Part shown: positions 1 through 64,000 of the stretch, piece by piece
How the letters are laid out: the number at the start of each line of letters is the position of its first letter
Numbering within the stretch: position 1 is the stretch's first letter
From: a virus
DNA length: 64,000 nucleotides
Virus record (IMG/VR): IMGVR_UViG_3300042880_000288
Span: 56,702-120,701 of that record
Direction: 5' to 3' (one strand)
Position numbers and translations under genes: made by a program
Notes under the pieces: model-generated
Databases searched by the model: none
The model's input: only the letters and a program-made list of their open reading frames with translations
Told to the model about the DNA's origin: nothing

Positions 1-679
1 GGATTCTTTGATCTTCCATCCAAGTTTTAGGATGTGATGACTGAAGTGCATGAGTTATAAAATTATAGAATGCCCACAAACTATCTGTATTAGCAAATAC
101 ATGTATTGGTTTCTTCATTTGATCTCTTACCAGACTAGCTTGTTCAGTAGTAAGAATTTCATATTCAGCAAACAATACTCCTAATAGCTGAGACTGTTTT
201 CTTTTATTCAATGTTACAACTTCCATAGCAGCTTTATCAGAAACAAGTTGATTATAATACATATGTGCATTAGCCACATAATCATCAATAGTAGCTTTTA
301 CTTCTGCATCTGCAGTACCTGTATGTTTTCTAACCCAACTACCAACTTCACCAGAAATCATAGTAGAACCAGTTTTTAAACTATAAGCACCAACTACACA
401 TTTAAACTTTACTTGTTTATTATAACTGTTTGTCCATGCAAACATCATAGTTAATTCAGGATCTGAATTATAATTTAATCTATAAATTCCTTGAGCAATT
501 TGCCCATCAGCAGTACATCTGTACTCCTCATCTACAATACCAAACCCTGCATTAGCAAGGGCTGTATAGGCATAATCAATAACAAATTGGTGACTTATAA
601 CAGTATAAGTAGCACCATGATTAGGTAATGGAACACTAACTAAGTGTCCCTTTGTACAATTTGAAATTTTCTTTGGCAT
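1..679 (-). CDS. DUF932-like phage protein, C-terminus cut by window edge
   Basis: An open reading frame runs from an ATG at 679 through the left edge without a stop; about 226 residues are visible. The stretch MMFAWTNSYNKQVKFKCVVG followed by YSLKTGSTMISGEVGSWVRKHTG resembles the core of the DUF932 (phage/plasmid-like TIGR03299) family, and the segment ending LWAFYNFITHALQSSHPKTW fits its later part. Function of that family is not established; it is common in phages and plasmids and often sits with replication genes. It follows PolB after a one-base gap and so is in the same operon. The family call is from remembered motif similarity only. Confidence 0.65.
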   Translation of the reverse strand, partial: MPKKISNCTKGHLVSVPLPNHGATYTVISHQFVIDYAYTALANAGFGIVDEEYRCTADGQIAQGIYRLNYNSDPELTMMFAWTNSYNKQVKFKCVVGAYSLKTGSTMISGEVGSWVRKHTGTADAEVKATIDDYVANAHMYYNQLVSDKAAMEVVTLNKRKQSQLLGVLFAEYEILTTEQASLVRDQMKKPIHVFANTDSLWAFYNFITHALQSSHPKTWMEDQRI

Positions 680-680
680 T

Positions 681-2582
681 TTAAAATAAACTTAATTGAT
701 TTATAATAGGTTGTAAGCTTTGTATTTCTTTTCTTACTTTTTCAATATAAAAATCATAATTGATTTCATATTCATCTATAGGAAGTTTTACATGTGCATT
801 TAGCACCTGTTGCATCCATTTTCCGGCTTCAACCTGAATTTCTCTATTATCAGAATTATTCTTCTTAATAATTTTAGAACCAGACTTACATATATAATAT
901 CTTATAGTATGCTGCAGTTCTTTTACTGTATACTCTCCATCTTTTACAAAATGTTGGAAAAACTTCCAGTCTCCTCTAATCTTGACACCACCACAAAAAT
1001 CAAATATATCAGTGCAATTCCTAATATATGTTTCAGGTTCAACCCCTTCTACAAAATATGCATGTAATGCTTTAGGTACAACTAAAAAACTTTTGTTTTT
1101 ATGAAGTGCAAGGTCTGCAAACTCAAATCTACCTTTACACTTAGACTTACCATCTTCAGTGATAGCTATATAGTTATTGACATCACCAAGTATTAATTTA
1201 GTATACTTATCATGTTCTAACTGTAGATTAGTCATTTCTTCCCACCTCTTGCAGATTTCCATATATTTAGCTTCATACTTTCTAGGTATCATAGTCTCAA
1301 GACCATCTGTATTCTGCATTAAAGGAACAGCATCTGGAATTTCTTCACAAATCATTTCATACAACATTGTAAGACTTAGCTGACCATTAATTGTAATCCT
1401 CATGGTAAACTGTGGATCATATAGAAAACTATTCTCATCATTGCTGAGTCCATAAGTTGAATTAAGAATAATCTTATATACATAATTCTTGGGATCTTTC
1501 TTTGGGATCTTTTTTCTTTCTTCAAAAAACCATTCATACAGTTCACAAAATTCTTGTTTAGGTAAATGTGCAGGAGCCCATTTATTTCTAATAGCTAGAT
1601 TAGGATAAAAACTTACAACATCTGAAGTCATAATTATCATGTCTTCATTAGATTCATAAACTTTAGTTTCTCTAGCACCATGGACACCACCAAGACCAAA
1701 ATCTGTTTTTACTCCTTTGTAGTTTACAGAATACTTAAAGCCTCCTTTTGTTTCATTAGGAAATATTACTGCCTCTTTAAATTTTTCTAATAACTTTTGA
1801 AATGGAGCTGTAGTAAATTGAATATAAGGTAGAATTATATGTTTGACTTCAATCTTATCCCGCAAAGTTCTAAGTTTTCTAAGTTGTGCTTTTTTAATCC
1901 CAGTCTTTTTACTGAGAAAATACATAAAAAGTTCTTTAGATATCCTTGGTTCTGATGCAGAATATAAGTCAATTTCATATTCATTAGTAAGATCTCTTCT
2001 CAAATCAATTTGGCTTTTACTTAATTGCATAATAGCTTTAGTTGACTTGACATCATTTATACAATACTTTAAAATATTGTTTATTTGTCCCTCATTTTCA
2101 ATCTCAGTAGTATGATGTATTGGCATGTCCACTATATTCTTCCAATCCATACTAAACTGAATCCACTTTAGTGAACTTCTTTTAGCTGGATTATCCCAGT
2201 GGTTAAGTTTAAATACATCTAACTGCTTAATTGTCAAATCTCTAGGTCCAAATTCAGGAAAATTTCCTTGGTTCTGATTAGAGATTGTTTGTTGTGCTAT
2301 TTGATATAGCTTTCTAGCAACTTCATCACCACTCATTATTTTGAGTTGGTCTGCATTTCTAATAACATATTCAGTTATTTGACTGTCAAAAGCCAAACCA
2401 TTAAAACTAACATGCCATTCTCCATGTGTTGCATTTCTATACAGGAAGTTAGCAAAATCTTCAGTATCATTTCTACTTTTATGAATGATAAAAATTTCTT
2501 GATGTTCAGATTTTACATCTTCAAAGACTCCCATGAAACAATTACTAAGAGTTTCATAGTCCATTACCCAATGTGTTCTCAT
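681..2582 (-). CDS. Family B DNA polymerase with 3'-5' exonuclease
   Basis: Replicative polymerase of the phage, 633 aa. The N-terminal proofreading domain shows Exo I DYET (residues 8-11), Exo II SFNGLAFD (about 59-66) and Exo III YCINDV (about 172-177). The polymerase domain shows motif A DVVSFYP, motif B KIILNSTYG and motif C NTDG in place of the usual DTD. All catalytic blocks are present, so the enzyme should be active although compact for family B. The ATG overlaps the stop of the upstream zinc-ribbon gene (ATGA), indicating translational coupling, and a DUF932-like gene follows after 1 bp. Crass-like and flavobacterial phages use either PolA or PolB; this one belongs to the PolB group. 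Confidence 0.95.
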   Translation of the reverse strand: MRTHWVMDYETLSNCFMGVFEDVKSEHQEIFIIHKSRNDTEDFANFLYRNATHGEWHVSFNGLAFDSQITEYVIRNADQLKIMSGDEVARKLYQIAQQTISNQNQGNFPEFGPRDLTIKQLDVFKLNHWDNPAKRSSLKWIQFSMDWKNIVDMPIHHTTEIENEGQINNILKYCINDVKSTKAIMQLSKSQIDLRRDLTNEYEIDLYSASEPRISKELFMYFLSKKTGIKKAQLRKLRTLRDKIEVKHIILPYIQFTTAPFQKLLEKFKEAVIFPNETKGGFKYSVNYKGVKTDFGLGGVHGARETKVYESNEDMIIMTSDVVSFYPNLAIRNKWAPAHLPKQEFCELYEWFFEERKKIPKKDPKNYVYKIILNSTYGLSNDENSFLYDPQFTMRITINGQLSLTMLYEMICEEIPDAVPLMQNTDGLETMIPRKYEAKYMEICKRWEEMTNLQLEHDKYTKLILGDVNNYIAITEDGKSKCKGRFEFADLALHKNKSFLVVPKALHAYFVEGVEPETYIRNCTDIFDFCGGVKIRGDWKFFQHFVKDGEYTVKELQHTIRYYICKSGSKIIKKNNSDNREIQVEAGKWMQQVLNAHVKLPIDEYEINYDFYIEKVRKEIQSLQPIINQLSLF

Positions 2583-2809
2583 ATTACTTTTTTAAATAAA
2601 CCATTAGCAATTGGATCAAGTAGTTTATTTGTGGATAGTTCTACTTTTGTTATTTTAGGCATTTTTGGTTCACACTTGCTGCAATGACTAATCATTTCAT
2701 GATGAGTAGATCCACAACACTGACATGCAATTGGAAAATGAAAATAAGTCCTAGTTAAATTATTATTTAACTTACATATGTCACAACGACCATATTCTCT
2801 ATCACCCAT
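2579..2809 (-). CDS. Small zinc-ribbon protein upstream of PolB
   Basis: 76 aa with cysteine pairs CDIC, CQCC and CSKC and an HH pair between them, consistent with one or two zinc-binding sites. No enzymatic motif is visible. It starts a short operon (zinc protein, PolB, DUF932-like) behind the terminator at 2853-2883 and overlaps PolB by 4 bases. Such ribbons in phages usually bind nucleic acid or a replication partner; the exact role here is unknown. Confidence 0.7.
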   Translation of the reverse strand: MGDREYGRCDICKLNNNLTRTYFHFPIACQCCGSTHHEMISHCSKCEPKMPKITKVELSTNKLLDPIANGLFKKVI

Positions 2810-2852
2810 AAGACTTGTGTTCAGTTAAGCTGTTCCCCCATTTAAGTAAATA

Positions 2853-2883
2853 AAAAAAGAGGGTGTTTGGTACCCACCCTCTT
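2853..2883 (-). terminator. Rho-independent terminator after the 2903-3250 gene
   Basis: On the minus strand a perfect AGAGGGTG/CACCCTCT stem with a short loop is followed by a run of T. It closes the operon that begins near 6206 and separates it from the PolB operon. Confidence 0.85.
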
Positions 2884-2902
2884 TCTGGTTTTTTGGTATT
2901 GT

Positions 2903-3250
2903 TTAAGCTTGCTCAGCCATAAACTTCTTATAATCAAACTTTGCATTAACTGCAAACATTTTGATTAATTCTTCCATAGCCTCAGTATCTTCAATATAAA
3001 ATTCTTGAAACACTTCTACTTTGTGTCTCTCCTGTTTCATACCTTTTGTACCAGCTATTGCCTGTCCATACTCATCTAGTTTGGGCAGCATATGCAATGT
3101 AGTTTTTTTAATCTTAGAGATTATTACAAATACTTTTGTTCCTGGATCAAAAATACATTCCACATATGGGCATGTATCATTAATAGGAATCATTCTAAAA
3201 GTTTGTTTTTCTTGCCAAGTTGCTTGGACAAGCATCATTGATTGTGTCAT
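2903..3250 (-). CDS. Hypothetical protein, 115 aa
   Basis: Not recognised. The protein is soluble and mixed in character, with a probable beta-rich first half (CPYVECIFDPGTKVFVIISKIKKTT) and a charged helical C-terminus (EDTEAMEELIKMFAVNAKFD). It is the last gene of the 6206-2903 operon, directly before a strong terminator, and lies among replication genes, which suggests a DNA-metabolism accessory role. The start at 3250 (MTQSMM) follows an A-rich leader. Confidence 0.7.
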   Translation of the reverse strand: MTQSMMLVQATWQEKQTFRMIPINDTCPYVECIFDPGTKVFVIISKIKKTTLHMLPKLDEYGQAIAGTKGMKQERHKVEVFQEFYIEDTEAMEELIKMFAVNAKFDYKKFMAEQA

Positions 3251-3276
3251 TTGTTGGTTTTTTAATTAAATACAAA

Positions 3277-3843
3277 TTAATCTATAATTTCTAAATTCTG
3301 CAAGTCTGCAACTGAAATTTGTAGATTTTCTTTTTCTAAATCAGGCTTGTCACATAACTCACCCACACTACTTAACAAACTTACAGGAACATCTAATAGT
3401 TCTGCATATCTGTCATACCATTTTTCTGGAAATAAATAACTATATACATAGACATAGTTACCTCCATGTTTGTCAAAATAATCAAGAATTTTGCGCTTTA
3501 AATTCATATTAAGTTTACTGTAATTACCACTAACTATATTATCCCAGTCAATCCCCATATCAGAGAAATCAAATGTAAATACACTAGTGTTATCATCAGC
3601 CTTCACATAATCACATAACCTAGTATGTGTTAATAAAACATCTTTTTCAAATTTTAAATATTCAATGTCTTTTCTATTCTCATACACACATATAAACTTC
3701 ATATCCTCGGTGCTGTAGTTTTTTCCCCAAGACAAATAAGTCTCTGTTGGAATAGCAGGTGCCCCTCTTTTTATGCCCAAGAGCGGATATATAAATATCT
3801 TGGACTTTTGAAAATATTTGCCATAAAGCGCATTAATAACCAT
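3277..3843 (-). CDS. Hypothetical protein, 188 aa
   Basis: Not recognised. Visible features are an aromatic-rich N-terminus (ALYGKYFQKSKIFIYPLLG) and a C-terminal segment rich in Asp and Glu. The 4-base gap to the RecB-family nuclease gene and shared orientation place it in the same operon. No catalytic motif stands out. Confidence 0.7.
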   Translation of the reverse strand: MVINALYGKYFQKSKIFIYPLLGIKRGAPAIPTETYLSWGKNYSTEDMKFICVYENRKDIEYLKFEKDVLLTHTRLCDYVKADDNTSVFTFDFSDMGIDWDNIVSGNYSKLNMNLKRKILDYFDKHGGNYVYVYSYLFPEKWYDRYAELLDVPVSLLSSVGELCDKPDLEKENLQISVADLQNLEIID

Positions 3844-3847
3844 AAAC

Positions 3848-4864
3848 TTACAATTTAATATTACCTACTGCTAAGTCATATGGTAGGTCATATCTTTTCT
3901 GTATATAATGCCATTTGGCAATTTCTAATACAGATTTAAAATCACTTTTCCATTGACTCATTGTTTCTACAGAGACTTGGAAAGGATAAACTAAATTGTA
4001 TTTGTCAATTACAATAAAAGTTACTTGAACCTGCCAGTCTCTGGCATCCGGTTTATCTTTCAAGAATTTATCTGAAGCTAGAATAGTATAGATAACTCCT
4101 TGTATCCAATACTTGTAATATTCTACAGCATCAGGAAAATCTTGAATAGACTTACCTGTTGTTTTGAGGTCATTGATAAAAATTATCTTTGCCTCTTTAT
4201 CAACAACAACATTGTCAAGTACTCCGTGTAAACCAAAGGGTAATTTTTCATGGTCAACCTTAATATGCAACTCATTATAGGTCTCAATGTGAGTGTCTTC
4301 CTCAGTTATATCTAGTGCTAATAGTGTTCTCACATCACTATTACTCTTTAGTATTTCAACCTGTGCTTTGCAGCCATCCAAAGTAGGTTCATCAACTATT
4401 GATTTGTCTAGACTATTTTTAAGGAATTCAAAATACTCTTTGTGTTCATCAGTAAGTATCTTGTCAAGTCTTTGCTGATCAGTTTTAAGATTCTGATAAA
4501 GGTTTGCTGTAAGTAGTTGTGTGAGTATATCTTGTGGGTAGTCCTCCAAAATTAAGGAATTATTTTCATATCCAAGATGTATCCTAAAAATATTATCAAT
4601 AATTTTTCTAGGATTGTCACTAGGTAGTTTTCCCGGTAGGGATATAAATTTATCATTATATTTCTCTTTCTCAAATAAAAGGCAGTGAAGGACACTACCA
4701 CCTACAAGGTGAGCATCCTTACTGTCTTCCCTCTGGTTGAGCACATAATGATTGTAGAATAAAGCAGGTGAAAAAAGTAACTTATTCAACCCACTATAAC
4801 TAAAATAAAACTTTTGTTTGTAAAATCTCTCTAGTTCATCAGAACCATTCAAAGTCTGTATCAT
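3848..4864 (-). CDS. PD-(D/E)XK nuclease, RecB/RecE-type exonuclease
   Basis: 338 aa. The order FSYSGLNKLLFSPALF, GGSVLHCLLF (the conserved His of the fold), GLHGVLDNVVVD (acidic residue) and IFINDLKTTGKS (D-x-K pair), followed by a Q-rich helix YYKYWIQGVIY, is that of RecB-like or RecE-like phage exonucleases (DUF3799-like). It would resect DNA ends in recombination together with the Sak4-like ATPase and SSB further upstream. The start overlaps the end of the 455-aa gene by 26 bases. A second RecB-family nuclease is encoded near the terminase (43128-43958). Confidence 0.8.
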   Translation of the reverse strand: MIQTLNGSDELERFYKQKFYFSYSGLNKLLFSPALFYNHYVLNQREDSKDAHLVGGSVLHCLLFEKEKYNDKFISLPGKLPSDNPRKIIDNIFRIHLGYENNSLILEDYPQDILTQLLTANLYQNLKTDQQRLDKILTDEHKEYFEFLKNSLDKSIVDEPTLDGCKAQVEILKSNSDVRTLLALDITEEDTHIETYNELHIKVDHEKLPFGLHGVLDNVVVDKEAKIIFINDLKTTGKSIQDFPDAVEYYKYWIQGVIYTILASDKFLKDKPDARDWQVQVTFIVIDKYNLVYPFQVSVETMSQWKSDFKSVLEIAKWHYIQKRYDLPYDLAVGNIKL

Positions 4865-6206
4865 TCTTTTCTTCTGTTGGATTAATAGTTAGTTCTTCTG
4901 GGACCCCTGGAATTTCATTTAATTCAGATTCGGAAACAGGATTTGACTGTTCTAACTCTATTAACTCTGACTTGAGGTCATTTCTCTCAATTCTTAGTAA
5001 TGCAGTTTCTATGTCATCATCAGAGATTTCAAGGTCACTTTCAACCCTTTCAACCCCTAAAGCAACCCCCGCAACCCCTGGTATTGAATTTAGGTCCTCT
5101 AAATTAGCATGTAATTCAACAACCTCTTCTTCAACTTGACCCTCTGGTACAAAGTCTTCTATATTTTTATAGACATAGTTTTTATTTAACAAAGCAAGAG
5201 TTGCTTCATCAACAGTAATAGTTTTTACTTTAAAGTAATCAGTACCACCAGTTGATTCAATCTCATGAACATATTTCTTCATAATAATATCAATCTTATC
5301 TGTATCAACAACACCCTTGTCAATCAAAGACTTCATTATATCATCTATATCTGTATTCATATAACTATCTTTACCTAGATATCCAAGTAAAGATTTAAAG
5401 TTAACATGCTTTTTAGTATGACAGTTGTACATTTGATTATGATACTCTTTAAACAATAACTCTAAATAGAGTAAGCTATCTATATAGTTAGAATTAGCCA
5501 TTATCTCCATTGCCAAGATATGATTGTCATTATCAGAGCTCTTAAACATGTCAGATAATTGATCAAACATTACTGAATCTATGATAACTGCATCTGCACC
5601 ATTAATATGTTTAAGTAATGCAGCCTCTGTTAAAATAGTAGTATTTAATACCTTAGGAAAATATTCAGCATAGCTATTACTTACTTGATAAAAAGTATTA
5701 GAACTTCTCAATTCTATAGTTACTTCTGGATTTTTCATAGCTTCAATAAATACTTTTTCATTTCTAATTTCACTAGAAGAACTATAATCCATATAAACTC
5801 TGTCCTCAGTATAAAATTCAAGTGCTGTATCTACATTCTCTACATAATAATCATCCATTTTGTCTCTAACAGTTTCATAAATCTGTCTAAACATTTCTGT
5901 AGGCATGCTGTATAACCATCTTGTGTCACACATCTTATGAACTGTTGCAGTACCTGCAAATATATGTGTTGCAATATCTATATCTCTGACAGATTTAATA
6001 CCATATTGTATAGTTAAATCTTTTAGTTTTACCCTAGGAATATTCACTCCTGGTAAAAAATATAATTTGTCTCCTTTTGTAGGGACATAATCTCCATTGG
6101 ATACTTGTAAATCAGCCCTTGAATCAGGAGAACCAAAAAGTGGTTCAACAGTTATCTTGACCTCATCTGAAACTACTTCAATGTCAAAAAACAAATAATT
6201 TTTCAT
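4839..6206 (-). CDS. Large hypothetical protein, replication region, 455 aa
   Basis: Not recognised as a family. The N-terminus MKNYLFFDIEVVSDE is followed by mixed alpha/beta sequence; the middle carries FKSSDNDNHILAMEIM, a 16-residue motif also seen in the proteins at 8638-9057 and 42868-43131; the last 80 residues are acidic and low in complexity (VEEEVVELHANLEDLNSIP, ELNEIPGVPEEL). The FDIE at the start recalls a DxE exonuclease motif, but no partner motif is clear, so this is not called a nuclease. It begins an operon after the terminator at 6219-6243. Confidence 0.7.
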   Translation of the reverse strand: MKNYLFFDIEVVSDEVKITVEPLFGSPDSRADLQVSNGDYVPTKGDKLYFLPGVNIPRVKLKDLTIQYGIKSVRDIDIATHIFAGTATVHKMCDTRWLYSMPTEMFRQIYETVRDKMDDYYVENVDTALEFYTEDRVYMDYSSSSEIRNEKVFIEAMKNPEVTIELRSSNTFYQVSNSYAEYFPKVLNTTILTEAALLKHINGADAVIIDSVMFDQLSDMFKSSDNDNHILAMEIMANSNYIDSLLYLELLFKEYHNQMYNCHTKKHVNFKSLLGYLGKDSYMNTDIDDIMKSLIDKGVVDTDKIDIIMKKYVHEIESTGGTDYFKVKTITVDEATLALLNKNYVYKNIEDFVPEGQVEEEVVELHANLEDLNSIPGVAGVALGVERVESDLEISDDDIETALLRIERNDLKSELIELEQSNPVSESELNEIPGVPEELTINPTEEKNDTDFEWF

Positions 6207-6218
6207 TGTCTTAAGTTT

Positions 6219-6243
6219 AAAAAGGGGAGTATTACCTCCCCTT
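6219..6243 (-). terminator. Rho-independent terminator after the MoxR ATPase
   Basis: Minus-strand AAGGGGAG, a six-base loop and CTCCCCTT followed by T residues. It ends the long operon that carries primase, DUF6878, vWA and MoxR. Confidence 0.85.
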
Positions 6244-6301
6244 ATGTTTGTTTTAATTTGCTATAGGACTTGTAAAAAAGGGAAAAAGTTTTAACCCTTA
6301 A

Positions 6302-7471
6302 TTATTTTACAGCCATCTTCACCACGTCTTGATTCATCATCAATGAACTAAACTTAACTTTGTTACCATTAACAATTTCCTTAACCATGTAATATCTAAG
6401 GTCATTAGTAAATGCTTCACAGTCAGTAGTAAGTTTAGCTATCCTGTCAATAATAGGTTTACCTATACTTCCTTTGTCAGCCAAAGTCAATGAATAGTTA
6501 ATTACCCTTGTTGCAATTACACTAGAAATATCAGCACGGAAATCATCATCTTTACCAACTGCATTAGTAAGAGAGTTCATTACATACTGCTCATCTTTAG
6601 TTAGGATATCTGCAGGACTAATTATTCTATCAAGTTTGTTATTGATGAACATAGTAAACATTGAACTAAAATCTACACCAACAGAACCCTCACCAATCAT
6701 TTGAATCAATGGAAGATCATCCTCAAACTTAGGTACAGAACTAATAGCATTGAAGAAAGTAGTAATAGATCTTGGATTAACTCTTTGAGTTACCAACTCT
6801 GGGTGCATCAACATAAAGTTAATACATCTACCATCTATGTTTGCTTTCTCTGCCCACTTAGCCCATACATCAGCATCATATTTCAACTCAACAGATATAA
6901 ATCTAGTCTTCTGAGCAACATCTAAAGAAGTTACATTATAATCACCATTGTCTGGATTAGTAGTCAAGATAACATGCCAATTCTTTGGTAACTTCCAAGA
7001 AACATATTCCTGTCTATCTAGAATCTCCATGGTTGCTTGCATAAATCTTGCATCAGCTCTAGTATAATCATCAAGAATCAAGAAACCACCTTCACCTTTA
7101 CCCTGAATCCATTCAGGAGCAGCATGTGACATTCTCTTGCCCACAACTTTGAATTTATTTGCAGTAGCTGCAGCTATCTGAGATTCATTAATCCAACCTT
7201 CTTTACCTTCTGCATTTCTAATTTGAAATTCTTTTACAGGAAACCCAACCAAGTCACCTAATTCTTCTAACTGAGATAAATTCAGCTTTACAACATCCAT
7301 TTGTAATTCTTTACCCAACTGCATGATAGCAGAAGTTTTACCCAAACCAGCATCACCTTCAATATTAATAGCCACAGGAACTTTTCCTTCAGACTGAATG
7401 TGTTGGTTATTTTTAACCATGTGCTTAATAAAACTCTTTAACTCTTCAACATTTAATTGTACTTGACTCAT
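6302..7471 (-). CDS. MoxR-type AAA+ ATPase
   Basis: 389 aa. Walker A GDAGLGKT (about residues 37-44), Walker B FLILDDYTRAD, sensor-1 TTNPDNGDYNVTS and an NPRS segment in the lid are those of MoxR-family AAA+ proteins, which act as chaperones that load or remodel partners through vWA proteins. The partner is encoded directly upstream: the metallopeptidase/vWA gene at 7482-8663, 10 bases away. MoxR-vWA pairs in bacteria mature metal-containing or multi-subunit complexes; the target in this phage is unknown. No residue essential for ATP hydrolysis is obviously missing. Confidence 0.9.
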   Translation of the reverse strand: MSQVQLNVEELKSFIKHMVKNNQHIQSEGKVPVAINIEGDAGLGKTSAIMQLGKELQMDVVKLNLSQLEELGDLVGFPVKEFQIRNAEGKEGWINESQIAAATANKFKVVGKRMSHAAPEWIQGKGEGGFLILDDYTRADARFMQATMEILDRQEYVSWKLPKNWHVILTTNPDNGDYNVTSLDVAQKTRFISVELKYDADVWAKWAEKANIDGRCINFMLMHPELVTQRVNPRSITTFFNAISSVPKFEDDLPLIQMIGEGSVGVDFSSMFTMFINNKLDRIISPADILTKDEQYVMNSLTNAVGKDDDFRADISSVIATRVINYSLTLADKGSIGKPIIDRIAKLTTDCEAFTNDLRYYMVKEIVNGNKVKFSSLMMNQDVVKMAVK

Positions 7472-7481
7472 ACTCTTTTTT

Positions 7482-8663
7482 TTATAGTTCTAATTTAATT
7501 ACTTTTCCTGGTAAACTGTCATTCATATGGGATCTTTCTGACAAGACCCATAGAACATTTCCTTTAGGTCTTACACTTGTCCAACATTCACCGTCAGTAA
7601 AATACACCAGGCTTGTATATTTCTTTTGGTTTTCATTAAAGTACTCTAGGACAGGATCAAACTCAGTCCCACCTCTTCCAAATGCACTCATCTCAAATTT
7701 ACCTTTGTAAGGTTCAATTGATCTGATATTTGTATCACACTGTATTACAGTTACATCAACACCACATTTATAAATATGGTAGATTTCACTCATAAACTCT
7801 TTAAGTTCATCATCACTTACAGAACCTGAAGTATCTATAGCTAACAACATATGTTGTCTCATTTTTACTTTAAGACCCGGATTAGCATCAAACCTTCTAT
7901 TCTCTTTTCTTCTGATCTTCTTAGTAAATACTTTGGTACTAACACCAGTAAATCTCCTAATGAATCCTCTCCAGTCAAATTTAGGTTTAACAATCTCTTC
8001 AATTTTGATCAATCCTTCTATCTCCCCAGGAATATTACCTTTCTTCTTTTCTGTCTGCTCTTTAGCATCAGAAAGAACCTTTTGTAACTGTTTCTCTATA
8101 AGTTTCTGTTCTGCTTCTGTAAGATCTTCAAAGTCTTCCCAAGTACTGTGATCAGGTATCTCACCATTCTCTATATTCTCAAGAAGTTGATCCATATTAG
8201 AGTCTCCACAAGTACCATTCTTATCTTTTTCATCCTGAAGTTGATTCAGTTTGTCATAATAATATCTAGCACCGGCCTTTCTATCTAGTTCTATATCAGT
8301 ATAGTTATCTATATCAATACCACCTTCTGGTAGATACTGTTTACTTATATACTGATTTATCTCCATATCCATTGCTACATTAGCTAGTTTCTTGTTAGAA
8401 AACTTAAAGAATGTAGTAAGATGTCCAAAAGCAATATGTAGTAACTCATGCTTCAATAATCCATATCTGTGGTCTTCACTGAGACTTTCCCAGAACTCTG
8501 TATTAATAGTAAGCTGATAATTAATACCATTCTTGCTCACACCAGCTGTAGGAACTCTTTTACTGTCCCATAGCTTATTCAACATAATGAGAAAGAACCC
8601 ATAATAGGGCTCCTTCAACATTAGTTCTTTACCTGTTTTACTTAGACTCTGTTGTTTGTCCAT
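7482..8663 (-). CDS. Metallopeptidase-like plus vWA domain protein (DUF2201 type)
   Basis: 393 aa. The N-terminal half contains HELLHIAFGH, a HExxH...GH zinc site as in the DUF2201 putative metallopeptidase domain; a charged linker with KEQTEKKKGNIPGEIEGL follows; the C-terminal half has the MIDAS motif DTSGS (in LLAIDTSGSVSDDE) and the later Thr/Asp of a vWA-like fold. It pairs with the MoxR ATPase downstream and overlaps the upstream 139-aa gene by 26 bases. In bacteria this combination is widespread but poorly understood; the phage version is complete, so it is probably functional rather than a remnant. Confidence 0.88.
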   Translation of the reverse strand: MDKQQSLSKTGKELMLKEPYYGFFLIMLNKLWDSKRVPTAGVSKNGINYQLTINTEFWESLSEDHRYGLLKHELLHIAFGHLTTFFKFSNKKLANVAMDMEINQYISKQYLPEGGIDIDNYTDIELDRKAGARYYYDKLNQLQDEKDKNGTCGDSNMDQLLENIENGEIPDHSTWEDFEDLTEAEQKLIEKQLQKVLSDAKEQTEKKKGNIPGEIEGLIKIEEIVKPKFDWRGFIRRFTGVSTKVFTKKIRRKENRRFDANPGLKVKMRQHMLLAIDTSGSVSDDELKEFMSEIYHIYKCGVDVTVIQCDTNIRSIEPYKGKFEMSAFGRGGTEFDPVLEYFNENQKKYTSLVYFTDGECWTSVRPKGNVLWVLSERSHMNDSLPGKVIKLEL

Positions 8664-9057
8664 TGTCTTTTAGTTTAATGTTTATTTCAAAACTATCTGT
8701 TGGGTACCCAATTTGTTCTAACATTTTTGTCATATCTCTTACAAAATATTCCATAAACAACTCTACTGAATTCTTAGAACCTTTATGCCCTGTAATAAGA
8801 CTTAGAGTTCTTGGGCTAGTAAGATTACTTTCTCCAACTATACTTACTAGTTTGCTGTGTAATTTCTTCCCAGCCTCAGACCAGTCAGATCTTTGTACAC
8901 CAGAGAATTTATACATTACAAGTAACTCTCCTATGTATTTATCTACATCAACATTCTTCAATGCCTGAAATGCTACAATATGATTCTCTTTATCAGAGGA
9001 TTGTAACATATTTAATAAATTTCTTGTTTCTTCTTTGTCAAAAATCATTTTACTCAT
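8638..9057 (-). CDS. Hypothetical protein with SxDxxN helical motif, 139 aa
   Basis: No family recognised. Near residue 15 it carries LQSSDKENHIVAFQAL, closely similar to a segment of the 455-aa protein (4839-6206) and of the 87-aa protein near the terminase (42868-43131). The rest is helical and charged. It overlaps the vWA gene downstream by 26 bases and shares one base with the DUF6915 gene upstream, so it is translated with the MoxR-vWA pair and may be its adaptor or substrate; that is inference from position. Confidence 0.75.
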   Translation of the reverse strand: MSKMIFDKEETRNLLNMLQSSDKENHIVAFQALKNVDVDKYIGELLVMYKFSGVQRSDWSEAGKKLHSKLVSIVGESNLTSPRTLSLITGHKGSKNSVELFMEYFVRDMTKMLEQIGYPTDSFEINIKLKDNGQTTESK

Positions 9058-9404
9058 TAGTCTTCAATTTTTAAAGTTTTTATTGCCCATTTTTCAGGTT
9101 TACCACTTGCAATCATATCTACCCATTCTTTTGCAGTAGGGATATAGTTGTTGCAATCCTCTTTGACATGTTGTTCTCCTACATATCTTACATATACATC
9201 TTTACCGTCAGAGTTGGTAATAGTCATACCAAATCTTTGTTCACATTCAAATATACCCTCACTGTGGTGTCTGAATACTCTATGCATACTGTGTCCAATC
9301 CATCCTTTAGTTTCATCAAACCATTTATGGATTTCCAAATAATCTACAGGAGATCCTCCAAACTTTTTAGCTGAGGATTTTGCATGTTGCCAAGGATGTG
9401 CCAT
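9057..9404 (-). CDS. DUF6915 family protein
   Basis: 115 aa. The opening MAHPWQHAKSSAKKFGG, then WFDETKGWIGHSMHRVFRHH, CEQRFGMTITNSDGKDV and RYVGEQHVKEDC match what I recall of the DUF6915 family, found in many bacteria and phages with no known function. Several His residues and the HH pair could bind a metal, but this is unproven. It lies in the operon with GIY-YIG nuclease, DUF6878 and the MoxR-vWA pair. Confidence 0.8.
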   Translation of the reverse strand: MAHPWQHAKSSAKKFGGSPVDYLEIHKWFDETKGWIGHSMHRVFRHHSEGIFECEQRFGMTITNSDGKDVYVRYVGEQHVKEDCNNYIPTAKEWVDMIASGKPEKWAIKTLKIED

Positions 9405-9405
9405 A

Positions 9406-9663
9406 CTAAAGATTTTTAAATTCTTCCTCTAAATCTGTTATAGCTATAATAACATCATCAAGCTCTTTTTTAATAAGATCTTTTATCCCTTCTTTATCAT
9501 ATAAAGGAACTTCACTTTTTCTTCCAAAAGCACCTGCTGAGTATTGTACTGTTACTGATGTAAAACATGATTTAAGAGCTTCTTCAAGTCCTCTTTTTCT
9601 CCTAATAAATTTATCAATGTTTTCTTGTAAATTTTTACCAGTAATAAATTTTTCTTTATCCAT
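9406..9663 (-). CDS. Small helical protein, 85 aa
   Basis: Not recognised. Strongly helical and charged, with a likely coiled coil in the last 40 residues (KEGIKDLIKKELDDVIIAITDLEEEFKNL). It shares base 9663 with the start region of the upstream DUF6878 gene, so it is translated with it. Possibly a small binding partner in this cluster. Confidence 0.7.
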   Translation of the reverse strand: MDKEKFITGKNLQENIDKFIRRKRGLEEALKSCFTSVTVQYSAGAFGRKSEVPLYDKEGIKDLIKKELDDVIIAITDLEEEFKNL

Positions 9664-10070
9664 TATTCTTCTTCTGTTTTACTTAATAAATCTCCATCAT
9701 GAAAGAAATCTTCAGTCTCAGTAACTCTTACATGATTATTAATAATATACTTTCCTGAAGGAACACATATACATAAATCTCCAAAGCCACCTTCATTATT
9801 CCACCAGTCTTCTATATCATTAAGAAGTTTTTCATCAGCAAATGATTCAATTTGGTAATAAAGATCTCCATCTAAATTTGTTAAAGTATATTCATTGTCC
9901 CAATCATTTACATTGTCATTTACATCTTCTGGAGTTTCACATGGAACTTTTGTATAACCAATCCATTCTATGGCACCTGAGTCTCCTCCACCATCATATT
10001 TTACTTTAATACCTGTGATACCTAAATCAGCCAACTTAAATAAGAGGCTTGTTAATTCTAATTCTGTCAT
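9663..10070 (-). CDS. DUF6878 family protein
   Basis: 135 aa, strongly acidic. The pattern GITGIKVKYDGGGDSGAIEW followed later by DIEDWWNNEGGFGDLCI and a terminal NHVRVTETEDFFHDG matches the DUF6878 family as I remember it, including the paired Trp and the Gly-rich turn. Function unknown. DUF6878 and DUF6915 side by side, upstream of MoxR-vWA, suggest a conserved small module. Confidence 0.8.
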   Translation of the reverse strand: MTELELTSLLFKLADLGITGIKVKYDGGGDSGAIEWIGYTKVPCETPEDVNDNVNDWDNEYTLTNLDGDLYYQIESFADEKLLNDIEDWWNNEGGFGDLCICVPSGKYIINNHVRVTETEDFFHDGDLLSKTEEE

Positions 10071-10072
10071 AA

Positions 10073-10498
10073 CTATTTAATTTTGTAAAATCTACCTAAT
10101 ATGTTTCCATTTAGGAATTCTTCTTTTTCAAGTACTTCGTGAACAAACTGATGTTTGGTTTCTTGATATGTAAGCTCCATACCTGAGTAACATATCAATA
10201 AGATTTCTCTTTTGATTACTACTCCTGCTTTGTGAGCTTCCTTTAGAACTTTATTACTACTGTAATAGTTCATGAAGTCTGGTTTTAACTCTCTTTTGTA
10301 CTTCTTAAGTCTCTTGTCCGTGGACATGGCTAGAGCTTTTTTACCAAGAGGTTTCTTTATATTAGCAAAGAAATTCTTCTTACCAACATATGCAACAGAC
10401 TTACCATCAATGATAGCAGTCATAATATAAATAAATCCTACACCTCCTTGAGGTATATCACCTTCATTAAATTCTTTTCCTTGATGGATCCAACTCAT
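10073..10498 (-). CDS. GIY-YIG-like endonuclease (SegE-like)
   Basis: 141 aa. GFIYIMTA and AYVGKKNF form the two halves of a GIY-YIG motif, and the C-terminal ELTYQETKHQFVHEVL ... NGNILGRFYK is the signature of T4 SegE-like proteins. A conserved Glu (in YQETK) could be the metal ligand. It may be a free-standing homing nuclease or a domesticated repair enzyme. The gene overlaps the primase stop/start by four bases (ATGA), which favours integration into the phage operon rather than recent invasion. Confidence 0.78.
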   Translation of the reverse strand: MSWIHQGKEFNEGDIPQGGVGFIYIMTAIIDGKSVAYVGKKNFFANIKKPLGKKALAMSTDKRLKKYKRELKPDFMNYYSSNKVLKEAHKAGVVIKREILLICYSGMELTYQETKHQFVHEVLEKEEFLNGNILGRFYKIK

Positions 10499-11472
10499 AA
10501 TGCTTGTTTTAATAATGGAAATAATTTATTTCTTGTGGCTTCAATACCATGTATTTTAACTGAATCCGCAATATCTTTTTCATTTTCAAACTCAATTGGT
10601 ATAAATCCAAATTCCTCTTGATATCTCTGCATGTATTTCTTACCTGTAGGATCATTGTCAAATAAAACCAATACTTTTTTGTATTTCATTTTTATATCTT
10701 CAACAAATTCTTTTGGTAATACAGTACTTTCAGCATCTGGAGCAATTGCTTCAATATTATTTATATCTAATAAATTAAAACATAGTAAATCTTTAAGAGA
10801 TGCTACAAGTATCAAATACTTTTTATCATATTGTAGTTGCTCAAGACCCTGAGTATAATCAGATATCTTCAAAAACTTTTTAGCTGGAACTTTAGGTTGA
10901 TAAATTTTGTATAAACTACCATCTTCTTTAAAATAACCATAGATAAATTCCTTTTCTATTCTTATTCTATCCATAACAAAGTCACCTTTGTCTTTTGTTA
11001 GTTCATAATATTCTAAAGGATATATATTATAATTTTCTAGAATTCTAGAATTAATATTATATGGAGTCCAATAACTTTTATCATTTGTATTCCAGTGTCT
11101 TATTTGATAATCAGATAATTTAAATCTTGTTGCTGCAAGAACAGGAGTAGAAGCACTAAAATCTGTTTTACTTATGTAACTTTCATAGTCAAACATAATC
11201 TTATCCTTTGCACTATCTCTTGTAAGATTATATAAAAGTTCAACAAGTCTTATTGCATCACCTTGATAACCTGAAGAAAAGTCTTTGAATTTATACTGAC
11301 TAGTTCTTCCATCAAAATAAATAATCATAGATGGTATTTTGTCAGATGGATTAAATATTGATTTAATCTTTATTGACTCACCAGTAAGCTTTTCAGTTAT
11401 ATTGAGATAATACTCAAATATCCATTCTCTTGGGACATCCCATAAACTTGTAATTAACCTAGTTGATATCAT
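10495..11472 (-). CDS. DnaG-type primase with TOPRIM domain, no zinc finger
   Basis: 325 aa. The first half holds the RNA-polymerase-domain-like segment KFKDFSSGYQGDAIRLVELL, typical of phage DnaG; the second half is TOPRIM, with LVASLKDLL and the DxD-like LFDNDPTGKKYMQRYQ followed by IAPDAES. The N-terminal zinc-ribbon that DnaG needs for template recognition is missing: there is no Cys pair in the first 100 residues. Substrate recognition may be supplied by another protein such as one of the small zinc ribbons. It lies in the replication operon close to DnaB. Confidence 0.85.
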   Translation of the reverse strand: MISTRLITSLWDVPREWIFEYYLNITEKLTGESIKIKSIFNPSDKIPSMIIYFDGRTSQYKFKDFSSGYQGDAIRLVELLYNLTRDSAKDKIMFDYESYISKTDFSASTPVLAATRFKLSDYQIRHWNTNDKSYWTPYNINSRILENYNIYPLEYYELTKDKGDFVMDRIRIEKEFIYGYFKEDGSLYKIYQPKVPAKKFLKISDYTQGLEQLQYDKKYLILVASLKDLLCFNLLDINNIEAIAPDAESTVLPKEFVEDIKMKYKKVLVLFDNDPTGKKYMQRYQEEFGFIPIEFENEKDIADSVKIHGIEATRNKLFPLLKQAL

Positions 11473-11484
11473 ACTATCAAAATT

Positions 11485-11513
11485 AAAATAAGGGGACCAT
11501 CTCTGATCCCCCT
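11485..11513 (-). terminator. Terminator between SSB-like gene and primase
   Basis: Minus-strand TAGGGGGATC ... GGTCCCCTTA stem followed by TTTT. It would end or attenuate transcripts coming from DnaB, Sak4 and SSB before the primase operon. Confidence 0.8.
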
Positions 11514-11518
11514 ATCCA

Positions 11519-12214
11519 TTAGTCTAGGTTGAAATCAGAAGATGATTTTCTTGGTGTTTTTATTTCATCATCAGAATCAAATTTGTCTATTTTTTTAGCT
11601 TCTTTTTGTTTGATGATATGAGTTTTGTCATCAAAGTTCATGATGTTTGCTGCATCCAATTCACCAAAAGCATATTGCTTATCTGCTGAATTTGGAAAGA
11701 ACAAATTATAATCAATGTAACCCTCTTTATTTGTCCACTCTTTACCACCTATACAGCAGTCAAAGAATTTATTTTTAATTGGAGCTGTTCCATTAAATGC
11801 ATCAATAAACTCTTCAATAGTTTTATGCTTGTCATTTTGTTCTTTAAACCAATCACTGATACCCAATGATTTACAAAGATTTTGCAAGAAAATTAATATT
11901 GCTTTATCTCTTTGAATTGGTGTACCTCTTTTAGTAAAACCATCTGCAAATGCATAAAAACTACCTTTTACTTTACCAATTTGGCCATCATATCTACCTT
12001 TCTCTTGATCATTATCAATATAAAAACCTTCAAAACCTTCTAAAGCTTCAGTTTCTAGATGTAATAATAAATAATAAGCATTTTCAATATAGGTATATTG
12101 CTCTAACTCAAGCTTGTGCAATTTTACTCTATGGTTTCCTGGTTGAATTTTTTTTGGAAGTTTTCTACCTTCACCACTACCTTTACTTTCTAAGTCTAAT
12201 GTACTTAATCCCAT
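11519..12214 (-). CDS. Probable single-stranded DNA-binding protein
   Basis: 231 aa. The first 100 residues are beta-rich (GNHRVKLHKLELEQY, YYLLLHLETEALEGFEGF) as expected for an OB fold, and the C-terminal 40 residues are charged and disordered, ending SSSDFNLD, an acidic hydrophobic tip like that of SSBs. It sits next to the Sak4-like ATPase, a common pairing in phages. No family-level match is certain, so other OB-fold replication proteins remain possible. Confidence 0.6.
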   Translation of the reverse strand: MGLSTLDLESKGSGEGRKLPKKIQPGNHRVKLHKLELEQYTYIENAYYLLLHLETEALEGFEGFYIDNDQEKGRYDGQIGKVKGSFYAFADGFTKRGTPIQRDKAILIFLQNLCKSLGISDWFKEQNDKHKTIEEFIDAFNGTAPIKNKFFDCCIGGKEWTNKEGYIDYNLFFPNSADKQYAFGELDAANIMNFDDKTHIIKQKEAKKIDKFDSDDEIKTPRKSSSDFNLD

Positions 12215-12233
12215 TTTTTTTGATTTTTAATTA

Positions 12234-12953
12234 TTAAATAAACACTTCATCCCATGATGTTTTTAAAACACCTTCTTTCATTTCAGAAATTACTATTTCT
12301 TTGTTTCTTAGATGCTCTGGTCTTGCACCACAAGTAACTTCTTCATTTGTCCTAAAAGACAAAATAGTTTCATTACCTTTTCTGTACATATAACCAATAG
12401 CATCTGCATTTGCACATATTAAAGATTTGATTTTACCAGTTAAATCTATATTAGCAGACATAACCATTTCTCCCTTATCATCAACTACCTTGTCTTTAAT
12501 GTGACCAGATAGAATAATGGTGGGTGCGAATTTATCAATAAATTCTAGAATTTGGAAAAATGCTTTTCTAATATATAAATAACCAGCTCCATTTGCTAAT
12601 GTAAGAACACTATCTCCATCAAAGTTTTTACCCATTGTTGTATCCTGATAAAGATTGACAGCTAATGGCATGATCATATCTTCTAATGCAGTTACAGTAT
12701 CAATAGTAACATATTTGTATGGAAATCCAGCAGCCTTAATTGCCTGACCTACTTCTCTTAGTTCAGATAGATTATTTACTTTAACTTTAAGAGCTTCTAC
12801 ATAATCAGAACCATTCTCAAGATCTATAATTAGATTGTCTTCAAGTCCTGCAAATGCAGTGGTTTTACCTGTTTTGGGCTTAGAATAAATCAATATTCTT
12901 TTAGGATTTACTCTGTTAGCCGCAACTTTTTTAGTTGGGAGTACAATACTCAT
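12234..12953 (-). CDS. Sak4-like RecA-fold ATPase (AAA_24)
   Basis: 239 aa. Walker A is SKPKTGKTT (about residues 25-33), Walker B the hydrophobic strand YVTIDTVTALED, and ILSGHIKDK is a likely sensor. The size and order match Sak4/AAA_24 single-strand annealing or RecA-like ATPases of phages, which work with SSB and a 5' exonuclease. The SSB-like gene follows and a RecB-family exonuclease is downstream at 3848-4864, giving a full recombination set. The start overlaps the upstream gene by 4 bases. Confidence 0.82.
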   Translation of the reverse strand: MSIVLPTKKVAANRVNPKRILIYSKPKTGKTTAFAGLEDNLIIDLENGSDYVEALKVKVNNLSELREVGQAIKAAGFPYKYVTIDTVTALEDMIMPLAVNLYQDTTMGKNFDGDSVLTLANGAGYLYIRKAFFQILEFIDKFAPTIILSGHIKDKVVDDKGEMVMSANIDLTGKIKSLICANADAIGYMYRKGNETILSFRTNEEVTCGARPEHLRNKEIVISEMKEGVLKTSWDEVFI

Positions 12954-13615
12954 ATTTCACTTTTTGCTTGTTTAATAAGATCATTTAACCATTGTTTATC
13001 ACTTACAGGTTTTACTAGCATGATTGCTGCAAAATCTCTTAAAGAGATATTAGATAAAGTTAAATTCTCTTGATTATCATTATCTGAATCTTCTTTTAAA
13101 GAAGGAAACTCTTCTTCAAAGTTTGGAAAATAATAAAGATCATTAACTCCATTTTGTTCTTTTGCAGGAGGTAAAGCTTGTTCTTTAGCTTTTTCATATT
13201 CAGCATAAGTCATTGTTTTACCTTTCCACAATACTTTTAACTCAGATAAATTAACAAGATATGAATCATATTCTTTACCAACATCTCCACCTGTTTTAAT
13301 AGGATATTCAGTTTTATAATGTGGATTTGCTTTGTAGATAAATAAAGGTCTGTTGTTATCATACGGAGTATAATCTACAACAACTTCATTATCATCTTTT
13401 ACTTTTTCAAAGAGCTCAATATAAAGATCTTTATTTTTCTTAAGTTCTCCATCAAACAATTGAATATTTTTACCTGGCAACGGACTGATATTAGATCTAA
13501 AAGCTGTTTTAATTGTAAACTCACTTTGTGCTATTCCAGCTCTGTCTAATGTTCCTTTGTGATAAAGGTAATACTCATTTTGTTTTTCATTTCTCAAATT
13601 TGGTGCTTCTCTCAT
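12950..13615 (-). CDS. Hypothetical replication-operon protein, 221 aa
   Basis: Not recognised. N-terminal MREAPNLRNEKQNEYYLYHKG is followed by beta-strand segments and an acidic linker (EEFPSLKEDSDNDNQENL) leading to a short helical C-terminus. It sits between DnaB and Sak4-like genes and overlaps the latter by 4 bases, so a role as replication or recombination mediator is plausible but unproven. Confidence 0.7.
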   Translation of the reverse strand: MREAPNLRNEKQNEYYLYHKGTLDRAGIAQSEFTIKTAFRSNISPLPGKNIQLFDGELKKNKDLYIELFEKVKDDNEVVVDYTPYDNNRPLFIYKANPHYKTEYPIKTGGDVGKEYDSYLVNLSELKVLWKGKTMTYAEYEKAKEQALPPAKEQNGVNDLYYFPNFEEEFPSLKEDSDNDNQENLTLSNISLRDFAAIMLVKPVSDKQWLNDLIKQAKSEI

Positions 13616-13634
13616 TTGTTTTTAAATTTAAAAA

Positions 13635-14651
13635 TTAATCTTCTTGTCTTCTTCCAGGAGTTGGTGCCTCTTCCAATCTCATAGTATCTCTGTTAAGTCT
13701 ATAAAACTGAATACCGGTTAAACCATTTCTGGATTTTAAAAAGTGAAATACTAATGTTTCTTCATCTTCAATAATTAATTTGTCAGGACCATAGGAACTT
13801 AATCTTTTATCATAAGGTCTATTGATTCCAATTACAACATCAGCATGCTGTAAAAGAGCATCCGAACCATAGATATCAGAGTCCAAGATATAATTACCAT
13901 AGGTACCTGGTTTATTTCTTTCTGGAGATTCAATACTTCTGTTAAGCTGACTTAAAATCAAAAAAGAAACAGGAAACCTTTTTTTCATTTCTGTCATTGC
14001 CTCACCTAAGTCACTTAGCATTTCAAATTTGTCTTTTTGTGACTGATCTTTTCTCAATAAATTAGAATGGTCAATACATACAAGTATATTAGTATATACT
14101 TCTTTCTGATTTCCATTTTCATCTTCTATGATTTTCTTAAAATCTTCACATTCATCTTGTATGGTAACTTTCATTTCATCTACTGTGCATGGATCATAGA
14201 TCATATTAGTTTTACCTTTACCTTCAATACTTTCATATATATCAATCAATTTGTGGATATCCTCTTTGTCAATAGGTTTACCCTTGCTCATAAGTTTTTC
14301 ATAGGACATTCCTGATTTTACTGATAACTTCCTTGCACCATCTGTTTCATCAACCATCTCAAGTTGGAATTTTAATATTCTAAAATCTTGATCTTTGTTG
14401 AGTTCAATGATATCTGAAGTCATCTGCTCCATGAAAAAGGTTTTACCTACACCAGGTCTTGCTCCAATGACAGTAATAGTTCGCCATTCTAAGCCATTTA
14501 CAAATGCATTATTAAATTGTGGCCATGCAGTTTTTAATGTTTTTATTTCTCCTTTACTGATTGCAATAATTTTATTTATTGCTTTTTTAATAGATTCTTT
14601 CTCAGATGTTCTCTTTAAAGGAACAACTTGTTTTGTTGGTTTTTGATACAT
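13635..14651 (-). CDS. Replicative DNA helicase, DnaB family
   Basis: 338 aa. Walker A GARPGVGKT (about residues 61-69), Walker B LVCIDHSNLL, H3-like FLILSQLNRSIE and the late arginine-finger region FHFLKSRNGLTG are those of the DnaB C-terminal RecA-like domain. It is shorter than bacterial DnaB (about 450-470 aa) because the N-terminal collar domain is largely missing. It should unwind the fork for PolB and recruit the TOPRIM primase. A small membrane protein gene and a 195-aa protein precede it. Confidence 0.92.
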   Translation of the reverse strand: MYQKPTKQVVPLKRTSEKESIKKAINKIIAISKGEIKTLKTAWPQFNNAFVNGLEWRTITVIGARPGVGKTFFMEQMTSDIIELNKDQDFRILKFQLEMVDETDGARKLSVKSGMSYEKLMSKGKPIDKEDIHKLIDIYESIEGKGKTNMIYDPCTVDEMKVTIQDECEDFKKIIEDENGNQKEVYTNILVCIDHSNLLRKDQSQKDKFEMLSDLGEAMTEMKKRFPVSFLILSQLNRSIESPERNKPGTYGNYILDSDIYGSDALLQHADVVIGINRPYDKRLSSYGPDKLIIEDEETLVFHFLKSRNGLTGIQFYRLNRDTMRLEEAPTPGRRQED

Positions 14652-14652
14652 A

Positions 14653-14853
14653 TTACTTATTGTTAAAATAGTTAAGTAATAGTTTCTTCTTTATTATATT
14701 ATAAATAAAGTGACCAGCTGTTATTAAGAATTCAATAATTAGGAATTGCCATATAGTAATATGTACTATACTTGCATCAACAATTAAAAAGGCCAGTGTT
14801 GTATTTATTAGTGCAATTAAGACTAATAAAAACTGAGCTTCCATTTTTCTCAT
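14653..14853 (-). CDS. Small membrane protein, 66 aa
   Basis: Two hydrophobic segments (FLLVLIALINTTLAFLIV and ITIWQFLIIEFLITAGHFIY) separated by a short loop give a two-pass inner-membrane hairpin; the C-terminus is basic. It lies directly between DnaB (1 bp) and the 195-aa gene (4-base overlap). A role in attaching the replication complex to the membrane is conceivable; nothing else can be said. Confidence 0.65.
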   Translation of the reverse strand: MRKMEAQFLLVLIALINTTLAFLIVDASIVHITIWQFLIIEFLITAGHFIYNIIKKKLLLNYFNNK

Positions 14854-15437
14854 AGGTATCTTTCTTTAAATTTTGGTGTATCATCTACAGGTTTGTTTAA
14901 GATAATCTCACAATAGTTTGCTAATTCTGACATAAACTGTCTTCCATCTTCTTGTTTCCTAATAAAATACTGTGAGGTTCTCATATAATTATATTGATTA
15001 TCAGCATATTCTCTTATATACTTTTTAGATGCACTAAATATTGTATCCCAATCATAATCATAATTATCAAAAAACCATCTAAATGCATTCTCTAAGTTCT
15101 TTACATTAGATCTTGCATATTTACCGCTAGGAAGTTTTATGTTTGGAAATATTAGGTTATATTGTTCAATATTTTTTAAGAAATCAGTTCCCATAATGAT
15201 TTGAGAACTTTTCTTTTTACTTTTCTTAAAAAACCCATTTATTTCTTCTATAAAGATAATACTTTTATCAGTAATTTGCAAATTTTCTGTTAACCATCCT
15301 GCCTGTTTTAATCTTGTAATTTCTAGATTAGAATTGACAAATGTGTGTGGTTTAATATTTTTTGCAATACTAAATAATACATAAAAACTATTAGGTGTTA
15401 GATTTTCCCTAACTAACTTTTGAAATAATTCCTCCAT
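14850..15437 (-). CDS. Hypothetical protein upstream of DnaB, possible helicase loader, 195 aa
   Basis: Not recognised by motif. The N-terminal 60 residues (NSFYVLFSIAKNI, LEITRLKQAGWLTE) look like a winged-helix unit, and the C-terminal part is rich in Tyr and Phe helices (NAFRWFFDNYDYDWDTIF, QYNYMRTSQYFI). Winged-helix replisome organisers and helicase loaders are often encoded next to DnaB, so that is a reasonable guess. It follows Ung after one base. Confidence 0.6.
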   Translation of the reverse strand: MEELFQKLVRENLTPNSFYVLFSIAKNIKPHTFVNSNLEITRLKQAGWLTENLQITDKSIIFIEEINGFFKKSKKKSSQIIMGTDFLKNIEQYNLIFPNIKLPSGKYARSNVKNLENAFRWFFDNYDYDWDTIFSASKKYIREYADNQYNYMRTSQYFIRKQEDGRQFMSELANYCEIILNKPVDDTPKFKERYL

Positions 15438-15438
15438 A

Positions 15439-16122
15439 TTACCAAGTTATATGTTTATAGTTTTGTATTTTTATAAATACATTGTCTGAATCCCATTTAG
15501 AACCATTATAAGCTGCACTTGCTGGATGTTTTACCATAAACTTAGTGTTATTATCATCATCAGTAAGAGAAGACCATTCTTCAGCTTTCTTACCCATATA
15601 AACATAAACAAGTCCTGGATTATAATTATTTAACCAGTCTAATAAATATGCAGTAAAAGGTTTCCATATATCATAATGACTACCAATTTTACCTACTTCA
15701 ACTGTAAGAGCTGTATTAAACATAAGAACTCCTTGATTTGCCCATCTTTTTAGGTCCACATCTAAAGATCCTGGATGACCTCTGTAAACAGTTCTGTTTA
15801 CTTCATCTAATATAAATCTTAAACTGGGTTGTAATTGACCTGTATTACTACAACTAAATGATATACCATCTGCTACACCCAACTGTGGATAGGGATCTTG
15901 ACCAATCATAACTACTTGTAGTTTATCATATGGACATTCCTCAAATGCCCTAAATACTTGTTTTAGTGTTGGAGTAAATCTTTTATCCTCTTGACTTAGT
16001 GTATAAAGCCTTGTTAGAATATCATCAAACTCACTACTAAATATAAAAGATTTAAGAACTCTACCCCAACCACTGGGTTCAAGTTTGTCAAACATTTTTT
16101 GTTTAATTTCTTCTAAATTCAT
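15439..16122 (-). CDS. ung: Uracil-DNA glycosylase, family 1
   Basis: 227 aa, the usual length. The water-activating loop GQDPYP (about residues 78-83) and the minor-groove loop HPASAAY (family HPSPLS region) are present, with the pyrimidine-binding Asn in VLMFNTALTV. It removes uracil from DNA; phage versions occur in crAss-like and related phages, which implies that the genome contains ordinary thymine. It diverges from the only plus-strand gene of this block across 32 bp. Confidence 0.95.
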   Translation of the reverse strand: MNLEEIKQKMFDKLEPSGWGRVLKSFIFSSEFDDILTRLYTLSQEDKRFTPTLKQVFRAFEECPYDKLQVVMIGQDPYPQLGVADGISFSCSNTGQLQPSLRFILDEVNRTVYRGHPGSLDVDLKRWANQGVLMFNTALTVEVGKIGSHYDIWKPFTAYLLDWLNNYNPGLVYVYMGKKAEEWSSLTDDDNNTKFMVKHPASAAYNGSKWDSDNVFIKIQNYKHITW

Positions 16123-16154
16123 TTTTTTCTTTATTTTTGTTTAAAAATTATAGT

Positions 16155-16469
16155 ATGCCGGTTAAAATAATGGAAATTAAAGATGATGCTCTTGTAGAGA
16201 TCCAAGTTAACAAGAACTATTATGCAATGTGTAAAGCCTCTCTAGCATATTTGTTCAAAGAGAATATGGACAAAGGTAAAGATGCTGAAAATCTAGAAGA
16301 ATTAAAAGACAAAACATATCATGAAATGTCTGATTTTCAAAGATTATTTTACACTCTATCATTATTAGTTGCTGAAATTGAAAGATCATCTAAACTACAA
16401 GGAAAAGTAGAAGAAAAAGAAATATTAGCTCCTGGAGATGAAGGTTATGAATCTCCTATCCAAGATTAA
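16155..16469 (+). CDS. Hypothetical 104-aa protein, lone plus-strand gene in the minus block
   Basis: The ATG at 16155 (MPVKIMEIKDD) is preferred over an upstream TTG at 16137. The protein is acidic, with a beta-like start (IMEIKDDALVEIQVNKNYY), a helical middle and a disordered acidic end (EKEILAPGDEGYESPIQD). A promoter must lie within the 32 bp shared with divergent ung; TTTTTGTTTAAAAATTATAG there resembles the late promoters. Its end overlaps the convergent gene at 16456-16833 by 14 bases. The resemblance to a late promoter suggests it is expressed with structural genes. Confidence 0.75.
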   Translation: MPVKIMEIKDDALVEIQVNKNYYAMCKASLAYLFKENMDKGKDAENLEELKDKTYHEMSDFQRLFYTLSLLVAEIERSSKLQGKVEEKEILAPGDEGYESPIQD

Positions 16470-16833
16470 TATTAAATTGTTCTTTACCTATCTGTATACA
16501 AGCTTCAATAGCTAACATTAATTCATCTTTACTGCAATCAGCAAAAGATTTGTAAGTTATCATTAAACCTTCTTTATAGGCTAAACCTGATTGATCTTTT
16601 ACAAGACATTTCATCTCATCAAAGGTGTAACCAGATTCTTTGGCTAGTTCTCTTATACAAGCATGTACTTTTGCAAGTTGTGCTTTACTGTGGTCTAAGC
16701 CTACCACATCAATATACATGTCTACTATTTGTCCTTCAGGAATTTTTTCAATAAAAATATCATATGCTGTTTTATCTTTAGAATTTCCGTAGACAAGTTT
16801 ACCATTTTTCTTTATGAATTTACCACTAAACAT
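16456..16833 (-). CDS. Possible NinB-like recombination protein, 125 aa
   Basis: The segment AQLAKVHACIRELAKESGY followed by FDEMKCLVKDQSGLAYKEGL and a C-terminal helix SKDELMLAIEACIQIGKEQFN is arranged like NinB/Orf-type recombination mediators, where helices follow a beta-hairpin domain. The similarity is weak and from memory. It lies at the head of a series of small minus-strand genes, converging with the lone plus-strand gene. Confidence 0.5.
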   Translation of the reverse strand: MFSGKFIKKNGKLVYGNSKDKTAYDIFIEKIPEGQIVDMYIDVVGLDHSKAQLAKVHACIRELAKESGYTFDEMKCLVKDQSGLAYKEGLMITYKSFADCSKDELMLAIEACIQIGKEQFNINLG

Positions 16834-16834
16834 A

Positions 16835-17086
16835 CTAACAAGTTATATTACCCATAATTTCTAAAAACTGCTCATAATGAATTCTTTCTGTAATATTTAA
16901 TGCTGGTATATCAAATGATTTTAATGACCATTTATTATCTATAACATCAATATTATCCGTACTATGTAAAAGTACTCCTGAACATAGCTCTTTATTATAA
17001 TAGTAATAATCATATCCATTTTGGCTATCAGAATCAAGTATATCTATTTTCTCAAAGCCAAGATCTATTAATTCTTCTTCAGTCAT
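16835..17086 (-). CDS. Hypothetical acidic protein, 83 aa
   Basis: Not recognised. Acidic and Tyr-rich (DSQNGYDYYYYNKE), predicted alpha/beta with a short helical end (IHYEQFLEIMGNI). One base separates it from the NinB-like gene. Nothing in the sequence fixes a function. Confidence 0.65.
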   Translation of the reverse strand: MTEEELIDLGFEKIDILDSDSQNGYDYYYYNKELCSGVLLHSTDNIDVIDNKWSLKSFDIPALNITERIHYEQFLEIMGNITC

Positions 17087-17136
17087 CTTAATCTAAATTT
17101 TTATAAATAATACTAATGATGATTACACACATGCAA

Positions 17137-17232
17137 TCAATCATCCCAGTTATGATACCCTTCATCTCTTAAACTATAAATTATTAAACCTACAATTATA
17201 ACTACTATAATTGCTCCAATTACAAATTCCAT
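17137..17232 (-). CDS. Tiny single-pass membrane protein, 31 aa
   Basis: ATG at 17232 overlaps the stop of the upstream zinc protein (shared base), and the frame runs 31 codons to TGA at 17137. The product is a single hydrophobic helix (EFVIGAIIVVIIVGLIIYSL) followed by a short polar tail RDEGYHNWDD. The coupling and clean topology support it as real; function unknown. Confidence 0.6.
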   Translation of the reverse strand: MEFVIGAIIVVIIVGLIIYSLRDEGYHNWDD

Positions 17233-17414
17233 TATTTATCTTTTTTAGGTAAATATTTTTTCTCAAATTTCTTCCAACCTTTTGGATCAAACTGTGTGAC
17301 AAGCAAATCAAGTTTTATTTCTTCTTCATGTTCATCACACATTCCAATCCCTTTAATATCCAAATCAGGACTATACCTTTTGGTAGCAGGAGCTCCACAT
17401 TTAATACATTCCAT
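17232..17414 (-). CDS. Small zinc-finger protein, 60 aa
   Basis: Starts MECIKCGAPATKRYSP with a CxxC knuckle and continues IGMCDEHEEE, giving a C-C-C-H zinc site. The C-terminus is Lys-rich. It shares one base with both neighbouring genes, so the three are translated as a chain. Probably a nucleic-acid or protein-binding accessory factor. Confidence 0.7.
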   Translation of the reverse strand: MECIKCGAPATKRYSPDLDIKGIGMCDEHEEEIKLDLLVTQFDPKGWKKFEKKYLPKKDK

Positions 17415-17641
17415 TAGTAATTAAATTGTAATTCATAATCAGATAAAATCTCTCGAATTTTATCTCTTAAACTTTCATAAGATTCATATAACTCAGGAGA
17501 AAGTTTCTCATTATACTTGGTTTCATTTCTTAAATGTTGATCAACATCAAACAAAGCCATTTTCCATTTGTGACCATCTAATGCATTTCTTGCATCATCT
17601 GCTTCTTCTACAGAATCAAACTTTAAAATTATTTCTGCCAT
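17414..17641 (-). CDS. Hypothetical protein, 75 aa
   Basis: Starts MAEIILKFDSVEEADDARNAL, reminiscent of a small ferredoxin-like alpha/beta fold, with a helical second half. It overlaps the upstream 135-aa gene by 13 bases. Family not recognised. Confidence 0.7.
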   Translation of the reverse strand: MAEIILKFDSVEEADDARNALDGHKWKMALFDVDQHLRNETKYNEKLSPELYESYESLRDKIREILSDYELQFNY

Positions 17642-18036
17642 TGCCCAATAAATGTTTCAGTGTTAATAATATCTCTAATATAGTCAATTTCACTATATTT
17701 TTCATTATCAAGAGTCCATAGTCCCATTTCTTTTATTCTTTTGTCTCTTAAAGTAATTATAGAATATCCAGTAAGATAAGAATTATCTTCATCATTACTG
17801 CTTAGCATTCCAATAAGATTTTCTTTTTCTATTTGAGTAATATATCCGGTTTTTACCAATAAATTTACTTCAGATAAAAAGATAAACGGCCTAAATTCTC
17901 CTTTCTTTGTACCATGTGTGTACATATACCACAGATACCCCATATTACTGTCTTCTACTTTACATACCATATGATGTTCATGGCATATATTTTCAATCAA
18001 ACTTGTGATCTTCTTGTCTCTAAACACTTTTATCAT
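17629..18036 (-). CDS. Hypothetical protein, 135 aa
   Basis: Not recognised. Contains ICHEHHMVCKVEDSNMGYL with a His cluster, followed by helical segments. Overlaps neighbours on both sides (13 and 4 bases). It belongs to the string of small early or middle genes between ung and the radical-SAM gene. Confidence 0.7.
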   Translation of the reverse strand: MIKVFRDKKITSLIENICHEHHMVCKVEDSNMGYLWYMYTHGTKKGEFRPFIFLSEVNLLVKTGYITQIEKENLIGMLSSNDEDNSYLTGYSIITLRDKRIKEMGLWTLDNEKYSEIDYIRDIINTETFIGQWQK

Positions 18037-18314
18037 GATACTAAAAATTTAAATATTGCTTTTAGTTTATTGTGTTCATCTATCAACCATTCTGGAGTAA
18101 ATACTTCAGTATGCTCTACAAAGTTAACTCTAGTATGATACTCAAGATCATGTGTAAAGTTTACTACCCAGATATAACTGATGTAGAGTTTAAATTCAAG
18201 ACTCACATTTACTTCCTTTGAAATAAATGTATAAACATGATGATTAACCTTAGATCTATGAAATCCATACTTTACAAGCTTTTTACCTATTAATTCTGTT
18301 TCTCTAAGTGTCAT
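18033..18314 (-). CDS. Hypothetical protein, 93 aa, with repeated leader
   Basis: No family recognised; the sequence alternates short strands and helices (VNVSLEFKLYISYIWVVNF). It is the last of four genes preceded by the same 21-bp leader (copy at 18316-18336). Here the leader's own ATG lies four bases upstream in another frame and meets a stop after four codons, so the start at 18314 is the true one; the small upstream frame could affect translation. Confidence 0.7.
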   Translation of the reverse strand: MTLRETELIGKKLVKYGFHRSKVNHHVYTFISKEVNVSLEFKLYISYIWVVNFTHDLEYHTRVNFVEHTEVFTPEWLIDEHNKLKAIFKFLVS

Positions 18315-18315
18315 A

Positions 18316-18336
18316 CATTCTATTCTGATTTAAAGG
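18316..18336 (-). repeat. 21-bp start-codon leader repeat, copy 1
   Basis: Minus-strand CCTTTAAATCAGAATAGAAT followed by G, identical to the copies at 18512, 18791 and 19002. Here it also encodes the C-terminal PFKSE-stop of the upstream gene. Confidence 0.9.
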
Positions 18337-18514
18337 GTGAAATTCCTAATTCTATTTTTCCTTTGTGTTTTGACTTTTCTCCTGTAAAATGTACTGAAGA
18401 AACAGTTCCCCATACTTTTTTGCCGTTTCTTATAAAATACATTTTTGCACCTAAGTCTGGTTGTCCTAACTTGTTGTAAGTTTCGGAGTCAAAATATCTT
18501 TTTGCCATTGCCAT
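18320..18514 (-). CDS. Hypothetical basic protein, 64 aa, with repeated leader
   Basis: A small SH3-like or beta-barrel candidate: GAKMYFIRNGKKVWGTVSSVHFT is strand-rich and basic. The start ATG is the ATG of the 21-bp leader copy at 18512-18532 and a second in-frame ATG follows two codons later. The gene ends FKSE-stop inside the next copy of the repeat, as does the gene at 18795-19004. Function unknown. Confidence 0.7.
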   Translation of the reverse strand: MAMAKRYFDSETYNKLGQPDLGAKMYFIRNGKKVWGTVSSVHFTGEKSKHKGKIELGISPFKSE

Positions 18515-18532
18515 TCTATTCTGATTTAAAGG
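18512..18532 (-). repeat. 21-bp start-codon leader repeat, copy 2
   Basis: Identical to copies 1, 3 and 4; ends at the ATG of the 64-aa gene. Intergenic except for the start codon. Confidence 0.9.
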
Positions 18533-18793
18533 TTAATTTTTTCTACTCTTTCTTGCTTTAGCCATAACTTCATCAGGATGGAAAAAGTAATCTAAGAAAC
18601 ATTTTTTAGAACAAAAATGCTTTAGTCTTGATACAGATGTCATAAGTTTAACTGAAGTATCAGTGTCTTGATTATTATTATAATAATTCAAGTCCATTGT
18701 TATCCAATTATCTGGTACATCATTCTCATTTCTCAAGCACTTTGTTTGTTTTTCATTAAGTATACTACACTGATTACATTTGTAAACTATCAT
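18533..18793 (-). CDS. Zinc-binding hypothetical protein, 86 aa, with repeated leader
   Basis: Cysteines at CNQCSILNEKQTKC near the start and HFCSKKC near the end make a treble-clef-like zinc site resembling MYM/TRASH-type fingers. Basic C-terminus (KARKSRKN). Its ATG is that of leader copy 3. Function not known. Confidence 0.7.
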   Translation of the reverse strand: MIVYKCNQCSILNEKQTKCLRNENDVPDNWITMDLNYYNNNQDTDTSVKLMTSVSRLKHFCSKKCFLDYFFHPDEVMAKARKSRKN

Positions 18794-18811
18794 TCTATTC
18801 TGATTTAAAGG
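18791..18811 (-). repeat. 21-bp start-codon leader repeat, copy 3
   Basis: Identical to the other copies; overlaps the end of the upstream gene (TFKSE-stop) and supplies the ATG of the zinc-binding gene. Confidence 0.9.
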
Positions 18812-19004
18812 TTTCTAATCTGTTTACTATTTTTTCAACAACTTTTTTATCCATTCCAATATATCTAAATGTAATATCTACATCTTGAACATCATTTAAA
18901 AAGTCCTTTTGTTGTTGTTCTGTCATTCTAAAAAACATCCATCCATTTTCTTTGTTTCTAATGACCATCCAAAGCATTTTAATAAATAAAAATTTCTGTT
19001 TCAT
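18795..19004 (-). CDS. Hypothetical protein, 69 aa, with repeated leader
   Basis: Basic and aromatic N-terminus (MKQKFLFIKMLWMVIRNKENGWMFF), then a helical acidic part. Not recognised. The start codon is supplied by leader copy 4, and the C-terminus ETFKSE is encoded by leader copy 3. Confidence 0.65.
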   Translation of the reverse strand: MKQKFLFIKMLWMVIRNKENGWMFFRMTEQQQKDFLNDVQDVDITFRYIGMDKKVVEKIVNRLETFKSE

Positions 19005-19022
19005 TCTATTCTGATTTAAAGG
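19002..19022 (-). repeat. 21-bp start-codon leader repeat, copy 4
   Basis: Identical to copies 1-3; begins directly after the stop codon of the radical-SAM gene and ends at the ATG of the 69-aa gene. Confidence 0.9.
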
Positions 19023-19889
19023 TTAAAAAATATAACGGATTGTATTCCAAGGTATTATCTCATCATGCATTTTAACAAACTGTTTGATATAATCAGCTTT
19101 TCTATTGTGCTCATACCTAAGATTCTTTCCACCATACTGTGATACTTTTCCTTCCTGTATTTTAGGTACCCATAATAGTTCTTCTCCTGGAAGTTTATTA
19201 GCTAGATTATACTTATGTTTCTCTTCATTATGAGTTAAGAAAATTACTTCAGCTTTTACATTATCAGTATTCCATTTATTAAAAGTAGAATGTCTGTTGA
19301 TTATATAAAACAAAAACTCATACTCTACAAGCCAATTATCATGAACTATTACTGGACTAAAATTTAAGTGAACTTCATATCCTGCTCTTAAAAACAAGTA
19401 TACAGCATTTAATCTTTCATCAAGAGAACTTGTATTAGGTTCAAGAACTTTTCTCCATATCTCAGGCATAAGACTAAATCTTACTCTAATCTTACCTTCT
19501 GGATTAAACTTCAATAAATCATGATTTACATACTTTGTAGCAAATGAACCCATAGCAAGTGGATGATCTCTAAAGAAAGCAAATATCTTCTCCCATTCAT
19601 GATATTTAGCATGCAGAGCAAAGTCTTCATTACAAGATATATCATAAGTAATATACTCTCCTGTTTGATTAGGTTTTTCTACTGTAGAAAAATAAGCATG
19701 TGAATTAATCTCTGTCAGGATATCCATAGTATTTGTAGCTACAGATAATCCTTCCGGCTTATGTCTCTTCATATAACAATAAGAACAGTTATACAAACAA
19801 CCATGACCAAAGGAGGGACTGATAAAATCAGTACTCCTCCCACTTGGTCTAATTATCATAGATTTTCTGGTAACTTTCTCAACTATCAT
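19023..19889 (-). CDS. Radical SAM protein, spore-photoproduct-lyase-like
   Basis: The start at 19889 (MIVEKVTRKSMI) is chosen because the longer frame would overlap the upstream membrane-protein gene; this gives 288 aa. GHGCLYNCSYCYMKRH holds the three cysteines of the 4Fe-4S cluster with CxxxCxxC spacing. The following segments (YDISCNEDFALH, RVRFSLMPE, NFSPVIVHDNWLVEYEFLF, LTHNEEKH) follow the order of SplB-type proteins, which split UV-induced thymine dimers. The length is close to the family norm. Whether it repairs DNA or modifies another substrate is unknown. Confidence 0.82.
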   Translation of the reverse strand: MIVEKVTRKSMIIRPSGRSTDFISPSFGHGCLYNCSYCYMKRHKPEGLSVATNTMDILTEINSHAYFSTVEKPNQTGEYITYDISCNEDFALHAKYHEWEKIFAFFRDHPLAMGSFATKYVNHDLLKFNPEGKIRVRFSLMPEIWRKVLEPNTSSLDERLNAVYLFLRAGYEVHLNFSPVIVHDNWLVEYEFLFYIINRHSTFNKWNTDNVKAEVIFLTHNEEKHKYNLANKLPGEELLWVPKIQEGKVSQYGGKNLRYEHNRKADYIKQFVKMHDEIIPWNTIRYIF

Positions 19890-19890
19890 T

Positions 19891-20292
19891 TTAAATATAT
19901 GAATAGATGACATATAAAATTTCAGGATGAAAATGTGCAAAAAATAAAAATGCAATAGTTGCCATTGATAATGCTGAATCTAATCTTTTAAACTGTACCA
20001 TTGTCTCCCAATATTTTCTTCTTTTTAGATACCTATTTATTGGACTTTGTATGATGGATAAAAGAAATATAATTAAATAAACATACCATAATTCACTAAT
20101 AGCCATTCCTAATATTAGGAATATTACATAAATTAATGAGAAACAGCCTAATCCAAATTTAATTGTTTTGTCATCTTCTTCACTGTGTTTTGTTTTGTAA
20201 AGAACTCTTACATAACCTCTAGCTTTAATAAATATAACTAGTTCATAACAAAATGCTGTGCCCAACATAAGGGCTAAAATTACGTCTTTCAT
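19891..20292 (-). CDS. Polytopic membrane protein, 133 aa
   Basis: Four hydrophobic segments: residues about 4-20, 50-68, 72-88 and 110-128 (GCFSLIYVIFLILGMAIS, LWYVYLIIFLLSII, ALSMATIAFLFFAHF). Basic loops suggest an inner-membrane protein. It ends one base before the radical-SAM start and overlaps the next gene by four bases. Function unknown; a host-membrane or superinfection role would be typical of such phage genes. Confidence 0.7.
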   Translation of the reverse strand: MKDVILALMLGTAFCYELVIFIKARGYVRVLYKTKHSEEDDKTIKFGLGCFSLIYVIFLILGMAISELWYVYLIIFLLSIIQSPINRYLKRRKYWETMVQFKRLDSALSMATIAFLFFAHFHPEILYVIYSYI

Positions 20293-20486
20293 GATTTTTT
20301 GTTTTTTTGTTCTAAGTAATCAATAATAAAACCAATAGCAACTAGTATATTCATACCACAGGATGCTATTATTTCATGAATGTCCTCATATACTGAAGAC
20401 ATTAAATGTACATGACCCACCATCCAGAATGGTACAGATAAGTTTTGACTTATCCATACCACTAAATATTTTAGAAAGTGTTTCAT
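20289..20486 (-). CDS. Small membrane protein, 65 aa
   Basis: Hydrophobic stretches near residues 5-25 and 40-58 (SCGMNILVAIGFIIDYL) indicate one or two membrane passes with a Lys-rich tail. Overlaps the 133-aa membrane protein gene by four bases, so the two are probably made together. Confidence 0.6.
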   Translation of the reverse strand: MKHFLKYLVVWISQNLSVPFWMVGHVHLMSSVYEDIHEIIASCGMNILVAIGFIIDYLEQKNKKS

Positions 20487-20502
20487 TTAATCACCTTCTT
20501 CA

Positions 20503-20760
20503 TTATTCAATCTCTTTTTCTTGTCTGGCTTCTCCGTAGTGGGATGAGAATTTTTTCTTAGACTGTTCCACCTTACTAATCTCTCCTGAATTTTCTGATT
20601 CAACACTGATTGCTCTAATTTCCTTTTGTTTTCTTTCATACTCTTTCCATTCATAGATTTCTAATTCTTTCATTCTAGCAACATCTGCTATAGTCATGCC
20701 TTCAGGTATACCACCATTGGCTTCAATAATTTCTATACAAACTTCTTTCATTCTTCCCAT
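20503..20760 (-). CDS. Hypothetical charged protein, 85 aa
   Basis: Starts MGRMKEVCIEIIEANGGIP with a segment that resembles a short helix-turn-helix (MTIADVARMKELEIYEWKEYE) and continues as a charged, probably disordered tail. It overlaps the upstream 145-aa gene by 13 bases. No function can be given. Confidence 0.65.
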   Translation of the reverse strand: MGRMKEVCIEIIEANGGIPEGMTIADVARMKELEIYEWKEYERKQKEIRAISVESENSGEISKVEQSKKKFSSHYGEARQEKEIE

Positions 20761-21185
20761 AACTTCAAACTTTTTTCTAAAAATAATTTGATTGTAACTC
20801 TAACATCTTTATGCCCTAAAATAGATCCTGCTGCTTTTAGTTTATTATATGTTCTTGTTGACATATCCAATTGAACTCTCTTAAGTCTATTTGAAATAGA
20901 TTTAGGTTCAAAAACATCAAAATCATAAGGGAACATCTGAGCATACACATAAACATTTTGTTTGTATGCCTTATCAGTGTGATATTGTAATGCTAACTTT
21001 TTGTTATAATTAATTCTATCCCTTTTAATTTTTATTGTTGCAGCAATACCATGTTCTGTCATCATAAATTTATAAGCCAGAACAGCAATGAGATAACTTC
21101 TTTGATCAACAAGAATTCTTTTTCTACTTTTACTAATTAAAGGCATAAGAGCTTTTAGCACATCCTCTTTAGTGTAATCTTCCAT
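20748..21185 (-). CDS. Hypothetical basic protein, 145 aa
   Basis: Not recognised. A predominantly helical, basic protein: KSRKRILVDQRSYLIAVLAYKF, then a Tyr/Lys-rich middle and a C-terminal segment MSTRTYNKLKAAGSILGHKDVRVTIKLF that could be a DNA-binding helix pair. It may be a DNA-binding regulator but this is a guess. Confidence 0.65.
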   Translation of the reverse strand: MEDYTKEDVLKALMPLISKSRKRILVDQRSYLIAVLAYKFMMTEHGIAATIKIKRDRINYNKKLALQYHTDKAYKQNVYVYAQMFPYDFDVFEPKSISNRLKRVQLDMSTRTYNKLKAAGSILGHKDVRVTIKLFLEKSLKLWEE

Positions 21186-21188
21186 AAA

Positions 21189-21356
21189 TTAAATAAAAAA
21201 AGGAAAGAGTAATCCTTTAAATTCTGCTACAAAGGGTCCTATAAATATTGTACTTATAAACCCATGACTTTGAGACCATAAGTACCAAAACCATAACATA
21301 CAAATATGGGCTATAATCATATATAGCCATATTAAAATTGGTACTATATCTTTCAT
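21189..21356 (-). CDS. Small membrane protein, 55 aa
   Basis: ATG at 21356 and TAA at 21189 give MKDIVPILIWLYMIIAHICM and a second hydrophobic half (STIFIGPFVAEFKGLLFPFF), i.e. one or two membrane passes. The start overlaps the stop of the upstream 91-aa gene by four bases, which supports it despite its small size. Confidence 0.6.
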   Translation of the reverse strand: MKDIVPILIWLYMIIAHICMLWFWYLWSQSHGFISTIFIGPFVAEFKGLLFPFFI

Positions 21357-21628
21357 ATGTTTATTAAATCTGCTTCATCAGCATAAACCATTTGCTCACC
21401 CTTCATTTCTACTATGCCTTTAACAATAGCAAATCTTTCTGCAGCATATGATTCATATGGAAAAGATTTAGATGAAAGTTGTAGCTCTTCTAATAAATAA
21501 CCATATTTACCTGGCTGTAATCCAAGAGGTATAACCTCTTTTACATTATAAATTTGGCCTTCTTTTACCCATTCTTCAATAGATACTTTGTTAGGTTTAT
21601 TCTTGTCGTTTATACAAATTACCTTCAT
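21353..21628 (-). CDS. Hypothetical protein, 91 aa
   Basis: Starts MKVICINDKNKPNKVSIEEWVKEG; the pattern (ICIND..., GQIYNVKEVIPLG, ESYAAERFAIV) resembles small beta-barrel phage proteins that begin with a VICI(N/D)D strand. Function unknown. It overlaps the upstream 88-aa gene by 32 bases. Confidence 0.7.
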   Translation of the reverse strand: MKVICINDKNKPNKVSIEEWVKEGQIYNVKEVIPLGLQPGKYGYLLEELQLSSKSFPYESYAAERFAIVKGIVEMKGEQMVYADEADLINI

Positions 21629-21863
21629 ATTCTACAATATCTGTTTTAATATCTAATTCTTCTAGGTTGTTTTTAATTTCAAACATTTCCAAGAAGTCTC
21701 CAGATTTAATATCACAATAACCTTTATCATGAGCTATTAAAGCACATTGTTCAGCCTGAAGTGGTTCATGCCTACAATATCTTATTAGACTAGCTACAAT
21801 ATATAAAAAGTCATGTATATCATCATTATACAATCTAAGCTTATGTGTTGTAATTGTTTCCAT
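21597..21863 (-). CDS. Hypothetical protein, 88 aa
   Basis: Helical and acidic with conserved-looking Cys and His (RYCRHEPLQAEQCALIAHDKG). Those could bind zinc, but no established motif is met. It is the first gene downstream of the SF2 helicase in the operon. Confidence 0.65.
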   Translation of the reverse strand: METITTHKLRLYNDDIHDFLYIVASLIRYCRHEPLQAEQCALIAHDKGYCDIKSGDFLEMFEIKNNLEELDIKTDIVEYEGNLYKRQE

Positions 21864-21880
21864 ATATTAAATATACAAAA

Positions 21881-22975
21881 TTATGGGAGCTTTACACCAT
21901 AGTCTTTCCAAATAATTTTAGAGTCATCAAAGTTCTCAAGAGCTTCTTTGACCCATTTTTCATCTATTGAATCCATATAACATAGTATGTGGACAATAGC
22001 TTTATCATCTGGATTTAACCGCAGTAACCTACCAATTCTCTGTGCAGCTTTTCTCTCATTACCATATGCATGCATAATAATACCTTGTTTAAGATTAGGT
22101 ATATTAACACCCTCATTTAACTGAGCTACACATGATAATTGTAATATTTCACCATTTTTAAATAGATCAAGATTTTCTGCAGAATTTGGATTTGTACTGT
22201 GATAACTATGACTACACAATCTATCAGCTTGTTCTTGAGTATTAGCAAATACAATACACTTACTTGAAATACTTTTTAAAAGTATTTTAGTATATTCTTC
22301 TTTACTTCTATACTCTTGTAAAGCTTTCATTCTCATAACTCTTACAATATGAGAATTAGATTTAGTTGTTTCTATTCTGTGAGACCAATAATTATAATTT
22401 AGTTGTTCAGAACTTAAAAATGTACCACTGTTACTTTTTATAGGAAAATTCTTTCTTGTATCTAGTTTAATCTGGTGCACAACTATTTGGTAATCATTTA
22501 AGATATTGTTCTCTATTGCAGCATCAGTTACAAATGTATATTCAATAGGGCAAAATTCATCTACCATTTTTCCTTTCTCAGAATTTCTATACTTTGGTGG
22601 AGTACCTGTAAGCCCTAGTACAATACCATCAAAATTCTCAAGAAAATCTCTATGACTGTCTAGTAGACTATGACATTCATCTAGATATACAACATCATAT
22701 TCTCTTGGATCATGTTTAGTCAGACTAAGATAAGTTGTGAATGTAACATTACTCAACATATAATCTAAATTAAACTTTACCGCATCATGGGTCCAACTAC
22801 TAAATATTGAGGTTTTAGGTGCAACTACAAGTATATTCTTTAAAGGAGTATAATGTTGTTGCATATGTCTCAATCCTACTAATGTTTTACCTACACCTGT
22901 TGCAAGACCAAGACCACATCTTTTTTTCTTTTCTGAAACTTTTAAAGCTTCATTTTGGATATCTTCTCTTGTCAT
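21881..22975 (-). CDS. SF2 DEAD/DEAH-type helicase
   Basis: 364 aa. Motif I ATGVGKT (about 24-30), motif II DECH (VVYLDECHSLL), motif III TGTP, motif V LNEGVNIPNL and motif VI QRIGRLLR are all present, giving two RecA-like domains at the minimal length of the family. The enzyme resembles phage UvsW-like or crAss-like SNF2/SF2 helicases that remodel recombination intermediates. Its 5' leader contains the structured element at 22991-23085. Confidence 0.9.
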   Translation of the reverse strand: MTREDIQNEALKVSEKKKRCGLGLATGVGKTLVGLRHMQQHYTPLKNILVVAPKTSIFSSWTHDAVKFNLDYMLSNVTFTTYLSLTKHDPREYDVVYLDECHSLLDSHRDFLENFDGIVLGLTGTPPKYRNSEKGKMVDEFCPIEYTFVTDAAIENNILNDYQIVVHQIKLDTRKNFPIKSNSGTFLSSEQLNYNYWSHRIETTKSNSHIVRVMRMKALQEYRSKEEYTKILLKSISSKCIVFANTQEQADRLCSHSYHSTNPNSAENLDLFKNGEILQLSCVAQLNEGVNIPNLKQGIIMHAYGNERKAAQRIGRLLRLNPDDKAIVHILCYMDSIDEKWVKEALENFDDSKIIWKDYGVKLP

Positions 22976-23110
22976 AAGTTTATTTTAAGTACTATTAGTT
23001 CTTCAGCTTTCTACTCCCAGCTCCGAGGAATTGTATATAACTTAGCCCATCTCACCGCTGTGTGGGAACTGAAGTTTACTAATAGCATTTTTGTTATAAG
23101 TTTATTTTAA
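22974..23110 (-). repeat. 15-bp direct repeats flanking a structured insert
   Basis: ATAAGTTTATTTTAA is found at 22974-22988 and again at 23096-23110. The first contains the helicase start region and the second the stop region of the HNH gene. Without the 122 bases between repeat starts, the HNH stop would sit directly before the helicase start, as at most junctions here. Confidence 0.6.
22991..23085. ncRNA. Structured RNA candidate between HNH gene and helicase
   Basis: CTATTAGT and CTTCAG at the left end are complementary to CTGAAG and ACTAATAG at the right end, giving a 14-bp two-part stem interrupted by one base on one side and three on the other. Inside it CCCA/TGGG pairs can form at two alternative places. 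There is no open frame. It could be a 5' leader regulator of the helicase (minus strand) or a separate small RNA; the strand cannot be decided by eye. No known riboswitch or ribozyme core was recognised. Confidence 0.55.
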
Positions 23111-23506
23111 CCAATTCATAGTTCTAGCTTCTGAAGGATGTGCATGAATCCAATCATGACAATTTCTGCATACAGGCAACCAAGTACTCTGTACTAAATA
23201 AAAAGCTTCTCTATTACTACCTGCAAATGTGTGGTGTATATCAGTTGCACCATTAGTACAACCTGCTACTTTAACCATACAAAGATGATTTTCTGTTAGA
23301 TACCTTTCTCTGAGTTTAAGATACTCTTGGTCTTTCTTTTTTCTTTTAGAAGAAACCAGAGGGATTTTATAATCAGTTGGTTTCTGTGAACTGTTATTAT
23401 TAATGGCTTTTTGGCAACTCCAGCAATATTTACAGTATTTGAATCCCTCATGGTTTTTCCAGATGACTGTCTCTTTCTGACAGCCATCACAGATTTTAAG
23501 TTTCAT
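23102..23506 (-). CDS. HNH endonuclease with zinc knuckles
   Basis: 134 aa. CDGCQ and CKYCWSC near the N-terminus and the core CTNGATDIHHTFAG ... WLPVCRNCHDWIHAHP give the HNH fold: DIHH supplies the catalytic His, and CRNCHDWIH the zinc/metal pair and last His. The family includes homing and recombination endonucleases (NinG-like). The position beside a structured insert with direct repeats fits a mobile history, but the gene also overlaps the upstream gene by four bases and so is well adapted to the operon. Confidence 0.85.
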   Translation of the reverse strand: MKLKICDGCQKETVIWKNHEGFKYCKYCWSCQKAINNNSSQKPTDYKIPLVSSKRKKKDQEYLKLRERYLTENHLCMVKVAGCTNGATDIHHTFAGSNREAFYLVQSTWLPVCRNCHDWIHAHPSEARTMNWLK

Positions 23507-23835
23507 AGTAGTTCTTCAGGAAACTCACCTTTTGACTTAGTTACGGCTGGAGTCTTTCCACTTCTTAATAAAGTTCTAAGACCATCCCAGAATCCAGTAG
23601 CTAAATAACAACTATGTACTACCACACCCTTTGGAATTACAATAAATCCAATTAAAGTTGTGTGATATCTATCTTCATTGTGTATCCAACTCATACCTGC
23701 ATGATAATAATCATCTTTGGGTACATAAATAAGCCAATGAGTTTTTGTTTTCCAAATAACTCTTCCTTGTACGGTGTCTATGCTAGATCTATATCCAGGT
23801 TCCAGACCACCTCTTTTGTCATAAAATGTTTTCAT
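23503..23835 (-). CDS. Hypothetical protein, 110 aa
   Basis: Not recognised. Beta-rich with many aromatic residues (GRVIWKTKTHWLIYVP, YYHAGMSWIHNEDRYHTTL) and a segment VVVHSCYLATGFWDGL resembling the chlamydial/phage DUF that precedes HNH genes. Overlaps on both sides by four bases (ATGA), typical of coupled phage genes. Confidence 0.65.
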   Translation of the reverse strand: MKTFYDKRGGLEPGYRSSIDTVQGRVIWKTKTHWLIYVPKDDYYHAGMSWIHNEDRYHTTLIGFIVIPKGVVVHSCYLATGFWDGLRTLLRSGKTPAVTKSKGEFPEELL

Positions 23836-24311
23836 ACTTTTTGATTTTTAAGCTGAGGTAAACCTACCGGTGCTTCTTTTAAACTTAAAAAGTTTTTAGG
23901 TAGGATACCTTCAGTGATAAAGATACTAATAATTTGATCTTTTTCAATGTTTAAATCTTTAAAAGTTAAAGTATTTTTAAACTTCTCATCAGTTTGAGTC
24001 TCATTTAATAACATTTCAGTAAGTGTACTTTTAGGAAATAATGTCTTAAATAAGAAATTAGTGTATTGAATACTTAACTGTTGTTTAAATACATTTAATA
24101 CTACTTGTGCTCTTTTATAGACATTTAAAATCCTCTGTTTTTTCTTACTACACATAGTAGCTAATTCTTCTTGACTAAGAGCATCCAGACCATAGAGTGC
24201 TCTCTTGTAGAGATAATTTTGATAAGATGAATACTTATCTTGCTCATATTGCATGTAGGTTTTCTTACCTTGCAATTGATAATTCATTAAATCCTGTTTT
24301 AACTTTTCCAT
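23832..24311 (-). CDS. Hypothetical helical protein, 159 aa
   Basis: Not recognised. Gln/Tyr-rich helical N-terminus (DLMNYQLQGKKTYMQYEQDK), helical middle (KKQRILNVYKRAQVVLNVFKQQ) and a shorter C-terminal domain. It is the first gene of the operon that runs from 24311 down to the terminator at 11485, immediately after the terminator of the 157-aa gene. Confidence 0.7.
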   Translation of the reverse strand: MEKLKQDLMNYQLQGKKTYMQYEQDKYSSYQNYLYKRALYGLDALSQEELATMCSKKKQRILNVYKRAQVVLNVFKQQLSIQYTNFLFKTLFPKSTLTEMLLNETQTDEKFKNTLTFKDLNIEKDQIISIFITEGILPKNFLSLKEAPVGLPQLKNQKV

Positions 24312-24332
24312 TTTTACAATAATTTTAATAAT

Positions 24333-24364
24333 AAAAAAAAGGGGACAATATTTCTATTATCCCC
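24333..24364 (-). terminator. Terminator after the 157-aa gene
   Basis: Minus-strand GGGGATAATA and TATTGTCCCC stem followed by eight T residues; strong. Confidence 0.9.
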
Positions 24365-24384
24365 TGTACTATTCAATCTCCTAA

Positions 24385-24858
24385 TTAGATAGCAAAATCT
24401 GTATTAGGTTTAATTGCTTGAGATTTGTTGTTTTGTATAGCATATGCAGCTCTTAACTCATCAACATTGTCATGTTTGATTAATACATCCTCAGCATTAG
24501 ATGCTAAAGTATATTGAGTTTTACGGTAGATTGGACTACCTTCAAACTTACAAACAATACCTGTATCACCAGCAATTTTCAAGTCTTTCTCTGGTGTTTT
24601 CTCATTAAATGGAGTCAAAGACTCTTTAATAATGATTTTACCAGCTAGTTCTTGTCCTTTGTAGAAACCTTCTTCTTGTAATTCAGACAATACACCTGGA
24701 ACCAAAGTAGAAACTACTTTTCTTCTTAAGAAACCATTGTCATCAATGACAGTTCTTGATTGTTCAACACGGATATAACCGTAGTTTTCATTGTTAGGTG
24801 ATAAATTAATAACTGCACCTGTAGTAGCATCAGCTACAACTTTAACTTTTGAGTTCAT
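24385..24858 (-). CDS. Hypothetical protein in its own transcription unit, 157 aa
   Basis: Not recognised. A beta-rich protein (VKVVADATTGAVINLSPNNENYGYIRVEQS, RRKVVSTLVPGVLSELQEEGF) with an alpha-helical end (EDVLIKHDNVDELRAAYAIQNN). It is closed by a strong terminator and separated from the next gene upstream by a 9-bp hairpin, which suggests high, independent expression. Codon use (frequent aac, ctt) looks like that of strongly expressed genes. A DNA-coating or host take-over role is possible. Confidence 0.7.
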   Translation of the reverse strand: MNSKVKVVADATTGAVINLSPNNENYGYIRVEQSRTVIDDNGFLRRKVVSTLVPGVLSELQEEGFYKGQELAGKIIIKESLTPFNEKTPEKDLKIAGDTGIVCKFEGSPIYRKTQYTLASNAEDVLIKHDNVDELRAAYAIQNNKSQAIKPNTDFAI

Positions 24859-24946
24859 CTTTAAAAGTTTAATAAATTAATAAATAAATTGATTTTTGAG
24901 TGGGTGTTTTACTATATCCTTAATTACTCATTTTAAGGTAAGTTGG

Positions 24947-24972
24947 TAATTTATATTGCGCACTATAAATTA
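24947..24972. other. Perfect 9-bp inverted repeat between two minus genes
   Basis: TAATTTATA and TATAAATTA flank an eight-base loop ttgcgcac. It overlaps the stop codon of the 93-aa gene. No T run follows on the minus strand, so it is more likely an RNA processing or stability element, or an operator for the 157-aa gene, than a terminator. Confidence 0.5.
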
Positions 24973-25251
24973 CATATCCAAATTGTCAGATAAATCAATG
25001 ATATCATCAAATGGTTGATCATCTGATATAATATCATTAAGGTCTTCATCATCCTGTGAGAGGAAATCAAAGTCATAATACTTATCTCTGGTGTTTCTAT
25101 CAACAGCAGAACCTGTAAATGGATCCCTAATGTGTTCACCATAGTCAATTGACATGAAGTATTGTACATCTTCATCTGTTAGATCAAGGTACTCTTCTAT
25201 AGAGAGGTGAATTACTTTCCCATTAGGGAGTTGATATTGCATTACCGGCAT
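24970..25251 (-). CDS. Acidic hypothetical protein, 93 aa
   Basis: Extremely acidic C-terminal half (YDFDFLSQDDEDLNDIISDD ... DLSDNLDM), with a small folded N-terminal part (YQLPNGKVIHLSIEEYLDLTDEDVQYF). The start may be at 25251 or at the in-frame ATG at 25242. DNA mimicry is a possible role of such acidic phage proteins, but nothing specific supports it. Confidence 0.7.
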   Translation of the reverse strand: MPVMQYQLPNGKVIHLSIEEYLDLTDEDVQYFMSIDYGEHIRDPFTGSAVDRNTRDKYYDFDFLSQDDEDLNDIISDDQPFDDIIDLSDNLDM

Positions 25252-25335
25252 AAATAAATATGCAGATAAATATAGAGCATTTATACTGAAGTCAATAGTT
25301 TAAACCAATAATATTTAGCACTATATAGCTAAACA

Positions 25336-25361
25336 AATAAAGAGGGGCACGAGACCCCTCT
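25336..25361 (-). terminator. Terminator after the 139-aa gene
   Basis: Minus-strand AGAGGGGTCTCG/CCCCTCT stem followed by TTTATTTG; it separates two small operons. Confidence 0.85.
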
Positions 25362-25401
25362 GTATTTTGGTCAGGAAAAGTATATTCACAGAATACACTT
25401 C

Positions 25402-25821
25402 TTAAAATTCTTCAAGAATTTCTAATTCATTAACTCTGGCATATGTAGTATCTACCTTAACATTTCCCTTATCATCAACACCTGTATATTCTACATGATA
25501 TTGTGAATACTCATGATAACCTCTGAAATCTTTAATAGTAACAATAATACAACCATCAGCATCAGCATACTTTTCTCTAGTAAGAGCTTTGTCCATACCA
25601 TAGCCAATAGTACTTACGGGCATTCTGCACAAAGTACCAATAGGTATTATATCTGGTAGTTTGTTACCTAACATAAGTTTAAAGAAATAATCTACTGTCT
25701 GAGAACTACTACAAATAATAGGAGTAAATAATTTTATAAACTCTTCAGAATTAGAATCTTTAATAATTTTACTTAATGCTTTTGCTACATCAGTATCATC
25801 ATAGTTTACAGATATTTTCAT
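25402..25821 (-). CDS. Hypothetical protein, 139 aa
   Basis: Not recognised. Helical start (VAKALSKIIKDSNSEEFIKLFTPII) followed by beta segments with DGCIIVTIKDFRGYHEYSQYHVEY. Last gene of the operon running from 27819; two bases separate it from the gene upstream. Confidence 0.7.
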   Translation of the reverse strand: MKISVNYDDTDVAKALSKIIKDSNSEEFIKLFTPIICSSSQTVDYFFKLMLGNKLPDIIPIGTLCRMPVSTIGYGMDKALTREKYADADGCIIVTIKDFRGYHEYSQYHVEYTGVDDKGNVKVDTTYARVNELEILEEF

Positions 25822-25823
25822 AA

Positions 25824-26102
25824 CTAGTCATTTAGTTTTCTATATTCTCTAATCTTTATAAGTAGTTCCTCATTAAAATGAGTAAAGAAATTCCTATTAG
25901 GTATTCTTAGATTTAAATTAGACGGTGATTCATGAGGTATTGCTGAAGTTTTAACTCCAGATTTTATCAAGTCACCATCTTTATCCCTAATATCTGCCTT
26001 GAGGTTAAACCCCAAGACAGACTCAAATACAACTACATTATCCACGACCAAACATATCTTTAAGCATGTTATGTAATCTCTCATGGCTATTTCTCTTGTC
26101 AA
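25824..26102 (-). CDS. Hypothetical protein, 92 aa
   Basis: Begins MTREIAMRDYITCLKICLVVDNVVVFESVLGFNL. The first 20 residues overlap the upstream gene by 65 bases in another frame, so a later start is possible, for example the ATG giving MRDYITCL. Not recognised. Confidence 0.55.
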   Translation of the reverse strand: MTREIAMRDYITCLKICLVVDNVVVFESVLGFNLKADIRDKDGDLIKSGVKTSAIPHESPSNLNLRIPNRNFFTHFNEELLIKIREYRKLND

Positions 26103-26367
26103 CCACCTTTTGTAACATTAATGTAGTCATAACAACTTCATTAGTATGTGTACATTCTTGAACTACTTTTACTAATGCAGTATGCATGTCATCACTTTCA
26201 TCAAATGCTTTAACACATGTTGCAAGGAGTATCTTTACTCTTTCATCAGAAATACCTAAGTTTTGATGTAATAATTCTGCTTTCTCATCAATAATGAGTA
26301 GTTTATACTGACCATCAGTATTATAACCTTTTTTCTTTTTCTTGAACATTTTTCCTAACCAGTTCAT
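26038..26367 (-). CDS. Hypothetical helical protein, 109 aa
   Basis: Starts MNWLGKMFKKKKKGYNTDG, a basic, amphipathic end that could touch the membrane, then three helices rich in Leu (EKAELLHQNLGISDERVKILL, MHTALVKVVQECTHTNEVVMT). Family not known. Confidence 0.7.
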   Translation of the reverse strand: MNWLGKMFKKKKKGYNTDGQYKLLIIDEKAELLHQNLGISDERVKILLATCVKAFDESDDMHTALVKVVQECTHTNEVVMTTLMLQKVVDKRNSHERLHNMLKDMFGRG

Positions 26368-26397
26368 AATTATAAATTTAAGTTAAACAATAAATAA

Positions 26398-26507
26398 TAG
26401 TCCCAACAGGATTCAAACCTGTGACCTGAACTTGATGTATTGCATGCCCTAACAGGCTATCCTTTACATTTTCAGAGGTTCCGCTCTATCAACTGAGCTA
26501 TGGGACT
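26398..26507 (-). tRNA. tRNA-like RNA with a 37-base enlarged anticodon region
   Basis: On the minus strand a 7-bp acceptor stem (AGTCCCA with TGGGACT), a D arm GCTCAGTTGATAGAGC, a variable loop AGGTC and a T arm ACAGG-TTTGAAT-CCTGT are present with normal spacing, followed by discriminator A; CCA is not encoded. The total is 110 bases, against about 73. The extra 37 bases are in the anticodon arm: GAAC/GTTC can form its base and ATGTA/TACAT plus GCC/GGC stems lie inside, so no ordinary seven-base anticodon loop exists. The tertiary pair G19-C56 is changed to A19-T56, a compensated change that argues for a folded, functional elbow. It may be an intron-bearing tRNA, a degenerate tRNA, or a tRNA mimic. 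Confidence 0.7.
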
Positions 26508-26513
26508 AACAAT

Positions 26514-26792
26514 TTAATAAGAATCTTCAGCTTTACCAAGACTTAACCAGTCTGCATCTTCTAAAATCCAAATCTCATCAATAAAACCATCTTTCAATGT
26601 GTACATAGTATTCCAAAACTCTAGTACTATGACTTCATCCTTTCTTTTAGTTACATTTACTAAAACATCATTTGTAATTTCTATTACATTCTTGACAAAC
26701 CTTTTCTCTGACCAAGTTAGATTGTTTGGTAATTTTTGAGAGTTACCAACTCCTGCAATCATAACTGCAATAATCATCATTAATTTTTTCAT
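26514..26792 (-). CDS. Secreted or periplasmic small protein, 92 aa
   Basis: A signal peptide is visible (MKKLMMIIAVMIAGVGNSQKLP, probable cut after GNS), followed by about 70 residues of a beta-rich mature part with WSEKRFVKNVIEITND and VLEFWNTMY. Export in the non-structural block suggests an envelope or superinfection role. It ends seven bases before the tRNA-like gene region. Family not recognised. Confidence 0.7.
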   Translation of the reverse strand: MKKLMMIIAVMIAGVGNSQKLPNNLTWSEKRFVKNVIEITNDVLVNVTKRKDEVIVLEFWNTMYTLKDGFIDEIWILEDADWLSLGKAEDSY

Positions 26793-26801
26793 TTCTTTTT
26801 T

Positions 26802-27050
26802 TTATTTACTTTCAACATAAGCCCATACTAACATAGCACAAGCCACTACAATAAATCCATAGAACATCCATTTCATTGGTAACATTGTTTTTTCAAGTTC
26901 AATTGCTTCTTCAATACAAACTATCTCATGCTCAATTTCATTTCTTCTTTGCATATACAGTTCTGGACTAGGTTCAGCAAAATGTAACATATACAATTCA
27001 TCAAGCCTTTCTTCTTTTCTCTTTTTTAATTTTTTAATTGACATCTTCAA
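26802..27050 (-). CDS. Small C-tail-anchored membrane protein, 82 aa
   Basis: A charged helical N-terminus (MKMSIKKLKKRKEERLDELY) and coiled-coil-like middle are followed by one membrane segment (MKWMFYGFIVVACAMLVWAY) at the very C-terminus. It overlaps the upstream gene by 17 bases. Function unknown. Confidence 0.65.
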   Translation of the reverse strand: MKMSIKKLKKRKEERLDELYMLHFAEPSPELYMQRRNEIEHEIVCIEEAIELEKTMLPMKWMFYGFIVVACAMLVWAYVESK

Positions 27051-27819
27051 TAATTTTATAAATTATAATATTTTTATCTACTTGCTTCTTTAACTCATCA
27101 TATAATGCTACTGCCTTTTTGTGAGGCATATTTACATCAATCTTAACACCTAGCATATTTGCAACTCCTGATAAAGTTAGTATGGCATCACTATGTAAAT
27201 ACTGTTTACTTATCATGTTTGTGCTATCAATATATTTTAGTGCCTTATTAGGATCATCAGCACATAGTAATAAGTCTTTAAATACTTTTACTGATTGATA
27301 AGCATTAGGTTTACCAAAGACTTTATGGAATAATTTAACATCAATGTCCATTTTTTTATATGGACTAGTTTTTAAATAAGCTTCTATAAATTCTATAGGA
27401 TTGTTTATCTTACCATTCATCATTTTAGAAAACATAGTATTATTAACTAATGTCATCAGACTAGTATTTATTTTCTTTATTACCCATGGTGCTAAGTAGT
27501 TCATACAATCCATTTTCATTGCATATGGTAGTTTATTAAAATGATGACCAAACCAAATTTTGGTAGTCTTCTTCTTTCTATCATATGTTATACCATGGAG
27601 TGCCTTTCTTCTATAAAAGAATCTACCATTTTCAAACATTGGTATTCTTTCAACACTAGACCAATAGATATGAGTATCAGTTTCTTTCCTACTCTCATAT
27701 GCAAAGCTATGTACTCTATTACTGTAGTAATATATTCTCTGCAATTCAGGTGGAAATTTTTGTATTGTTAAGTGTTCATTATAAGCTTCAGGGTTGGTAA
27801 TAATTGTGACTTTTTCCAT
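27034..27819 (-). CDS. Hypothetical protein, 261 aa
   Basis: Not recognised. A mixed protein with an aromatic N-terminal domain (ELQRIYYYSNRVHSFAYESRKE) and a helical second half (NNPIEFIEAYLKTSPYKKMDID-like segments). It lies directly after the terminator of the DUF2828 gene and begins the operon that also contains the secreted protein and the tRNA-like RNA, so a functional connection with that RNA is possible but unproven. Confidence 0.7.
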   Translation of the reverse strand: MEKVTIITNPEAYNEHLTIQKFPPELQRIYYYSNRVHSFAYESRKETDTHIYWSSVERIPMFENGRFFYRRKALHGITYDRKKKTTKIWFGHHFNKLPYAMKMDCMNYLAPWVIKKINTSLMTLVNNTMFSKMMNGKINNPIEFIEAYLKTSPYKKMDIDVKLFHKVFGKPNAYQSVKVFKDLLLCADDPNKALKYIDSTNMISKQYLHSDAILTLSGVANMLGVKIDVNMPHKKAVALYDELKKQVDKNIIIYKIIEDVN

Positions 27820-27834
27820 TTGTGACCGTTTTAA

Positions 27835-27863
27835 TAAAAAACAAAAAGGGACGAAGTCCCTTG
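27835..27863 (-). terminator. Terminator after the DUF2828 gene
   Basis: Minus-strand AAGGGACTTCGTCCCTT, a stem with a TTC-type loop, followed by TTTTGTTTTTT. Confidence 0.9.
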
Positions 27864-27910
27864 TGGTAAGTGGTAGATTTCTGTTGCCAAGTATCTACCA
27901 TACTCCGATC

Positions 27911-29296
27911 TCATTCAGTTCCAATACAGGAATACCGTGCAGTGTCCACAGTATCAAGCATCAATTGAATGGGAGAATAAATCTCACCTTTCAATATACC
28001 CTTCAATACAGAAGGACTGAAGCCTGATACCAAACCAATGCCTGAATCATTAACAGATGCAGGAACATTACCAAGTCTACCGTTCACATTCCAAAATACT
28101 ATCTCAGGCATTTTATATCCTGCATCAGAATATTTTGCCCTAATAGAATCTAGGTTAGTAACACCTTGACATGCACTATCAAACTCCATATCACTAATGA
28201 TAAGAAGTTTAGTAGGCATCTCAGACTCAGGTAATGATTCTCTAATAGCACTATTAAGAATCAAGTCAAATGTGGCTTGAAGATTAGTAGAATAACCCCA
28301 GTCTGCTCTCTGTAACTGTCTCATTCTCTGTGACAAACTACCTGATAGGTAATTCATTTCAGGTCTCTCTGAGAAAGTCAAGAAAGCATCCTTGAATATA
28401 CCTTTATTTCTTTCAGAGATATAAATCCCTAAAGAAACAGATACATCCATAGGAAGACCTTCCATACTACCACTAACATCACATACAGGAATAATCCTTT
28501 CTGTACTATCAGCCATATAGTCTGGTAAAGCATCCCATTGAGCTTCTACTGCACTAGCATCATCTCCCTTTTTAATTGCTTGATACAATTGGTGAGGGAA
28601 TAATACTCCTGCATTAATCTTCTGTTTGCCATCTTGAACATCAGAAATATACTGCAAATATCTTTGACCATCACGGCTGATAAATGCATTTCTGTGTTTG
28701 TTCATAGCTACTGAAGGAACCTGACCATAACTGATCTTGTCCCATTCATTGGCACACATTTGAGTTTCCACTACTTTGGTCATTGACACAAGTTTCTTTC
28801 TGAACTCTTTAGGAGTTACATTAAGATACTTATGCATGGCACTAAACCATTTACCTTTTCTTGGAAACCATTTGGCTAAGAGGTTAGCATCAGGAGACTC
28901 TTCAAGTTGAGTATTTAACCAACTGAGATTATTCTCATTTGGATTCTCAATCTTGAATACATCCTTCCAATACCCAAACTTGGGTATATGTATAGCCAAT
29001 TGGTCATACTCATAAGCATTAGACTTACTAATATGTTCCATAACTATTTGGAAGAATCTTCTCTCACCTGCACCACCTCTTGCATCTCTTGACCAAAACA
29101 AGATCTTATAAGCTAAGTTCTTATTCTGACCAACAGCACGGTCAAAAGCAAGTATAATATCAGACTCTCTAATATTTCTACTTGCACCTGCTAGGAAGAA
29201 CAAATCAAGACAATAGTCTAAACTTGTTGAATGTGTAATAGCTCCATTAGCAGTTGTGGAGTTATACTGTCTTGTAGCATTTATTAATTTGCTCAT
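27911..29296 (-). CDS. DUF2828 (DUF7788) protein: helical repeats plus vWA, Ro60-like architecture
   Basis: The ATG at 29296 (MSKLINATRQYN) is chosen over 29347 because the longer start lies across a hairpin; 461 aa. The N-terminal two-thirds are helical and show the DUF2828 blocks LDLFFLAGASR, YKILFWSRDARGGAGERRFF, IPKFGYWKDVF and a PSVAMNKHRNAF segment. The C-terminal vWA domain has an intact MIDAS (VCDVSGSMEG), the Thr of STNLQATFDLIL and the Asp of ISDMEFDSA. The layout equals that of TROVE/Ro60 proteins, helical ring plus vWA, which bind non-coding Y RNAs. DUF2828 function itself is unknown. Upstream lie a 49-aa gene and a highly structured non-coding region. Confidence 0.88.
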   Translation of the reverse strand: MSKLINATRQYNSTTANGAITHSTSLDYCLDLFFLAGASRNIRESDIILAFDRAVGQNKNLAYKILFWSRDARGGAGERRFFQIVMEHISKSNAYEYDQLAIHIPKFGYWKDVFKIENPNENNLSWLNTQLEESPDANLLAKWFPRKGKWFSAMHKYLNVTPKEFRKKLVSMTKVVETQMCANEWDKISYGQVPSVAMNKHRNAFISRDGQRYLQYISDVQDGKQKINAGVLFPHQLYQAIKKGDDASAVEAQWDALPDYMADSTERIIPVCDVSGSMEGLPMDVSVSLGIYISERNKGIFKDAFLTFSERPEMNYLSGSLSQRMRQLQRADWGYSTNLQATFDLILNSAIRESLPESEMPTKLLIISDMEFDSACQGVTNLDSIRAKYSDAGYKMPEIVFWNVNGRLGNVPASVNDSGIGLVSGFSPSVLKGILKGEIYSPIQLMLDTVDTARYSCIGTE

Positions 29297-29331
29297 ATAT
29301 AAAAAGATTAATTGGTTACTAATTTGGTTTA

Positions 29332-29361
29332 GGTGTGTATCTAACAATACAGATACACACC
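29332..29361. other. Perfect 11-bp hairpin between the 49-aa gene and the DUF2828 gene
   Basis: GGTGTGTATCT and AGATACACACC are exactly complementary around an eight-base loop that contains the stop codon of the 49-aa gene. No T run follows on the minus strand, so it is probably an RNA processing site, a stability element or a translational control of the DUF2828 message. Confidence 0.7.
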
Positions 29362-29490
29362 ATTCTCTTTACCTTGAAACATTACTGTTTCACCTTTCTT
29401 TCTATAGCCAACAACTTGTTGAAACATATAGACTGGAACATCATACTCTAACTTATAGAATACATCTTTGAACTCTTTGAAAGTAATCAT
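29341..29490 (-). CDS. Small protein upstream of DUF2828, 49 aa
   Basis: ATG at 29490, TAG at 29341. Product MITFKEFKDVFYKLEYDVPV then MFQQVVGYRKKGETVMFQG. Its leader AACCAATTAATCTTTTTATATG is the same as that of the DUF2828 gene (copies at 29294-29315 and 29488-29509 on the plus strand), which supports translation. It may be an accessory subunit of the DUF2828 protein. Confidence 0.6.
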   Translation of the reverse strand: MITFKEFKDVFYKLEYDVPVYMFQQVVGYRKKGETVMFQGKENGVYLYC

Positions 29491-29561
29491 ATAAAAAGAT
29501 TAATTGGTTGTTATTTTAATTGTGGGAAGGCACCTGCCCCCTTTTCAAGAGGCAGGCTTGT

Positions 29562-29692
29562 GGTGCATAACAGAATACTATCTAAAACCTGCCTATCTAG
29601 TAGACAACAGAGTACCTTCCCGGGTTAAGTCCTATTAGGACTTTTTCTGTTATTTGTTGTTTTAGATTGTGTGCTGAAGTATTCTTTACACC
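29562..29692. ncRNA. Structured element 1 of 3
   Basis: Outer GGTG (29562-29565) pairs with CACC (29689-29692); AGAATACT (29572-29579) pairs with AGTATTCT (29678-29685); ATCTAAAAC (29580-29588) pairs with GTTTTAGAT (29659-29667). The 3' side carries a ten-base bulge TGTGTGCTGA just before the 8-bp arm. The loop is long and contains the terminator-like hairpin at 29629-29646. Confidence 0.65.
29629..29646 (+). terminator. Terminator-like hairpin on the plus strand inside the structured region
   Basis: AGTCC-TATT-AGGACT followed by TTTT. It fits a plus-strand terminator for a short RNA starting near 29520; no plus-strand promoter is clear. It may instead be an internal hairpin of element 1. 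Confidence 0.45.
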
Positions 29693-29700
29693 AAAATGAC

Positions 29701-29753
29701 GGGCTACTATTTTACTTTATCCTTATAAAAGTTTAATAGTGCTGAAGTAGCCC
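29701..29753. ncRNA. Structured element 2 of 3
   Basis: GGGCTACT (29701-29708) pairs with AGTAGCCC (29746-29753). Inside, ATT..ACTTT pairs with AAAGT..AAT. The 3' strand has an eight-base bulge AGTGCTGA immediately before the 8-bp arm, the same design and motif as element 1, while the arm sequence is different and still complementary. Confidence 0.7.
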
Positions 29754-29761
29754 TTAAAGAG

Positions 29762-29842
29762 TTGGTCTAGACAGAATACAGTTAACCAATTTATCTAATA
29801 TATGTAGAAGTTGATGTGCTGTATGTATTCTTTAAAGACCAA
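29762..29842. ncRNA. Structured element 3 of 3
   Basis: Outer TTGGTCT (29762-29768) pairs with AGACCAA (29836-29842); AGAATACA (29773-29780) pairs with TGTATTCT (29824-29831); CAATTT can pair with AAGTTG inside. The bulge ATGTGCTGTA before the 3' arm again carries GTGCTG. TTAA follows the arm as in elements 1 and 2. Confidence 0.7.
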
Positions 29843-29991
29843 TGTATGTTTAGCTATATTATATTTGTTATATATTAAGATATATAAAAGATAGTATATA
29901 GTTTAAGGTAAAGAAAGTATAGAAGGTTTAAGTATCCATTATACATACACTTATACCTATAACACTGTTTACACGCGTGAGGATTATACTT

Positions 29992-30050
29992 TCAGACCAC
30001 AATGTTATTCATACTATAACTTTTATAGTAATATTAACAGTGTCAGACCA
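29992..30050. ncRNA. Long hairpin flanked by TCAGACCA direct repeats
   Basis: TACTATAA (30012-30019) and TTATAGTA (30023-30030) form an 8-bp stem with a three-base loop, continued outward by TGTTA/TAACA and CAC/GTG. TCAGACCA occurs at 29992-29999 and 30043-30050 on either side. A competing pairing of ACACTGTT (29962-29969) with AACAGTGT (30036-30043) is also possible. Confidence 0.6.
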
Positions 30051-30065
30051 ACAATATAATCAAAT

Positions 30066-30083
30066 CAAGTTATGAGAGGTTTA
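30066..30083 (-). promoter_or_regulatory. Repeated leader element, copy 1 (structured-RNA unit)
   Basis: Plus-strand caagttatgagaggttta; one of eight copies at 30066-32308. This copy is not followed by a protein gene in its direction (minus) but by the structured non-coding region and the DUF2828 operon. Confidence 0.7.
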
Positions 30084-30132
30084 ATCAAAAGCTGTGAAAC
30101 ATATTAAAACCAAAAAGAATTAAACTGCACTC

Positions 30133-30169
30133 AAAAAAATAAAACCCTACACATCCCGTGTAAGGTTTT
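30133..30169 (-). terminator. Terminator of the 113-aa gene
   Basis: Minus-strand AAAACCTTACAC/GTGTAGGGTTTT stem followed by ATTTTTTT. Confidence 0.9.
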
Positions 30170-30185
30170 ATCCGCAAGGTTCCCC

Positions 30186-30527
30186 CTACACTGACATCTC
30201 TGTGATATCAGATAGAGAGAAGGAAGCAACTGTGTCAACAGTCCCCTTGTTGTGAACACACCAACCTTTAACAAGTAATCCTGTTTCAGGGTTAGTGCCT
30301 TCCAACCAAGAAACAACTAGGTCTCTTGCATTGGTTCCGTCAACCACATTGTCACCTTTGCTGTTCTCTACCTTTGAAGATAGAATTGCAGTGGTGCTTT
30401 TGCTGTCCTTAAATGCTACCCACATTGATTTGCCACTCTTGCTTTTATTGATGTCCAAATTTTGGGCACTAATAGATTGCATAAATGAAACTAAACTCTG
30501 TGTTTGGGAAAATGTTGTCTGTGACAT
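30186..30527 (-). CDS. Hypothetical protein, 113 aa, own transcription unit
   Basis: Not recognised. Ser/Thr-rich, with a helical start (QTQSLVSFMQSISAQNLDI), a beta-rich middle (GKSMWVAFKDSKSTTAILSSKV) and WLEGTNPETGLLVKGWCVHN. It has its own leader (copy at 30560-30576) and terminator. Probably an early host-interaction protein, by analogy with arrays of small early phage genes. Confidence 0.75.
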   Translation of the reverse strand: MSQTTFSQTQSLVSFMQSISAQNLDINKSKSGKSMWVAFKDSKSTTAILSSKVENSKGDNVVDGTNARDLVVSWLEGTNPETGLLVKGWCVHNKGTVDTVASFSLSDITEMSV

Positions 30528-30559
30528 ATAACATTAATTTAAGGGGTTAATAACTAAAA

Positions 30560-30576
30560 CAAGTTTTGAGAGGTTA
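30560..30576 (-). promoter_or_regulatory. Repeated leader element, copy 2 (113-aa gene)
   Basis: caagttttgagaggtta on the plus strand, 33 bases from the gene start. The same TTTTAATATGT...CAGCTTTT context upstream of it recurs at copy 1. Confidence 0.75.
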
Positions 30577-30588
30577 AAAATTAAAAGC

Positions 30589-30601
30589 TGTCCGAAGGAC
30601 A
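30589..30601 (-). terminator. Second small hairpin ahead of copy 2
   Basis: Minus-strand TGTCC-TTC-GGACA, followed by GCTTTTAATTTTT; it may serve as a backup terminator between two units. Confidence 0.5.
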
Positions 30602-30629
30602 TATTAAAACTGTGAGTATAAAAAAGAAA

Positions 30630-30645
30630 AGAGCATTACTGCTCT
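30630..30645 (-). terminator. Terminator of the 98-aa gene
   Basis: Minus-strand AGAGC-AGTAAT-GCTCT followed by TTTCTTTTT. Confidence 0.85.
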
Positions 30646-30650
30646 AATCT

Positions 30651-30947
30651 TTAATAATCCAAATCTCCCGGTTGAGAGGCAAAGAACTCTTCAGTGTCTT
30701 CAAGTGGATGGTCAATGAGCCACTGATTGATTTCTTCAGATGTCATATAACCTGTTGGGTCATACATATTCTTGGTGTCCCACATTTCAAATGTTCTAAC
30801 TCCATCACCGTGTAAACCAAACCCACCACCAACAATACTTATCATATTGTCATTAACATCATTAAGTTCATATAAATACTGAACTGCTCCCGGAATACAG
30901 TGATGTATTTTTTTACTAAAGTCATCAGGAAATTTAAGTGTTTTCAT
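30651..30947 (-). CDS. Hypothetical protein, 98 aa, own transcription unit
   Basis: Not recognised. Acidic; contains GGGFGLHGDGVRTFEMWDTKN and an acidic helical end (EEINQWLIDHPLEDTEEFF). Own leader (copy at 30971-30988) and terminator. Likely an early accessory protein. Confidence 0.75.
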   Translation of the reverse strand: MKTLKFPDDFSKKIHHCIPGAVQYLYELNDVNDNMISIVGGGFGLHGDGVRTFEMWDTKNMYDPTGYMTSEEINQWLIDHPLEDTEEFFASQPGDLDY

Positions 30948-30970
30948 AATAAATGATTTAAAGTTTAAAA

Positions 30971-30988
30971 AAAGTATTGAGAGGTTTT
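30971..30988 (-). promoter_or_regulatory. Repeated leader element, copy 3 (98-aa gene)
   Basis: aaagtattgagaggtttt on the plus strand, 24 bases from the ATG. Confidence 0.7.
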
Positions 30989-31015
30989 TAAAAAAAAGAA
31001 AAGGGCAACTGCCCT
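30989..31015 (-). terminator. Terminator of the 69-aa gene
   Basis: Minus-strand AGGGC-AGTT-GCCCT followed by TTTCTTTTTTTT; the stem starts at the stop codon. Confidence 0.85.
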
Positions 31016-31223
31016 AATCCCAACTTAATCCAAATAACTCTTGTTTTAAATTGTCAACTTTAAACCTAATGTCATCTATATCTTTGTCTAACAAATGTCT
31101 AATCTCTGTTTTAGTCAGAGAGTCTCCGTGTTTCAGGATATTTAATCCATCAAGTTCTTCAATCAAATTAATGAGTTCATTGTCATTAATTGGTGCAATA
31201 AGCAAAATTACTGTTCTAATCAT
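31014..31223 (-). CDS. Hypothetical protein, 69 aa, own transcription unit
   Basis: A small alpha-helical protein with a hydrophobic start (IRTVILLIAPINDNELINLI) and a coiled-coil-like end (IDDIRFKVDNLKQELFGLSW). Own leader (31247-31266) and terminator. Family not recognised. Confidence 0.7.
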   Translation of the reverse strand: MIRTVILLIAPINDNELINLIEELDGLNILKHGDSLTKTEIRHLLDKDIDDIRFKVDNLKQELFGLSWD

Positions 31224-31246
31224 CTTTTCAAAATTTAAAGTTAAAA

Positions 31247-31266
31247 CAAGTATTGAGAGGTTTAAA
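31247..31266 (-). promoter_or_regulatory. Repeated leader element, copy 4 (69-aa gene)
   Basis: acaagtattgagaggtttaa-type element on the plus strand, preceded towards the gene by tttaaagttaaa, as in most copies. Confidence 0.75.
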
Positions 31267-31274
31267 AAACAAAA

Positions 31275-31290
31275 GAGGGTTAATACCCTC
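31275..31290 (-). terminator. Terminator of the 55-aa gene
   Basis: Minus-strand GAGGG-TATTAA-CCCTC followed by TTTTGTTTTTT; the loop contains the stop codon. Confidence 0.85.
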
Positions 31291-31447
31291 CTTCATTCAT
31301 TTGATCTTCAGCTTGGCTTACTAATCTCTCTACATAGTTTTGAAAGAGTTGTCTTCTAGCTTGTAACTTAAGTTGCTCTGCTTCTAGTTCTTCAATCTGC
31401 TGATTTAATAATTCAATTTCATCAAACAATACTTGTGTCTTTTCCAT
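31280..31447 (-). CDS. Small coiled-coil protein, 55 aa
   Basis: ATG at 31447 and TAA at 31280. Product MEKTQVLFDEIELLNQQIEE then LEAEQLKLQARRQLFQNYVE, an almost continuous coiled coil, ending MNEGGY. It has the standard leader (31470-31487) and terminator, which makes a gene call secure in spite of its size. Confidence 0.8.
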   Translation of the reverse strand: MEKTQVLFDEIELLNQQIEELEAEQLKLQARRQLFQNYVERLVSQAEDQMNEGGY

Positions 31448-31469
31448 GATATTTTATTTAAAGTTAAAA

Positions 31470-31487
31470 CTAGTTATGAGAGGTTTA
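31470..31487 (-). promoter_or_regulatory. Repeated leader element, copy 5 (55-aa gene)
   Basis: ctagttatgagaggttta on the plus strand with tttaaagttaaaa next to it. Confidence 0.75.
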
Positions 31488-31497
31488 ATTAAAAAAA

Positions 31498-31519
31498 GAT
31501 AACCCTTTTACAGGTTATC
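31498..31519 (-). terminator. Terminator of the 84-aa gene
   Basis: Minus-strand GATAACC-TGTAAAAG-GGTTATC followed by TTTTTTT; the stop codon is in the loop. Confidence 0.9.
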
Positions 31520-31762
31520 TACATTGATTAATGAATCAAGTTGTGAGTACTTGCCACCATATACTCTATGAGTGTCATAGTTCTCAATCCAAATTGAGTC
31601 CTCACTTACTTCAAGATAATATTCAATGTCAATGTTACCACCAACATCTCTATAATCTTTTACAGGTTCATCTGATTTTGCAACCAAATATCCCATTACA
31701 AATCCTGATGCAATTACACCTAGTGCAATACATACTGCTGCTACCATTTCTCTTTTTGTCAT
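31508..31762 (-). CDS. Membrane-anchored protein, 84 aa, own transcription unit
   Basis: N-terminal membrane segment (MVAAVCIALGVIASGFVMGYL) after a basic KRE start, then about 55 residues outside with DYRDVGGNIDIEYYLEVSED. The topology fits an envelope-anchored early protein, for example superinfection exclusion. Leader copy at 31779-31796. Confidence 0.7.
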   Translation of the reverse strand: MTKREMVAAVCIALGVIASGFVMGYLVAKSDEPVKDYRDVGGNIDIEYYLEVSEDSIWIENYDTHRVYGGKYSQLDSLINVDNL

Positions 31763-31778
31763 AAGTTTATATTTAAAA

Positions 31779-31796
31779 CAAGTAATGAGAGGTTTA
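31779..31796 (-). promoter_or_regulatory. Repeated leader element, copy 6 (84-aa gene)
   Basis: caagtaatgagaggttta on the plus strand, 17 bases from the ATG, the shortest spacing of the set. Confidence 0.75.
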
Positions 31797-31807
31797 TTAA
31801 AAAAGAA

Positions 31808-31827
31808 AAACCTGATTACTCAGGTTT
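31808..31827 (-). terminator. Terminator of the 64-aa gene
   Basis: Minus-strand AAACCTG-AGTAAT-CAGGTTT followed by TTCTTTTTT. Confidence 0.9.
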
Positions 31828-32010
31828 AATTAGTATCTCATAATTGAGATATTTTTCTCCAACAGGTGTTATTCTGTGTTTGATGTATCTCCTTTCAGTT
31901 ATTAATTGGTTAATTAATACTTGAATTTGTACAGCAGTAAAGAATCCTGTTGATTTATCAGGTGTTAATTGTGTTAAATCAACAGTGATAATTTTAAATT
32001 TGAAGCTCAT
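31816..32010 (-). CDS. Hypothetical protein, 64 aa, own transcription unit
   Basis: Short strand-helix-strand protein (FKFKIITVDLTQLTPDKSTG, FFTAVQIQVLINQLITERRY). Not recognised. Own leader (32033-32051) and terminator. Confidence 0.7.
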   Translation of the reverse strand: MSFKFKIITVDLTQLTPDKSTGFFTAVQIQVLINQLITERRYIKHRITPVGEKYLNYEILIKPE

Positions 32011-32032
32011 AAGATTAAGATTTAAAGTTAAA

Positions 32033-32051
32033 CTAAGTTATGTGAGGTTTA
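32033..32051 (-). promoter_or_regulatory. Repeated leader element, copy 7 (64-aa gene)
   Basis: ctaagttatgtgaggttta on the plus strand; the usual gagagg is gtgagg here, as in copy 8. Confidence 0.7.
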
Positions 32052-32063
32052 TTAAATAATAAA

Positions 32064-32081
32064 GGGAGTTATATAACCCCC
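32064..32081 (-). terminator. Terminator of the 66-aa gene
   Basis: Minus-strand GGGGGTTATATAACTCCC stem followed by TTTATTATTT. Confidence 0.75.
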
Positions 32082-32269
32082 TTATTGTATGCAGCTGCAA
32101 TTGTCTTTGGATCTACATAGAACTTCTTAACTTGGAAATCCATAGCAGGTGGAACCAGCCTTATATATTCAAGAGCTTGTGCAGCAGCTTGCCTTGGATT
32201 AGGAGTTGTTGGTAGTTCATGAACAGGATTGCCAAAGTAATCTAAGATAACAGAATAAAATAAATACAT
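32069..32269 (-). CDS. Hypothetical protein, 66 aa, first unit of the minus-strand array
   Basis: MYLFYSVILDYFGNPVHELPTT-like start, then a helix (NPRQAAAQALEYIRLV) and a terminal KTIAAAYNKGVI. Not recognised. It is nearest to the divergent junction, with the leader copy at 32291-32308. Confidence 0.7.
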   Translation of the reverse strand: MYLFYSVILDYFGNPVHELPTTPNPRQAAAQALEYIRLVPPAMDFQVKKFYVDPKTIAAAYNKGVI

Positions 32270-32290
32270 AATATTAAATTTAAAGTTAAG

Positions 32291-32308
32291 TCAAGTCATG
32301 TGAGGTTT
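32291..32308 (-). promoter_or_regulatory. Repeated leader element, copy 8 (66-aa gene)
   Basis: tcaagtcatgtgaggttt on the plus strand with tttaaagttaa towards the gene. Confidence 0.7.
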
Positions 32309-32349
32309 TTTCTGTAGCAAATATTTTTCAATCACACTATATATATGAG

Positions 32350-32411
32350 ATAAGCTTGCCACAGCTGATAGGGGGTACCACCCTGCAGCCAGCCGGTGGG
32401 GGCCAGCTTAT
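32350..32411. other. GC-rich structured element at the divergence point
   Basis: ATAAGCT (32350-32356) pairs with AGCTTAT (32405-32411), extended by GCC/GGC; inside are GGGGTACCACCC and CCACC/GGTGG pairings. The stretch is far richer in G and C than its surroundings and lies between the outward-facing gene blocks. It could be a replication origin, a regulatory RNA or an operator. The rest of 32309-32477 holds only AT-rich leader sequence. Confidence 0.5.
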
Positions 32412-32465
32412 ATAGGACCCACCACTAGCTCTTATTTACAACATTTTAAATTCCAAAAAAAATTT

Positions 32466-32473
32466 TATATTTG
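32466..32473 (+). promoter_or_regulatory. TATATTTG promoter box directly before the HExxH gene
   Basis: Exact match to the Bacteroidota -7 element TAnnTTTG; only four bases separate it from the ATG at 32478, so the transcript would begin at or next to the start codon. No clear TTTG is seen at -33. Confidence 0.5.
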
Positions 32474-32477
32474 TCTT

Positions 32478-32921
32478 ATGAAAAAGTATGACATGGGTAA
32501 GTACATACTCTTTGCTGGAGAGAATGCTACTAAGATATTTGACTACTATAAAGTAGATGAAATGCATGGTTTAAACAGAAAGGATGCCCAGGCAGAAGAA
32601 GTAGACAAGACTAAAGGTAATGGGGTTTATATGTATGGGTGGACTAACTATGATCCAGCTGATAAAAAGCTTACTGGTAAGAAGCCATATCTCCCTTTTC
32701 TGTTTATTAACCTAGGTGCATTTAAAAGGTACAGTACTACAGAGAAAGCTACAGCAGTTATGCATGAAACTATGCATATGAGTATTCTCTTGAACAACTG
32801 GAACATCAAAGATAAAGAAGAAGAGGTTATTACTTTTGCTGAAGATGAAGCTAATAAGATTATTGATATACTAGGATTTGAAACAAAAGAACAACCTAAG
32901 AAAGGATTCTTCAAAAAATAA
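32478..32921 (+). CDS. HExxH metallopeptidase-like protein, 147 aa
   Basis: ATAVMHETMHMSILL contains HETMH, a HExxH zinc site in a helix, and a later Glu (KEEEVITFAEDEANKII) could be the third ligand as in gluzincins. The N-terminal 70 residues are small-domain-like (MKKYDMGKYILFAGENATKI). Proteins of this design in phages include anti-restriction or toxin-like peptidases; none is matched specifically. It opens the plus-strand block and may be leaderless. Confidence 0.65.
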   Translation: MKKYDMGKYILFAGENATKIFDYYKVDEMHGLNRKDAQAEEVDKTKGNGVYMYGWTNYDPADKKLTGKKPYLPFLFINLGAFKRYSTTEKATAVMHETMHMSILLNNWNIKDKEEEVITFAEDEANKIIDILGFETKEQPKKGFFKK

Positions 32922-32924
32922 CAT

Positions 32925-33557
32925 ATGGCATATATAGAACATAACTTCTTTCCTCTGAAAGTATTTGTTAGGAATGAGTACATGTATCAACATCAAAAGG
33001 GTCAAGGTGAATTTACACCTGGGGTAGTAATATCTGTTAGATGTATGCCGGGACAGGCTGCATTGTTTCAAGTGCTGTTAGAGAACGGAGTACTTAGGGA
33101 CAAGTTACCCTCCCATGCTCTACTGACAGAACCTGAACTTCCAGATCCAGATTTACCATTTCATTATCTGCAGATATGGAATTGTTTTTCTTATAACTTT
33201 ACCTTAATCCATCTATCATATCTTTATGATACTCCCGTACAGGTTTACATGAAGGATAAAAAGTTCTACCCTGGAAAATATTATGCTACAATTAACTGGG
33301 GTTCTAATGATCCTAACACAGATCTATCTCTAGCAGAAGATCCATTGGAGCATAAGTCACATCATATTATTCTTTTAGACAATGGGCAAATAGCTCTGCA
33401 ACCTAACAACCGTATTAAATGGTCTGAACCTTCATTTGTAACTAAGCCATTTCCAGAGAAGCCTGATTATCTAGTAAACAAAGACTGGTATAATTGTGAA
33501 GGATTTGAAAAATGGCAGACAGAAGATTCTGATAGAATGTTTTATGATAACGAATAA
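32925..33557 (+). CDS. Hypothetical protein, 210 aa
   Basis: Not recognised. Mostly beta-rich with many aromatic residues and Pro (LLTEPELPDPDLPFHYLQIW, YPGKYYATINWGSNDPNTDL, HHIILLDNGQIALQPNN). Three bases separate it from the HExxH gene. It ends before the terminator at 33610. Confidence 0.7.
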   Translation: MAYIEHNFFPLKVFVRNEYMYQHQKGQGEFTPGVVISVRCMPGQAALFQVLLENGVLRDKLPSHALLTEPELPDPDLPFHYLQIWNCFSYNFTLIHLSYLYDTPVQVYMKDKKFYPGKYYATINWGSNDPNTDLSLAEDPLEHKSHHIILLDNGQIALQPNNRIKWSEPSFVTKPFPEKPDYLVNKDWYNCEGFEKWQTEDSDRMFYDNE

Positions 33558-33563
33558 TTTTAT

Positions 33564-33571
33564 TATATTTG
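33564..33571 (+). promoter_or_regulatory. TATATTTG box after the 210-aa gene
   Basis: Exact TAnnTTTG element. The stretch to the next terminator (33610) is too short for a gene, so this may be chance or the start of a very short RNA. Confidence 0.3.
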
Positions 33572-33609
33572 CATAGTTCATATTATAAGTTTATTTGATT
33601 AATGCTAGA

Positions 33610-33637
33610 GACCCTGGAAATTTTTCCGGGGTTTTTA
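33610..33637 (+). terminator. Terminator after the 210-aa gene
   Basis: ACCCTGGAAA and TTTCCGGGGT stem followed by TTTT. Confidence 0.85.
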
Positions 33638-33657
33638 GTTTAAACAAAAAAAGTTTT

Positions 33658-33665
33658 TATATTTG
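33658..33665 (+). promoter_or_regulatory. TATATTTG promoter box of the 33690 operon
   Basis: Exact TAnnTTTG element 24 bases before the ATG at 33690, after a terminator; AAAAAAAGTTTTT precedes it. Confidence 0.55.
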
Positions 33666-33689
33666 CTATCACTAAGTTTATTATATGAA

Positions 33690-33983
33690 ATGACTGATCA
33701 GCAAAAAAAGTTATGGTTGCATGTTGCAGAAAAAACAGGATCTAACTTAGAAGCTAGAATGGTATATGATGAGCTGATAAAAATACTTGATATGGAAAAA
33801 GATACAGTAATTGTCTCTATCACAGAAACAGACGGAGGATTAGAAGTAAGAGTTAATGAAGGGGCTTATGGTAATGCCCATATCATAGGTATATTAGAAA
33901 GAATTAAATTCACTTTATTAAGTGAAGAACCAGTTAGTATGGAAAAATTGCCAGTGCAAACAGAGCAAAAGTATGATGCGTAA
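33690..33983 (+). CDS. Hypothetical protein, 97 aa
   Basis: Start at 33690 (MTDQQKKLWLHVAEKTG) is preferred to a TTG at 33663 that lies inside the promoter box. Helical first half, then a strand-rich part with VSITETDGGLEVRVNEGAYG. Not recognised. First gene of a four-gene operon ending at 34886. Confidence 0.7.
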   Translation: MTDQQKKLWLHVAEKTGSNLEARMVYDELIKILDMEKDTVIVSITETDGGLEVRVNEGAYGNAHIIGILERIKFTLLSEEPVSMEKLPVQTEQKYDA

Positions 33984-34001
33984 ATTTTAAAAACCAACAA
34001 T

Positions 34002-34298
34002 ATGAGTAAATCATTTAAAAAACTAAGAGGTCGAACAATTTTATTGAGTGTGCCTGAAAGAAAAAAGTCTTCTATTGAACTATCTATTAAAGATGAGGAA
34101 GCATTAATGCAAGAAGCTGCTAAGCTTTGGAGTAAACTTACAGTTTTTGCTATAGGAGATAAAGTAGAAGAAGTAGCCGTAGGTGATCAAGTATATGTAA
34201 GAACTTCTGCTCTTAACATGGAAACTGTAGAAAGAGTAGAGATTGATGGTGAAATCAAGTTAGTTCTTAATGAAGGTGACGTAATTATAGTATGGTAA
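34002..34298 (+). CDS. Hypothetical protein, 98 aa
   Basis: Basic N-terminus (MSKSFKKLRGRTILLSVPERKKS) and a C-terminal small beta-barrel (KVEEVAVGDQVYVRTSAL ... VLNEGDVIIVW) similar to GroES-like or other small oligomeric barrels. The pattern GDQVYV...NEGDVI recalls chaperonin-10-like phage proteins, but without certainty. Confidence 0.6.
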   Translation: MSKSFKKLRGRTILLSVPERKKSSIELSIKDEEALMQEAAKLWSKLTVFAIGDKVEEVAVGDQVYVRTSALNMETVERVEIDGEIKLVLNEGDVIIVW

Positions 34299-34301
34299 GT
34301 T

Positions 34302-34667
34302 ATGAAAAATAATTTATATAAAGCATGTACTCGTAGTGATAAACAATCTCCATATAGAAATATAGCAGATGATATTTATGGAAAGGACACTAACCTTTAT
34401 AAACCATCTTGTCCTACAGCAGAAGAAATAGACTGGAACAAAAGAGTTGTAAACTTAGGTGAAGGACCAAGACCAGATTATTATGGCGGTAAGGATAATC
34501 CATATGAAGTATTTCAAGTATTAGAAGCTTGGGGACTTGACAAAGACTTTTATCTAGGCAATGTTATAAAATATCTTGCACGATCAGGCAAGAAAAATAT
34601 ATTAACACAAAAAGAGGATTTACAAAAAGCTTTAGTATATTTACAAAAAAGAATTGATTCCTTATGA
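34302..34667 (+). CDS. DUF3310 protein (T7 gp1.7-like nucleotide kinase family)
   Basis: 121 aa. The C-terminal domain has YEVFQVLEAWGLDKDFYLGN followed by VIKYLARSGKK and EDLQKALVYLQKRI, the DUF3310 signature. The T7 member, gp1.7, is a nucleotide kinase; other members are uncharacterised. It overlaps the next membrane-protein gene by four bases. Confidence 0.85.
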   Translation: MKNNLYKACTRSDKQSPYRNIADDIYGKDTNLYKPSCPTAEEIDWNKRVVNLGEGPRPDYYGGKDNPYEVFQVLEAWGLDKDFYLGNVIKYLARSGKKNILTQKEDLQKALVYLQKRIDSL

Positions 34668-34861
34668 TGATAAAACTTATAGCTTTTGCAATTGGATTAA
34701 TAGTCTTAGGATTTTTATTCTTAGTAAATAATGCTATGAGTAAACCCATATACAACAAAATGTCTAATGTATGGGAAGATGATCCAGAAGGTAGAAAATA
34801 TGCTAACATAACTATAGTAGCAATGATGTTTATTTCATTTTTTATGGGACTTATGTTTTAA
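34664..34861 (+). CDS. Small two-pass membrane protein, 65 aa
   Basis: Two hydrophobic helices (LIAFAIGLIVLGFLFLVNNA and ITIVAMMFISFFMGLMF) with a charged loop between (NVWEDDPEGRKYAN). Coupled to the DUF3310 gene by ATGATGA-type overlap. Function unknown. Confidence 0.65.
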   Translation: MMIKLIAFAIGLIVLGFLFLVNNAMSKPIYNKMSNVWEDDPEGRKYANITIVAMMFISFFMGLMF

Positions 34862-34885
34862 CCCTGCAACTCTCCAAACGAAAAG

Positions 34886-34918
34886 ATCCTCAGAAATTTA
34901 TCTGAGGATTTTTTTTAT
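34886..34918 (+). terminator. Terminator closing the 33690-34861 operon
   Basis: ATCCTCAGA and TCTGAGGAT form a perfect 9-bp stem, followed by eight T residues. Confidence 0.95.
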
Positions 34919-34927
34919 TCAAATTTT

Positions 34928-34942
34928 TTTTGTATATTATAG
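34928..34942 (+). promoter_or_regulatory. Late-type promoter candidate before virion genes
   Basis: TTTTGTATATTATAG lies between a terminator and the ATG at 34963. The same TTTTGTATATT or AGTATATTATAG sequence precedes the scaffold (49495), the 466-aa virion protein (57283) and the last gene (62574), and so is a likely late promoter type. Confidence 0.5.
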
Positions 34943-34962
34943 TGTAATTAAAATTTTATATC

Positions 34963-35214
34963 ATGGGAGCTTTACCAGAATTTGAAAATGTAGATAATGC
35001 TAGATCTACGATGCCTGAGTATAAATCAAAACTTACTCAGATGTACCAGTACCTTAACAGGTCGGTAAATAAGTTTTTCTTTGATTGGGGTTACAAACTT
35101 GCACAGACAAGAGTATATGCCAATAATGCTGCTGCTATTACTGCAGGATTAAAAAGAGGAGATTGGTATGTATCAGTATCAGGAACTGACTTAGTAGTAA
35201 AAATTGTTCAATAA
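34963..35214 (+). CDS. Probable small virion protein, 83 aa
   Basis: The C-terminal pattern RVYANNAAAITAGLKRGDWY followed by VSVSGTDLVVKI is a small beta domain that I associate with short phage structural proteins. N-terminal half is helical with many Tyr. It heads the virion operon behind a terminator and a late-type promoter. Confidence 0.6.
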   Translation: MGALPEFENVDNARSTMPEYKSKLTQMYQYLNRSVNKFFFDWGYKLAQTRVYANNAAAITAGLKRGDWYVSVSGTDLVVKIVQ

Positions 35215-35229
35215 TTAAAACTAATAGTC

Positions 35230-35586
35230 ATGGCAGATTTAACAAGTGGGTTAACTATAAATAATGCATCCGGTGCAGTGTATAGAACCTCTAGAGTAGC
35301 TTTAAATGATGGAAACATTAAAGCTAAAGAATTAAGTAATTTACTTCAAAAACTAATTAGTGTTGGAATTTATGAATCACTTGAAGAAGCTATTTTAGCA
35401 GAAGTTCCAGCTGGAACATTTGTGGTTATAGATGATCCTAACACTGACATAAGAGAATTTACTGTTGAAATGGTACCTTCTTATGTTATTGAATTAAAAG
35501 AAGATTTCAAAGAACGTGAAGAACTTTTAAAGAGACAAGCTGCAGAAAATGTAGCTAAAATTCAAGAAGATTTAGTTTCTGAATAA
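35230..35586 (+). CDS. Hypothetical protein, 118 aa, virion operon
   Basis: Not recognised. Small globular part (LSNLLQKLISVGIYESLEEA, GTFVVIDDPNTDIREFTVE) and a helical charged C-terminus with possible coiled coil. Followed by a terminator. Confidence 0.65.
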   Translation: MADLTSGLTINNASGAVYRTSRVALNDGNIKAKELSNLLQKLISVGIYESLEEAILAEVPAGTFVVIDDPNTDIREFTVEMVPSYVIELKEDFKEREELLKRQAAENVAKIQEDLVSE

Positions 35587-35596
35587 GTATTAATTT

Positions 35597-35623
35597 GTGC
35601 AGCCCCTAGTGGGCTGTACTTTT
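35597..35623 (+). terminator. Terminator after the 118-aa gene
   Basis: GTGCAGCCC-CTAGT-GGGCTGTAC stem followed by TTTT. Confidence 0.85.
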
Positions 35624-35636
35624 AAAAATTAAAGCT

Positions 35637-36905
35637 ATGTCAAATAGTATAGGTGATTTAAAAAATAGTGGCCTACAAGGTAACAATTGGCCATGGCAAT
35701 ATAAAGTCCTACTAGGGCTTGATGGTATTATAAATGCAATTGGAGCCAATGGAACTGAGTATGAAGCTCAGATAATAAAAGCTACTTGTCCAGGACCAAC
35801 TCCTTCATCAGGATATTATCTAGAAATACGTATATATAATACAACTACAGGAACCTTTAATCCACCGGTATATTACTTACCAGGTAGTACAACACCTGTT
35901 AACCTTTCTGCATGTACAAAGGAATATGCAAATGATTCATTAGTACTTACACAGATTTTAACTGAGTTACAAGATCAAGGTCTTACATTAGATGCAATTG
36001 AAACTGCAGTAGAGGGAACTCTTGATATTAGACCATTAACATGTACTGATGTAGTGTCTTTATGTTTTGATAATGCAGGAACTCCTACAACAGTAAGTAA
36101 TACTAATCCATTACCAGTTAATGCAATAGTTACTGTACCAAGTGCATTAGATACAGCTTTGTTTGCATTTGATATTACTTCAGGAGTAAATGAAGCTTTA
36201 ACTACAACTGAAACCTCACCTGGAACTCAGGCTTTAGATGTTAATTTAACAACTCGTTTAGATTGTACTACAGATTCAATAGCAATATGTGATGGTACAG
36301 GGAATGCTTTACTTATTGATAGTAATGGTTTTATTGGTTCTAATTTATTTGCTCAAGATGCGACAACTGGTAATCAAGGACCATTAACATTTACAGGTAC
36401 AGGTTTAGCTAATGCATTAGATGTTAATATTACAACTCTTGGTCTAGATATTAGAGCATTAGATTGCGACTCAGATTCTATAAAAATATGTAATGGTACT
36501 ACAGACTTAGGTATTAATCTAGATGGTAGTATTAATACTCAATCCAGTACATTAGATGGTTCTGGTAATGCTATTACAAGTTTACTTAGCGGTTCAAGAA
36601 GAGGTTTAGATGTAAATATTTTAACACCAAATGTTGCTGTTTCAATAGGTAGTCTTGTTGAAACAGGAGTTACAGGAGATTTGTCATCTTTTGGTCAATC
36701 TATAACTTCAATAGCATTTCAAAATATTGGTACTACTGTAGCTACTATATCTGTTGATGGTGGAGCAAATTTCTTTCCATTAGCTCCAGGAACATCACTT
36801 AATCTAGATCCTAGAATTCCTATGGGTTACTATGATGGTACATCATTCTTTTGGGATGCAACAGCAATTGGTGCATCTTTACTTATTATTTATAACTATA
36901 TCTAA
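35637..36905 (+). CDS. Beta-repeat virion protein, probably fibre-associated, 422 aa
   Basis: Rich in Thr, Ser and Asn. A motif recurs about every 60-80 residues: IRPLTCTDVVSLCFDNAGTP, LDCTTDSIAICDGTGN, LDCDSDSIKICNGT, each followed by PLPVNA/ALDVN-type strands. The last 80 residues (VSIGSLVETGVTGDLSSFGQ, TVATISVDGGANFFPL) form a separate beta domain. This composition is that of tail or head fibres. Its place before the 866-aa fibre suggests a joint adhesion complex. Confidence 0.7.
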   Translation: MSNSIGDLKNSGLQGNNWPWQYKVLLGLDGIINAIGANGTEYEAQIIKATCPGPTPSSGYYLEIRIYNTTTGTFNPPVYYLPGSTTPVNLSACTKEYANDSLVLTQILTELQDQGLTLDAIETAVEGTLDIRPLTCTDVVSLCFDNAGTPTTVSNTNPLPVNAIVTVPSALDTALFAFDITSGVNEALTTTETSPGTQALDVNLTTRLDCTTDSIAICDGTGNALLIDSNGFIGSNLFAQDATTGNQGPLTFTGTGLANALDVNITTLGLDIRALDCDSDSIKICNGTTDLGINLDGSINTQSSTLDGSGNAITSLLSGSRRGLDVNILTPNVAVSIGSLVETGVTGDLSSFGQSITSIAFQNIGTTVATISVDGGANFFPLAPGTSLNLDPRIPMGYYDGTSFFWDATAIGASLLIIYNYI

Positions 36906-36916
36906 AATAGTATATT

Positions 36917-39517
36917 ATGTCAATTTATATAAATAGAGATTTGCCAAATGATGAGTACAATGCAGCAGTTGGAGCTAATAATCCTTCAAGTGCAAATGTA
37001 TTTGCTACAATGGCAGATATTGTAGCTGGTACTGGTGATGCAGAAAGATTGATATTTAATGTAAGAATTGATCAAGTTGGTGGTATCAATAAAGGTCAAG
37101 CAGTTTATGTTAGTGGAGCAAATGGTACTAATATACTTGTTACTAAAGCAGATTATACTACTGAAGCAACATCATCTAAAACTTTAGGTCTTCTTGTTGC
37201 TACAGGTGCAAATAATGCATTAGGACAAGTTGTTGCAAATGGTATTTTAAAAGGTACTGGTTCAGCTCCATTAGATACAAGTGCTGCTGTAGCAGGTGAT
37301 CCTGTATGGTTAGGAGATGATGGTAATTTAATTTACGGTCTTATTAATAAACCTTATGCACCAAATCATCTTGTATTTATAGGAATAGTTGTGGAAGCTA
37401 ACCCTACTGTAGGTGAGATTTTTGTTAAAGTTCAGAATGGTTTTGAACTTAAAGAGATTCATGATGTAGATCTTATATCAAATCCACCTACTGACGGAGA
37501 GGTTTTAACATATGATAGTAGTTCAGGTTTATGGATAAATGAAGCATTACCAGCTACAATTGGAGAAAACTTAAACATAAATTTAAGTCCTGTTATTGAT
37601 AATACAATTACAGATCCATCTACACTTGCTCCAGATTATGAAGATGCCTACTTAGTACCTATAGGAGCTATTGGAGTATGGGCTGGACAAGATAACAATA
37701 TTGCAACTTGGGATGGTGAACAATGGTTATTTTATACACCAAGTGCTAGTGATTCAACTACAGTTCTTACTGGTCCAAATGCTGGATATGTATATACTTT
37801 TGATGGAGCAGTTTGGAATATTACCATAACAACATCTCCAGGAGCAACACCTTTTTATATTGCAGGCTCTGGAGTAGATGCTGGGGGTAACAAAACTTCA
37901 CAAATTGCTAGAGTTTCAGGATTAACTTTAGGTTCAAATTCAGGATCTTATGGTTCATCTCCACTTACTGTAAGAGGTACAGGATCTCTAGAGAATGTTG
38001 TATCTAGATGGGGAATGGGAGCAGGAACCGCAACTACCCTTGGTAACTGGTTTAGAATTGCAGGTTTTACTCTTAGTAATAATACTAGCAAAAATTATCA
38101 AATATTAATTAATATTGGAGGAAGAACTCCTAATACCTGGGCCTCTGCAATTTTACATATTAATTTAAGTAAAGTGTCTGGTACGGGACAAGGTGTTTGT
38201 ATAGTAGTAAACAACTCTGGACCTGGTTTTAATACAAGTATAGATAATAATTTCAGACTTGATGAATCTAATTTTGAATTTAGAAGATATGCTAATGCTG
38301 CAGGCGGTACTGTTAATTTTAGATTATACTATAAACCAACCGTACTAAACAGTTCTATGTCAGCAACAGTTCTTAATTCAGCTGGTGGAACAACTAGTGC
38401 AATAGGAATACAATGGTTTAATACTTATTTAGGAGCTGTAATTGAAGGTCCTGCTTCAGGAGGTAATACTGCTAATATTGCTACATTTAACTATTCAGGA
38501 CAAAGAACTAATATATCTGCAATTGTAGATCCAACAGTTAATGATGATACAAATCTTCAATATACTATTGGTTCATTATGGTATAATACAGTTACTCAAA
38601 ATGTATTTCAATGTTTAGATAATACATTAAATGCAGCAGTATGGAAACAGATTACAAATGATACAGCAGTAACATTGTATAATCAGCAAATACAAAATGA
38701 AGGATCTAATTTAACTCAAAGAAACATTATTAACTTTGTGGGAGCTGGAGTAGATGCTACTGACAATGGTACTAACACTGTTGTGACAGTTCCTGGTGTT
38801 ACTACTCAGTCTTTCTTTGATCAGTTTATGGTAAATCAGTATTCTTACTTTTTGCCATCTGATAATTCAGCATTATTTGATACTTTAAGAGCTGGTGGTA
38901 CTTTGACTTCTGTTGGTACAACAAGTTCTCTTACAGAAAATCCAATGGGAGTATTATTTACTACACCCACTGCCATTAGTTCTGTAGCCGCTCTATTTGG
39001 AAATACATTTGGTGGAAGTATTTTAGGAGTAAATTTTCAATTTGAAACATATAGAAGATTTAGAATAAATACGGCCAATCCAGCCCAAAGACTATTTATT
39101 GGACTATCATCTTTGTACAGTGCTGCTACACCTACTAATATAGATCCTATTTCTCAAATTAATAGTATTGGAGTATGTAAAACATCAACCAATAACAATT
39201 TATTTTTAATGTGGAATGATGCTACAGGTACAGCATCAAGTTTAGATACTGGATTTACTGGAATCAGTAATGCATTTACATACACTTTGAGAATATTTAA
39301 AACTTTTGGTATTGCATCAGTAACAATTGAGTTAACACAAATAACAAATAGTACAGGTGCCACATCTGTATTTTCAACAACAATCACATCTGACTATAAT
39401 ACAGGAGTAAATCATTTTCCTGTAGCATGGATGGGTAACTCAACAACATCAACGGGTGCAGTTTCTTATAAAGATTATGGTTGTACAATGACTAAACGTA
39501 ATATAATAACAGCATAA
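36917..39517 (+). CDS. Large tail fibre / receptor-binding candidate, 866 aa
   Basis: The first 170 residues include VRIDQVGGINKGQAVYVSGANG and a GDPVWLGDDGNLIYG block, typical of phage proteins that hold a capsid- or fibre-type beta domain; then DGEVLTYDSSSGLWINEALP, a classic fibre hinge; a long Ser/Thr/Asn-rich beta region; and a C-terminal jelly-roll-like part. A second ISAIVDPTVNDDTNLQYTIG ... SLWYNTVTQNVFQCLDN block is a frequent fibre element. Likely receptor-binding. Overlaps the following small gene (TAATG). Confidence 0.75.
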   Translation: MSIYINRDLPNDEYNAAVGANNPSSANVFATMADIVAGTGDAERLIFNVRIDQVGGINKGQAVYVSGANGTNILVTKADYTTEATSSKTLGLLVATGANNALGQVVANGILKGTGSAPLDTSAAVAGDPVWLGDDGNLIYGLINKPYAPNHLVFIGIVVEANPTVGEIFVKVQNGFELKEIHDVDLISNPPTDGEVLTYDSSSGLWINEALPATIGENLNINLSPVIDNTITDPSTLAPDYEDAYLVPIGAIGVWAGQDNNIATWDGEQWLFYTPSASDSTTVLTGPNAGYVYTFDGAVWNITITTSPGATPFYIAGSGVDAGGNKTSQIARVSGLTLGSNSGSYGSSPLTVRGTGSLENVVSRWGMGAGTATTLGNWFRIAGFTLSNNTSKNYQILINIGGRTPNTWASAILHINLSKVSGTGQGVCIVVNNSGPGFNTSIDNNFRLDESNFEFRRYANAAGGTVNFRLYYKPTVLNSSMSATVLNSAGGTTSAIGIQWFNTYLGAVIEGPASGGNTANIATFNYSGQRTNISAIVDPTVNDDTNLQYTIGSLWYNTVTQNVFQCLDNTLNAAVWKQITNDTAVTLYNQQIQNEGSNLTQRNIINFVGAGVDATDNGTNTVVTVPGVTTQSFFDQFMVNQYSYFLPSDNSALFDTLRAGGTLTSVGTTSSLTENPMGVLFTTPTAISSVAALFGNTFGGSILGVNFQFETYRRFRINTANPAQRLFIGLSSLYSAATPTNIDPISQINSIGVCKTSTNNNLFLMWNDATGTASSLDTGFTGISNAFTYTLRIFKTFGIASVTIELTQITNSTGATSVFSTTITSDYNTGVNHFPVAWMGNSTTSTGAVSYKDYGCTMTKRNIITA

Positions 39518-39708
39518 TGGAAGATAATTATACAATAGACAACAACGGACAAATCATGTGTAATGGTGTTGTTGTAGTAATGGAAGAAAATGACCCTACA
39601 TATATTGCATATGTACAATTTCTTGAAAATGGTGGTACAGTTACTCAGTTAGATGAACCTGAAGTTATAGAAGAATTTACTGGACCTCGTTCAGCTAAAA
39701 AAAATTAA
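39517..39708 (+). CDS. Hypothetical acidic protein, 63 aa
   Basis: Starts with ATG overlapping the fibre stop. The product MEDNYTIDNNGQIMCNGVVV followed by VMEENDPTYIAYVQFLENGG is a short acidic protein with a Lys tail. Phage genes of this size after a fibre are often fibre chaperones or assembly helpers; not proven. Confidence 0.65.
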   Translation: MEDNYTIDNNGQIMCNGVVVVMEENDPTYIAYVQFLENGGTVTQLDEPEVIEEFTGPRSAKKN

Positions 39709-39725
39709 ATTAATATATTTACAAA

Positions 39726-40061
39726 ATGGAAACTTGGGTTTTAACAATTGCAATATTTACAGCAAGTACAATTCTTGCAATAATTGGATTCTTTCTAAGA
39801 AGTGCATATAGTACTGTAAATAAACAGATAGAAACATTAACTTTGGAAAATCAAAAAAGAATTGAAGACCAAGGTAGATTAAAAGGTAAATTTGAGTTGC
39901 TAGAACAAGAACAAAGATTAAAACTTCAACACATTGAAGAAAATACTCAGCATGAAATTAAAAACATGGCCACTAAAGTAGGAGAACTTTCTGATGTTGT
40001 AGGAGATTTAGTTAGAATTCAAATGAATGGAACAACTAGAAGAAGAAACACTAATAATTAA
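39726..40061 (+). CDS. Membrane-anchored coiled-coil protein of the lysis region, 111 aa
   Basis: One N-terminal membrane segment (VLTIAIFTASTILAIIGFFL) followed by about 60 residues of coiled coil (NQKRIEDQGRLKGKFELLEQ) and a basic C-terminus (TTRRRNTNN). The layout is that of an inner-membrane spanin or a class III-like holin accessory. It starts the lysis cassette. Confidence 0.65.
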   Translation: METWVLTIAIFTASTILAIIGFFLRSAYSTVNKQIETLTLENQKRIEDQGRLKGKFELLEQEQRLKLQHIEENTQHEIKNMATKVGELSDVVGDLVRIQMNGTTRRRNTNN

Positions 40062-40064
40062 GTT

Positions 40065-40301
40065 ATGTCAATAAAGAAAAGATGGAATACTAAGACTCCA
40101 AAGTTTTGGAAGACAGTACAAAAGATTGCAATTGCAGCAGGAGCTGTAGCAGGTGTTATCATTGCTGCTCCCATTGCCTTACCTGCAGCTGTAGTAACAG
40201 CAGCAACATATGTAGTAACAGCTGGTACAGTAGCAGCTACATTAGCACAACTTACAGTAGATGATACTGAAGTTAAAAAAGTAGAAACCCCAAATATATA
40301 A
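40065..40301 (+). CDS. Holin candidate, 78 aa
   Basis: A basic start (MSIKKRWNTKTPKFWKTVQK) is followed by two adjoining hydrophobic Ala/Val/Thr-rich helices (IAIAAGAVAGVIIAAPIALP and AAVVTAATYVVTAGTVAATL) and a short acidic tail. This is the size and topology of a two-pass holin, and the amidase is three genes downstream in the same cluster. Confidence 0.65.
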   Translation: MSIKKRWNTKTPKFWKTVQKIAIAAGAVAGVIIAAPIALPAAVVTAATYVVTAGTVAATLAQLTVDDTEVKKVETPNI

Positions 40302-40304
40302 ATA

Positions 40305-40610
40305 ATGGCAACTAAAAAGAAAGAAGTAAAAGACATTGAGGTGGAAGTAAAAACCAAAAAAGTCAAAGCTAAATTAAAGAAGGAAGGCAAAAAAGTTAAT
40401 GTAAAAGTTGACACTCCTAATGTTGATGTAGAAATCAACAAAGATGAAGAGAAAAAAGAGTTTGTACTTGATAGTAAAAAACTTGATGTAAAAGTTACCA
40501 AAACAGAAGAAGGAACACAAGTAAATGTAGTAGCTGAAAACTCTGCATTGAAGAGAGTTGGTGACTGGCTTGCAAAGTTTTATGCTAAAAAATTTAACAA
40601 GAAAAAATGA
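40305..40610 (+). CDS. Lys-rich beta-repeat protein of the lysis region, 101 aa
   Basis: Alternating Lys and Val/Glu (VKDIEVEVKTKKVKAKLKKE, KVNVKVDTPNVDVEINKDEE) give a regular amphipathic beta pattern; the C-terminus (ALKRVGDWLAKFYAKKFNKK) is a strongly basic amphipathic helix likely to bind membranes or DNA. It could support lysis by membrane disruption. The gene overlaps the amidase by four bases. Confidence 0.6.
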   Translation: MATKKKEVKDIEVEVKTKKVKAKLKKEGKKVNVKVDTPNVDVEINKDEEKKEFVLDSKKLDVKVTKTEEGTQVNVVAENSALKRVGDWLAKFYAKKFNKKK

Positions 40611-41296
40611 GTATCCTAGACTTAACCAAAATTAAACAGGTACCTCTCTCAGAAGGACAGTATGTAAATGAGGAGACCAAAAAACTACAGATTGTATTAC
40701 ACCATACAGCAGGAAATTCTTCTGCACCTGGTACAATTAAAATGTGGAATGCAGATGACAGAGGTCGTATTGCTACATGTGTAGTTATATCTGGTAAAGG
40801 TTTATCTAAAGATACATTTGATGGTGAAATTGCTCAAGCATTCTCATCTAAAAAATGGGCATATCATTTAGGAGTAAAAGGTGATGTATTTAGAGCTCAA
40901 GGTTTACCCTATAGATTATTAGATCCTTTAGCTATTGGTATTGAAATATGTAACTGGGGACCATTAACTTTAAAGAATGATGGTAAATTCTATAACTATG
41001 TTGATAGAGTAGTACCGGCTGATCAAGTATGTACATTACCAAAAGCATATAAAGGTTATATTTATTATCATGCTTATACAGATGCACAGATTGAATCTGT
41101 GAGACAATTACTAGTTTACTGGAATAAAGTTCATGGTATTCCTTTAAAGTATAATGAAAAAGATTTGTGGGAAGTTTCTAAGAATGCATTATCAGCTGTA
41201 CCAGGGGTTTATACTCATAATTCTTATAGAAGAGATAAAAGTGATATTTCTCCACAGCCAAAAATGATAGCCATGCTAAAATCTCTTGCACAATGA
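40607..41296 (+). CDS. Endolysin: N-acetylmuramoyl-L-alanine amidase (Amidase_2)
   Basis: 229 aa. QIVLHHTAGN gives the first zinc His; AIGIEICNWG is the conserved strand near the active site; THNSYRRDKSDISPQP gives the late His and the Asp/Pro segment with the third ligand. The family cuts the bond between muramic acid and the stem peptide. There is no signal peptide, so it needs a holin, candidates for which lie just upstream. Confidence 0.9.
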   Translation: MSILDLTKIKQVPLSEGQYVNEETKKLQIVLHHTAGNSSAPGTIKMWNADDRGRIATCVVISGKGLSKDTFDGEIAQAFSSKKWAYHLGVKGDVFRAQGLPYRLLDPLAIGIEICNWGPLTLKNDGKFYNYVDRVVPADQVCTLPKAYKGYIYYHAYTDAQIESVRQLLVYWNKVHGIPLKYNEKDLWEVSKNALSAVPGVYTHNSYRRDKSDISPQPKMIAMLKSLAQ

Positions 41297-41451
41297 AATT
41301 TAGAAATAATTGGAAAAACCACAAACCTAGTTGGAAAACAGTAACTATAAGATGTAGAGTGTCTTTATTAGATTTATTTTCAATTGAATTAGATCCATCT
41401 AGAAACTTTTATTCTTTTACCTTATTCAACTTTACTGTTAAAAACAGATAA
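41293..41451 (+). CDS. Small basic protein after the endolysin, 52 aa
   Basis: ATG overlaps the amidase stop (ATGA) and the frame runs to TAA at 41451. Product MKFRNNWKNHKPSWKTVTIR then CRVSLLDLFSIELDPSRNFY. No membrane segment is obvious. Translational coupling supports it; function unknown. Confidence 0.6.
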   Translation: MKFRNNWKNHKPSWKTVTIRCRVSLLDLFSIELDPSRNFYSFTLFNFTVKNR

Positions 41452-41470
41452 TCTTATTTAAAGTATACTA

Positions 41471-41502
41471 ATCCAGGTACTTTGTATGCCTGGATTTTTT
41501 TT
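41471..41502 (+). terminator. Terminator closing the lysis cassette
   Basis: ATCCAGG and CCTGGAT stem with an eleven-base loop, followed by eight T residues. Confidence 0.92.
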
Positions 41503-41512
41503 GTTTAAACAA

Positions 41513-41541
41513 TTTGAGTTTAAACTTTTATTGTATATTTG
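41513..41541 (+). promoter_or_regulatory. Bacteroidota-type promoter before the packaging operon
   Basis: TTTG at 41513-41516, then 17 bases, then TATATTTG at 41534-41541. This matches the TTTG / TAnnTTTG consensus. The start codon at 41564 is 22 bases further on. Confidence 0.7.
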
Positions 41542-41563
41542 TCTAAATTATAATTTATTTATT

Positions 41564-41851
41564 ATGGAAAACCAACAAGAAGAAAAAGTATTTACTCAAC
41601 AAGAAGTAGATGCTAAGAAAGATGAGATGTTAAAGTTCTATACTGAATCCTTAACATATCTAGAAGCTCAATTAAAGTATGAAACTACATTGATGGAGAT
41701 TGATGAAGTAAGGTTTAAAAGAGCACAGTATCAAGTTCAATATGCTATGATGATGGCACCACCTGAAGAAGAAGAAACAGATGGATTAGAAAATGAAACT
41801 GCAGAAAGAATAAATCCAGAAACTCCTCTTAGAAAATTAAAAAAGCAATAA
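41564..41851 (+). CDS. Hypothetical helical protein, 95 aa, start of packaging operon
   Basis: The ATG at 41564 (MENQQEEKVFTQQEVDAKKD) lies after the promoter, while longer frames would cross it. Helical with coiled-coil tendency (LKFYTESLTYLEAQLKYETT) and an acidic C-terminal half (PPEEEETDGLENETAE). Its function is unknown. Confidence 0.7.
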   Translation: MENQQEEKVFTQQEVDAKKDEMLKFYTESLTYLEAQLKYETTLMEIDEVRFKRAQYQVQYAMMMAPPEEEETDGLENETAERINPETPLRKLKKQ

Positions 41852-41852
41852 G

Positions 41853-42212
41853 ATGGCTTTAGTTAATCAGGTACAGAAGAAAGTTATGATGTCCAGAGAG
41901 GATGTTATAAAGTATCAGATACTTACTCACTGTTATATTAACCGTATAACAGTGAGTGATTCTGATTTAGAATGTCTTGCCTTATTAAGTCAAATTGGTC
42001 CTATAGAATTAACAGGTTTTTGTTATGAAGCTTCTGAAGAACATGCTATATTTAAGTCTGAGCAAACAGTAAGAAATTGTATTAATAAATGCGAGAAACA
42101 GTTATTAGTAGTAAAGGATCCTGAGAATAAAAAAATTATTGCTGTAAATCCAGCAATGAAAATTCAAACAGAGGGAACAATACTACTTGACTATAAATTT
42201 CTTGGCAAATGA
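41853..42212 (+). CDS. Hypothetical protein with helix-turn-helix character, 119 aa
   Basis: SREDVIKYQILTHCYINRITV then a helix and FKSEQTVRNCINKCEKQLLV could be a winged helix in which the QTVRNCINKCEK helix recognises DNA. It lies four bases overlapping with the HU-like gene, a pairing also typical of crAss-like phages, and might regulate late genes. No family match can be confirmed by eye. Confidence 0.6.
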   Translation: MALVNQVQKKVMMSREDVIKYQILTHCYINRITVSDSDLECLALLSQIGPIELTGFCYEASEEHAIFKSEQTVRNCINKCEKQLLVVKDPENKKIIAVNPAMKIQTEGTILLDYKFLGK

Positions 42213-42613
42213 TACCTTACAAAGCAAAGATACTTACTAAAGATGTTGCAGAAGAATTGAATGTATCAAAAACACTTGTTGACGATTTAATTGAATTTTA
42301 TTATAAAGATGTAAGAGAAAATTTAAGTGAGTTAAATCATCCAAGGATAAACATTGAAGGACTAGGACAATTTGTAATAAGAGCAAAGGGAGTAAATAGT
42401 GCAATTCCAAAATATGAAAAAGCATTAAATACACATGACACATCTACATTTACAGCTTATTATAATAAGAAAATAATTGAAGATAGGTTAGAGTTATTAA
42501 GAAAAATGCAAAGCATGTTAGAATTGGAAGAGCAAAAAAAGAAAGAATTTAAAAATAAAAAATATGAAAAATACTTTAAAACTAATTTGGCAGAACAGAA
42601 AGGGGATAATTGA
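42209..42613 (+). CDS. HU/IHF-like DNA-binding protein
   Basis: 134 aa. LTKDVAEELNVSKTLVDDLI is the N-terminal helix pair, HPRINIEGLGQFVIR matches the conserved V-x-l-x-G-f-G-x-F strand turn of HU/IHF, and a Lys-rich tail follows (EEQKKKEFKNKKYEKYFKTN). HU/IHF-type genes are a feature of crAss-like phages. It may bend DNA in replication or packaging. The end overlaps the following zinc gene by 50 bases. Confidence 0.75.
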   Translation: MIPYKAKILTKDVAEELNVSKTLVDDLIEFYYKDVRENLSELNHPRINIEGLGQFVIRAKGVNSAIPKYEKALNTHDTSTFTAYYNKKIIEDRLELLRKMQSMLELEEQKKKEFKNKKYEKYFKTNLAEQKGDN

Positions 42614-42863
42614 AGGTATAACAAATTCAATTATTAGAGATGAAACTGTAGAAGAGATAGCAAGATTAAGATTTTCTATTTGTGAGGAATGTCCTAGTAA
42701 AGGAAGAAAATGTGCTGTAAAAGGTACAGCTCCTTGTTGTAATGAATGTGGATGTTCACTTAATTTCAAGACTAGATCTCTATCATCTGAGTGTCCACTA
42801 GGAAAATGGGATGCTATTGCTACTGAAGAAGAAGAGGATGCATTAGATAGCCTTAAAGATTAA
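42564..42863 (+). CDS. Zinc-ribbon protein, 99 aa
   Basis: Contains CEECPSKGRKC, CCNECGC and a final C (SSECPLG), giving two four-cysteine sites, with an acidic C-terminus (ATEEEEDALDSLKD). The family is unknown to me, though similar proteins are met in flavobacterial phages. It overlaps the HU-like gene by 50 bases; a later start is possible but no better ATG appears before the cysteines. Confidence 0.7.
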   Translation: MKNTLKLIWQNRKGIIEGITNSIIRDETVEEIARLRFSICEECPSKGRKCAVKGTAPCCNECGCSLNFKTRSLSSECPLGKWDAIATEEEEDALDSLKD

Positions 42864-42867
42864 TGGT

Positions 42868-43131
42868 ATGAATTGGCCAGAACTTGAGTCCTTTATGACT
42901 GATGGAATAGCTTCACAAGGAAGAAATATAAGTATAACGGTAGGTGCTGCAGGAGCAGATTATCTTGCACATGCAATGGCAATTGAAAATGCTGTAGGAT
43001 TTGTTGAATGGATGGAAGAAAAAAAGAGTATAGAATCTGAAACAGCAAAAAGTTTAATTACCATGTTAAGATCGAAAGATAAAGATAACTTTAACATAGC
43101 AATACTTGCTATAGAACAATTAAAAAAATGA
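42868..43131 (+). CDS. Hypothetical protein with SxDxxN helical motif, 87 aa
   Basis: The C-terminal LRSKDKDNFNIAILAI is closely similar to segments in the early proteins at 4839-6206 and 8638-9057. The rest is a short helical protein (AGADYLAHAMAIENAVGFVE). It overlaps the RecB-family nuclease gene by four bases. Confidence 0.7.
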   Translation: MNWPELESFMTDGIASQGRNISITVGAAGADYLAHAMAIENAVGFVEWMEEKKSIESETAKSLITMLRSKDKDNFNIAILAIEQLKK

Positions 43132-43958
43132 TAGTATTTAATGCACATGATCATAGTTACAGAAGTTTAGATGACAGTAACATTGATTGGATAAGTGTGA
43201 CAACACTTGTTTCCCATTTCAAAAAACCTTTTGATGCAAAAAAAACTGCAGAAAAAGTTAGTAAGAATAAAAATTCAAAATGGTTTGGTATTGATCCAGT
43301 TATTATTCAACAGATATGGAATAATGAAGGAGATAGATCTACAACCCTTGGTACATGGTATCATAATCAAAGGGAAGATGATTTATGTTCTTTATCTTCA
43401 ATTGAAAGAGAAGGCATAACTGTTCCTGTTTTTAAACCTTCCGAATTAGATAATGGTAAGAAATTAGCTCCTTCTCAAAAGTTAGAAACTGGTATATACC
43501 CAGAACATATGGTTTATTTAAAGTCTGCAGGTATCTGTGGGCAATCAGATTTAGTGGAAGTAGTTAATGGATATGTAAACATCATAGATTACAAGACTAA
43601 TAAAGAAATTAAAATGGAATCCTATGTGAACTGGGAAGGAGTATCTGAAAAATTACTAGCTCCTTTGGATACTTTAGATGATTGTCATTTTTATCACTAT
43701 GCTTTACAATTGAGTATTTATATGTATATTATATTAAAGCATAATCCTAAACTAAAACCAGGAAAGATATTTATACATCATATTACATTTGAAGTTGAAA
43801 GAGAAGATAATTGGGGATATCCAATAAGCAAGTTAGATGAAAATGGAGATCCAATTGTAAAACAAGTCAACCCTATTCATGTACCATATCTTGTAGATGA
43901 AGTAATTGCAGTTATTCATTATCTTAATGATAACAGACATAAAATAAAAAAGAAATGA
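43128..43958 (+). CDS. RecB-family PD-(D/E)XK nuclease beside terminase
   Basis: 276 aa. LGTWYHNQREDD supplies the conserved His; GICGQSDLVEVVNGYVNIID holds the Asp; DYKTNKEI holds the D-x-K pair; and a Gln helix YHYALQLSIYMYI follows, all in the order of RecB/Cas4-like nucleases. The gene lies in the packaging operon, four bases overlapping with both neighbours, so it probably trims or resolves DNA before packaging. Confidence 0.82.
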   Translation: MIVFNAHDHSYRSLDDSNIDWISVTTLVSHFKKPFDAKKTAEKVSKNKNSKWFGIDPVIIQQIWNNEGDRSTTLGTWYHNQREDDLCSLSSIEREGITVPVFKPSELDNGKKLAPSQKLETGIYPEHMVYLKSAGICGQSDLVEVVNGYVNIIDYKTNKEIKMESYVNWEGVSEKLLAPLDTLDDCHFYHYALQLSIYMYIILKHNPKLKPGKIFIHHITFEVEREDNWGYPISKLDENGDPIVKQVNPIHVPYLVDEVIAVIHYLNDNRHKIKKK

Positions 43959-44473
43959 TATTAACTAAACTATTTGATGTTCAGAATGGAATAGTAGTTC
44001 CAACTGAACATTGCTATACATTAAAAGCTCTTAAAGATGTTATGGATGAATATCCAGATGACTATCTTAAGATCTACTTATATTTGTTCTATATGTCATG
44101 TCCTAATCCTGATTTAAATCCTTTTTTCTTTACACCGGATGTGGATAAAGAACATTTAATACTAAGTCAAATTGAAGCAGAATTTTCTACTGAAGATGAT
44201 ACAATATTTAAAGCATTACAATTTTGTCAAAGAATGTATGAAACACCTACATCTAGAGCATACAAAGGTATTGCTTCTATGTTAGACAGATTAGGAAGAT
44301 ATATGGAAAATACTCCTATTACTCATGGTAGAGATGGCAACTTTAATTCTCTTATAGCTGCAGCTAAAAACTATGAGGCAATTAGACAGTCTTTTAAAGG
44401 AGCCTATAAAGATCTTCAAGAAGAACAATCAAGTAAAGTACGTGGAGGAATTGGAATGGCATATGACCAATAA
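43955..44473 (+). CDS. Possible small terminase subunit, 172 aa
   Basis: Helical protein directly before TerL (2 bp). Segments DDYLKIYLYLFYMSCPNPDLNPF, LQFCQRMYETPTSRAYKGIA and FNSLIAAAKNYEAIRQSF have the helical density of TerS oligomerisation domains, but no helix-turn-helix can be assigned safely. The call is based mainly on position. Confidence 0.45.
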   Translation: MILTKLFDVQNGIVVPTEHCYTLKALKDVMDEYPDDYLKIYLYLFYMSCPNPDLNPFFFTPDVDKEHLILSQIEAEFSTEDDTIFKALQFCQRMYETPTSRAYKGIASMLDRLGRYMENTPITHGRDGNFNSLIAAAKNYEAIRQSFKGAYKDLQEEQSSKVRGGIGMAYDQ

Positions 44474-44475
44474 TT

Positions 44476-46683
44476 ATGAGTGAAATTTATCAAGACATAC
44501 CAACCTATGAAAATGGAAACTGGACAACAACAAGTTTTGAATCCAGAGAGGACTTCACTAAGTTCATTTTTAGTGTATTCAAACAACCTGGAGAATACAA
44601 CTTCAATGAAACTACCAATACAATTTTTATATCTGAGTCAACCAGATTCAAAAAAGATAAAATATACTGTACAGCTCCCTTTAAATCAAAAGACTACATA
44701 AGTTATTGGGATGACCAAAAAAATAAATGCCGTAAAGGTATAATAGTCAAGGATGGTGATTTAACCTGGTTTGTTTGTAGAGAGTATTATATGTGGTTAA
44801 ACTTTCTACCAATTTTTGATAAGGAAGAACAGAACTTTGGTTTTGCTAAAATTAGAGATGCACAGTATCATTTGGCACTCTATGAACTTCTTGCTGAACT
44901 GAACTATAAACATGCAGCTATACTTAAGAAACGTCAGATTGCATCTTCTTATTATCACATGGGTAAGTTTATAAATCAGCAATGGTTTGAGGCTGGGGTT
45001 ACACTTAAGATGGGAGCCAGTCTTAAAGATTATATCAATGAGAAAGGATCCTGGAAATTCTTACAGGAATATGCTGCATTCTTAAATGAACATACTGCAT
45101 GGTACCGTCCAATGTCTCCTGATAAAGTAATGATGTGGCAACAGAAGATTGAGGTAAGGAAAGGAGATAGAAAGAATGAAGTTGGTCTTAAAGGTACCAT
45201 ACAAGGTATGTCATTTGAGAAAGATCCAACAAATGGTGTAGGGGGTCCAGTTAAATACTTCTTTCATGAGGAGGCAGGAATTGCTCCTAAGATGGATCAG
45301 ACATATGAGTATATGAGACCAGCCATGAGATCTGGTTTAATTACCACAGGTATGTTTATTGCTGCAGGATCTGTGGGTGATTTATCTCAGTGTAATCCAT
45401 TGAAAGATATGATTTTAAATCCTACATCTAAAGATATATATGCAGTGCAAACTAATCTTATAGATGAAAAAGGCACAGAAGGTATGTCAGGTTTATTTAT
45501 TCCTGAACAATGGTCTATGCCACCACATATTGATGAGTATGGTAATTCACTTGTAGAACAAGCAATTGAAGCTTTAGAAGAACAATTTAAACAATGGAAA
45601 GATGAGTTATCTCCAGAAGATTATCAGTTAAGGATATCTCAGCATCCAAGAAATATTAAAGAAGCATTTGCTTATAGAACTGTTTCTGTATTTCCACCAC
45701 ATTTACTTGCTGCACAAGAAAGAAGAATTGAAGATAAAGAATATGGATATGAGTTCTTAGATATATCTACTGATATTGAAGGAAAACCTAGTGTTACTAA
45801 AAGTAATAAAAGACCTATTATGGAATTTCCAATTAACAAAAAGACTGAGGATAAAACCGGTTGTATTGTAGTTTGGGAAAGACCTGTGGAAAATCCATCT
45901 TTTGGAACTTATTATGCTTCTATTGACCCTGTGTCTGAAGGTAAAACAACTACCTCAGAATCATTATGTTCTATATATATTATGAAATCTCCTGTTGAAG
46001 TTACAAATATTGTAAAGGGAGAAACAGAAACATATATTGAACAAGGTAAAATAGTAGCCGCTTGGTGTGGTAGATATGATGATATAAATAAAACACATCA
46101 TCAACTTGAACTTATTATTGAGTGGTACAATGCTTGGGCACTAGTGGAAAATAACATATCTTTATTTATTCAGTATATGATCCAAAGAAGAAAACAAAAA
46201 TATTTAGTACCTAAAAATCAAATAATGTTCTTAAAAGATTTAGGTTCTAATAATAATGTATTTCAAGAATACGGTTGGAAAAATACAGGTACCCTTTTTA
46301 AAGCTCATCTTTTAAGTTATGCTATAGAGTTTACTAAAGAAGAATTAGATCAAGAATTAAAACCAGATGGTACAGTAGTTAGAACTACCTATGGTATAGA
46401 GAGGATTCCTGATCCTATGTTAATCAAAGAAATGAGAGAATATGCAGATGGAGTCAATGTGGATAGGCTAGTATCTTTTGCAGCTTTAGTAGCTTTTATG
46501 AAGATACAAGAGTCAAATAGAGGGTATTTAAAGAAAACAATTATGGATGAAGCATCAAAAAACTTGCAAAAGTCAGAAAATTTATATAAATTAAATAGCA
46601 GTCCTTTCCGTAATATAGGAAGAAGTGCACCACTTGTTAATGGTCAGTCTTTTAAAAAGTCACCATTTAAGAATTTTAAATAA
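44476..46683 (+). CDS. terL: Terminase large subunit
   Basis: 735 aa. The ATPase half has the adenine/Walker A region AAILKKRQIASSYYHMGKF, which is degenerate against GxxxxGK(S/T), and a Walker B VKYFFHEEAG. The nuclease half shows YYASIDPVSEGKTTTSE (first Asp), LVENNISLF (middle acid) and NVDRLVSFAALVAF with the final Asp. Length and order suit the large TerL of crAss-like and related phages. It drives DNA translocation and cuts concatemers at the portal, whose gene follows. Confidence 0.88.
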   Translation: MSEIYQDIPTYENGNWTTTSFESREDFTKFIFSVFKQPGEYNFNETTNTIFISESTRFKKDKIYCTAPFKSKDYISYWDDQKNKCRKGIIVKDGDLTWFVCREYYMWLNFLPIFDKEEQNFGFAKIRDAQYHLALYELLAELNYKHAAILKKRQIASSYYHMGKFINQQWFEAGVTLKMGASLKDYINEKGSWKFLQEYAAFLNEHTAWYRPMSPDKVMMWQQKIEVRKGDRKNEVGLKGTIQGMSFEKDPTNGVGGPVKYFFHEEAGIAPKMDQTYEYMRPAMRSGLITTGMFIAAGSVGDLSQCNPLKDMILNPTSKDIYAVQTNLIDEKGTEGMSGLFIPEQWSMPPHIDEYGNSLVEQAIEALEEQFKQWKDELSPEDYQLRISQHPRNIKEAFAYRTVSVFPPHLLAAQERRIEDKEYGYEFLDISTDIEGKPSVTKSNKRPIMEFPINKKTEDKTGCIVVWERPVENPSFGTYYASIDPVSEGKTTTSESLCSIYIMKSPVEVTNIVKGETETYIEQGKIVAAWCGRYDDINKTHHQLELIIEWYNAWALVENNISLFIQYMIQRRKQKYLVPKNQIMFLKDLGSNNNVFQEYGWKNTGTLFKAHLLSYAIEFTKEELDQELKPDGTVVRTTYGIERIPDPMLIKEMREYADGVNVDRLVSFAALVAFMKIQESNRGYLKKTIMDEASKNLQKSENLYKLNSSPFRNIGRSAPLVNGQSFKKSPFKNFK

Positions 46684-46689
46684 ACTATT

Positions 46690-49440
46690 ATGCAAATATA
46701 TAATGCAATACAATTAAAAAAAGGAGCTAAAGCTGAAACAAATAAAATGGGTAGTATTACCCAACCTATTCAGTTTTTATCTAAAACTGATAAGAATGAT
46801 GAATGGGCAGCTTGGAACCTTGATTGGTTAGAATGGCAAGGATTAAAACAAATCCGTAGAAATGCCAGAAGACTAATGAAGAATTATAAACTTGCAAAAG
46901 GTATTATTGATAAATCAGACTATATAATTGAAGAGAACAATGAGTACAGAGATATTGTAGAAGTACTTACAAAAGAAGATCAGTCTGCATTAGAATTAAA
47001 GTTCTATCCAATTATTCCAAATGTTATTAATGTTCTTGTAGCTGAATTTGCTAAAAGAGCAACTAAACTTACATATAGAGCAGTAGATGACTTTTCATTT
47101 AATGAAATGTTAGAACAAAAAAGAGTAGCTGTTGAAGAAGTACTTTTAGCAGATGCTAGAATGAAAATTGAAACAGCTCTAGTGGAACAAGGTATGGATC
47201 CTGAGTCAGAAGAGTTCCAACAAGAAATGAATCCAGAAAAACTCAAATCATTACCAGAGATAGAATCTTTCTTTAAAAAAGATTACAGATCCATGATTGA
47301 ACAATGGGCAACTCACCAACATAAAGTTGATGTTGAAAGATTTAAAATGGATGAACTTGAAGAAAGAGGTTTTAGAGACATGCTTATTACTGATAGAGAG
47401 TTCTGGCATTTTAGAATGATGGAAGATGACTATGAGGTAGAACTATGGAATCCAGTAGTAACTTTTTATCACAAGTCTCCTGATGCAAGATATATATCTC
47501 AATCAAATTGGGTAGGTAAAACTGATATGATGACAGTAGCTGATGCTATTGACAAGTATGGTTATATAATGAATAATGAACAATTAGAAGCTTTAGAAGC
47601 TATTTATCCTATAAGATCTGCTGCATATAATATTGGTGGTCTACAAAATGATGGTTCATTATATGATGCAACTAAATCTCATGATTGGAATGTTGAGTCA
47701 CCTTCTTTAGGATACCGTCAATTTACAACTGGTATGAATGGTAGTGTGCTTGAGGGAGGAGATATAATTGCTCAAATACTTTCTGAAGGAGAAGACTATT
47801 ATGATCAAGGTACTTCTTACTTAATAAGATGTACTACAGGTTATTGGAAATCTCAGAGAAAAGTTGGGCATTTAACTAAAATATCTGAGACAGGTGAAGT
47901 ATCAAATGAAATAATTACAGAAGACTATAAGATAACTGATAAGCCTATTTATGATGATAGACTTTTCAAAAATAAAACAAAAGATAATTTAATTTTTGGA
48001 GAACACATTGACTGGATCTGGATTAATGAAGTTTGGGGTGGTATTAAAATTGGTCCAAATATTCCATCATACTGGGGTATGAATAATCCAGGAGGCTTTA
48101 CACCAATATATATTGGAGTTGATAAAAATAAGATAGGCCCTCTTAAATTTCAATTTAAAGGAGACCAAAGTTTATATGGATGTAAACTTCCAGTAGAAGG
48201 TTCTGTATTCTCTGATAGAAATACTAAATCCACTGCCTTACTTGACTTAATGAAACCATACCAGATTGGATACAACATTGTCAATAATCAGATAGCAGAT
48301 ATACTAGTAGATGAATTAGGTACAGTAATCCTTCTTGATCAAAATGCTCTTCCTAGACATTCACTAGGAGAAGATTGGGGTAAAAATAATTTAGCTAAGG
48401 CTTATGTAGCAATGAAGAACTTCCAGATGTTACCATTGGATACTTCTATTACAAATACAGAGAATGCATTAAACTTCCAGCATTTCCAAAAACTTGATCT
48501 TGATCAAACAAACAGATTGATGTCAAGAATACAACTTGCTAATTACTTTAAGCAACAAGCATATGAAGTTATAGGTGTAAATCCTCAAAGGATGGGTCAA
48601 CAGTTATCTCAACAAACTGCTACAGGTGTTGAGCAGGCTGTTGCTGCTTCTTATGCACAAACAGAAATATTCTTTATTCAGCACTGTGATTATTTAATGC
48701 CTAGAGTTCATCAGATGAGAACAGACTTAGCACAATATTATCACTCAACTAAACCATCAACAAGATTGAGTTATATTACAGGAGCTGATGAAAAAGTAAA
48801 TTTTGAAATAGATGGTACTGATCTTTTAATGAGAGATCTTAATATATTCTGTAGTACAACTGCAAACCATAGAGCTGTCCTAGAACAGTTAAAACAAATG
48901 GCTATGCAGAATAATACTACTGGAGCATCCATTTATGATCTTGGTAAAATTGTACAATCAGATTCCATAGCAGATCTTAATACAGTTCTTAAGTCTTCAG
49001 AACAAAAACAGCAAGACATGAAACAACAAGAAATGCAACAACAACAACAAATGCAAGAACAACAACTTCAAAAACAACAAGAAATTGAGAAGATGAAGAT
49101 TGATGCTACTATGGCTGAGAAAGAAAAAGATAGACAAAGAGATATCTTGGTTGCTGAAATTAGAGCAGCTGGATATGGTTCTATGGGAGATATTAATCAA
49201 AATATGCAATCTGATTATGCAGATCAAATGGATGAAATCAGAAAGTCTGACCAATATCAACAACAAGTTAATCTACAATCTCAGAAGAATGCTGATAAAG
49301 TAATGATAGATAGAGACAAAAATAATATTGAAAGAGAAAAGATTCAAGTGCAAAGAGAGATAGCTGATAAACAATTAGAAATAGCAAGAGTCAACAAAAA
49401 CAAGTATGACAATAAATCTTCTGATAAAAAGAAAAAGTAG
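46690..49440 (+). CDS. Portal protein, 916 aa, with Gln-rich C-terminal tail
   Basis: Follows TerL after six bases. The N-terminal 620 residues fit a portal: a wing with WATHQHKVDVERFKMDELEE, VTFYHKSPDARY and a long stem helix region with NRLMSRIQLANYFKQQAYEV and PQRMGQQLSQQTATGVEQAV. The last 200 residues are a low-complexity tail of Gln and charged residues (KQQDMKQQEMQQQQQMQEQQ), probably a long coiled coil inside the head or a barrel extension. The size is large for portals. Confidence 0.82.
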   Translation: MQIYNAIQLKKGAKAETNKMGSITQPIQFLSKTDKNDEWAAWNLDWLEWQGLKQIRRNARRLMKNYKLAKGIIDKSDYIIEENNEYRDIVEVLTKEDQSALELKFYPIIPNVINVLVAEFAKRATKLTYRAVDDFSFNEMLEQKRVAVEEVLLADARMKIETALVEQGMDPESEEFQQEMNPEKLKSLPEIESFFKKDYRSMIEQWATHQHKVDVERFKMDELEERGFRDMLITDREFWHFRMMEDDYEVELWNPVVTFYHKSPDARYISQSNWVGKTDMMTVADAIDKYGYIMNNEQLEALEAIYPIRSAAYNIGGLQNDGSLYDATKSHDWNVESPSLGYRQFTTGMNGSVLEGGDIIAQILSEGEDYYDQGTSYLIRCTTGYWKSQRKVGHLTKISETGEVSNEIITEDYKITDKPIYDDRLFKNKTKDNLIFGEHIDWIWINEVWGGIKIGPNIPSYWGMNNPGGFTPIYIGVDKNKIGPLKFQFKGDQSLYGCKLPVEGSVFSDRNTKSTALLDLMKPYQIGYNIVNNQIADILVDELGTVILLDQNALPRHSLGEDWGKNNLAKAYVAMKNFQMLPLDTSITNTENALNFQHFQKLDLDQTNRLMSRIQLANYFKQQAYEVIGVNPQRMGQQLSQQTATGVEQAVAASYAQTEIFFIQHCDYLMPRVHQMRTDLAQYYHSTKPSTRLSYITGADEKVNFEIDGTDLLMRDLNIFCSTTANHRAVLEQLKQMAMQNNTTGASIYDLGKIVQSDSIADLNTVLKSSEQKQQDMKQQEMQQQQQMQEQQLQKQQEIEKMKIDATMAEKEKDRQRDILVAEIRAAGYGSMGDINQNMQSDYADQMDEIRKSDQYQQQVNLQSQKNADKVMIDRDKNNIEREKIQVQREIADKQLEIARVNKNKYDNKSSDKKKK

Positions 49441-49489
49441 TTTAGCTATATAGTACAAAAAAAGATTTTTGAACCTTTAAATTTTTCAA

Positions 49490-49515
49490 GTTTATTTTGT
49501 ATATTGATATATAAA
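49490..49515 (+). promoter_or_regulatory. Late-type promoter candidate before scaffold and capsid genes
   Basis: GTTTATTTTGTATATTGATATA with an A-rich leader (AAACAAAAACCAACAAC) ahead of the ATG at 49530. Confidence 0.5.
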
Positions 49516-49529
49516 CAAAAACCAACAAC

Positions 49530-50780
49530 ATGGAAACAACCAACACAAATCCTGAAAATCAGGTACAAGATTCTACAACGGTAGATCAAGTAGATGTAAA
49601 TATTGATGAAATCTTTGGGATGCCAGGAGCAGAAAATGTTATGCTTCCTGAAGATGAAAAACCAAAGTCAATGTTTTCAAAAGAAACTATTGACACCACG
49701 TTCCTTGACAAGTCAACTACTCCTGAAGAAAAAAAGGAAGCAGTTGAAAAGAAAGCAGAAGTTGATGAAACTATTGCAGAATTAGATGGCTTAATTTCTC
49801 AAGAAGAAGATGCTGGTAACAAAGGAAGACCTAAAGTTGATAAGTCTGGTCTTTATGAGTTAGCACAAAAGATGATTGAAGAAGGTACTCTAATGCCTTT
49901 TGATGATGACAAATCTTTGGAAGAATATACTACAAAAGATTTTAGAGAATTATTTGAGGCAAATTTTGAAGATAGAGAAGCAAGAATAAGACAAGATACT
50001 CCAAGAGAGTTCTTTCAATCACTTCCTGAAGAACTTCAAGTTGCAGCTAAATATGTAGCTGATGGAGGACAAGATCTTAAAGGATTGTTTAGAACACTTG
50101 CTCATGTAGAAGAAATGAGACAGTTAGATCCAACAGATGAGAATGATCAAGCTGAAATTGCAAGACAATATTTGTATGCTACTCAATTTGGAACTCCAGA
50201 AGAAATTGAATCTGAAATTCAAGATTGGCAAGATTTAGATAAGTTGGGTCAAAAAGCTCAACAATTTAAACCTAAGTTAGATGCCATGCAAGAAAAGATT
50301 GTTGCAAGAGAACTTGCACAACAAGAGGCTAAGAAAGAACAGCAAGCTAAAGCAGCTCAACAGTATACAGATAATGTATACACTACTTTAGCAGCAGGTG
50401 ATTTAGGTGGAATTAAACTTGATAGAAAGACACAAAGTTTACTTTATTCAGGATTAGTACAACCTAGTTACCCATCAATTTCTGGTAAGCCTACAAACTT
50501 ACTTGGACACTTATTAGAAAAGTATCAGTTTGTAGAACCAAGACATGACCTTATTGCTGAAGCTCTATGGTTACTTGCAGATCCTACTGGTTATAAAAAT
50601 AGAGTAAGAGATATAGGTGCAAAAGAAACTATACAAAAAACAGTAAGACAACTTAAAACAGAAGAAGGTAGAAAATTGACTACTTCTCCAAATGAACCTA
50701 AAGAGGAGAGAAGAGAATCAAATAGACCTACTCAACAAAGAACTATCTCAAGAGGATCTAATATCTTCAAGAGATTTTAA
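49530..50780 (+). CDS. Scaffold protein candidate, 416 aa
   Basis: Acidic, with a disordered Pro/Glu-rich N-terminus (VNIDEIFGMPGAENVMLPED) and long helices rich in Gln and Ala (KIVARELAQQEAKKEQQAKA), ending in a basic tail (QQRTISRGSNIFKRF). Composition and position directly before the major capsid protein are those of a scaffold, and the basic tail would bind the shell. Confidence 0.75.
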   Translation: METTNTNPENQVQDSTTVDQVDVNIDEIFGMPGAENVMLPEDEKPKSMFSKETIDTTFLDKSTTPEEKKEAVEKKAEVDETIAELDGLISQEEDAGNKGRPKVDKSGLYELAQKMIEEGTLMPFDDDKSLEEYTTKDFRELFEANFEDREARIRQDTPREFFQSLPEELQVAAKYVADGGQDLKGLFRTLAHVEEMRQLDPTDENDQAEIARQYLYATQFGTPEEIESEIQDWQDLDKLGQKAQQFKPKLDAMQEKIVARELAQQEAKKEQQAKAAQQYTDNVYTTLAAGDLGGIKLDRKTQSLLYSGLVQPSYPSISGKPTNLLGHLLEKYQFVEPRHDLIAEALWLLADPTGYKNRVRDIGAKETIQKTVRQLKTEEGRKLTTSPNEPKEERRESNRPTQQRTISRGSNIFKRF

Positions 50781-50807
50781 TTAGTAACAATTTAAAAACA
50801 AATAAAA

Positions 50808-52424
50808 ATGGCAACTCCAGTTTTAAACAATGGTATATTCCTCAGAGATACCGCGTACAGTGCAAGTTCCCATGTGGATTCCTACCACTTGGTTAACATG
50901 CTGAAAGATGCTGAACCTATGGATTTAGGTCCAGTTGATTTATGGGCTATGACTCAAAAAGTTGAAATGCCTCTTTACCAAATGTCATCATTTGGAGGTA
51001 AAAATGTAATTAATGTTGATAATGCTCGTGGAGAGTATAGATGGCAGACTCCTGTCTCTATTGATCTTCCATACATTATAGAAGACATTGAACCAAATAA
51101 TACTTTCAAAGGTACAGATGGTAATACATTCCGTATTAAAATCAACAGACGTGAATTTGGACATGGTGATATTATTACTTATGACAAATACAATGGTGTT
51201 GAGATGTACATTACAGATGAAGACATCTTACCTTTAGGAGATGGATTTGTTTATACAGTTCAATTGGTAAACAATGATAACTTCAGATTTCTTGATAACA
51301 GATTTTTAGAGAATGGTACTAAACTATTCCGTAAAGGTTCTGCAAGAGGTGAGTATGGTGAAAGATTTTCTGACATCACTACAAGAACTTCATTCCGTGA
51401 GTTCTATAACTTTGTAGGTGGTGCAGAAGCTCATGTTCATTATTCTATTTCTTCAAGAGCTGATTTAATGATCAAAGGTGGTATGAATGCAGATGGTACA
51501 GTTCCTGTAACTGAGATCTGGAGAACTTTTGATAAAACTATGGATCCTTCTATATCTTCATTAGATGATATGATTAAGATCATGGGTAAAGATAAAGTTA
51601 AAAGAGCTTTTGATAATGGTGACTTATCTAGAACTTTCTTAACTACAATGGAAGCTGCTCACTTGTCAAAAATTGCAATTGACATTGAGACTTACTTAAT
51701 GTGGGGACAAGGTGGTAGAGTACGTCAAGATGGTCCAGATGATATTAGATTATCTGTGGGTCTTTGGAAACAGTTGGATAACTCATTTAAAAGAGTATAC
51801 AACAAAAATAACTTTACACTTGATTTATTCCGTGGAGAGATCTACAACTTCTTCAATGGTAAGGTTGAGTTCCAAGGTCCAGATCCAAAAAGATCTCTAG
51901 TAGTTCAAACTGGTATGGGTGGAATGAGAATGGTAAATGAAGCTATTAAAAGAGAAGCAGTTGCTTCAGGTCTTTTAATTCAAGCTGCTGATATTGGTGC
52001 AATCACTGGTAAAGGTATGGACTTGAATTTTGGATTTGCTTATACTTCATATGTAATTCCATTCTTGGCAAATGTTAAGTTTGTATTGAACCCAGCATTT
52101 GACAATGTACATACAAATGATATTGAGAACCCAATCATTGATGGTTTCCCATTATCTTCTTATTCATTCATTATCTTTGATATCACTGATAATACTAATG
52201 ACAATATCTACTTATTGAAATTGTCTTGGGATAATCAATTGAAATGGTGGTATCAAAATGGTACTATGGATTATATGGGACGTTCACAAGGATTCCAGTC
52301 TTCTGGACAATTCAATGGATACCGTGTAATGATGTCTCAAACTATGCCTGCAATTTGGGTAAAAGATCCAACTAAGGTATTGAAGATTGTTATGAGAAAC
52401 CCAGTAACTGGTGGATCATTCTAA
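50808..52424 (+). CDS. Major capsid protein
   Basis: 538 aa, after the scaffold and before a strong terminator, in own promoter unit, with codon use of a highly expressed gene. N-terminal arm MATPVLNNGIFLRDTAYSAS is followed by a beta-rich HK97-like body with an E-loop candidate (DNARGEYRWQTPVSIDLPYI) and a long helix region (YLMWGQGGRVRQDGPDD). The family call comes from position, length and composition, which are similar to those of crAss-like capsid proteins. Confidence 0.8.
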   Translation: MATPVLNNGIFLRDTAYSASSHVDSYHLVNMLKDAEPMDLGPVDLWAMTQKVEMPLYQMSSFGGKNVINVDNARGEYRWQTPVSIDLPYIIEDIEPNNTFKGTDGNTFRIKINRREFGHGDIITYDKYNGVEMYITDEDILPLGDGFVYTVQLVNNDNFRFLDNRFLENGTKLFRKGSARGEYGERFSDITTRTSFREFYNFVGGAEAHVHYSISSRADLMIKGGMNADGTVPVTEIWRTFDKTMDPSISSLDDMIKIMGKDKVKRAFDNGDLSRTFLTTMEAAHLSKIAIDIETYLMWGQGGRVRQDGPDDIRLSVGLWKQLDNSFKRVYNKNNFTLDLFRGEIYNFFNGKVEFQGPDPKRSLVVQTGMGGMRMVNEAIKREAVASGLLIQAADIGAITGKGMDLNFGFAYTSYVIPFLANVKFVLNPAFDNVHTNDIENPIIDGFPLSSYSFIIFDITDNTNDNIYLLKLSWDNQLKWWYQNGTMDYMGRSQGFQSSGQFNGYRVMMSQTMPAIWVKDPTKVLKIVMRNPVTGGSF

Positions 52425-52442
52425 TCTGATTCTATATATAAT

Positions 52443-52470
52443 GGGAGGGGGTAACTCCTCCCTATTTTTT
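52443..52470 (+). terminator. Terminator after the major capsid gene
   Basis: GGGAGG and CCTCCC stem followed by TATTTTTTT. Confidence 0.92.
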
Positions 52471-52504
52471 TAAATTTTAATAACCAACAAAAACAACCAA
52501 CAAA

Positions 52505-53527
52505 ATGGAAACAACAGATTTTACAATGGTAGAAGTAGGGGTAGGAAGTATTAAAAAAACTTCTATTGCCGTTAGACCTTACTTTGACAAGAAAGCTACC
52601 AACATGGGGCTTGAAGAGTATGGAATGAGTTTATTTGACGGAGTAACTCATCATGAGCAATTAGCTTGCTTGGAACTCAATGGTGTTATAAGATATATTA
52701 CAGGATTAAATGAATTTGCTCCTGAAATTAAATTATTAGATCCAGAGATTAGAGAAGCAAGAATTAAAGAGATAAGAAGTTCAGTTGCTGAATTGGAAAA
52801 AGAATTAGCAGCAAATGTTATTGATCCAGAAGATAAAGATTTTTGGAATAAGGTACAATTACTTCAACCTAACAATAAGGAGTTTTGGAATAAAATAGAT
52901 ATATCATGTGGTAATGAGCCATTCTATCTTGATCCAAAAAAACCTTTTGACAGAATAAAACTTTATGCTATTGAGGCAGGAGGGTTTGCAATGATATCAA
53001 AAAGTTATGATGATGCAAGATCAAAATCAGTACCACCTAAATTCTATCTTGATAAAGAAGAAGAAACTGTAATGGTAAGAACAGAGTACAAAAAACTCCG
53101 TAATAAAGCTTACTCAGAATTACAGAAACTATATGATAAAAACAGTACTAAATTATTTTACATTGCTAAAGTTGTGGATGCTACAAGTTCTCAATACAGA
53201 AAATCAACCCCATTAGATGTTATCTATGAGAACATGGATAGATATATTTCTGGAGATGGAGCTGAGAATAATAAAGAAAGAGCAGCAAAAACATTCATTG
53301 ATGCAGTTAATTTAGACATGGAAACATTAAAAATTAAATCAATTGTACGTGATTCCAGTTTTTTTAAGTATATTATAAATAAGCCAGATGGATATATTTA
53401 CCATAGTAAGACAAATAGTTTGCTTGGTAGAAATGTTTCAGATGTAATTGAGCACTTAAAAAACCCATTACATGAGGACATTTTAAAAGATCTTAATCTG
53501 TCTTGTGAAAAATATTGGAATACTTAA
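52505..53527 (+). CDS. Hypothetical protein after MCP, 340 aa
   Basis: Not recognised. A mixed protein with an N-terminal FTMVEVGVGSIKKTSIAVRP, long charged helices (EIREARIKEIRSSVAELEKE), Lys-rich middle and an ordered C-terminal domain (SSFFKYIINKPDGYIYHSKT). Leader AACCAACAAAAACAACCAAC is like those of the scaffold and the virion genes, so strong late expression is likely; perhaps a head completion or minor capsid protein. Confidence 0.65.
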   Translation: METTDFTMVEVGVGSIKKTSIAVRPYFDKKATNMGLEEYGMSLFDGVTHHEQLACLELNGVIRYITGLNEFAPEIKLLDPEIREARIKEIRSSVAELEKELAANVIDPEDKDFWNKVQLLQPNNKEFWNKIDISCGNEPFYLDPKKPFDRIKLYAIEAGGFAMISKSYDDARSKSVPPKFYLDKEEETVMVRTEYKKLRNKAYSELQKLYDKNSTKLFYIAKVVDATSSQYRKSTPLDVIYENMDRYISGDGAENNKERAAKTFIDAVNLDMETLKIKSIVRDSSFFKYIINKPDGYIYHSKTNSLLGRNVSDVIEHLKNPLHEDILKDLNLSCEKYWNT

Positions 53528-53529
53528 TT

Positions 53530-53868
53530 ATGCCAAAAGATGCCTGTTATAGTAAAGTAAAAGCACAGTATGCTGTGTTCCCTTCAGCAAGGGCTTCTCA
53601 AGCTATTGCCAAATGCCGTAAAGGTAAAGGTCAAGTTAGAAAGACTGAGAAAGGAACTGAACTTAAAAGATGGCAAGCAGAAAAATGGCAAGATACTAAG
53701 TCAGGAAAACCTTGTGGTGCCGGTGGTAAAAATGAATACTGCCGGCCTACAAAAAGAGTATCAAAGGATACTCCTAAAACAAAGTATGAATTATCACCTT
53801 CTAAACTAGCTGCTAAGAAAGCTGAGAAGTCTAAAGTAGGTATGGGAAGGAGAGTTAAAAAAGCATAG
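53530..53868 (+). CDS. DUF5872-type basic protein, 112 aa
   Basis: The ATG at 53530 (MPKDACYSKVKAQYAVFPSA) follows the stop of the previous gene. RASQAIAKCRKGKGQ and WQDTKSGKPCGAGGKNEYCR followed by PTKRVSKDTPKT are the DUF5872 pattern, which I know from phages and giant viruses. Probably a nucleic-acid-binding or virion-packaged protein. It is the first of a series of small very basic proteins. Confidence 0.8.
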   Translation: MPKDACYSKVKAQYAVFPSARASQAIAKCRKGKGQVRKTEKGTELKRWQAEKWQDTKSGKPCGAGGKNEYCRPTKRVSKDTPKTKYELSPSKLAAKKAEKSKVGMGRRVKKA

Positions 53869-53870
53869 TT

Positions 53871-54116
53871 ATGGCAATTAAAAAAACAACTACAAAATCA
53901 ACACCAGCTAAGAAGTCAACTTCTTCAGTTGGTATTTCAATTCTTGGAGGCTCTAATAAAGCTGAAATGAGAAAATGGGAAATTGAATCTGCTATGTCAA
54001 CATTAAAGAGAGCAGCAGAAATTCAAAAGGATTCTAAGATGATGGCAGAAGTAAAAAAAGCTGCATTAGAACAAGCAAAAATGTTTAATAACCTTGCAAA
54101 TGGTAAAATGAAATAA
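53871..54116 (+). CDS. Small basic helical protein, 81 aa
   Basis: Lys/Thr/Ser-rich N-terminus (IKKTTTKSTPAKKSTSSVGI) and a helical C-terminus (MRKWEIESAMSTLKRAAEIQ, EVKKAALEQAKMFNNLANGK). Two-base spacing to both neighbours. Likely a packaged DNA-binding or head protein. Confidence 0.7.
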   Translation: MAIKKTTTKSTPAKKSTSSVGISILGGSNKAEMRKWEIESAMSTLKRAAEIQKDSKMMAEVKKAALEQAKMFNNLANGKMK

Positions 54117-54118
54117 TC

Positions 54119-54355
54119 ATGGCAAATCCTAAACCAAAACCTCCGTTTAAACCTAAAACAGTTATAGGTAGATCATTGAGAACAGCTGATGATCAATTTG
54201 AAAAAGATTATCCAAATGTTGCATCTTCTTCAGTATATAAGAAAACAAAAAATGCTGTTAAAGATATTGCATCTAAATTAGGATTTAAAAAAGGTGGAAC
54301 TGTAAAAACAAAAAAGAATGGCAAAGTCTCCAGCATGGCAAAGAAAAGAAGGTAA
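54119..54355 (+). CDS. Small basic protein with KKGGTVK tail, 78 aa
   Basis: Pro/Lys-rich start (NPKPKPPFKPKTVIGRSLRT), a short helical centre and the tail FKKGGTVKTKKNGKVSSMAK. The KKGG(T/A/S)(V/I)K motif is shared with the genes at 54610, 54939 and 55634. It overlaps the DUF6321 gene by 38 bases in another frame. Confidence 0.7.
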   Translation: MANPKPKPPFKPKTVIGRSLRTADDQFEKDYPNVASSSVYKKTKNAVKDIASKLGFKKGGTVKTKKNGKVSSMAKKRR

Positions 54356-54599
54356 GAATCCAGAAGGAGGTCTTAATGCAAAAGGGGTTGCAAGTTATAG
54401 AGCAGCAAATCCTGGTAGTAAACTTAAGACAGCTGTAACTACAAAACCTTCTAAACTTGATCCAAATAGTAAGTCTGCTAAGAGAAGAAAATCTTTTTGT
54501 GCTAGGATGAGTGGGATGAAGAAAAAACTAACAAGCTCTAAGACAGCTAATGATCCTGATTCAAGGATCAATAAGTCTTTAAGAAAGTGGAATTGTTAA
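54318..54599 (+). CDS. DUF6321-type basic protein, 93 aa
   Basis: PAWQRKEGKNPEGGLNAKGV is the diagnostic start and KRRKSFCARMSGMKKKL the second block of the DUF6321 family, which is widespread in phages and large DNA viruses with no known function. The family match fixes the start at 54318, although this overlaps the previous gene by 38 bases. Confidence 0.8.
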   Translation: MAKSPAWQRKEGKNPEGGLNAKGVASYRAANPGSKLKTAVTTKPSKLDPNSKSAKRRKSFCARMSGMKKKLTSSKTANDPDSRINKSLRKWNC

Positions 54600-54609
54600 T
54601 TTATATACT

Positions 54610-54936
54610 ATGAAAACAACAAATAAAAAAACTGTTAAGTCAGTTGCAAAAATGAAAGAAGGTGGTGCAAAAAAATGTCCACCAAACTATTGTCCTGGTG
54701 GTGCAGGTGGTGGTGGTGGTTGTGTATATTGTGGTGGTGCAAAATGGGCTGGAAGAATTCTTACTGCAGGTTTAACTGCTTTAGGTAATAAAGTATTTAA
54801 AGATGCATCAAAAAGATCTTCAGAAAAAAAAGCTGCTAATGAAGCAGATAAAAAAGAAACAAAGGATGTTCTAAATACACTTAAGAAAACAAGTCTTAAG
54901 AAAAAGGGTGGTGCAGTTAAATCTAAAAAGAAATAA
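54610..54936 (+). CDS. Basic protein with Gly/Cys-rich centre and KKGGAVK tail, 108 aa
   Basis: Lys-rich N-terminus, a CPPNYCPGGAGGGGGCVYCGG segment (shown in part) with four cysteines in a Gly-rich turn, a hydrophobic stretch (WAGRILTAGLTALGN) that could insert in a membrane, and the tail LKKKGGAVKSKKK. Possibly a packaged protein that contacts both membrane and DNA; unproven. Confidence 0.65.
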   Translation: MKTTNKKTVKSVAKMKEGGAKKCPPNYCPGGAGGGGGCVYCGGAKWAGRILTAGLTALGNKVFKDASKRSSEKKAANEADKKETKDVLNTLKKTSLKKKGGAVKSKKK

Positions 54937-54938
54937 TC

Positions 54939-55631
54939 ATGAAAGCAAAATCAAATAAAGGCAAAATGCCAGGAGGAGCTCCTAAAGGAATGAATCCACT
55001 AGAGTTTTTTAGAAAAGGTGGTGAACAAAGAAAAGCCATGTTTAAAAAAGGTGGATATAATACCCCTACTCAAAATCCACTACCTAAAAGATATATGGGT
55101 GGAGATGATCCATTGGCATCTCCTTCTATGCAAACAAAAAGGGCAAGTGCACCTAATGTACCTAGTGCTAGTTCATTAATGACAAATCCTTTTGTAAGAC
55201 CAAATCCTATAATGACATCTATGAATAAAGGAGTTACTCCTATGTCAACAGGTTCAATTAAACCACCAATATCTACTGTAACTCCAAGTTCAACCGTAGC
55301 ACCAGTTAGTACTGTTAGTTCAACTCCAGCTGCTCCTGTATTATCTGCAAAAGAAAAAATTGCACAAGCAAAAGCAGATGCTAAAATTGCAAAAATTAAA
55401 TCAAGATCTGATAAAAAAGTAGCAAAAGATGCAGCACTAGCAAAAGAATATGAATCAGGAACAAGAAAAGTAAAAACAGCAAGTGATTGGATAGATACAG
55501 GAATTAATGCAGCAGGAGTTGTACTTGAAGGTGTGAATGCTGTTAAGGATTTAAGAAATAGAGAACAAAAAGGTGGTTCTATAAAACGAAAAGCTTCTAA
55601 AGGAATGATTGTTAAATCTAAAAGAAAATAA
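54939..55631 (+). CDS. Basic disordered protein with three KGG motifs, 230 aa
   Basis: N-terminal FFRKGGEQRKAMFKKGGYNT, a long Pro/Ser/Thr-rich, probably disordered middle (PPISTVTPSSTVAPVSTVSS), a Lys/Ala-rich helix (EKIAQAKADAKIAKIKSRSD) and the tail KGGSIKRKASKGMIVKSKRK. Strongly basic. Disorder plus basic motifs suggest a capsid-internal DNA partner. Confidence 0.65.
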   Translation: MKAKSNKGKMPGGAPKGMNPLEFFRKGGEQRKAMFKKGGYNTPTQNPLPKRYMGGDDPLASPSMQTKRASAPNVPSASSLMTNPFVRPNPIMTSMNKGVTPMSTGSIKPPISTVTPSSTVAPVSTVSSTPAAPVLSAKEKIAQAKADAKIAKIKSRSDKKVAKDAALAKEYESGTRKVKTASDWIDTGINAAGVVLEGVNAVKDLRNREQKGGSIKRKASKGMIVKSKRK

Positions 55632-55633
55632 TT

Positions 55634-55876
55634 ATGAAAAAGTTAGGATGTGCTAAATGTGGTGGTGCTAAAAAAATGTATAAGTCAGGTGGACAAACAA
55701 CTCTTGCTAAAGTAGGAGTAATGAATGAAAACTTAGGTACTTCTGGTCAATATGGTTTTGCTAAAAAAGGAGGAACTGTAAAAAAAGCTAAGTTAGCTGC
55801 TATGGCTCCACCTAAAGGTAAAATAACTAGAGCTGATATTATAACAGCTGCTAAGAGGAATGCTCGTAAAAAATAA
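55634..55876 (+). CDS. Small basic protein with KSGG and KKGGTVK motifs, 80 aa
   Basis: CAKCGGAKKMYKSGGQTTLA at the start includes a CxxC knuckle; FAKKGGTVKKAKLAAMAPPK follows, then a basic helical end (RADIITAAKRNARKK). It is the fourth protein of the cluster with the shared motif. Confidence 0.65.
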   Translation: MKKLGCAKCGGAKKMYKSGGQTTLAKVGVMNENLGTSGQYGFAKKGGTVKKAKLAAMAPPKGKITRADIITAAKRNARKK

Positions 55877-55881
55877 TTATC

Positions 55882-56043
55882 ATGGCTAAAAAAAAGTCAG
55901 ATAAAAACTGGATACAAAAAGCCACAGCTTCTATTAAACGTAGAGGTACTGAAGGTAAGTGTACTCCAATAACTAAACCAGGTTGTACTGGTAGAGCTAA
56001 AGCATTAGCAAAGACTTTTAAAAAGATGGCTAAAAATAGATAA
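55882..56043 (+). CDS. Very small basic protein, 53 aa
   Basis: ATG at 55882 and TAA at 56041-56043. Product MAKKKSDKNWIQKATASIKR then RGTEGKCTPITKPGCTGRAK and a Lys-rich end. The K-NWIQKA start recalls small phage structural or DNA-associated peptides that begin in the same way. It lies two bases before the connector gene. Confidence 0.75.
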   Translation: MAKKKSDKNWIQKATASIKRRGTEGKCTPITKPGCTGRAKALAKTFKKMAKNR

Positions 56044-56045
56044 GA

Positions 56046-56744
56046 ATGTTAAATAGTGTAATCACCATAAAGATCAAAGAAAGACTAAACAAATTGGATA
56101 GTCAAGATTATGACAACATTGAATGTTGGCAGATTGTTGAGTCTTTTAATAAAGCTCAGGTAGAGTGGTCTAGAAGGCAGTTACATGGTATTAACCTTAC
56201 TAAAGAAGGTGATGAAGGATCTACAAGAAGAAAAGATGATATGCAGATCCTTTTAGAAACCTTTAATATTAATATTGCTGACAAAGATTATTACTATGAT
56301 GGTTTGCTTCCAGAAGATTATCTTCAATGGAAAAGAGTAGATGTCTTTGCTCAAAAAGAATGTTGTGATAAAAGAAGAATGACTGTTTATCTTGCAGAAG
56401 AAGGAAACCTTAATCAACTTCTTAGAGATAAATCAAAACAACCTAACTTTGAATGGGCAGAAACATTTGCTACACTAAAAGGTGGTTATGTCAATGTTTA
56501 TACAAATGGTGAATTTAATATTCAGCAAGCTGATCTTATTTATTACAGACAACCAATAGCAATTCAAATTGCAAATTGTGTGGACCCATATACTGGCCTA
56601 GCATCTCCTGTAGATGTATTATGTGAGTTTAAAGATGATATAATAGAACTTATAATAGATGAAGCAGCTAGTATAATTGCTGGAGATATTGAATCAGGAA
56701 ATCAATTCTCTAGAGGTACAGAAGGTGCTGAAAGAAATAATTAA
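56046..56744 (+). CDS. Head-tail connector candidate, 232 aa
   Basis: Helical N-terminus NVE-type (IKERLNKLDSQDYDNIECWQ) followed by a beta-rich body (LPEDYLQWKRVDVFAQKECC, RRMTVYLAEEGNLNQLLRDK) and a C-terminal helix (LCEFKDDIIELIIDEAASII). This arrangement, and the position between head and tail genes, suits the adaptor or ring proteins of large podoviruses. No family identity can be proved here. Confidence 0.6.
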   Translation: MLNSVITIKIKERLNKLDSQDYDNIECWQIVESFNKAQVEWSRRQLHGINLTKEGDEGSTRRKDDMQILLETFNINIADKDYYYDGLLPEDYLQWKRVDVFAQKECCDKRRMTVYLAEEGNLNQLLRDKSKQPNFEWAETFATLKGGYVNVYTNGEFNIQQADLIYYRQPIAIQIANCVDPYTGLASPVDVLCEFKDDIIELIIDEAASIIAGDIESGNQFSRGTEGAERNN

Positions 56745-56746
56745 TT

Positions 56747-57265
56747 ATGGAAACAAAATCAAGACTTTTAAAAAGAGCTCCAGAGCCTGCTAGAACAATT
56801 GCTAGACCTCAAGTTACAGTTACTCAACCAAAAGAAGAACCTGCTAAACCACAACCAACTCCAGATACAGGAGTAGGAGGTAGTTCATTAGATAATATGG
56901 TTTCTTCATGTGCTACTGAAATGATGAATGCTGCAATCAGTTTTCATAGATTACATTTAAAAGTAAAAGGAGATGGGTCTTATGCAGCACATGTTGCATT
57001 AGGAAGTTTTTATGAAGGACTGCATGGGCAAGCTGATACATTAGTTGAAGGATATCAAGGTGTATCTGAAAAATTACTTTCATATAGAGATTCACCTATT
57101 AGAACTTTAGATACAGTAGCAGATGGTGTAGGATATTTAAGAGATTTATATAATACAATAAACAAATTACAAGGTATGTTACCTTATTCAGAAATAGTAA
57201 ATAATCTAGATCTAGTAAAAGATTCAATTAATTCTACTAAATATAAATTACTTTTCTTGAAATAA
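56747..57265 (+). CDS. DUF5856-like ferritin-fold protein, 172 aa
   Basis: After a disordered Pro-rich N-terminus of about 50 residues, the segment AAISFHRLHLKVKGDGSYAA then LGSFYEGLHGQADTLVEGYQ has the spacing of Dps/ferritin helices with potential metal ligands (H...H, E, H..D, E). This matches the DUF5856 phage family as I recall it. A role in DNA protection or metal binding in the virion is possible. Two bases after the connector gene. Confidence 0.7.
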   Translation: METKSRLLKRAPEPARTIARPQVTVTQPKEEPAKPQPTPDTGVGGSSLDNMVSSCATEMMNAAISFHRLHLKVKGDGSYAAHVALGSFYEGLHGQADTLVEGYQGVSEKLLSYRDSPIRTLDTVADGVGYLRDLYNTINKLQGMLPYSEIVNNLDLVKDSINSTKYKLLFLK

Positions 57266-57282
57266 TTTGGATATTTAAAAAA

Positions 57283-57303
57283 CTTTTAGTATATTATAGT
57301 ATA
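57283..57303 (+). promoter_or_regulatory. Late-type promoter candidate before the 466-aa virion protein
   Basis: ACTTTTAGTATATTATAGTAT, then an AACAAAAACAAAAAACA leader before the ATG at 57331. Confidence 0.5.
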
Positions 57304-57330
57304 TTTATTTATTAACAAAAACAAAAAACA

Positions 57331-58731
57331 ATGAGTTATTTTAATCATGCATTTAGAAAAACATTAGTTGCTACTAATGGTATTTCTCCTTTAGATACTG
57401 GTACAGTATTAGGAGTAAATGGGGTTTCTTTACCTGCTGGACAGTTAGCATTTATTAATCCTAATAACTGGCAAATTCAAGAGCCAAATCCAAATTTACC
57501 GGCTCCATTAGATGAGTCTTGCTGTGAGTTAATTCTTGCTTCAGGATCATTAATGGCAAATGACAGAATAGGACCTGCTCACGGAGGTTACTTAGAGTCT
57601 AATAAGACTAAAACTATTAAAGCAAAGTATGCAAGTAAACTTTATGTAGTTCCTGCAAATTCTGCTCAAAACTATATTACTCACGTTGGTACTACACCAT
57701 GGACAGTTGCTGTTCCACCGGTAACAGGTAATCCTGGAGAAACTGCTGGTGATTGTTGTAAACAATTTTTATGTGGAGAAACTTACTACTTACGTGTAGA
57801 TGTTAAAGGTTATCCAGTTATGCAAACTTTAAACCACAATGGGTACCAAACTCTTGAGGCTTATACAGGTTGTTGTGCTGATGATGCTGTTGTACCTGCT
57901 CCAGTAGATCCACGTAGAGTATTTATTCAATGGGGTCAACAGTTAAGAAGAAACAAATTGTTAAATCAATTTGCATTTCCAGTTATCACATTTAGAATTG
58001 GTGCTGGTGCTTGGACTTACTATTATCCAGATGATATTGCTGTATTACCTGTAATTGCTGGTGTAACAGTATTAAGATATAGAGATTGGGTTGAACAAGC
58101 TTATGTTACTGGTATGTGTGCTGGTATGGTTCTTATTGGAGCTTACACAGAAAACAGATTTGAAAACTGTACATTCCAATTAACTGATAACTATACACTT
58201 GAGCCAGTAAGAATCTATGCTTCTGAAGTAGATTTAACAGGTTCTCCATGTGAGTTCAATGGACTATGTGTTGGTGTACAATGTTATGGTAGACAAGCAA
58301 ATGGTATTGGTGAAACTGTAGTAAGAGATGTTATTCTTTCTGAATCTTATAGACAAAACTTCTTCCATTCTGATTTAAGAATCCGAGAAATTACTCAAGG
58401 AAATGACTTATTAGATGGAGCAGGTCTTGTTAGAAATAACTTCTATGACAGAATCTTTATTCAGCATTCAGTTCCAAGATTCTACAATCCAACTGGTACA
58501 TTTGATAATGATCAATATTTAGTTGAGATTATCACACCTGCTGCTGCTGGAGCTCCTGGAACACCAAGTGCTACTACTACAACAATATTCAATGTATTGC
58601 AAAACTGGTTAATTGCATGTGAATCAAGATGTGTTGTTGATGCTGGACCATTCTTAGGTGTAGCTTGTGCTGCTTCAACTCCTGCAGTTCCACTACCTAA
58701 TAACCCAGATCCTATAATTACATTATTCTAA
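57331..58731 (+). CDS. Abundant virion protein, probably tail, 466 aa
   Basis: N-terminus SYFNHAFRKTLVATNGISPL resembles the start of abundant tail or virion proteins that I associate with large Bacteroidota phages. The body is beta-rich, with Cys pairs (ESCCELIL, DCCKQFLCGE, GCCADD). It has its own promoter and a strong terminator and a codon use like the major capsid gene, so it is probably among the most abundant particles proteins. Sheath, tail tube and second capsid protein are all possible. Confidence 0.65.
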   Translation: MSYFNHAFRKTLVATNGISPLDTGTVLGVNGVSLPAGQLAFINPNNWQIQEPNPNLPAPLDESCCELILASGSLMANDRIGPAHGGYLESNKTKTIKAKYASKLYVVPANSAQNYITHVGTTPWTVAVPPVTGNPGETAGDCCKQFLCGETYYLRVDVKGYPVMQTLNHNGYQTLEAYTGCCADDAVVPAPVDPRRVFIQWGQQLRRNKLLNQFAFPVITFRIGAGAWTYYYPDDIAVLPVIAGVTVLRYRDWVEQAYVTGMCAGMVLIGAYTENRFENCTFQLTDNYTLEPVRIYASEVDLTGSPCEFNGLCVGVQCYGRQANGIGETVVRDVILSESYRQNFFHSDLRIREITQGNDLLDGAGLVRNNFYDRIFIQHSVPRFYNPTGTFDNDQYLVEIITPAAAGAPGTPSATTTTIFNVLQNWLIACESRCVVDAGPFLGVACAASTPAVPLPNNPDPIITLF

Positions 58732-58750
58732 TTAATTGTAAAAACTCATA

Positions 58751-58788
58751 AAAGGAGAGTGAGAGTAAATCTTTCCTCTCCTTTTTTT
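58751..58788 (+). terminator. Terminator after the 466-aa virion protein
   Basis: AAAGGAGAG and CTCTCCTTT form a 9-bp stem followed by TTTT. Confidence 0.92.
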
Positions 58789-58799
58789 ATTATATAGTT

Positions 58800-59342
58800 A
58801 TGGCAAATCACGTTTTAAGTTTAGAGATTCCAACTGTATCAAATCCTTGTGTATTAAAGATATTTGATACAAGTGTATATTCTCCATTGGTTGCTGTATT
58901 TAATCCAAGATTAGAAATTGTAATTCCTGGATTTAAGTATACTGCTGAAGTGGCATTTGTTCCAGAATCAACACCTACATTAACAGCATGTGACTTAGGA
59001 CTTCAAACTGAGAACTGTGGATCTAGTTATGTTAATTTGCCTGATGGAATATATAATATAAAATATGCTGTAGATCCTGAATGTACTGTATATGTGCAAT
59101 ATAATCATCTTAGGATGACATGTGCATTAAATAGATATGAAAAGATACTTTGTACATTGAGTATCTCAGATTGTGATCCCCCAGCAAAGATTAAGCAAAA
59201 GCTGAGAGATCTTCATTTAATTAAAATGTATTTAGAAGCTGCACAAGCTAAAGTAGAAACTTGTCATGAAAACCAAGAAGGTATGACATTATTTAACTAT
59301 GCTGTCAAACTTTTAAATAAATTTGAATGTAGAAATTGTTAA
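58800..59342 (+). CDS. Structural protein candidate, 180 aa
   Basis: Beta-sandwich-like first 110 residues (NHVLSLEIPTVSNPCVLKIF, YTAEVAFVPESTPTLTACDL) and a helical C-terminus (KLRDLHLIKMYLEAAQAKVE) with regularly placed Cys (CDLGLQTENC, CTL, CDPP, CHEN, CRNC). Shares the Cys-rich character of the genes that follow, so is part of the same tail assembly. Confidence 0.65.
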   Translation: MANHVLSLEIPTVSNPCVLKIFDTSVYSPLVAVFNPRLEIVIPGFKYTAEVAFVPESTPTLTACDLGLQTENCGSSYVNLPDGIYNIKYAVDPECTVYVQYNHLRMTCALNRYEKILCTLSISDCDPPAKIKQKLRDLHLIKMYLEAAQAKVETCHENQEGMTLFNYAVKLLNKFECRNC

Positions 59343-59361
59343 CCCTTAAAACCAACAAAAA

Positions 59362-59562
59362 ATGAGTGCATGTTCAAATTGCGGAATTAAATTAGGCTGT
59401 TCATGTCAGAGAAGAACAGCATCAGATGGAAAATCAGTATGTTCATCTTGTGTAATTAATTATGAAGAACAACTTAAAAATGGATCATCTAATACTGAAG
59501 AAGTAGTAAATGATGAATATAATAACTTAAAGAAATTTACTAATACATTAGATATTACATAA
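59362..59562 (+). CDS. Zinc-finger protein between tail genes, 66 aa
   Basis: CSNCGIKLGCSCQRRTASDG and CSSC form a treble-clef type zinc site, followed by an acidic tail. Small zinc proteins of this type precede tail genes in many large phages. It overlaps the next start by one base (TAATG). Confidence 0.75.
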   Translation: MSACSNCGIKLGCSCQRRTASDGKSVCSSCVINYEEQLKNGSSNTEEVVNDEYNNLKKFTNTLDIT

Positions 59563-62500
59563 TGGCAATAGGTACCGGTATATCAGCAGTTTCAGTAACA
59601 CCATATATTCAGATCATCAATTGTTGTGATACAAATGATAGAGGATTATTTAATGTTGATGGCTTTAATTCAGTAACATTTGAAAATGGTGTATATACCT
59701 ATAATGGTCCAACTCTTGCTACAACACAGATGACATTTGTTCCAGGTAACTGTTATCGTATAACAAATCCTGGTACAAGTGCAACAACCTATACTCAGTT
59801 AACTGCATTACAATTTGCTAATTTTGATCTATCATCTACTAATATAGAAACAGGTTGTGCAGGATGTATTGATTGTAATCCTTCATTAACTAAATTAGTT
59901 TTTGTAAGTTGTTGTGGCAATTCCACAATTGAAACACAAGGAGCTTTACCATTTGGTATAACACAGTGGATTGTTAAATTTCCTGTTGCTATTAATGGTT
60001 TTGACAATGCATGTTATACAGTTACTCAAGTAAATGATGTTGATCCTCAACAACATGCTAACCTACCAACAGCTCCTGTAACTGGAACTTATATTATTAT
60101 CACTAATAGTGCATTAAAAACTTGTGATGATTTTCCAGTACCTGAATGTCCACCGTGTGAAGATCCTCAATGTTATACAGTAATAAACTGTGATGGTGTA
60201 AACTTTAATACTTGGGAAGATTTATCAGCTTATGAAGGACAGTTTATTGAAATTGAAGGTGAGCCTGGATCTTGGTTTGTAGTAAAAAATAATGGACCTT
60301 GTACTCAAGCAGTAGTATCTATTGATGTAGTAGGGCTTGCACCAGAATGTCCTTGTATATGTTATGAAATTACACTAAATAGTTCAGTTGCTGCAATTAC
60401 AGAATTAAAGTATGTAAGTTGTGATAATGAACTTATAGTCAATTCATCTGAAACAAAATTTTGTTCAAGAGTTAGACCTTTGGTAAAAGGAAAAGGTTAT
60501 AAAATTATTGAAGGTGATTTATGTGAAAATGGATTATGTCCAGAAAAATGTTTTAAATTAACTAATTGTGATACAGGTGAAGAAATATATTCTACACTTC
60601 AAACTTTATCTCAATATGTAGATAATGGTGTTGTATCATTATTAGGATATGATAACTGTTGGACTGTAGAACCTTCTGTTGGAAATTGTGACTGTTTAAC
60701 AGTTACAATAGAAACTAGAGATGGGATTACAGAATATACAGCAAATGCATTTACTACATATGATGGTAATAATGTTTATCAATATACTATTGGTGCTAAT
60801 GTATATTATATATGGTTTACTGCTGATCAGGGATGGTCAATTACTCTTGGTGGATTTGGAGTAGGTGATATAATTTATCCACTAATTGCTGATTTAAAAT
60901 TATTAGATCCTTGTCCTGAAGCTATTACAAACAGTGGTTCTGATGGATGGATTCTTAGAGATGATGCTTTAGGTATAATTAATTTAGAAACAGAAGTTTG
61001 TGCAGCTGAATGTAATTGTCCTGTAGATGTAGTTGTTCTTCAAAGATATACTGAATGTGAAGATTGTAAAGAATATAAAGCTTATAAACTTCAAAATTGT
61101 GAAAAGATATTTGAAGTACAATATACTACTCAAGATTTATCTGAATATGTTGGTCAAGTAATTGAAACAGATTGTGCATGCTGGACTGTTACAGAAATAA
61201 ATATTATACCTCCATCTACAACTCTTGTTGTAATTGATTTTTCATTTAAAAATTGTAATGATTGTTTATCTACTTTTTATAGACTTACAGATTGTACTGG
61301 AGAAGTTGAAGATATAGTTACTAAAACAAACTTAAAATCATATCTTGGAAAAGTAATAAAAATTGAAAATTGTGATGTTTGTTGGGAAGTAACTGAAACA
61401 AGAGAGTTTACTGAACTATCAAATGTTGTAGTTGTTCAAAATTTTGAAACATGTGAAGACTGTGGGATACCAAGTATATGTGAATGCACTAAGATTACTA
61501 ATTTAAATGAAGTTCAGAAAACATATAGTTACTATGATTGTGATAATGTTTTACAAACAATAACTCTTAAACCAGGAGAAAGTAGTGATAAAGTATGTGC
61601 ATTATATTGGATAACTGAACCTTTATTTTGTTCATGTATTCAATTTAAACTTAAGGGTGACTCTTATTATGCATTCATTGTTTCTGGAGAATTATTTAAT
61701 GGTAAACCTATTTATACTTTATGTGAAGATGGTGATAGTTTAACTTGTGGTTATGTTTATTGGGATGGTTCTAACTGGGTTATATCAGATAGTGATGATA
61801 ATCTTACATGGATATTACCAACATCAACTTCAGAGTCTTGTCCTTATGGTGAATGGCTACCATACAATCAAGAAGCCGGACCAAGACCAATAGGTCAAAA
61901 AACAAAAGCAGCTGTAGTAAGTGGTCTTACTAGTCAACCATGTGATTTAGATATATGTACATGTATAACATTTACAACAAATCTTGGAGACACTACTACA
62001 TTGTATGTAATAGCAATTGATGGAAATGGCTATCCTATATATTCAGATGGTGTATTTACTATTCAGTTTTCATTGAAATCATTTTGTTGGGTATACGGGT
62101 TAAATGAGTTTAGAGATCCTTACTTATTATGTGATGGAGATGCAGATTGTCCTATTGGAAATTGGGAAACTGATAGTGGTTTATCAACAGCTGTTTCAAT
62201 TGAATGTCCTCCAGTATCTATTGACTTTACTGTGTTTGATCATTTTGAAACTTTTGGAGAATGTAAATTTGGTAATTGTCCTCAACCTGTATTTAAAAAT
62301 AATAGATCGGTAAGACCAGGATATAATACTCCAATATGTACTCCAGAAAAATATGATGAAATTACATGTAGATTTGCTGATATACTTTATAAGATAGCAT
62401 TAGAAAAAAGATACGGTATAACAAACTGCTGTCCTGATGAAGATGACAGATGGTTAATTAAAAAAGAATTAATAGATCTTCAAGCTTTAAAGGATCCAAA

Positions 62501-62573
62501 TTATAATTGTGAAGAATGTTCTTGTGGTTGTAATCCAGTAAATACATCTTCTACTTGCAATTGTAAAAAATAA
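59562..62573 (+). CDS. Cysteine-rich repeat tail protein, 1003 aa
   Basis: A unit of about 70-90 residues recurs at least five times: (Y/F)(K/R)LTNC... then a strand, LSxYVGxVI(E/K)I, NCxxCWxV. Examples are CFKLTNCDTGEEIYS with GYDNCWTV, AYKLQNCEKIFEVQY with CACWTV, and FYRLTDCTGEVEDIV with CDVCWEV. The C-terminus has a helical segment with CCPDEDDRW and ends TSSTCNCKK. The paired cysteines could bind metal or form disulfides outside the cell. Probably a tail spike, hub or collar component. Confidence 0.75.
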   Translation: MAIGTGISAVSVTPYIQIINCCDTNDRGLFNVDGFNSVTFENGVYTYNGPTLATTQMTFVPGNCYRITNPGTSATTYTQLTALQFANFDLSSTNIETGCAGCIDCNPSLTKLVFVSCCGNSTIETQGALPFGITQWIVKFPVAINGFDNACYTVTQVNDVDPQQHANLPTAPVTGTYIIITNSALKTCDDFPVPECPPCEDPQCYTVINCDGVNFNTWEDLSAYEGQFIEIEGEPGSWFVVKNNGPCTQAVVSIDVVGLAPECPCICYEITLNSSVAAITELKYVSCDNELIVNSSETKFCSRVRPLVKGKGYKIIEGDLCENGLCPEKCFKLTNCDTGEEIYSTLQTLSQYVDNGVVSLLGYDNCWTVEPSVGNCDCLTVTIETRDGITEYTANAFTTYDGNNVYQYTIGANVYYIWFTADQGWSITLGGFGVGDIIYPLIADLKLLDPCPEAITNSGSDGWILRDDALGIINLETEVCAAECNCPVDVVVLQRYTECEDCKEYKAYKLQNCEKIFEVQYTTQDLSEYVGQVIETDCACWTVTEINIIPPSTTLVVIDFSFKNCNDCLSTFYRLTDCTGEVEDIVTKTNLKSYLGKVIKIENCDVCWEVTETREFTELSNVVVVQNFETCEDCGIPSICECTKITNLNEVQKTYSYYDCDNVLQTITLKPGESSDKVCALYWITEPLFCSCIQFKLKGDSYYAFIVSGELFNGKPIYTLCEDGDSLTCGYVYWDGSNWVISDSDDNLTWILPTSTSESCPYGEWLPYNQEAGPRPIGQKTKAAVVSGLTSQPCDLDICTCITFTTNLGDTTTLYVIAIDGNGYPIYSDGVFTIQFSLKSFCWVYGLNEFRDPYLLCDGDADCPIGNWETDSGLSTAVSIECPPVSIDFTVFDHFETFGECKFGNCPQPVFKNNRSVRPGYNTPICTPEKYDEITCRFADILYKIALEKRYGITNCCPDEDDRWLIKKELIDLQALKDPNYNCEECSCGCNPVNTSSTCNCKK

Positions 62574-62592
62574 TTTGTATATTATAATAAGA
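62574..62592 (+). promoter_or_regulatory. Late-type promoter candidate before the last gene
   Basis: TTTGTATATTATAATAAGA, of the same type as at 34928 and 57283, nine bases before the ATG at 62601. Confidence 0.45.
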
Positions 62593-62600
62593 GAAAAAAT

Positions 62601-64000
62601 ATGAAGCCTTTAAATTTAGATAACAGACCTTGTTCACCAATATCATCAAACTGCGTGGTATGGCAAGGACCTACATTAGATTGTATTGAGCTATGTAATG
62701 GAGATACTATATCTGATGTAGTAGCTAAAATGGCTGAAGAGTTGTGTACTATTTTAGATCAAATTGATGTAACAAACTATGATCTAACATGTCTTGGTAT
62801 AACTGCTTGTGGACCAAAAGATTTTAATGCTTTAATCCAATTACTTATAGATAAAATTTGTGATTCAAATGGTATTACACCAGGAACCACAAGAACTGAA
62901 TCAGCATGCCCTGGCTTAGATTGTATAGTATCTGTTGCACCTTGTTTTGTACAAAATGGACAAACCACAATGTCAGTTATAGATTATGTGCAAATGATTG
63001 CTACAAAGATTTGTAATCTTATAGATCAAATTGGAGATTTACAAGAGCAAATAAATAATCTAAATATAAGAGTTACTGTATTAGAAGAAGCTACACCACC
63101 TTCATTTACTGTACCATCATTAACTGTAGATTGTGATTTGGGTACTAGTTCAAATGGAATACCAGTAAATCCTTCTGCTTCAAGACCAATTGATGTTATA
63201 CTAGATGCTTTAATAAATGATAACTCAAGAGGCTATTGTATATATACAGCTACTCTAGGACCTGTTAGTGAATTACTTACTGCCATTTCAAGAAAATGTA
63301 TATTAGATAGTACAGATAGATTATCTGGTTCTGGTACATATGGATCAATATCCGGATGGGTTCCAGATGCAAGTTATGATACAGTTGCTGATGCAATCAA
63401 TAATATCTGGTTAGTATTATGTGACATATTTAGTTATGTTGGTTCAGTTAGTATTAATGTAGAAGATACAAATAGTATTGATCTTACAGTAACAGGAGGA
63501 GTAATTTCAGCAAATATAGTTGATACAGGTTGGGTTGATTTATTAGGATTTGGATTTATGGGTGGTAATAAACCTGAATGTAGAAGAATAGGAAATCAAA
63601 TTCATTTTAGAGGTACTGTTGTAGTACCCCTTCCTAATCCGGTTGCACCAACTACTGTTGCTTCATATACTAGTACTTCTTATAATTCTATTACAACTGC
63701 TCAAGTGTTTACTGGAGGAACTGATGGTTGTTTAATCAATACTAATGGTTCTATTACTTTCAATAACAATAATTCAGTAATACCAACTTCCGTATTAGAT
63801 ACGGGAACAAATTTAGATGGTACATATGTTAAACCTTCTATAATTGGAACAAGACAAATTAATTTAGATCCATCTTCATATGGTACCGCTTTATCTGGAG
63901 TTTTTAATATTGGAGTTTTCAGTGATAAAAGATTATATATTGGAGTATTAAAAGATCTTGAATATACAAGTACTGTTCAAAATCCTGCTCAGTTAGGTTC
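62601..64000 (+). CDS. Tail fibre protein, C-terminus cut by window edge
   Basis: Open frame from ATG at 62601 to the window end (466 codons visible). The N-terminus has CSPISSNCVVWQGPTLDCIE, LCNGDTISDVVAKMAEELC and repeated CxxL...LDQI blocks, a Cys-rich attachment domain that is common in large marine phages; a short coiled coil (LIDQIGDLQEQINNLNIRVT) follows, then Ser/Thr/Asn-rich beta sequence. Likely a trimeric fibre fixed to the cysteine-rich 1003-aa protein. Confidence 0.75.
   Translation, partial: MKPLNLDNRPCSPISSNCVVWQGPTLDCIELCNGDTISDVVAKMAEELCTILDQIDVTNYDLTCLGITACGPKDFNALIQLLIDKICDSNGITPGTTRTESACPGLDCIVSVAPCFVQNGQTTMSVIDYVQMIATKICNLIDQIGDLQEQINNLNIRVTVLEEATPPSFTVPSLTVDCDLGTSSNGIPVNPSASRPIDVILDALINDNSRGYCIYTATLGPVSELLTAISRKCILDSTDRLSGSGTYGSISGWVPDASYDTVADAINNIWLVLCDIFSYVGSVSINVEDTNSIDLTVTGGVISANIVDTGWVDLLGFGFMGGNKPECRRIGNQIHFRGTVVVPLPNPVAPTTVASYTSTSYNSITTAQVFTGGTDGCLINTNGSITFNNNNSVIPTSVLDTGTNLDGTYVKPSIIGTRQINLDPSSYGTALSGVFNIGVFSDKRLYIGVLKDLEYTSTVQNPAQLG

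What the first reader, a model, noticed from the sequence alone, without database searches (positions are those of the whole stretch)
27911..30083. Ro60-like DUF2828 protein next to a block of structured non-coding RNA: candidate phage RNP system
The DUF2828 protein has helical repeats plus an intact MIDAS vWA, the architecture of TROVE/Ro60, whose bacterial members bind Y RNAs encoded beside them. Directly upstream lie about 0.6 kb without a credible protein frame but packed with complementary arms, and a tRNA-like RNA lies 1.4 kb further along the same strand; bacterial YrlA-type Y RNAs contain tRNA-like modules. Seen: the domain motifs, the structure and the gene order. Known: Ro60/Y-RNA pairing. 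Inferred: that DUF2828 binds these RNAs.
Basis: partly seen in the sequence, partly recalled or inferred. Interest (0 to 1): 0.85.

Follow-up and report, generated by a model that had tools for sequence, protein, structure and literature searches.

The report
Phage Ro60-like protein with Y-like RNAs
This phage carries a relative of the Ro60 protein next to three small structured RNAs that share one recognition motif, and the same protein and RNA motif occur together in dozens of unrelated phages, so this looks like a widespread phage version of the Ro60–Y RNA particle.

Summary
The DUF2828 protein (27911-29296, -) is predicted to have the Ro60/TROVE fold; the best solved matches are a phage Ro60 and Deinococcus Rsr. 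Upstream on the same strand lie three hairpins, not one undefined block: E1 29522-29693, E2 29700-29753, E3 29762-29842. They share one signature: a 7-9 bp stem starting AG, 1-3 nt, then CAGCA, then a loop of any size, then the returning stem followed by G. Stem sequences differ between copies.

The signature recurs beside DUF2828 genes in unrelated phages: 48 hairpins on the gene strand against 1 on the other and 0.4 in shuffles. A covariance model made from it hits 21 of 21 DUF2828 phage records, 10 of them held out, and 0 of 8 control phages. In several phages the loop holds a circularly permuted tRNA, as in bacterial YrlA RNAs; in two phages the permutation is reversed (normal tRNA order, Y-stem in the anticodon place).

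Phage Y RNAs have been proposed before (Chen 2014; Listeria phage CKA15, 2025). I did not find the CAGCA motif, its breadth or the two permutations reported. Binding and function remain inferred.

The parts
27911..29296 (-). DUF2828/DUF7788 protein, 461 aa: helical-repeat N-terminal part (about residues 28-255) and vWA domain with intact MIDAS (about 268-450); predicted Ro60/TROVE fold
29522..29693 (-). RNA element E1: CAGCA hairpin (AGAATACTTCAGCAC...AGTATTCTG) inside an outer GGTG/CACC stem; inner stems; 3' hairpin 29533-29556; predicted pseudoknot GGGAAGG (29615-29621) with CCTTCCC (29524-29530)
   Evidence: alignment of 15; 17 pairs with changes on both sides against 5.7 in shuffles and 4-9 when slid, pseudoknot helix 98% paired; 24.4 bits, held out from the model
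29700..29753 (-). RNA element E2: GGGCTACTTCAGCAC...AGTAGCCCG hairpin
   Evidence: covariance model R1 33.1 bits, not in the model's training set; relatives have AGGCTAC/GTAGCCT, a compensatory change
29762..29842 (-). RNA element E3: AGAATACATACAGCAC...TGTATTCTG hairpin inside an outer TTGGTCT/AGACCAA stem
   Evidence: R1 50.4 bits (an identical copy from L001 was in the training set)
29341..29490 (-). possible 49-aa ORF between the RNA block and DUF2828; its position is empty in the closest relatives with an upstream flank
26398..26507 (-). tRNA-like RNA, 110 nt: acceptor, D and T arms intact, anticodon arm enlarged by about 36 nt; possible tRNA-order Y-like RNA
   Evidence: Rfam tRNA 48 bits; relatives have a tRNA of normal length there; fold
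30133..30169 (-). terminator-like hairpin plus T run that ends the preceding gene (30186-30527) before the RNA block
   Evidence: sequence

Best explanation
The locus encodes a phage Ro ribonucleoprotein. DUF2828 is a Ro60-class ring protein, and the CAGCA hairpins are its Y-like RNAs. Shown: the protein is predicted to have the Ro60 fold; a hairpin family defined by AG-stem, CAGCA and returning stem-G accompanies DUF2828 in very diverse phages and was absent from the controls; its stem varies freely while keeping pairing and its CAGCA is fixed, which is what a protein-binding site looks like; the loops carry different cargo, from a plain loop to a pseudoknotted domain (E1) to a circularly permuted tRNA. 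Inferred: DUF2828 binds the AG-stem/CAGCA part, much as Ro60 binds the conserved stem of Y RNAs; the variable loops and tRNA mimics gate the ring or tether it to a partner (a host nuclease such as PNPase, or tRNA-handling enzymes). The likely task is handling of structured or damaged RNA during infection, plausibly of the tRNA pool, since many of these genes sit in phage tRNA clusters. Confidence is about 0.85 that protein and RNA are partners, and about 0.35 for the tRNA-directed role.
For: Fold: Foldseek top hits are phage phiLo Ro60 (2.3e-9), a TROVE domain (3.8e-9), Rsr (1.4e-7) and Xenopus Ro (2.1e-5). Hairpins in 28 diverse loci: 48 on the gene strand within 1 kb, 1 on the other strand, 0.43 in shuffles. 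Selecting on CAGCA alone, 51 of 73 non-coding same-strand copies have a 7+ bp stem at a fixed 9-10 nt offset, against 1 of 6 on the opposite strand. Among all 5-mers at that offset CAGCA dominates (64; the next are overlapping frames). Model R1 matches 21 of 21 DUF2828 records, 0 of 8 control phages, 0 of 80 control loci around DNA polymerase, and gives 52 matches, all on the gene strand, in 77 further DUF2828 loci. Permuted tRNA modules closed by the CAGCA stem. Sub-threshold YrlA matches (best 47.8 bits, E 7.6e-11) fall on these elements. E1 covaries.
Against: No binding or expression data for this phage. The model has pTM 0.63 and TM-scores of 0.40-0.53. No PDB Ro60 chain is found by sequence, and the Pfam hits do not include TROVE. 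3 of 20 further DUF2828 records give no match, and several others match only weakly. The GNCGAA motif that I recall for bacterial Y RNAs is not in the block. None of the window's E1-E3 holds a permuted tRNA. No RtcB was found in this genome; the T4 Rnl1 search was uninformative because its control did not ring.
Confidence: 0.82

Rival explanations
1. The hairpins are cis elements of the DUF2828 mRNA: a 5'-UTR structure through which the protein or another factor regulates its own synthesis or stability.
For: In the window lineage E1 lies a fixed 180-190 nt upstream of the gene in relatives, on the same strand, and has the most elaborate conserved structure.
Against: In the 77 further loci the elements lie upstream in 26 and downstream in 23 loci, both in only 2. 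In mycobacteriophage, Staphylococcus and Felix-O1-type phages they are downstream. In Serratia phage BF they sit in a tRNA cluster 200 kb away, and in KVP40 7 kb away. There are several copies with different loops.
Confidence: 0.08
2. The hairpins are a repeat family of phage tRNA clusters, or DNA elements (recombination, packaging or mobile repeats), that merely travels with this gene.
For: Many copies lie in or near tRNA clusters.
Against: Strand bias of 48 to 1 and 52 to 0; no matches in control phages lacking DUF2828, T4 and SPO1 among them; present in DUF2828 loci with no tRNA detected (L019, L024, L048); covarying stems and permuted tRNA cores point to RNA.
Confidence: 0.06
3. The RNAs are base-pairing small RNAs acting on host or phage mRNAs, with DUF2828 as a chaperone.
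For: Variable loops could hold seed regions; the abundant RNAs of CKA15 were first considered as regulatory RNAs by its authors.
Against: In several phages the loops hold tRNA mimics rather than unstructured seeds; E1 is highly structured with a predicted pseudoknot.
Confidence: 0.08
4. The 26398-26507 RNA is an ordinary tRNA with a small insertion or intron, unrelated to DUF2828. This concerns only the tRNA-like part and does not touch E1-E3.
For: Nearby genes in L003, L005, L008, L009 and L012 match tRNA at ordinary length, and the acceptor, D and T arms are intact.
Against: The enlarged anticodon arm ends in CCTG-TT-AGGG followed by TGCAAT, resembling tRNA-order Y-like RNAs of Cronobacter phage S13 and Aeromonas phage Ahp1; that resemblance is short and by eye.
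Confidence: 0.5

Closest known systems
Ro60/Rsr proteins (Deinococcus Rsr 2NVO, Xenopus Ro 1YVR, Thermus phage phiLo Ro60 9L5Y)
   Same: Predicted fold over most of the protein: helical repeats plus vWA with intact MIDAS; encoded beside structured RNAs.
   Different: Sequence too distant for PDB sequence search; Pfam assigns DUF2828/DUF7788, not TROVE; the accompanying RNA stem carries CAGCA.
Bacterial Y RNAs of the YrlA type (Rfam RF02553; Chen et al. 2014, recalled, paper not held)
   Same: Conserved protein-binding stem with a variable module; a permuted tRNA module (T arm, acceptor stem closed by a loop, D arm) in one or more RNAs of several phages; sub-threshold YrlA matches on those elements.
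   Different: CAGCA signature rather than the GNCGAA motif I recall; most copies are simple hairpins; the reverse permutation (normal tRNA order with the Y-stem in place of the anticodon arm) also occurs; no match over the YrlA cut-off.
Putative Y RNAs of Listeria phage CKA15 (PMC12282133, 2025)
   Same: DUF2828 orthologue CKA15_055 with abundant unannotated RNAs within 2 kb upstream; the authors suggest Rsr and Y RNAs. Its relative A511 has three CAGCA elements just before the gene.
   Different: In the passages read, that paper names no motif, no tRNA mimicry in its RNAs and no wider family. The one region it gives coordinates for (26,236-26,727) lies upstream of the CAGCA array; whether the array is among the other two regions is not stated.
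TROVE protein of crAss001
   Same: Weak profile match to the DUF2828 alignment (E 0.001).
   Different: Its genome has no CAGCA element, so TROVE-type and DUF2828-type phage Ro proteins may use different RNAs.

Membership tests
Ro60/TROVE protein | Ring of helical repeats joined to a vWA domain | tested here: met
   AlphaFold model and Foldseek: five Ro60/TROVE chains rank 1-5, E 2e-9 to 2e-5, TM-scores 0.40-0.53; moderate model confidence
Ro60/TROVE protein | Intact MIDAS in the vWA domain | tested here: met
   D273, S275, S277, T337, D369 invariant
Ro60/TROVE protein | TROVE family recognised by sequence profile | tested here: not met
   Pfam gives DUF7788 and DUF2828 only; no Ro60 chain by phmmer or hmmsearch
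Ro60/TROVE protein | Binds Y RNA | not testable with these tools
   needs biochemistry
Y RNA (bacterial, YrlA type) | Encoded next to a Ro60-class gene | tested here: met
Y RNA (bacterial, YrlA type) | Conserved stem with the bacterial Ro-binding motif (GNCGAA, recalled) | tested here: not met
   no GNCGAA in the block and no strand excess of it upstream of DUF2828 (26 against 23); a different fixed motif, CAGCA, is present instead
Y RNA (bacterial, YrlA type) | tRNA-like module in at least one Y RNA per genome | tested here: inconclusive
   met in several relatives; in this genome only the ambiguous 26398-26507 RNA
Y RNA (bacterial, YrlA type) | Score above the Rfam YrlA cut-off | tested here: not met
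   0 of 8 records over 69 bits; best 47.8 bits in Enterococcus phage Ben; none in this genome

The most novel reading that the evidence does not exclude
DUF2828 with CAGCA RNAs is a separate, phage-borne class of Ro-Y particle with its own RNA recognition code, shared by phages of very different hosts. It presents tRNA mimics in both circular permutations in order to handle, repair or shield the tRNA pool during infection, for example as decoys for host anticodon nucleases.
Probability: 0.3. Interest if true: 0.87.

Novelty: new variant of a known kind. Interest (0 to 1): 0.76.

Why it matters
At least 673 sequenced phage records carry this protein, including phages of E. coli, Salmonella, Listeria, Staphylococcus and mycobacteria, mostly annotated as hypothetical or RNA-binding. 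A compact RNA signature now gives it a testable partner, a way to find the RNAs by search, and natural variants (plain hairpin, pseudoknot, tRNA mimic in two permutations) for working out what Ro-Y particles do. The function of bacterial Ro60 outside Deinococcus is still open, and some of these phages can be studied in laboratory strains.

Tried and rejected
Rfam: only a tRNA in the window, and only chance-level matches in the block. DNA similarity of the block to annotated phages: none, since stem and loop sequences turn over. Sequence search of the PDB for Ro60: none. First helix assignment for E1 was mis-registered and corrected. RNAalifold on E1 picks nested helices that exclude the CAGCA stem; the pseudoknotted model was scored instead. 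The covariation count on the 25-sequence hairpin set is circular, because those hairpins were picked for complementarity; it is not used as proof, and the strand, shuffle, motif and held-out tests stand in its place. The large Listeria RNA at L036 6490-7060 was checked as the source of CKA15's abundant transcript: it has no CAGCA element. 29846-30130 was considered part of the RNA block and set aside (z -1.7). RtcB was sought in this genome and not found; the Rnl1 search had no working control. Literature searches found no paper naming DUF2828 in phages; key Y RNA papers are not held.

Full report
What was claimed. A DUF2828 protein with Ro60-like architecture lies next to a structured non-coding block, with a tRNA-like RNA downstream, and may form a phage Ro-Y particle. 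I treated the sequence features and the interpretation separately.

The protein. 27911-29296 (-) encodes 461 aa. Pfam gives DUF7788 (4e-47) and DUF2828 (5e-31), not TROVE; PHROG_850, named RNA-binding protein, matches at 2e-139. In 22 relatives from environmental phages the MIDAS residues are invariant. An AlphaFold model from that alignment (pLDDT 78, pTM 0.63) finds, in Foldseek against the PDB, Ro60 of Thermus phage phiLo (2.3e-9), a TROVE domain (3.8e-9), Deinococcus Rsr (1.4e-7) and Xenopus Ro (2.1e-5) before any other fold. Sequence search alone does not find them.

The RNA block. 29510-29845 folds much better than shuffles on the gene strand (z -5.8); the rest of the proposed block does not (z -1.7). 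Reading the upstream regions of 33 related loci showed that the block is made of separate hairpins that share a signature. A stem starting with AG (or AA/GG) runs 7-9 bp; CAGCA follows at a fixed 9-10 nt from the outer pair; the returning strand is followed directly by G. The window has three: E1 (29522-29693), E2 (29700-29753), E3 (29762-29842). A covariance model finds just these three at E below 0.01 in 25-31 kb, at 24.4, 33.1 and 50.4 bits; E1 and E2 were not in its training set, while an identical copy of E3 was.

Is it more than chance? In 28 diverse loci, including annotated phages of Vibrio, Listeria, Salmonella, Staphylococcus, Mycobacterium, Cronobacter, Campylobacter, Stenotrophomonas, Enterococcus, Fusobacterium, Sinorhizobium, Synechococcus, Serratia and Aeromonas, 48 such hairpins lie within 1 kb on the gene strand, 1 on the other strand, and 0.43 on average in dinucleotide shuffles; other arrangements of the letters of CAGCA give few or none apart from overlapping frames. 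Choosing on CAGCA only, without regard to pairing, 51 of 73 non-coding same-strand copies have the stem in register. When every 5-mer is allowed at that place, CAGCA is by far the commonest. The pair count on the hairpin alignment is not independent, because hairpins were chosen for pairing; I do not lean on it. E1 was aligned by homology across 15 relatives: 17 of 45 pairs show changes on both sides against 5.7 in shuffles and 4-9 when slid, and a predicted pseudoknot GGGAAGG/CCTTCCC is 98% paired, with compensatory changes in L013 and L015.

Does the RNA go with the protein? Model R1 matches all 21 DUF2828 phage records searched whole; ten of these gave no sequence to the model. It matches none of eight other phages: T4, SPO1, K, phiKZ, G, ICP1, crAss001 and 121Q, which lack DUF2828 apart from a weak match in crAss001. 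In 77 further DUF2828 loci it gives 52 matches, every one on the gene strand; in 80 loci around the phage DNA polymerase gene it gives none. My own descriptor gives 70 against 1 by strand in the former and 6 against 3 in the latter. Of 20 more whole records 17 match at E up to 0.1, several weakly. The elements may lie upstream, downstream or far away, which speaks against a simple 5'-UTR regulator.

Cargo of the loops. Several elements enclose a circularly permuted tRNA: T arm, acceptor stem closed by a short loop, D arm, then the returning Y-stem. This is seen in Felix-O1-type Mushroom, mycobacteriophage Rumpelstiltskin, Enterococcus phage Ben, Sinorhizobium phage phiM19, Cronobacter phage S13 and environmental phages. 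A pattern for this arrangement has no match in 1.2 Mb (both strands) of control loci. Rfam's YrlA model gives sub-threshold matches on these elements, best 47.8 bits with E 7.6e-11; tRNA-like matches of that model also occur in control genomes, none over the cut-off. In S13 and Aeromonas phage Ahp1 the opposite permutation is found: normal tRNA order, with the Y-stem closed by a short loop standing in for the anticodon arm. The two arrangements are circular permutations of one shape, which suggests that the combined fold matters. Variants with CCGCA or CTGCA exist.

The window's tRNA-like RNA. It has intact acceptor, D and T arms and an enlarged anticodon arm. Relatives have a tRNA of normal length there. 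Its inserted arm has some likeness to the S13 and Ahp1 RNAs, but only by eye; I leave it open.

Context and prior work. Many DUF2828 genes sit by tRNA clusters or RNA ligase and tRNA-processing genes. Phage Y RNAs are not a new idea: Chen et al. 2014 reported them near Ro60 in bacteria and phages (recalled; paper not held), and the 2025 study of Listeria phage CKA15 found its DUF2828 protein in virions and abundant unannotated RNAs within 2 kb upstream, suggesting Y RNAs (PMC12282133). That study's one printed region is not the CAGCA array. I found no report of the CAGCA signature, its breadth or the two permutations; my literature access was limited to open papers.

Mechanism. Shown: fold prediction, signature, association, variable cargo, tRNA mimicry in relatives. 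Inferred: that the AG-stem/CAGCA part is what DUF2828 binds, that the cargo gates or tethers, and that the target is structured or damaged RNA, perhaps tRNA.

Noticed in passing
L013 5116-5184 (+): A Pistol self-cleaving ribozyme (Rfam 42.8 bits) lies about 0.8 kb upstream of the DUF2828 gene in one relative, perhaps trimming the Y-like transcript.
   Followed up: no
L036 6490-7060 (Listeria phage A511; CKA15 26,236-26,727): An unannotated region of about 0.5 kb, reported as one of the most transcribed in CKA15, with no Rfam match and no CAGCA element; a further unknown phage RNA.
   Followed up: partly
window intergenic sites such as 30066-30084, 30556-30580, 30976-30990, 31245-31265, 31470-31490: A recurrent sequence close to AACCTCTCANNACTTG stands before several small genes on the minus strand; possibly a phage promoter or leader.
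   Followed up: no
L002, L003, L004, L006, L008, L031 upstream of DUF2828: Two or three further recurrent structured units beside the CAGCA hairpins: ACCACAAGGTTTCAGGC...GACTTGTGGT, CTCTCATCCAAGCAGG...CTTGTGAGAG and CAGTTGTAAT...ATTACAACTGAGTGCAGAGG.
   Followed up: no
L043 7200-7770 (Enterococcus phage Ben): Four tandem Y-like RNAs, each preceded by a similar leader of about 55 nt that contains its own hairpin.
   Followed up: no
CKA15_055 (Listeria phage CKA15, PMC12282133): The DUF2828 protein was detected in purified virions (20 peptides, 57% coverage), so it may be injected with the genome.
   Followed up: no
L042 16770-17113 and L046 3713-4131: tmRNA genes called by ARAGORN near DUF2828 in Stenotrophomonas phage DLP6 and Synechococcus phage BUCT-ZZ01.
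   Followed up: no
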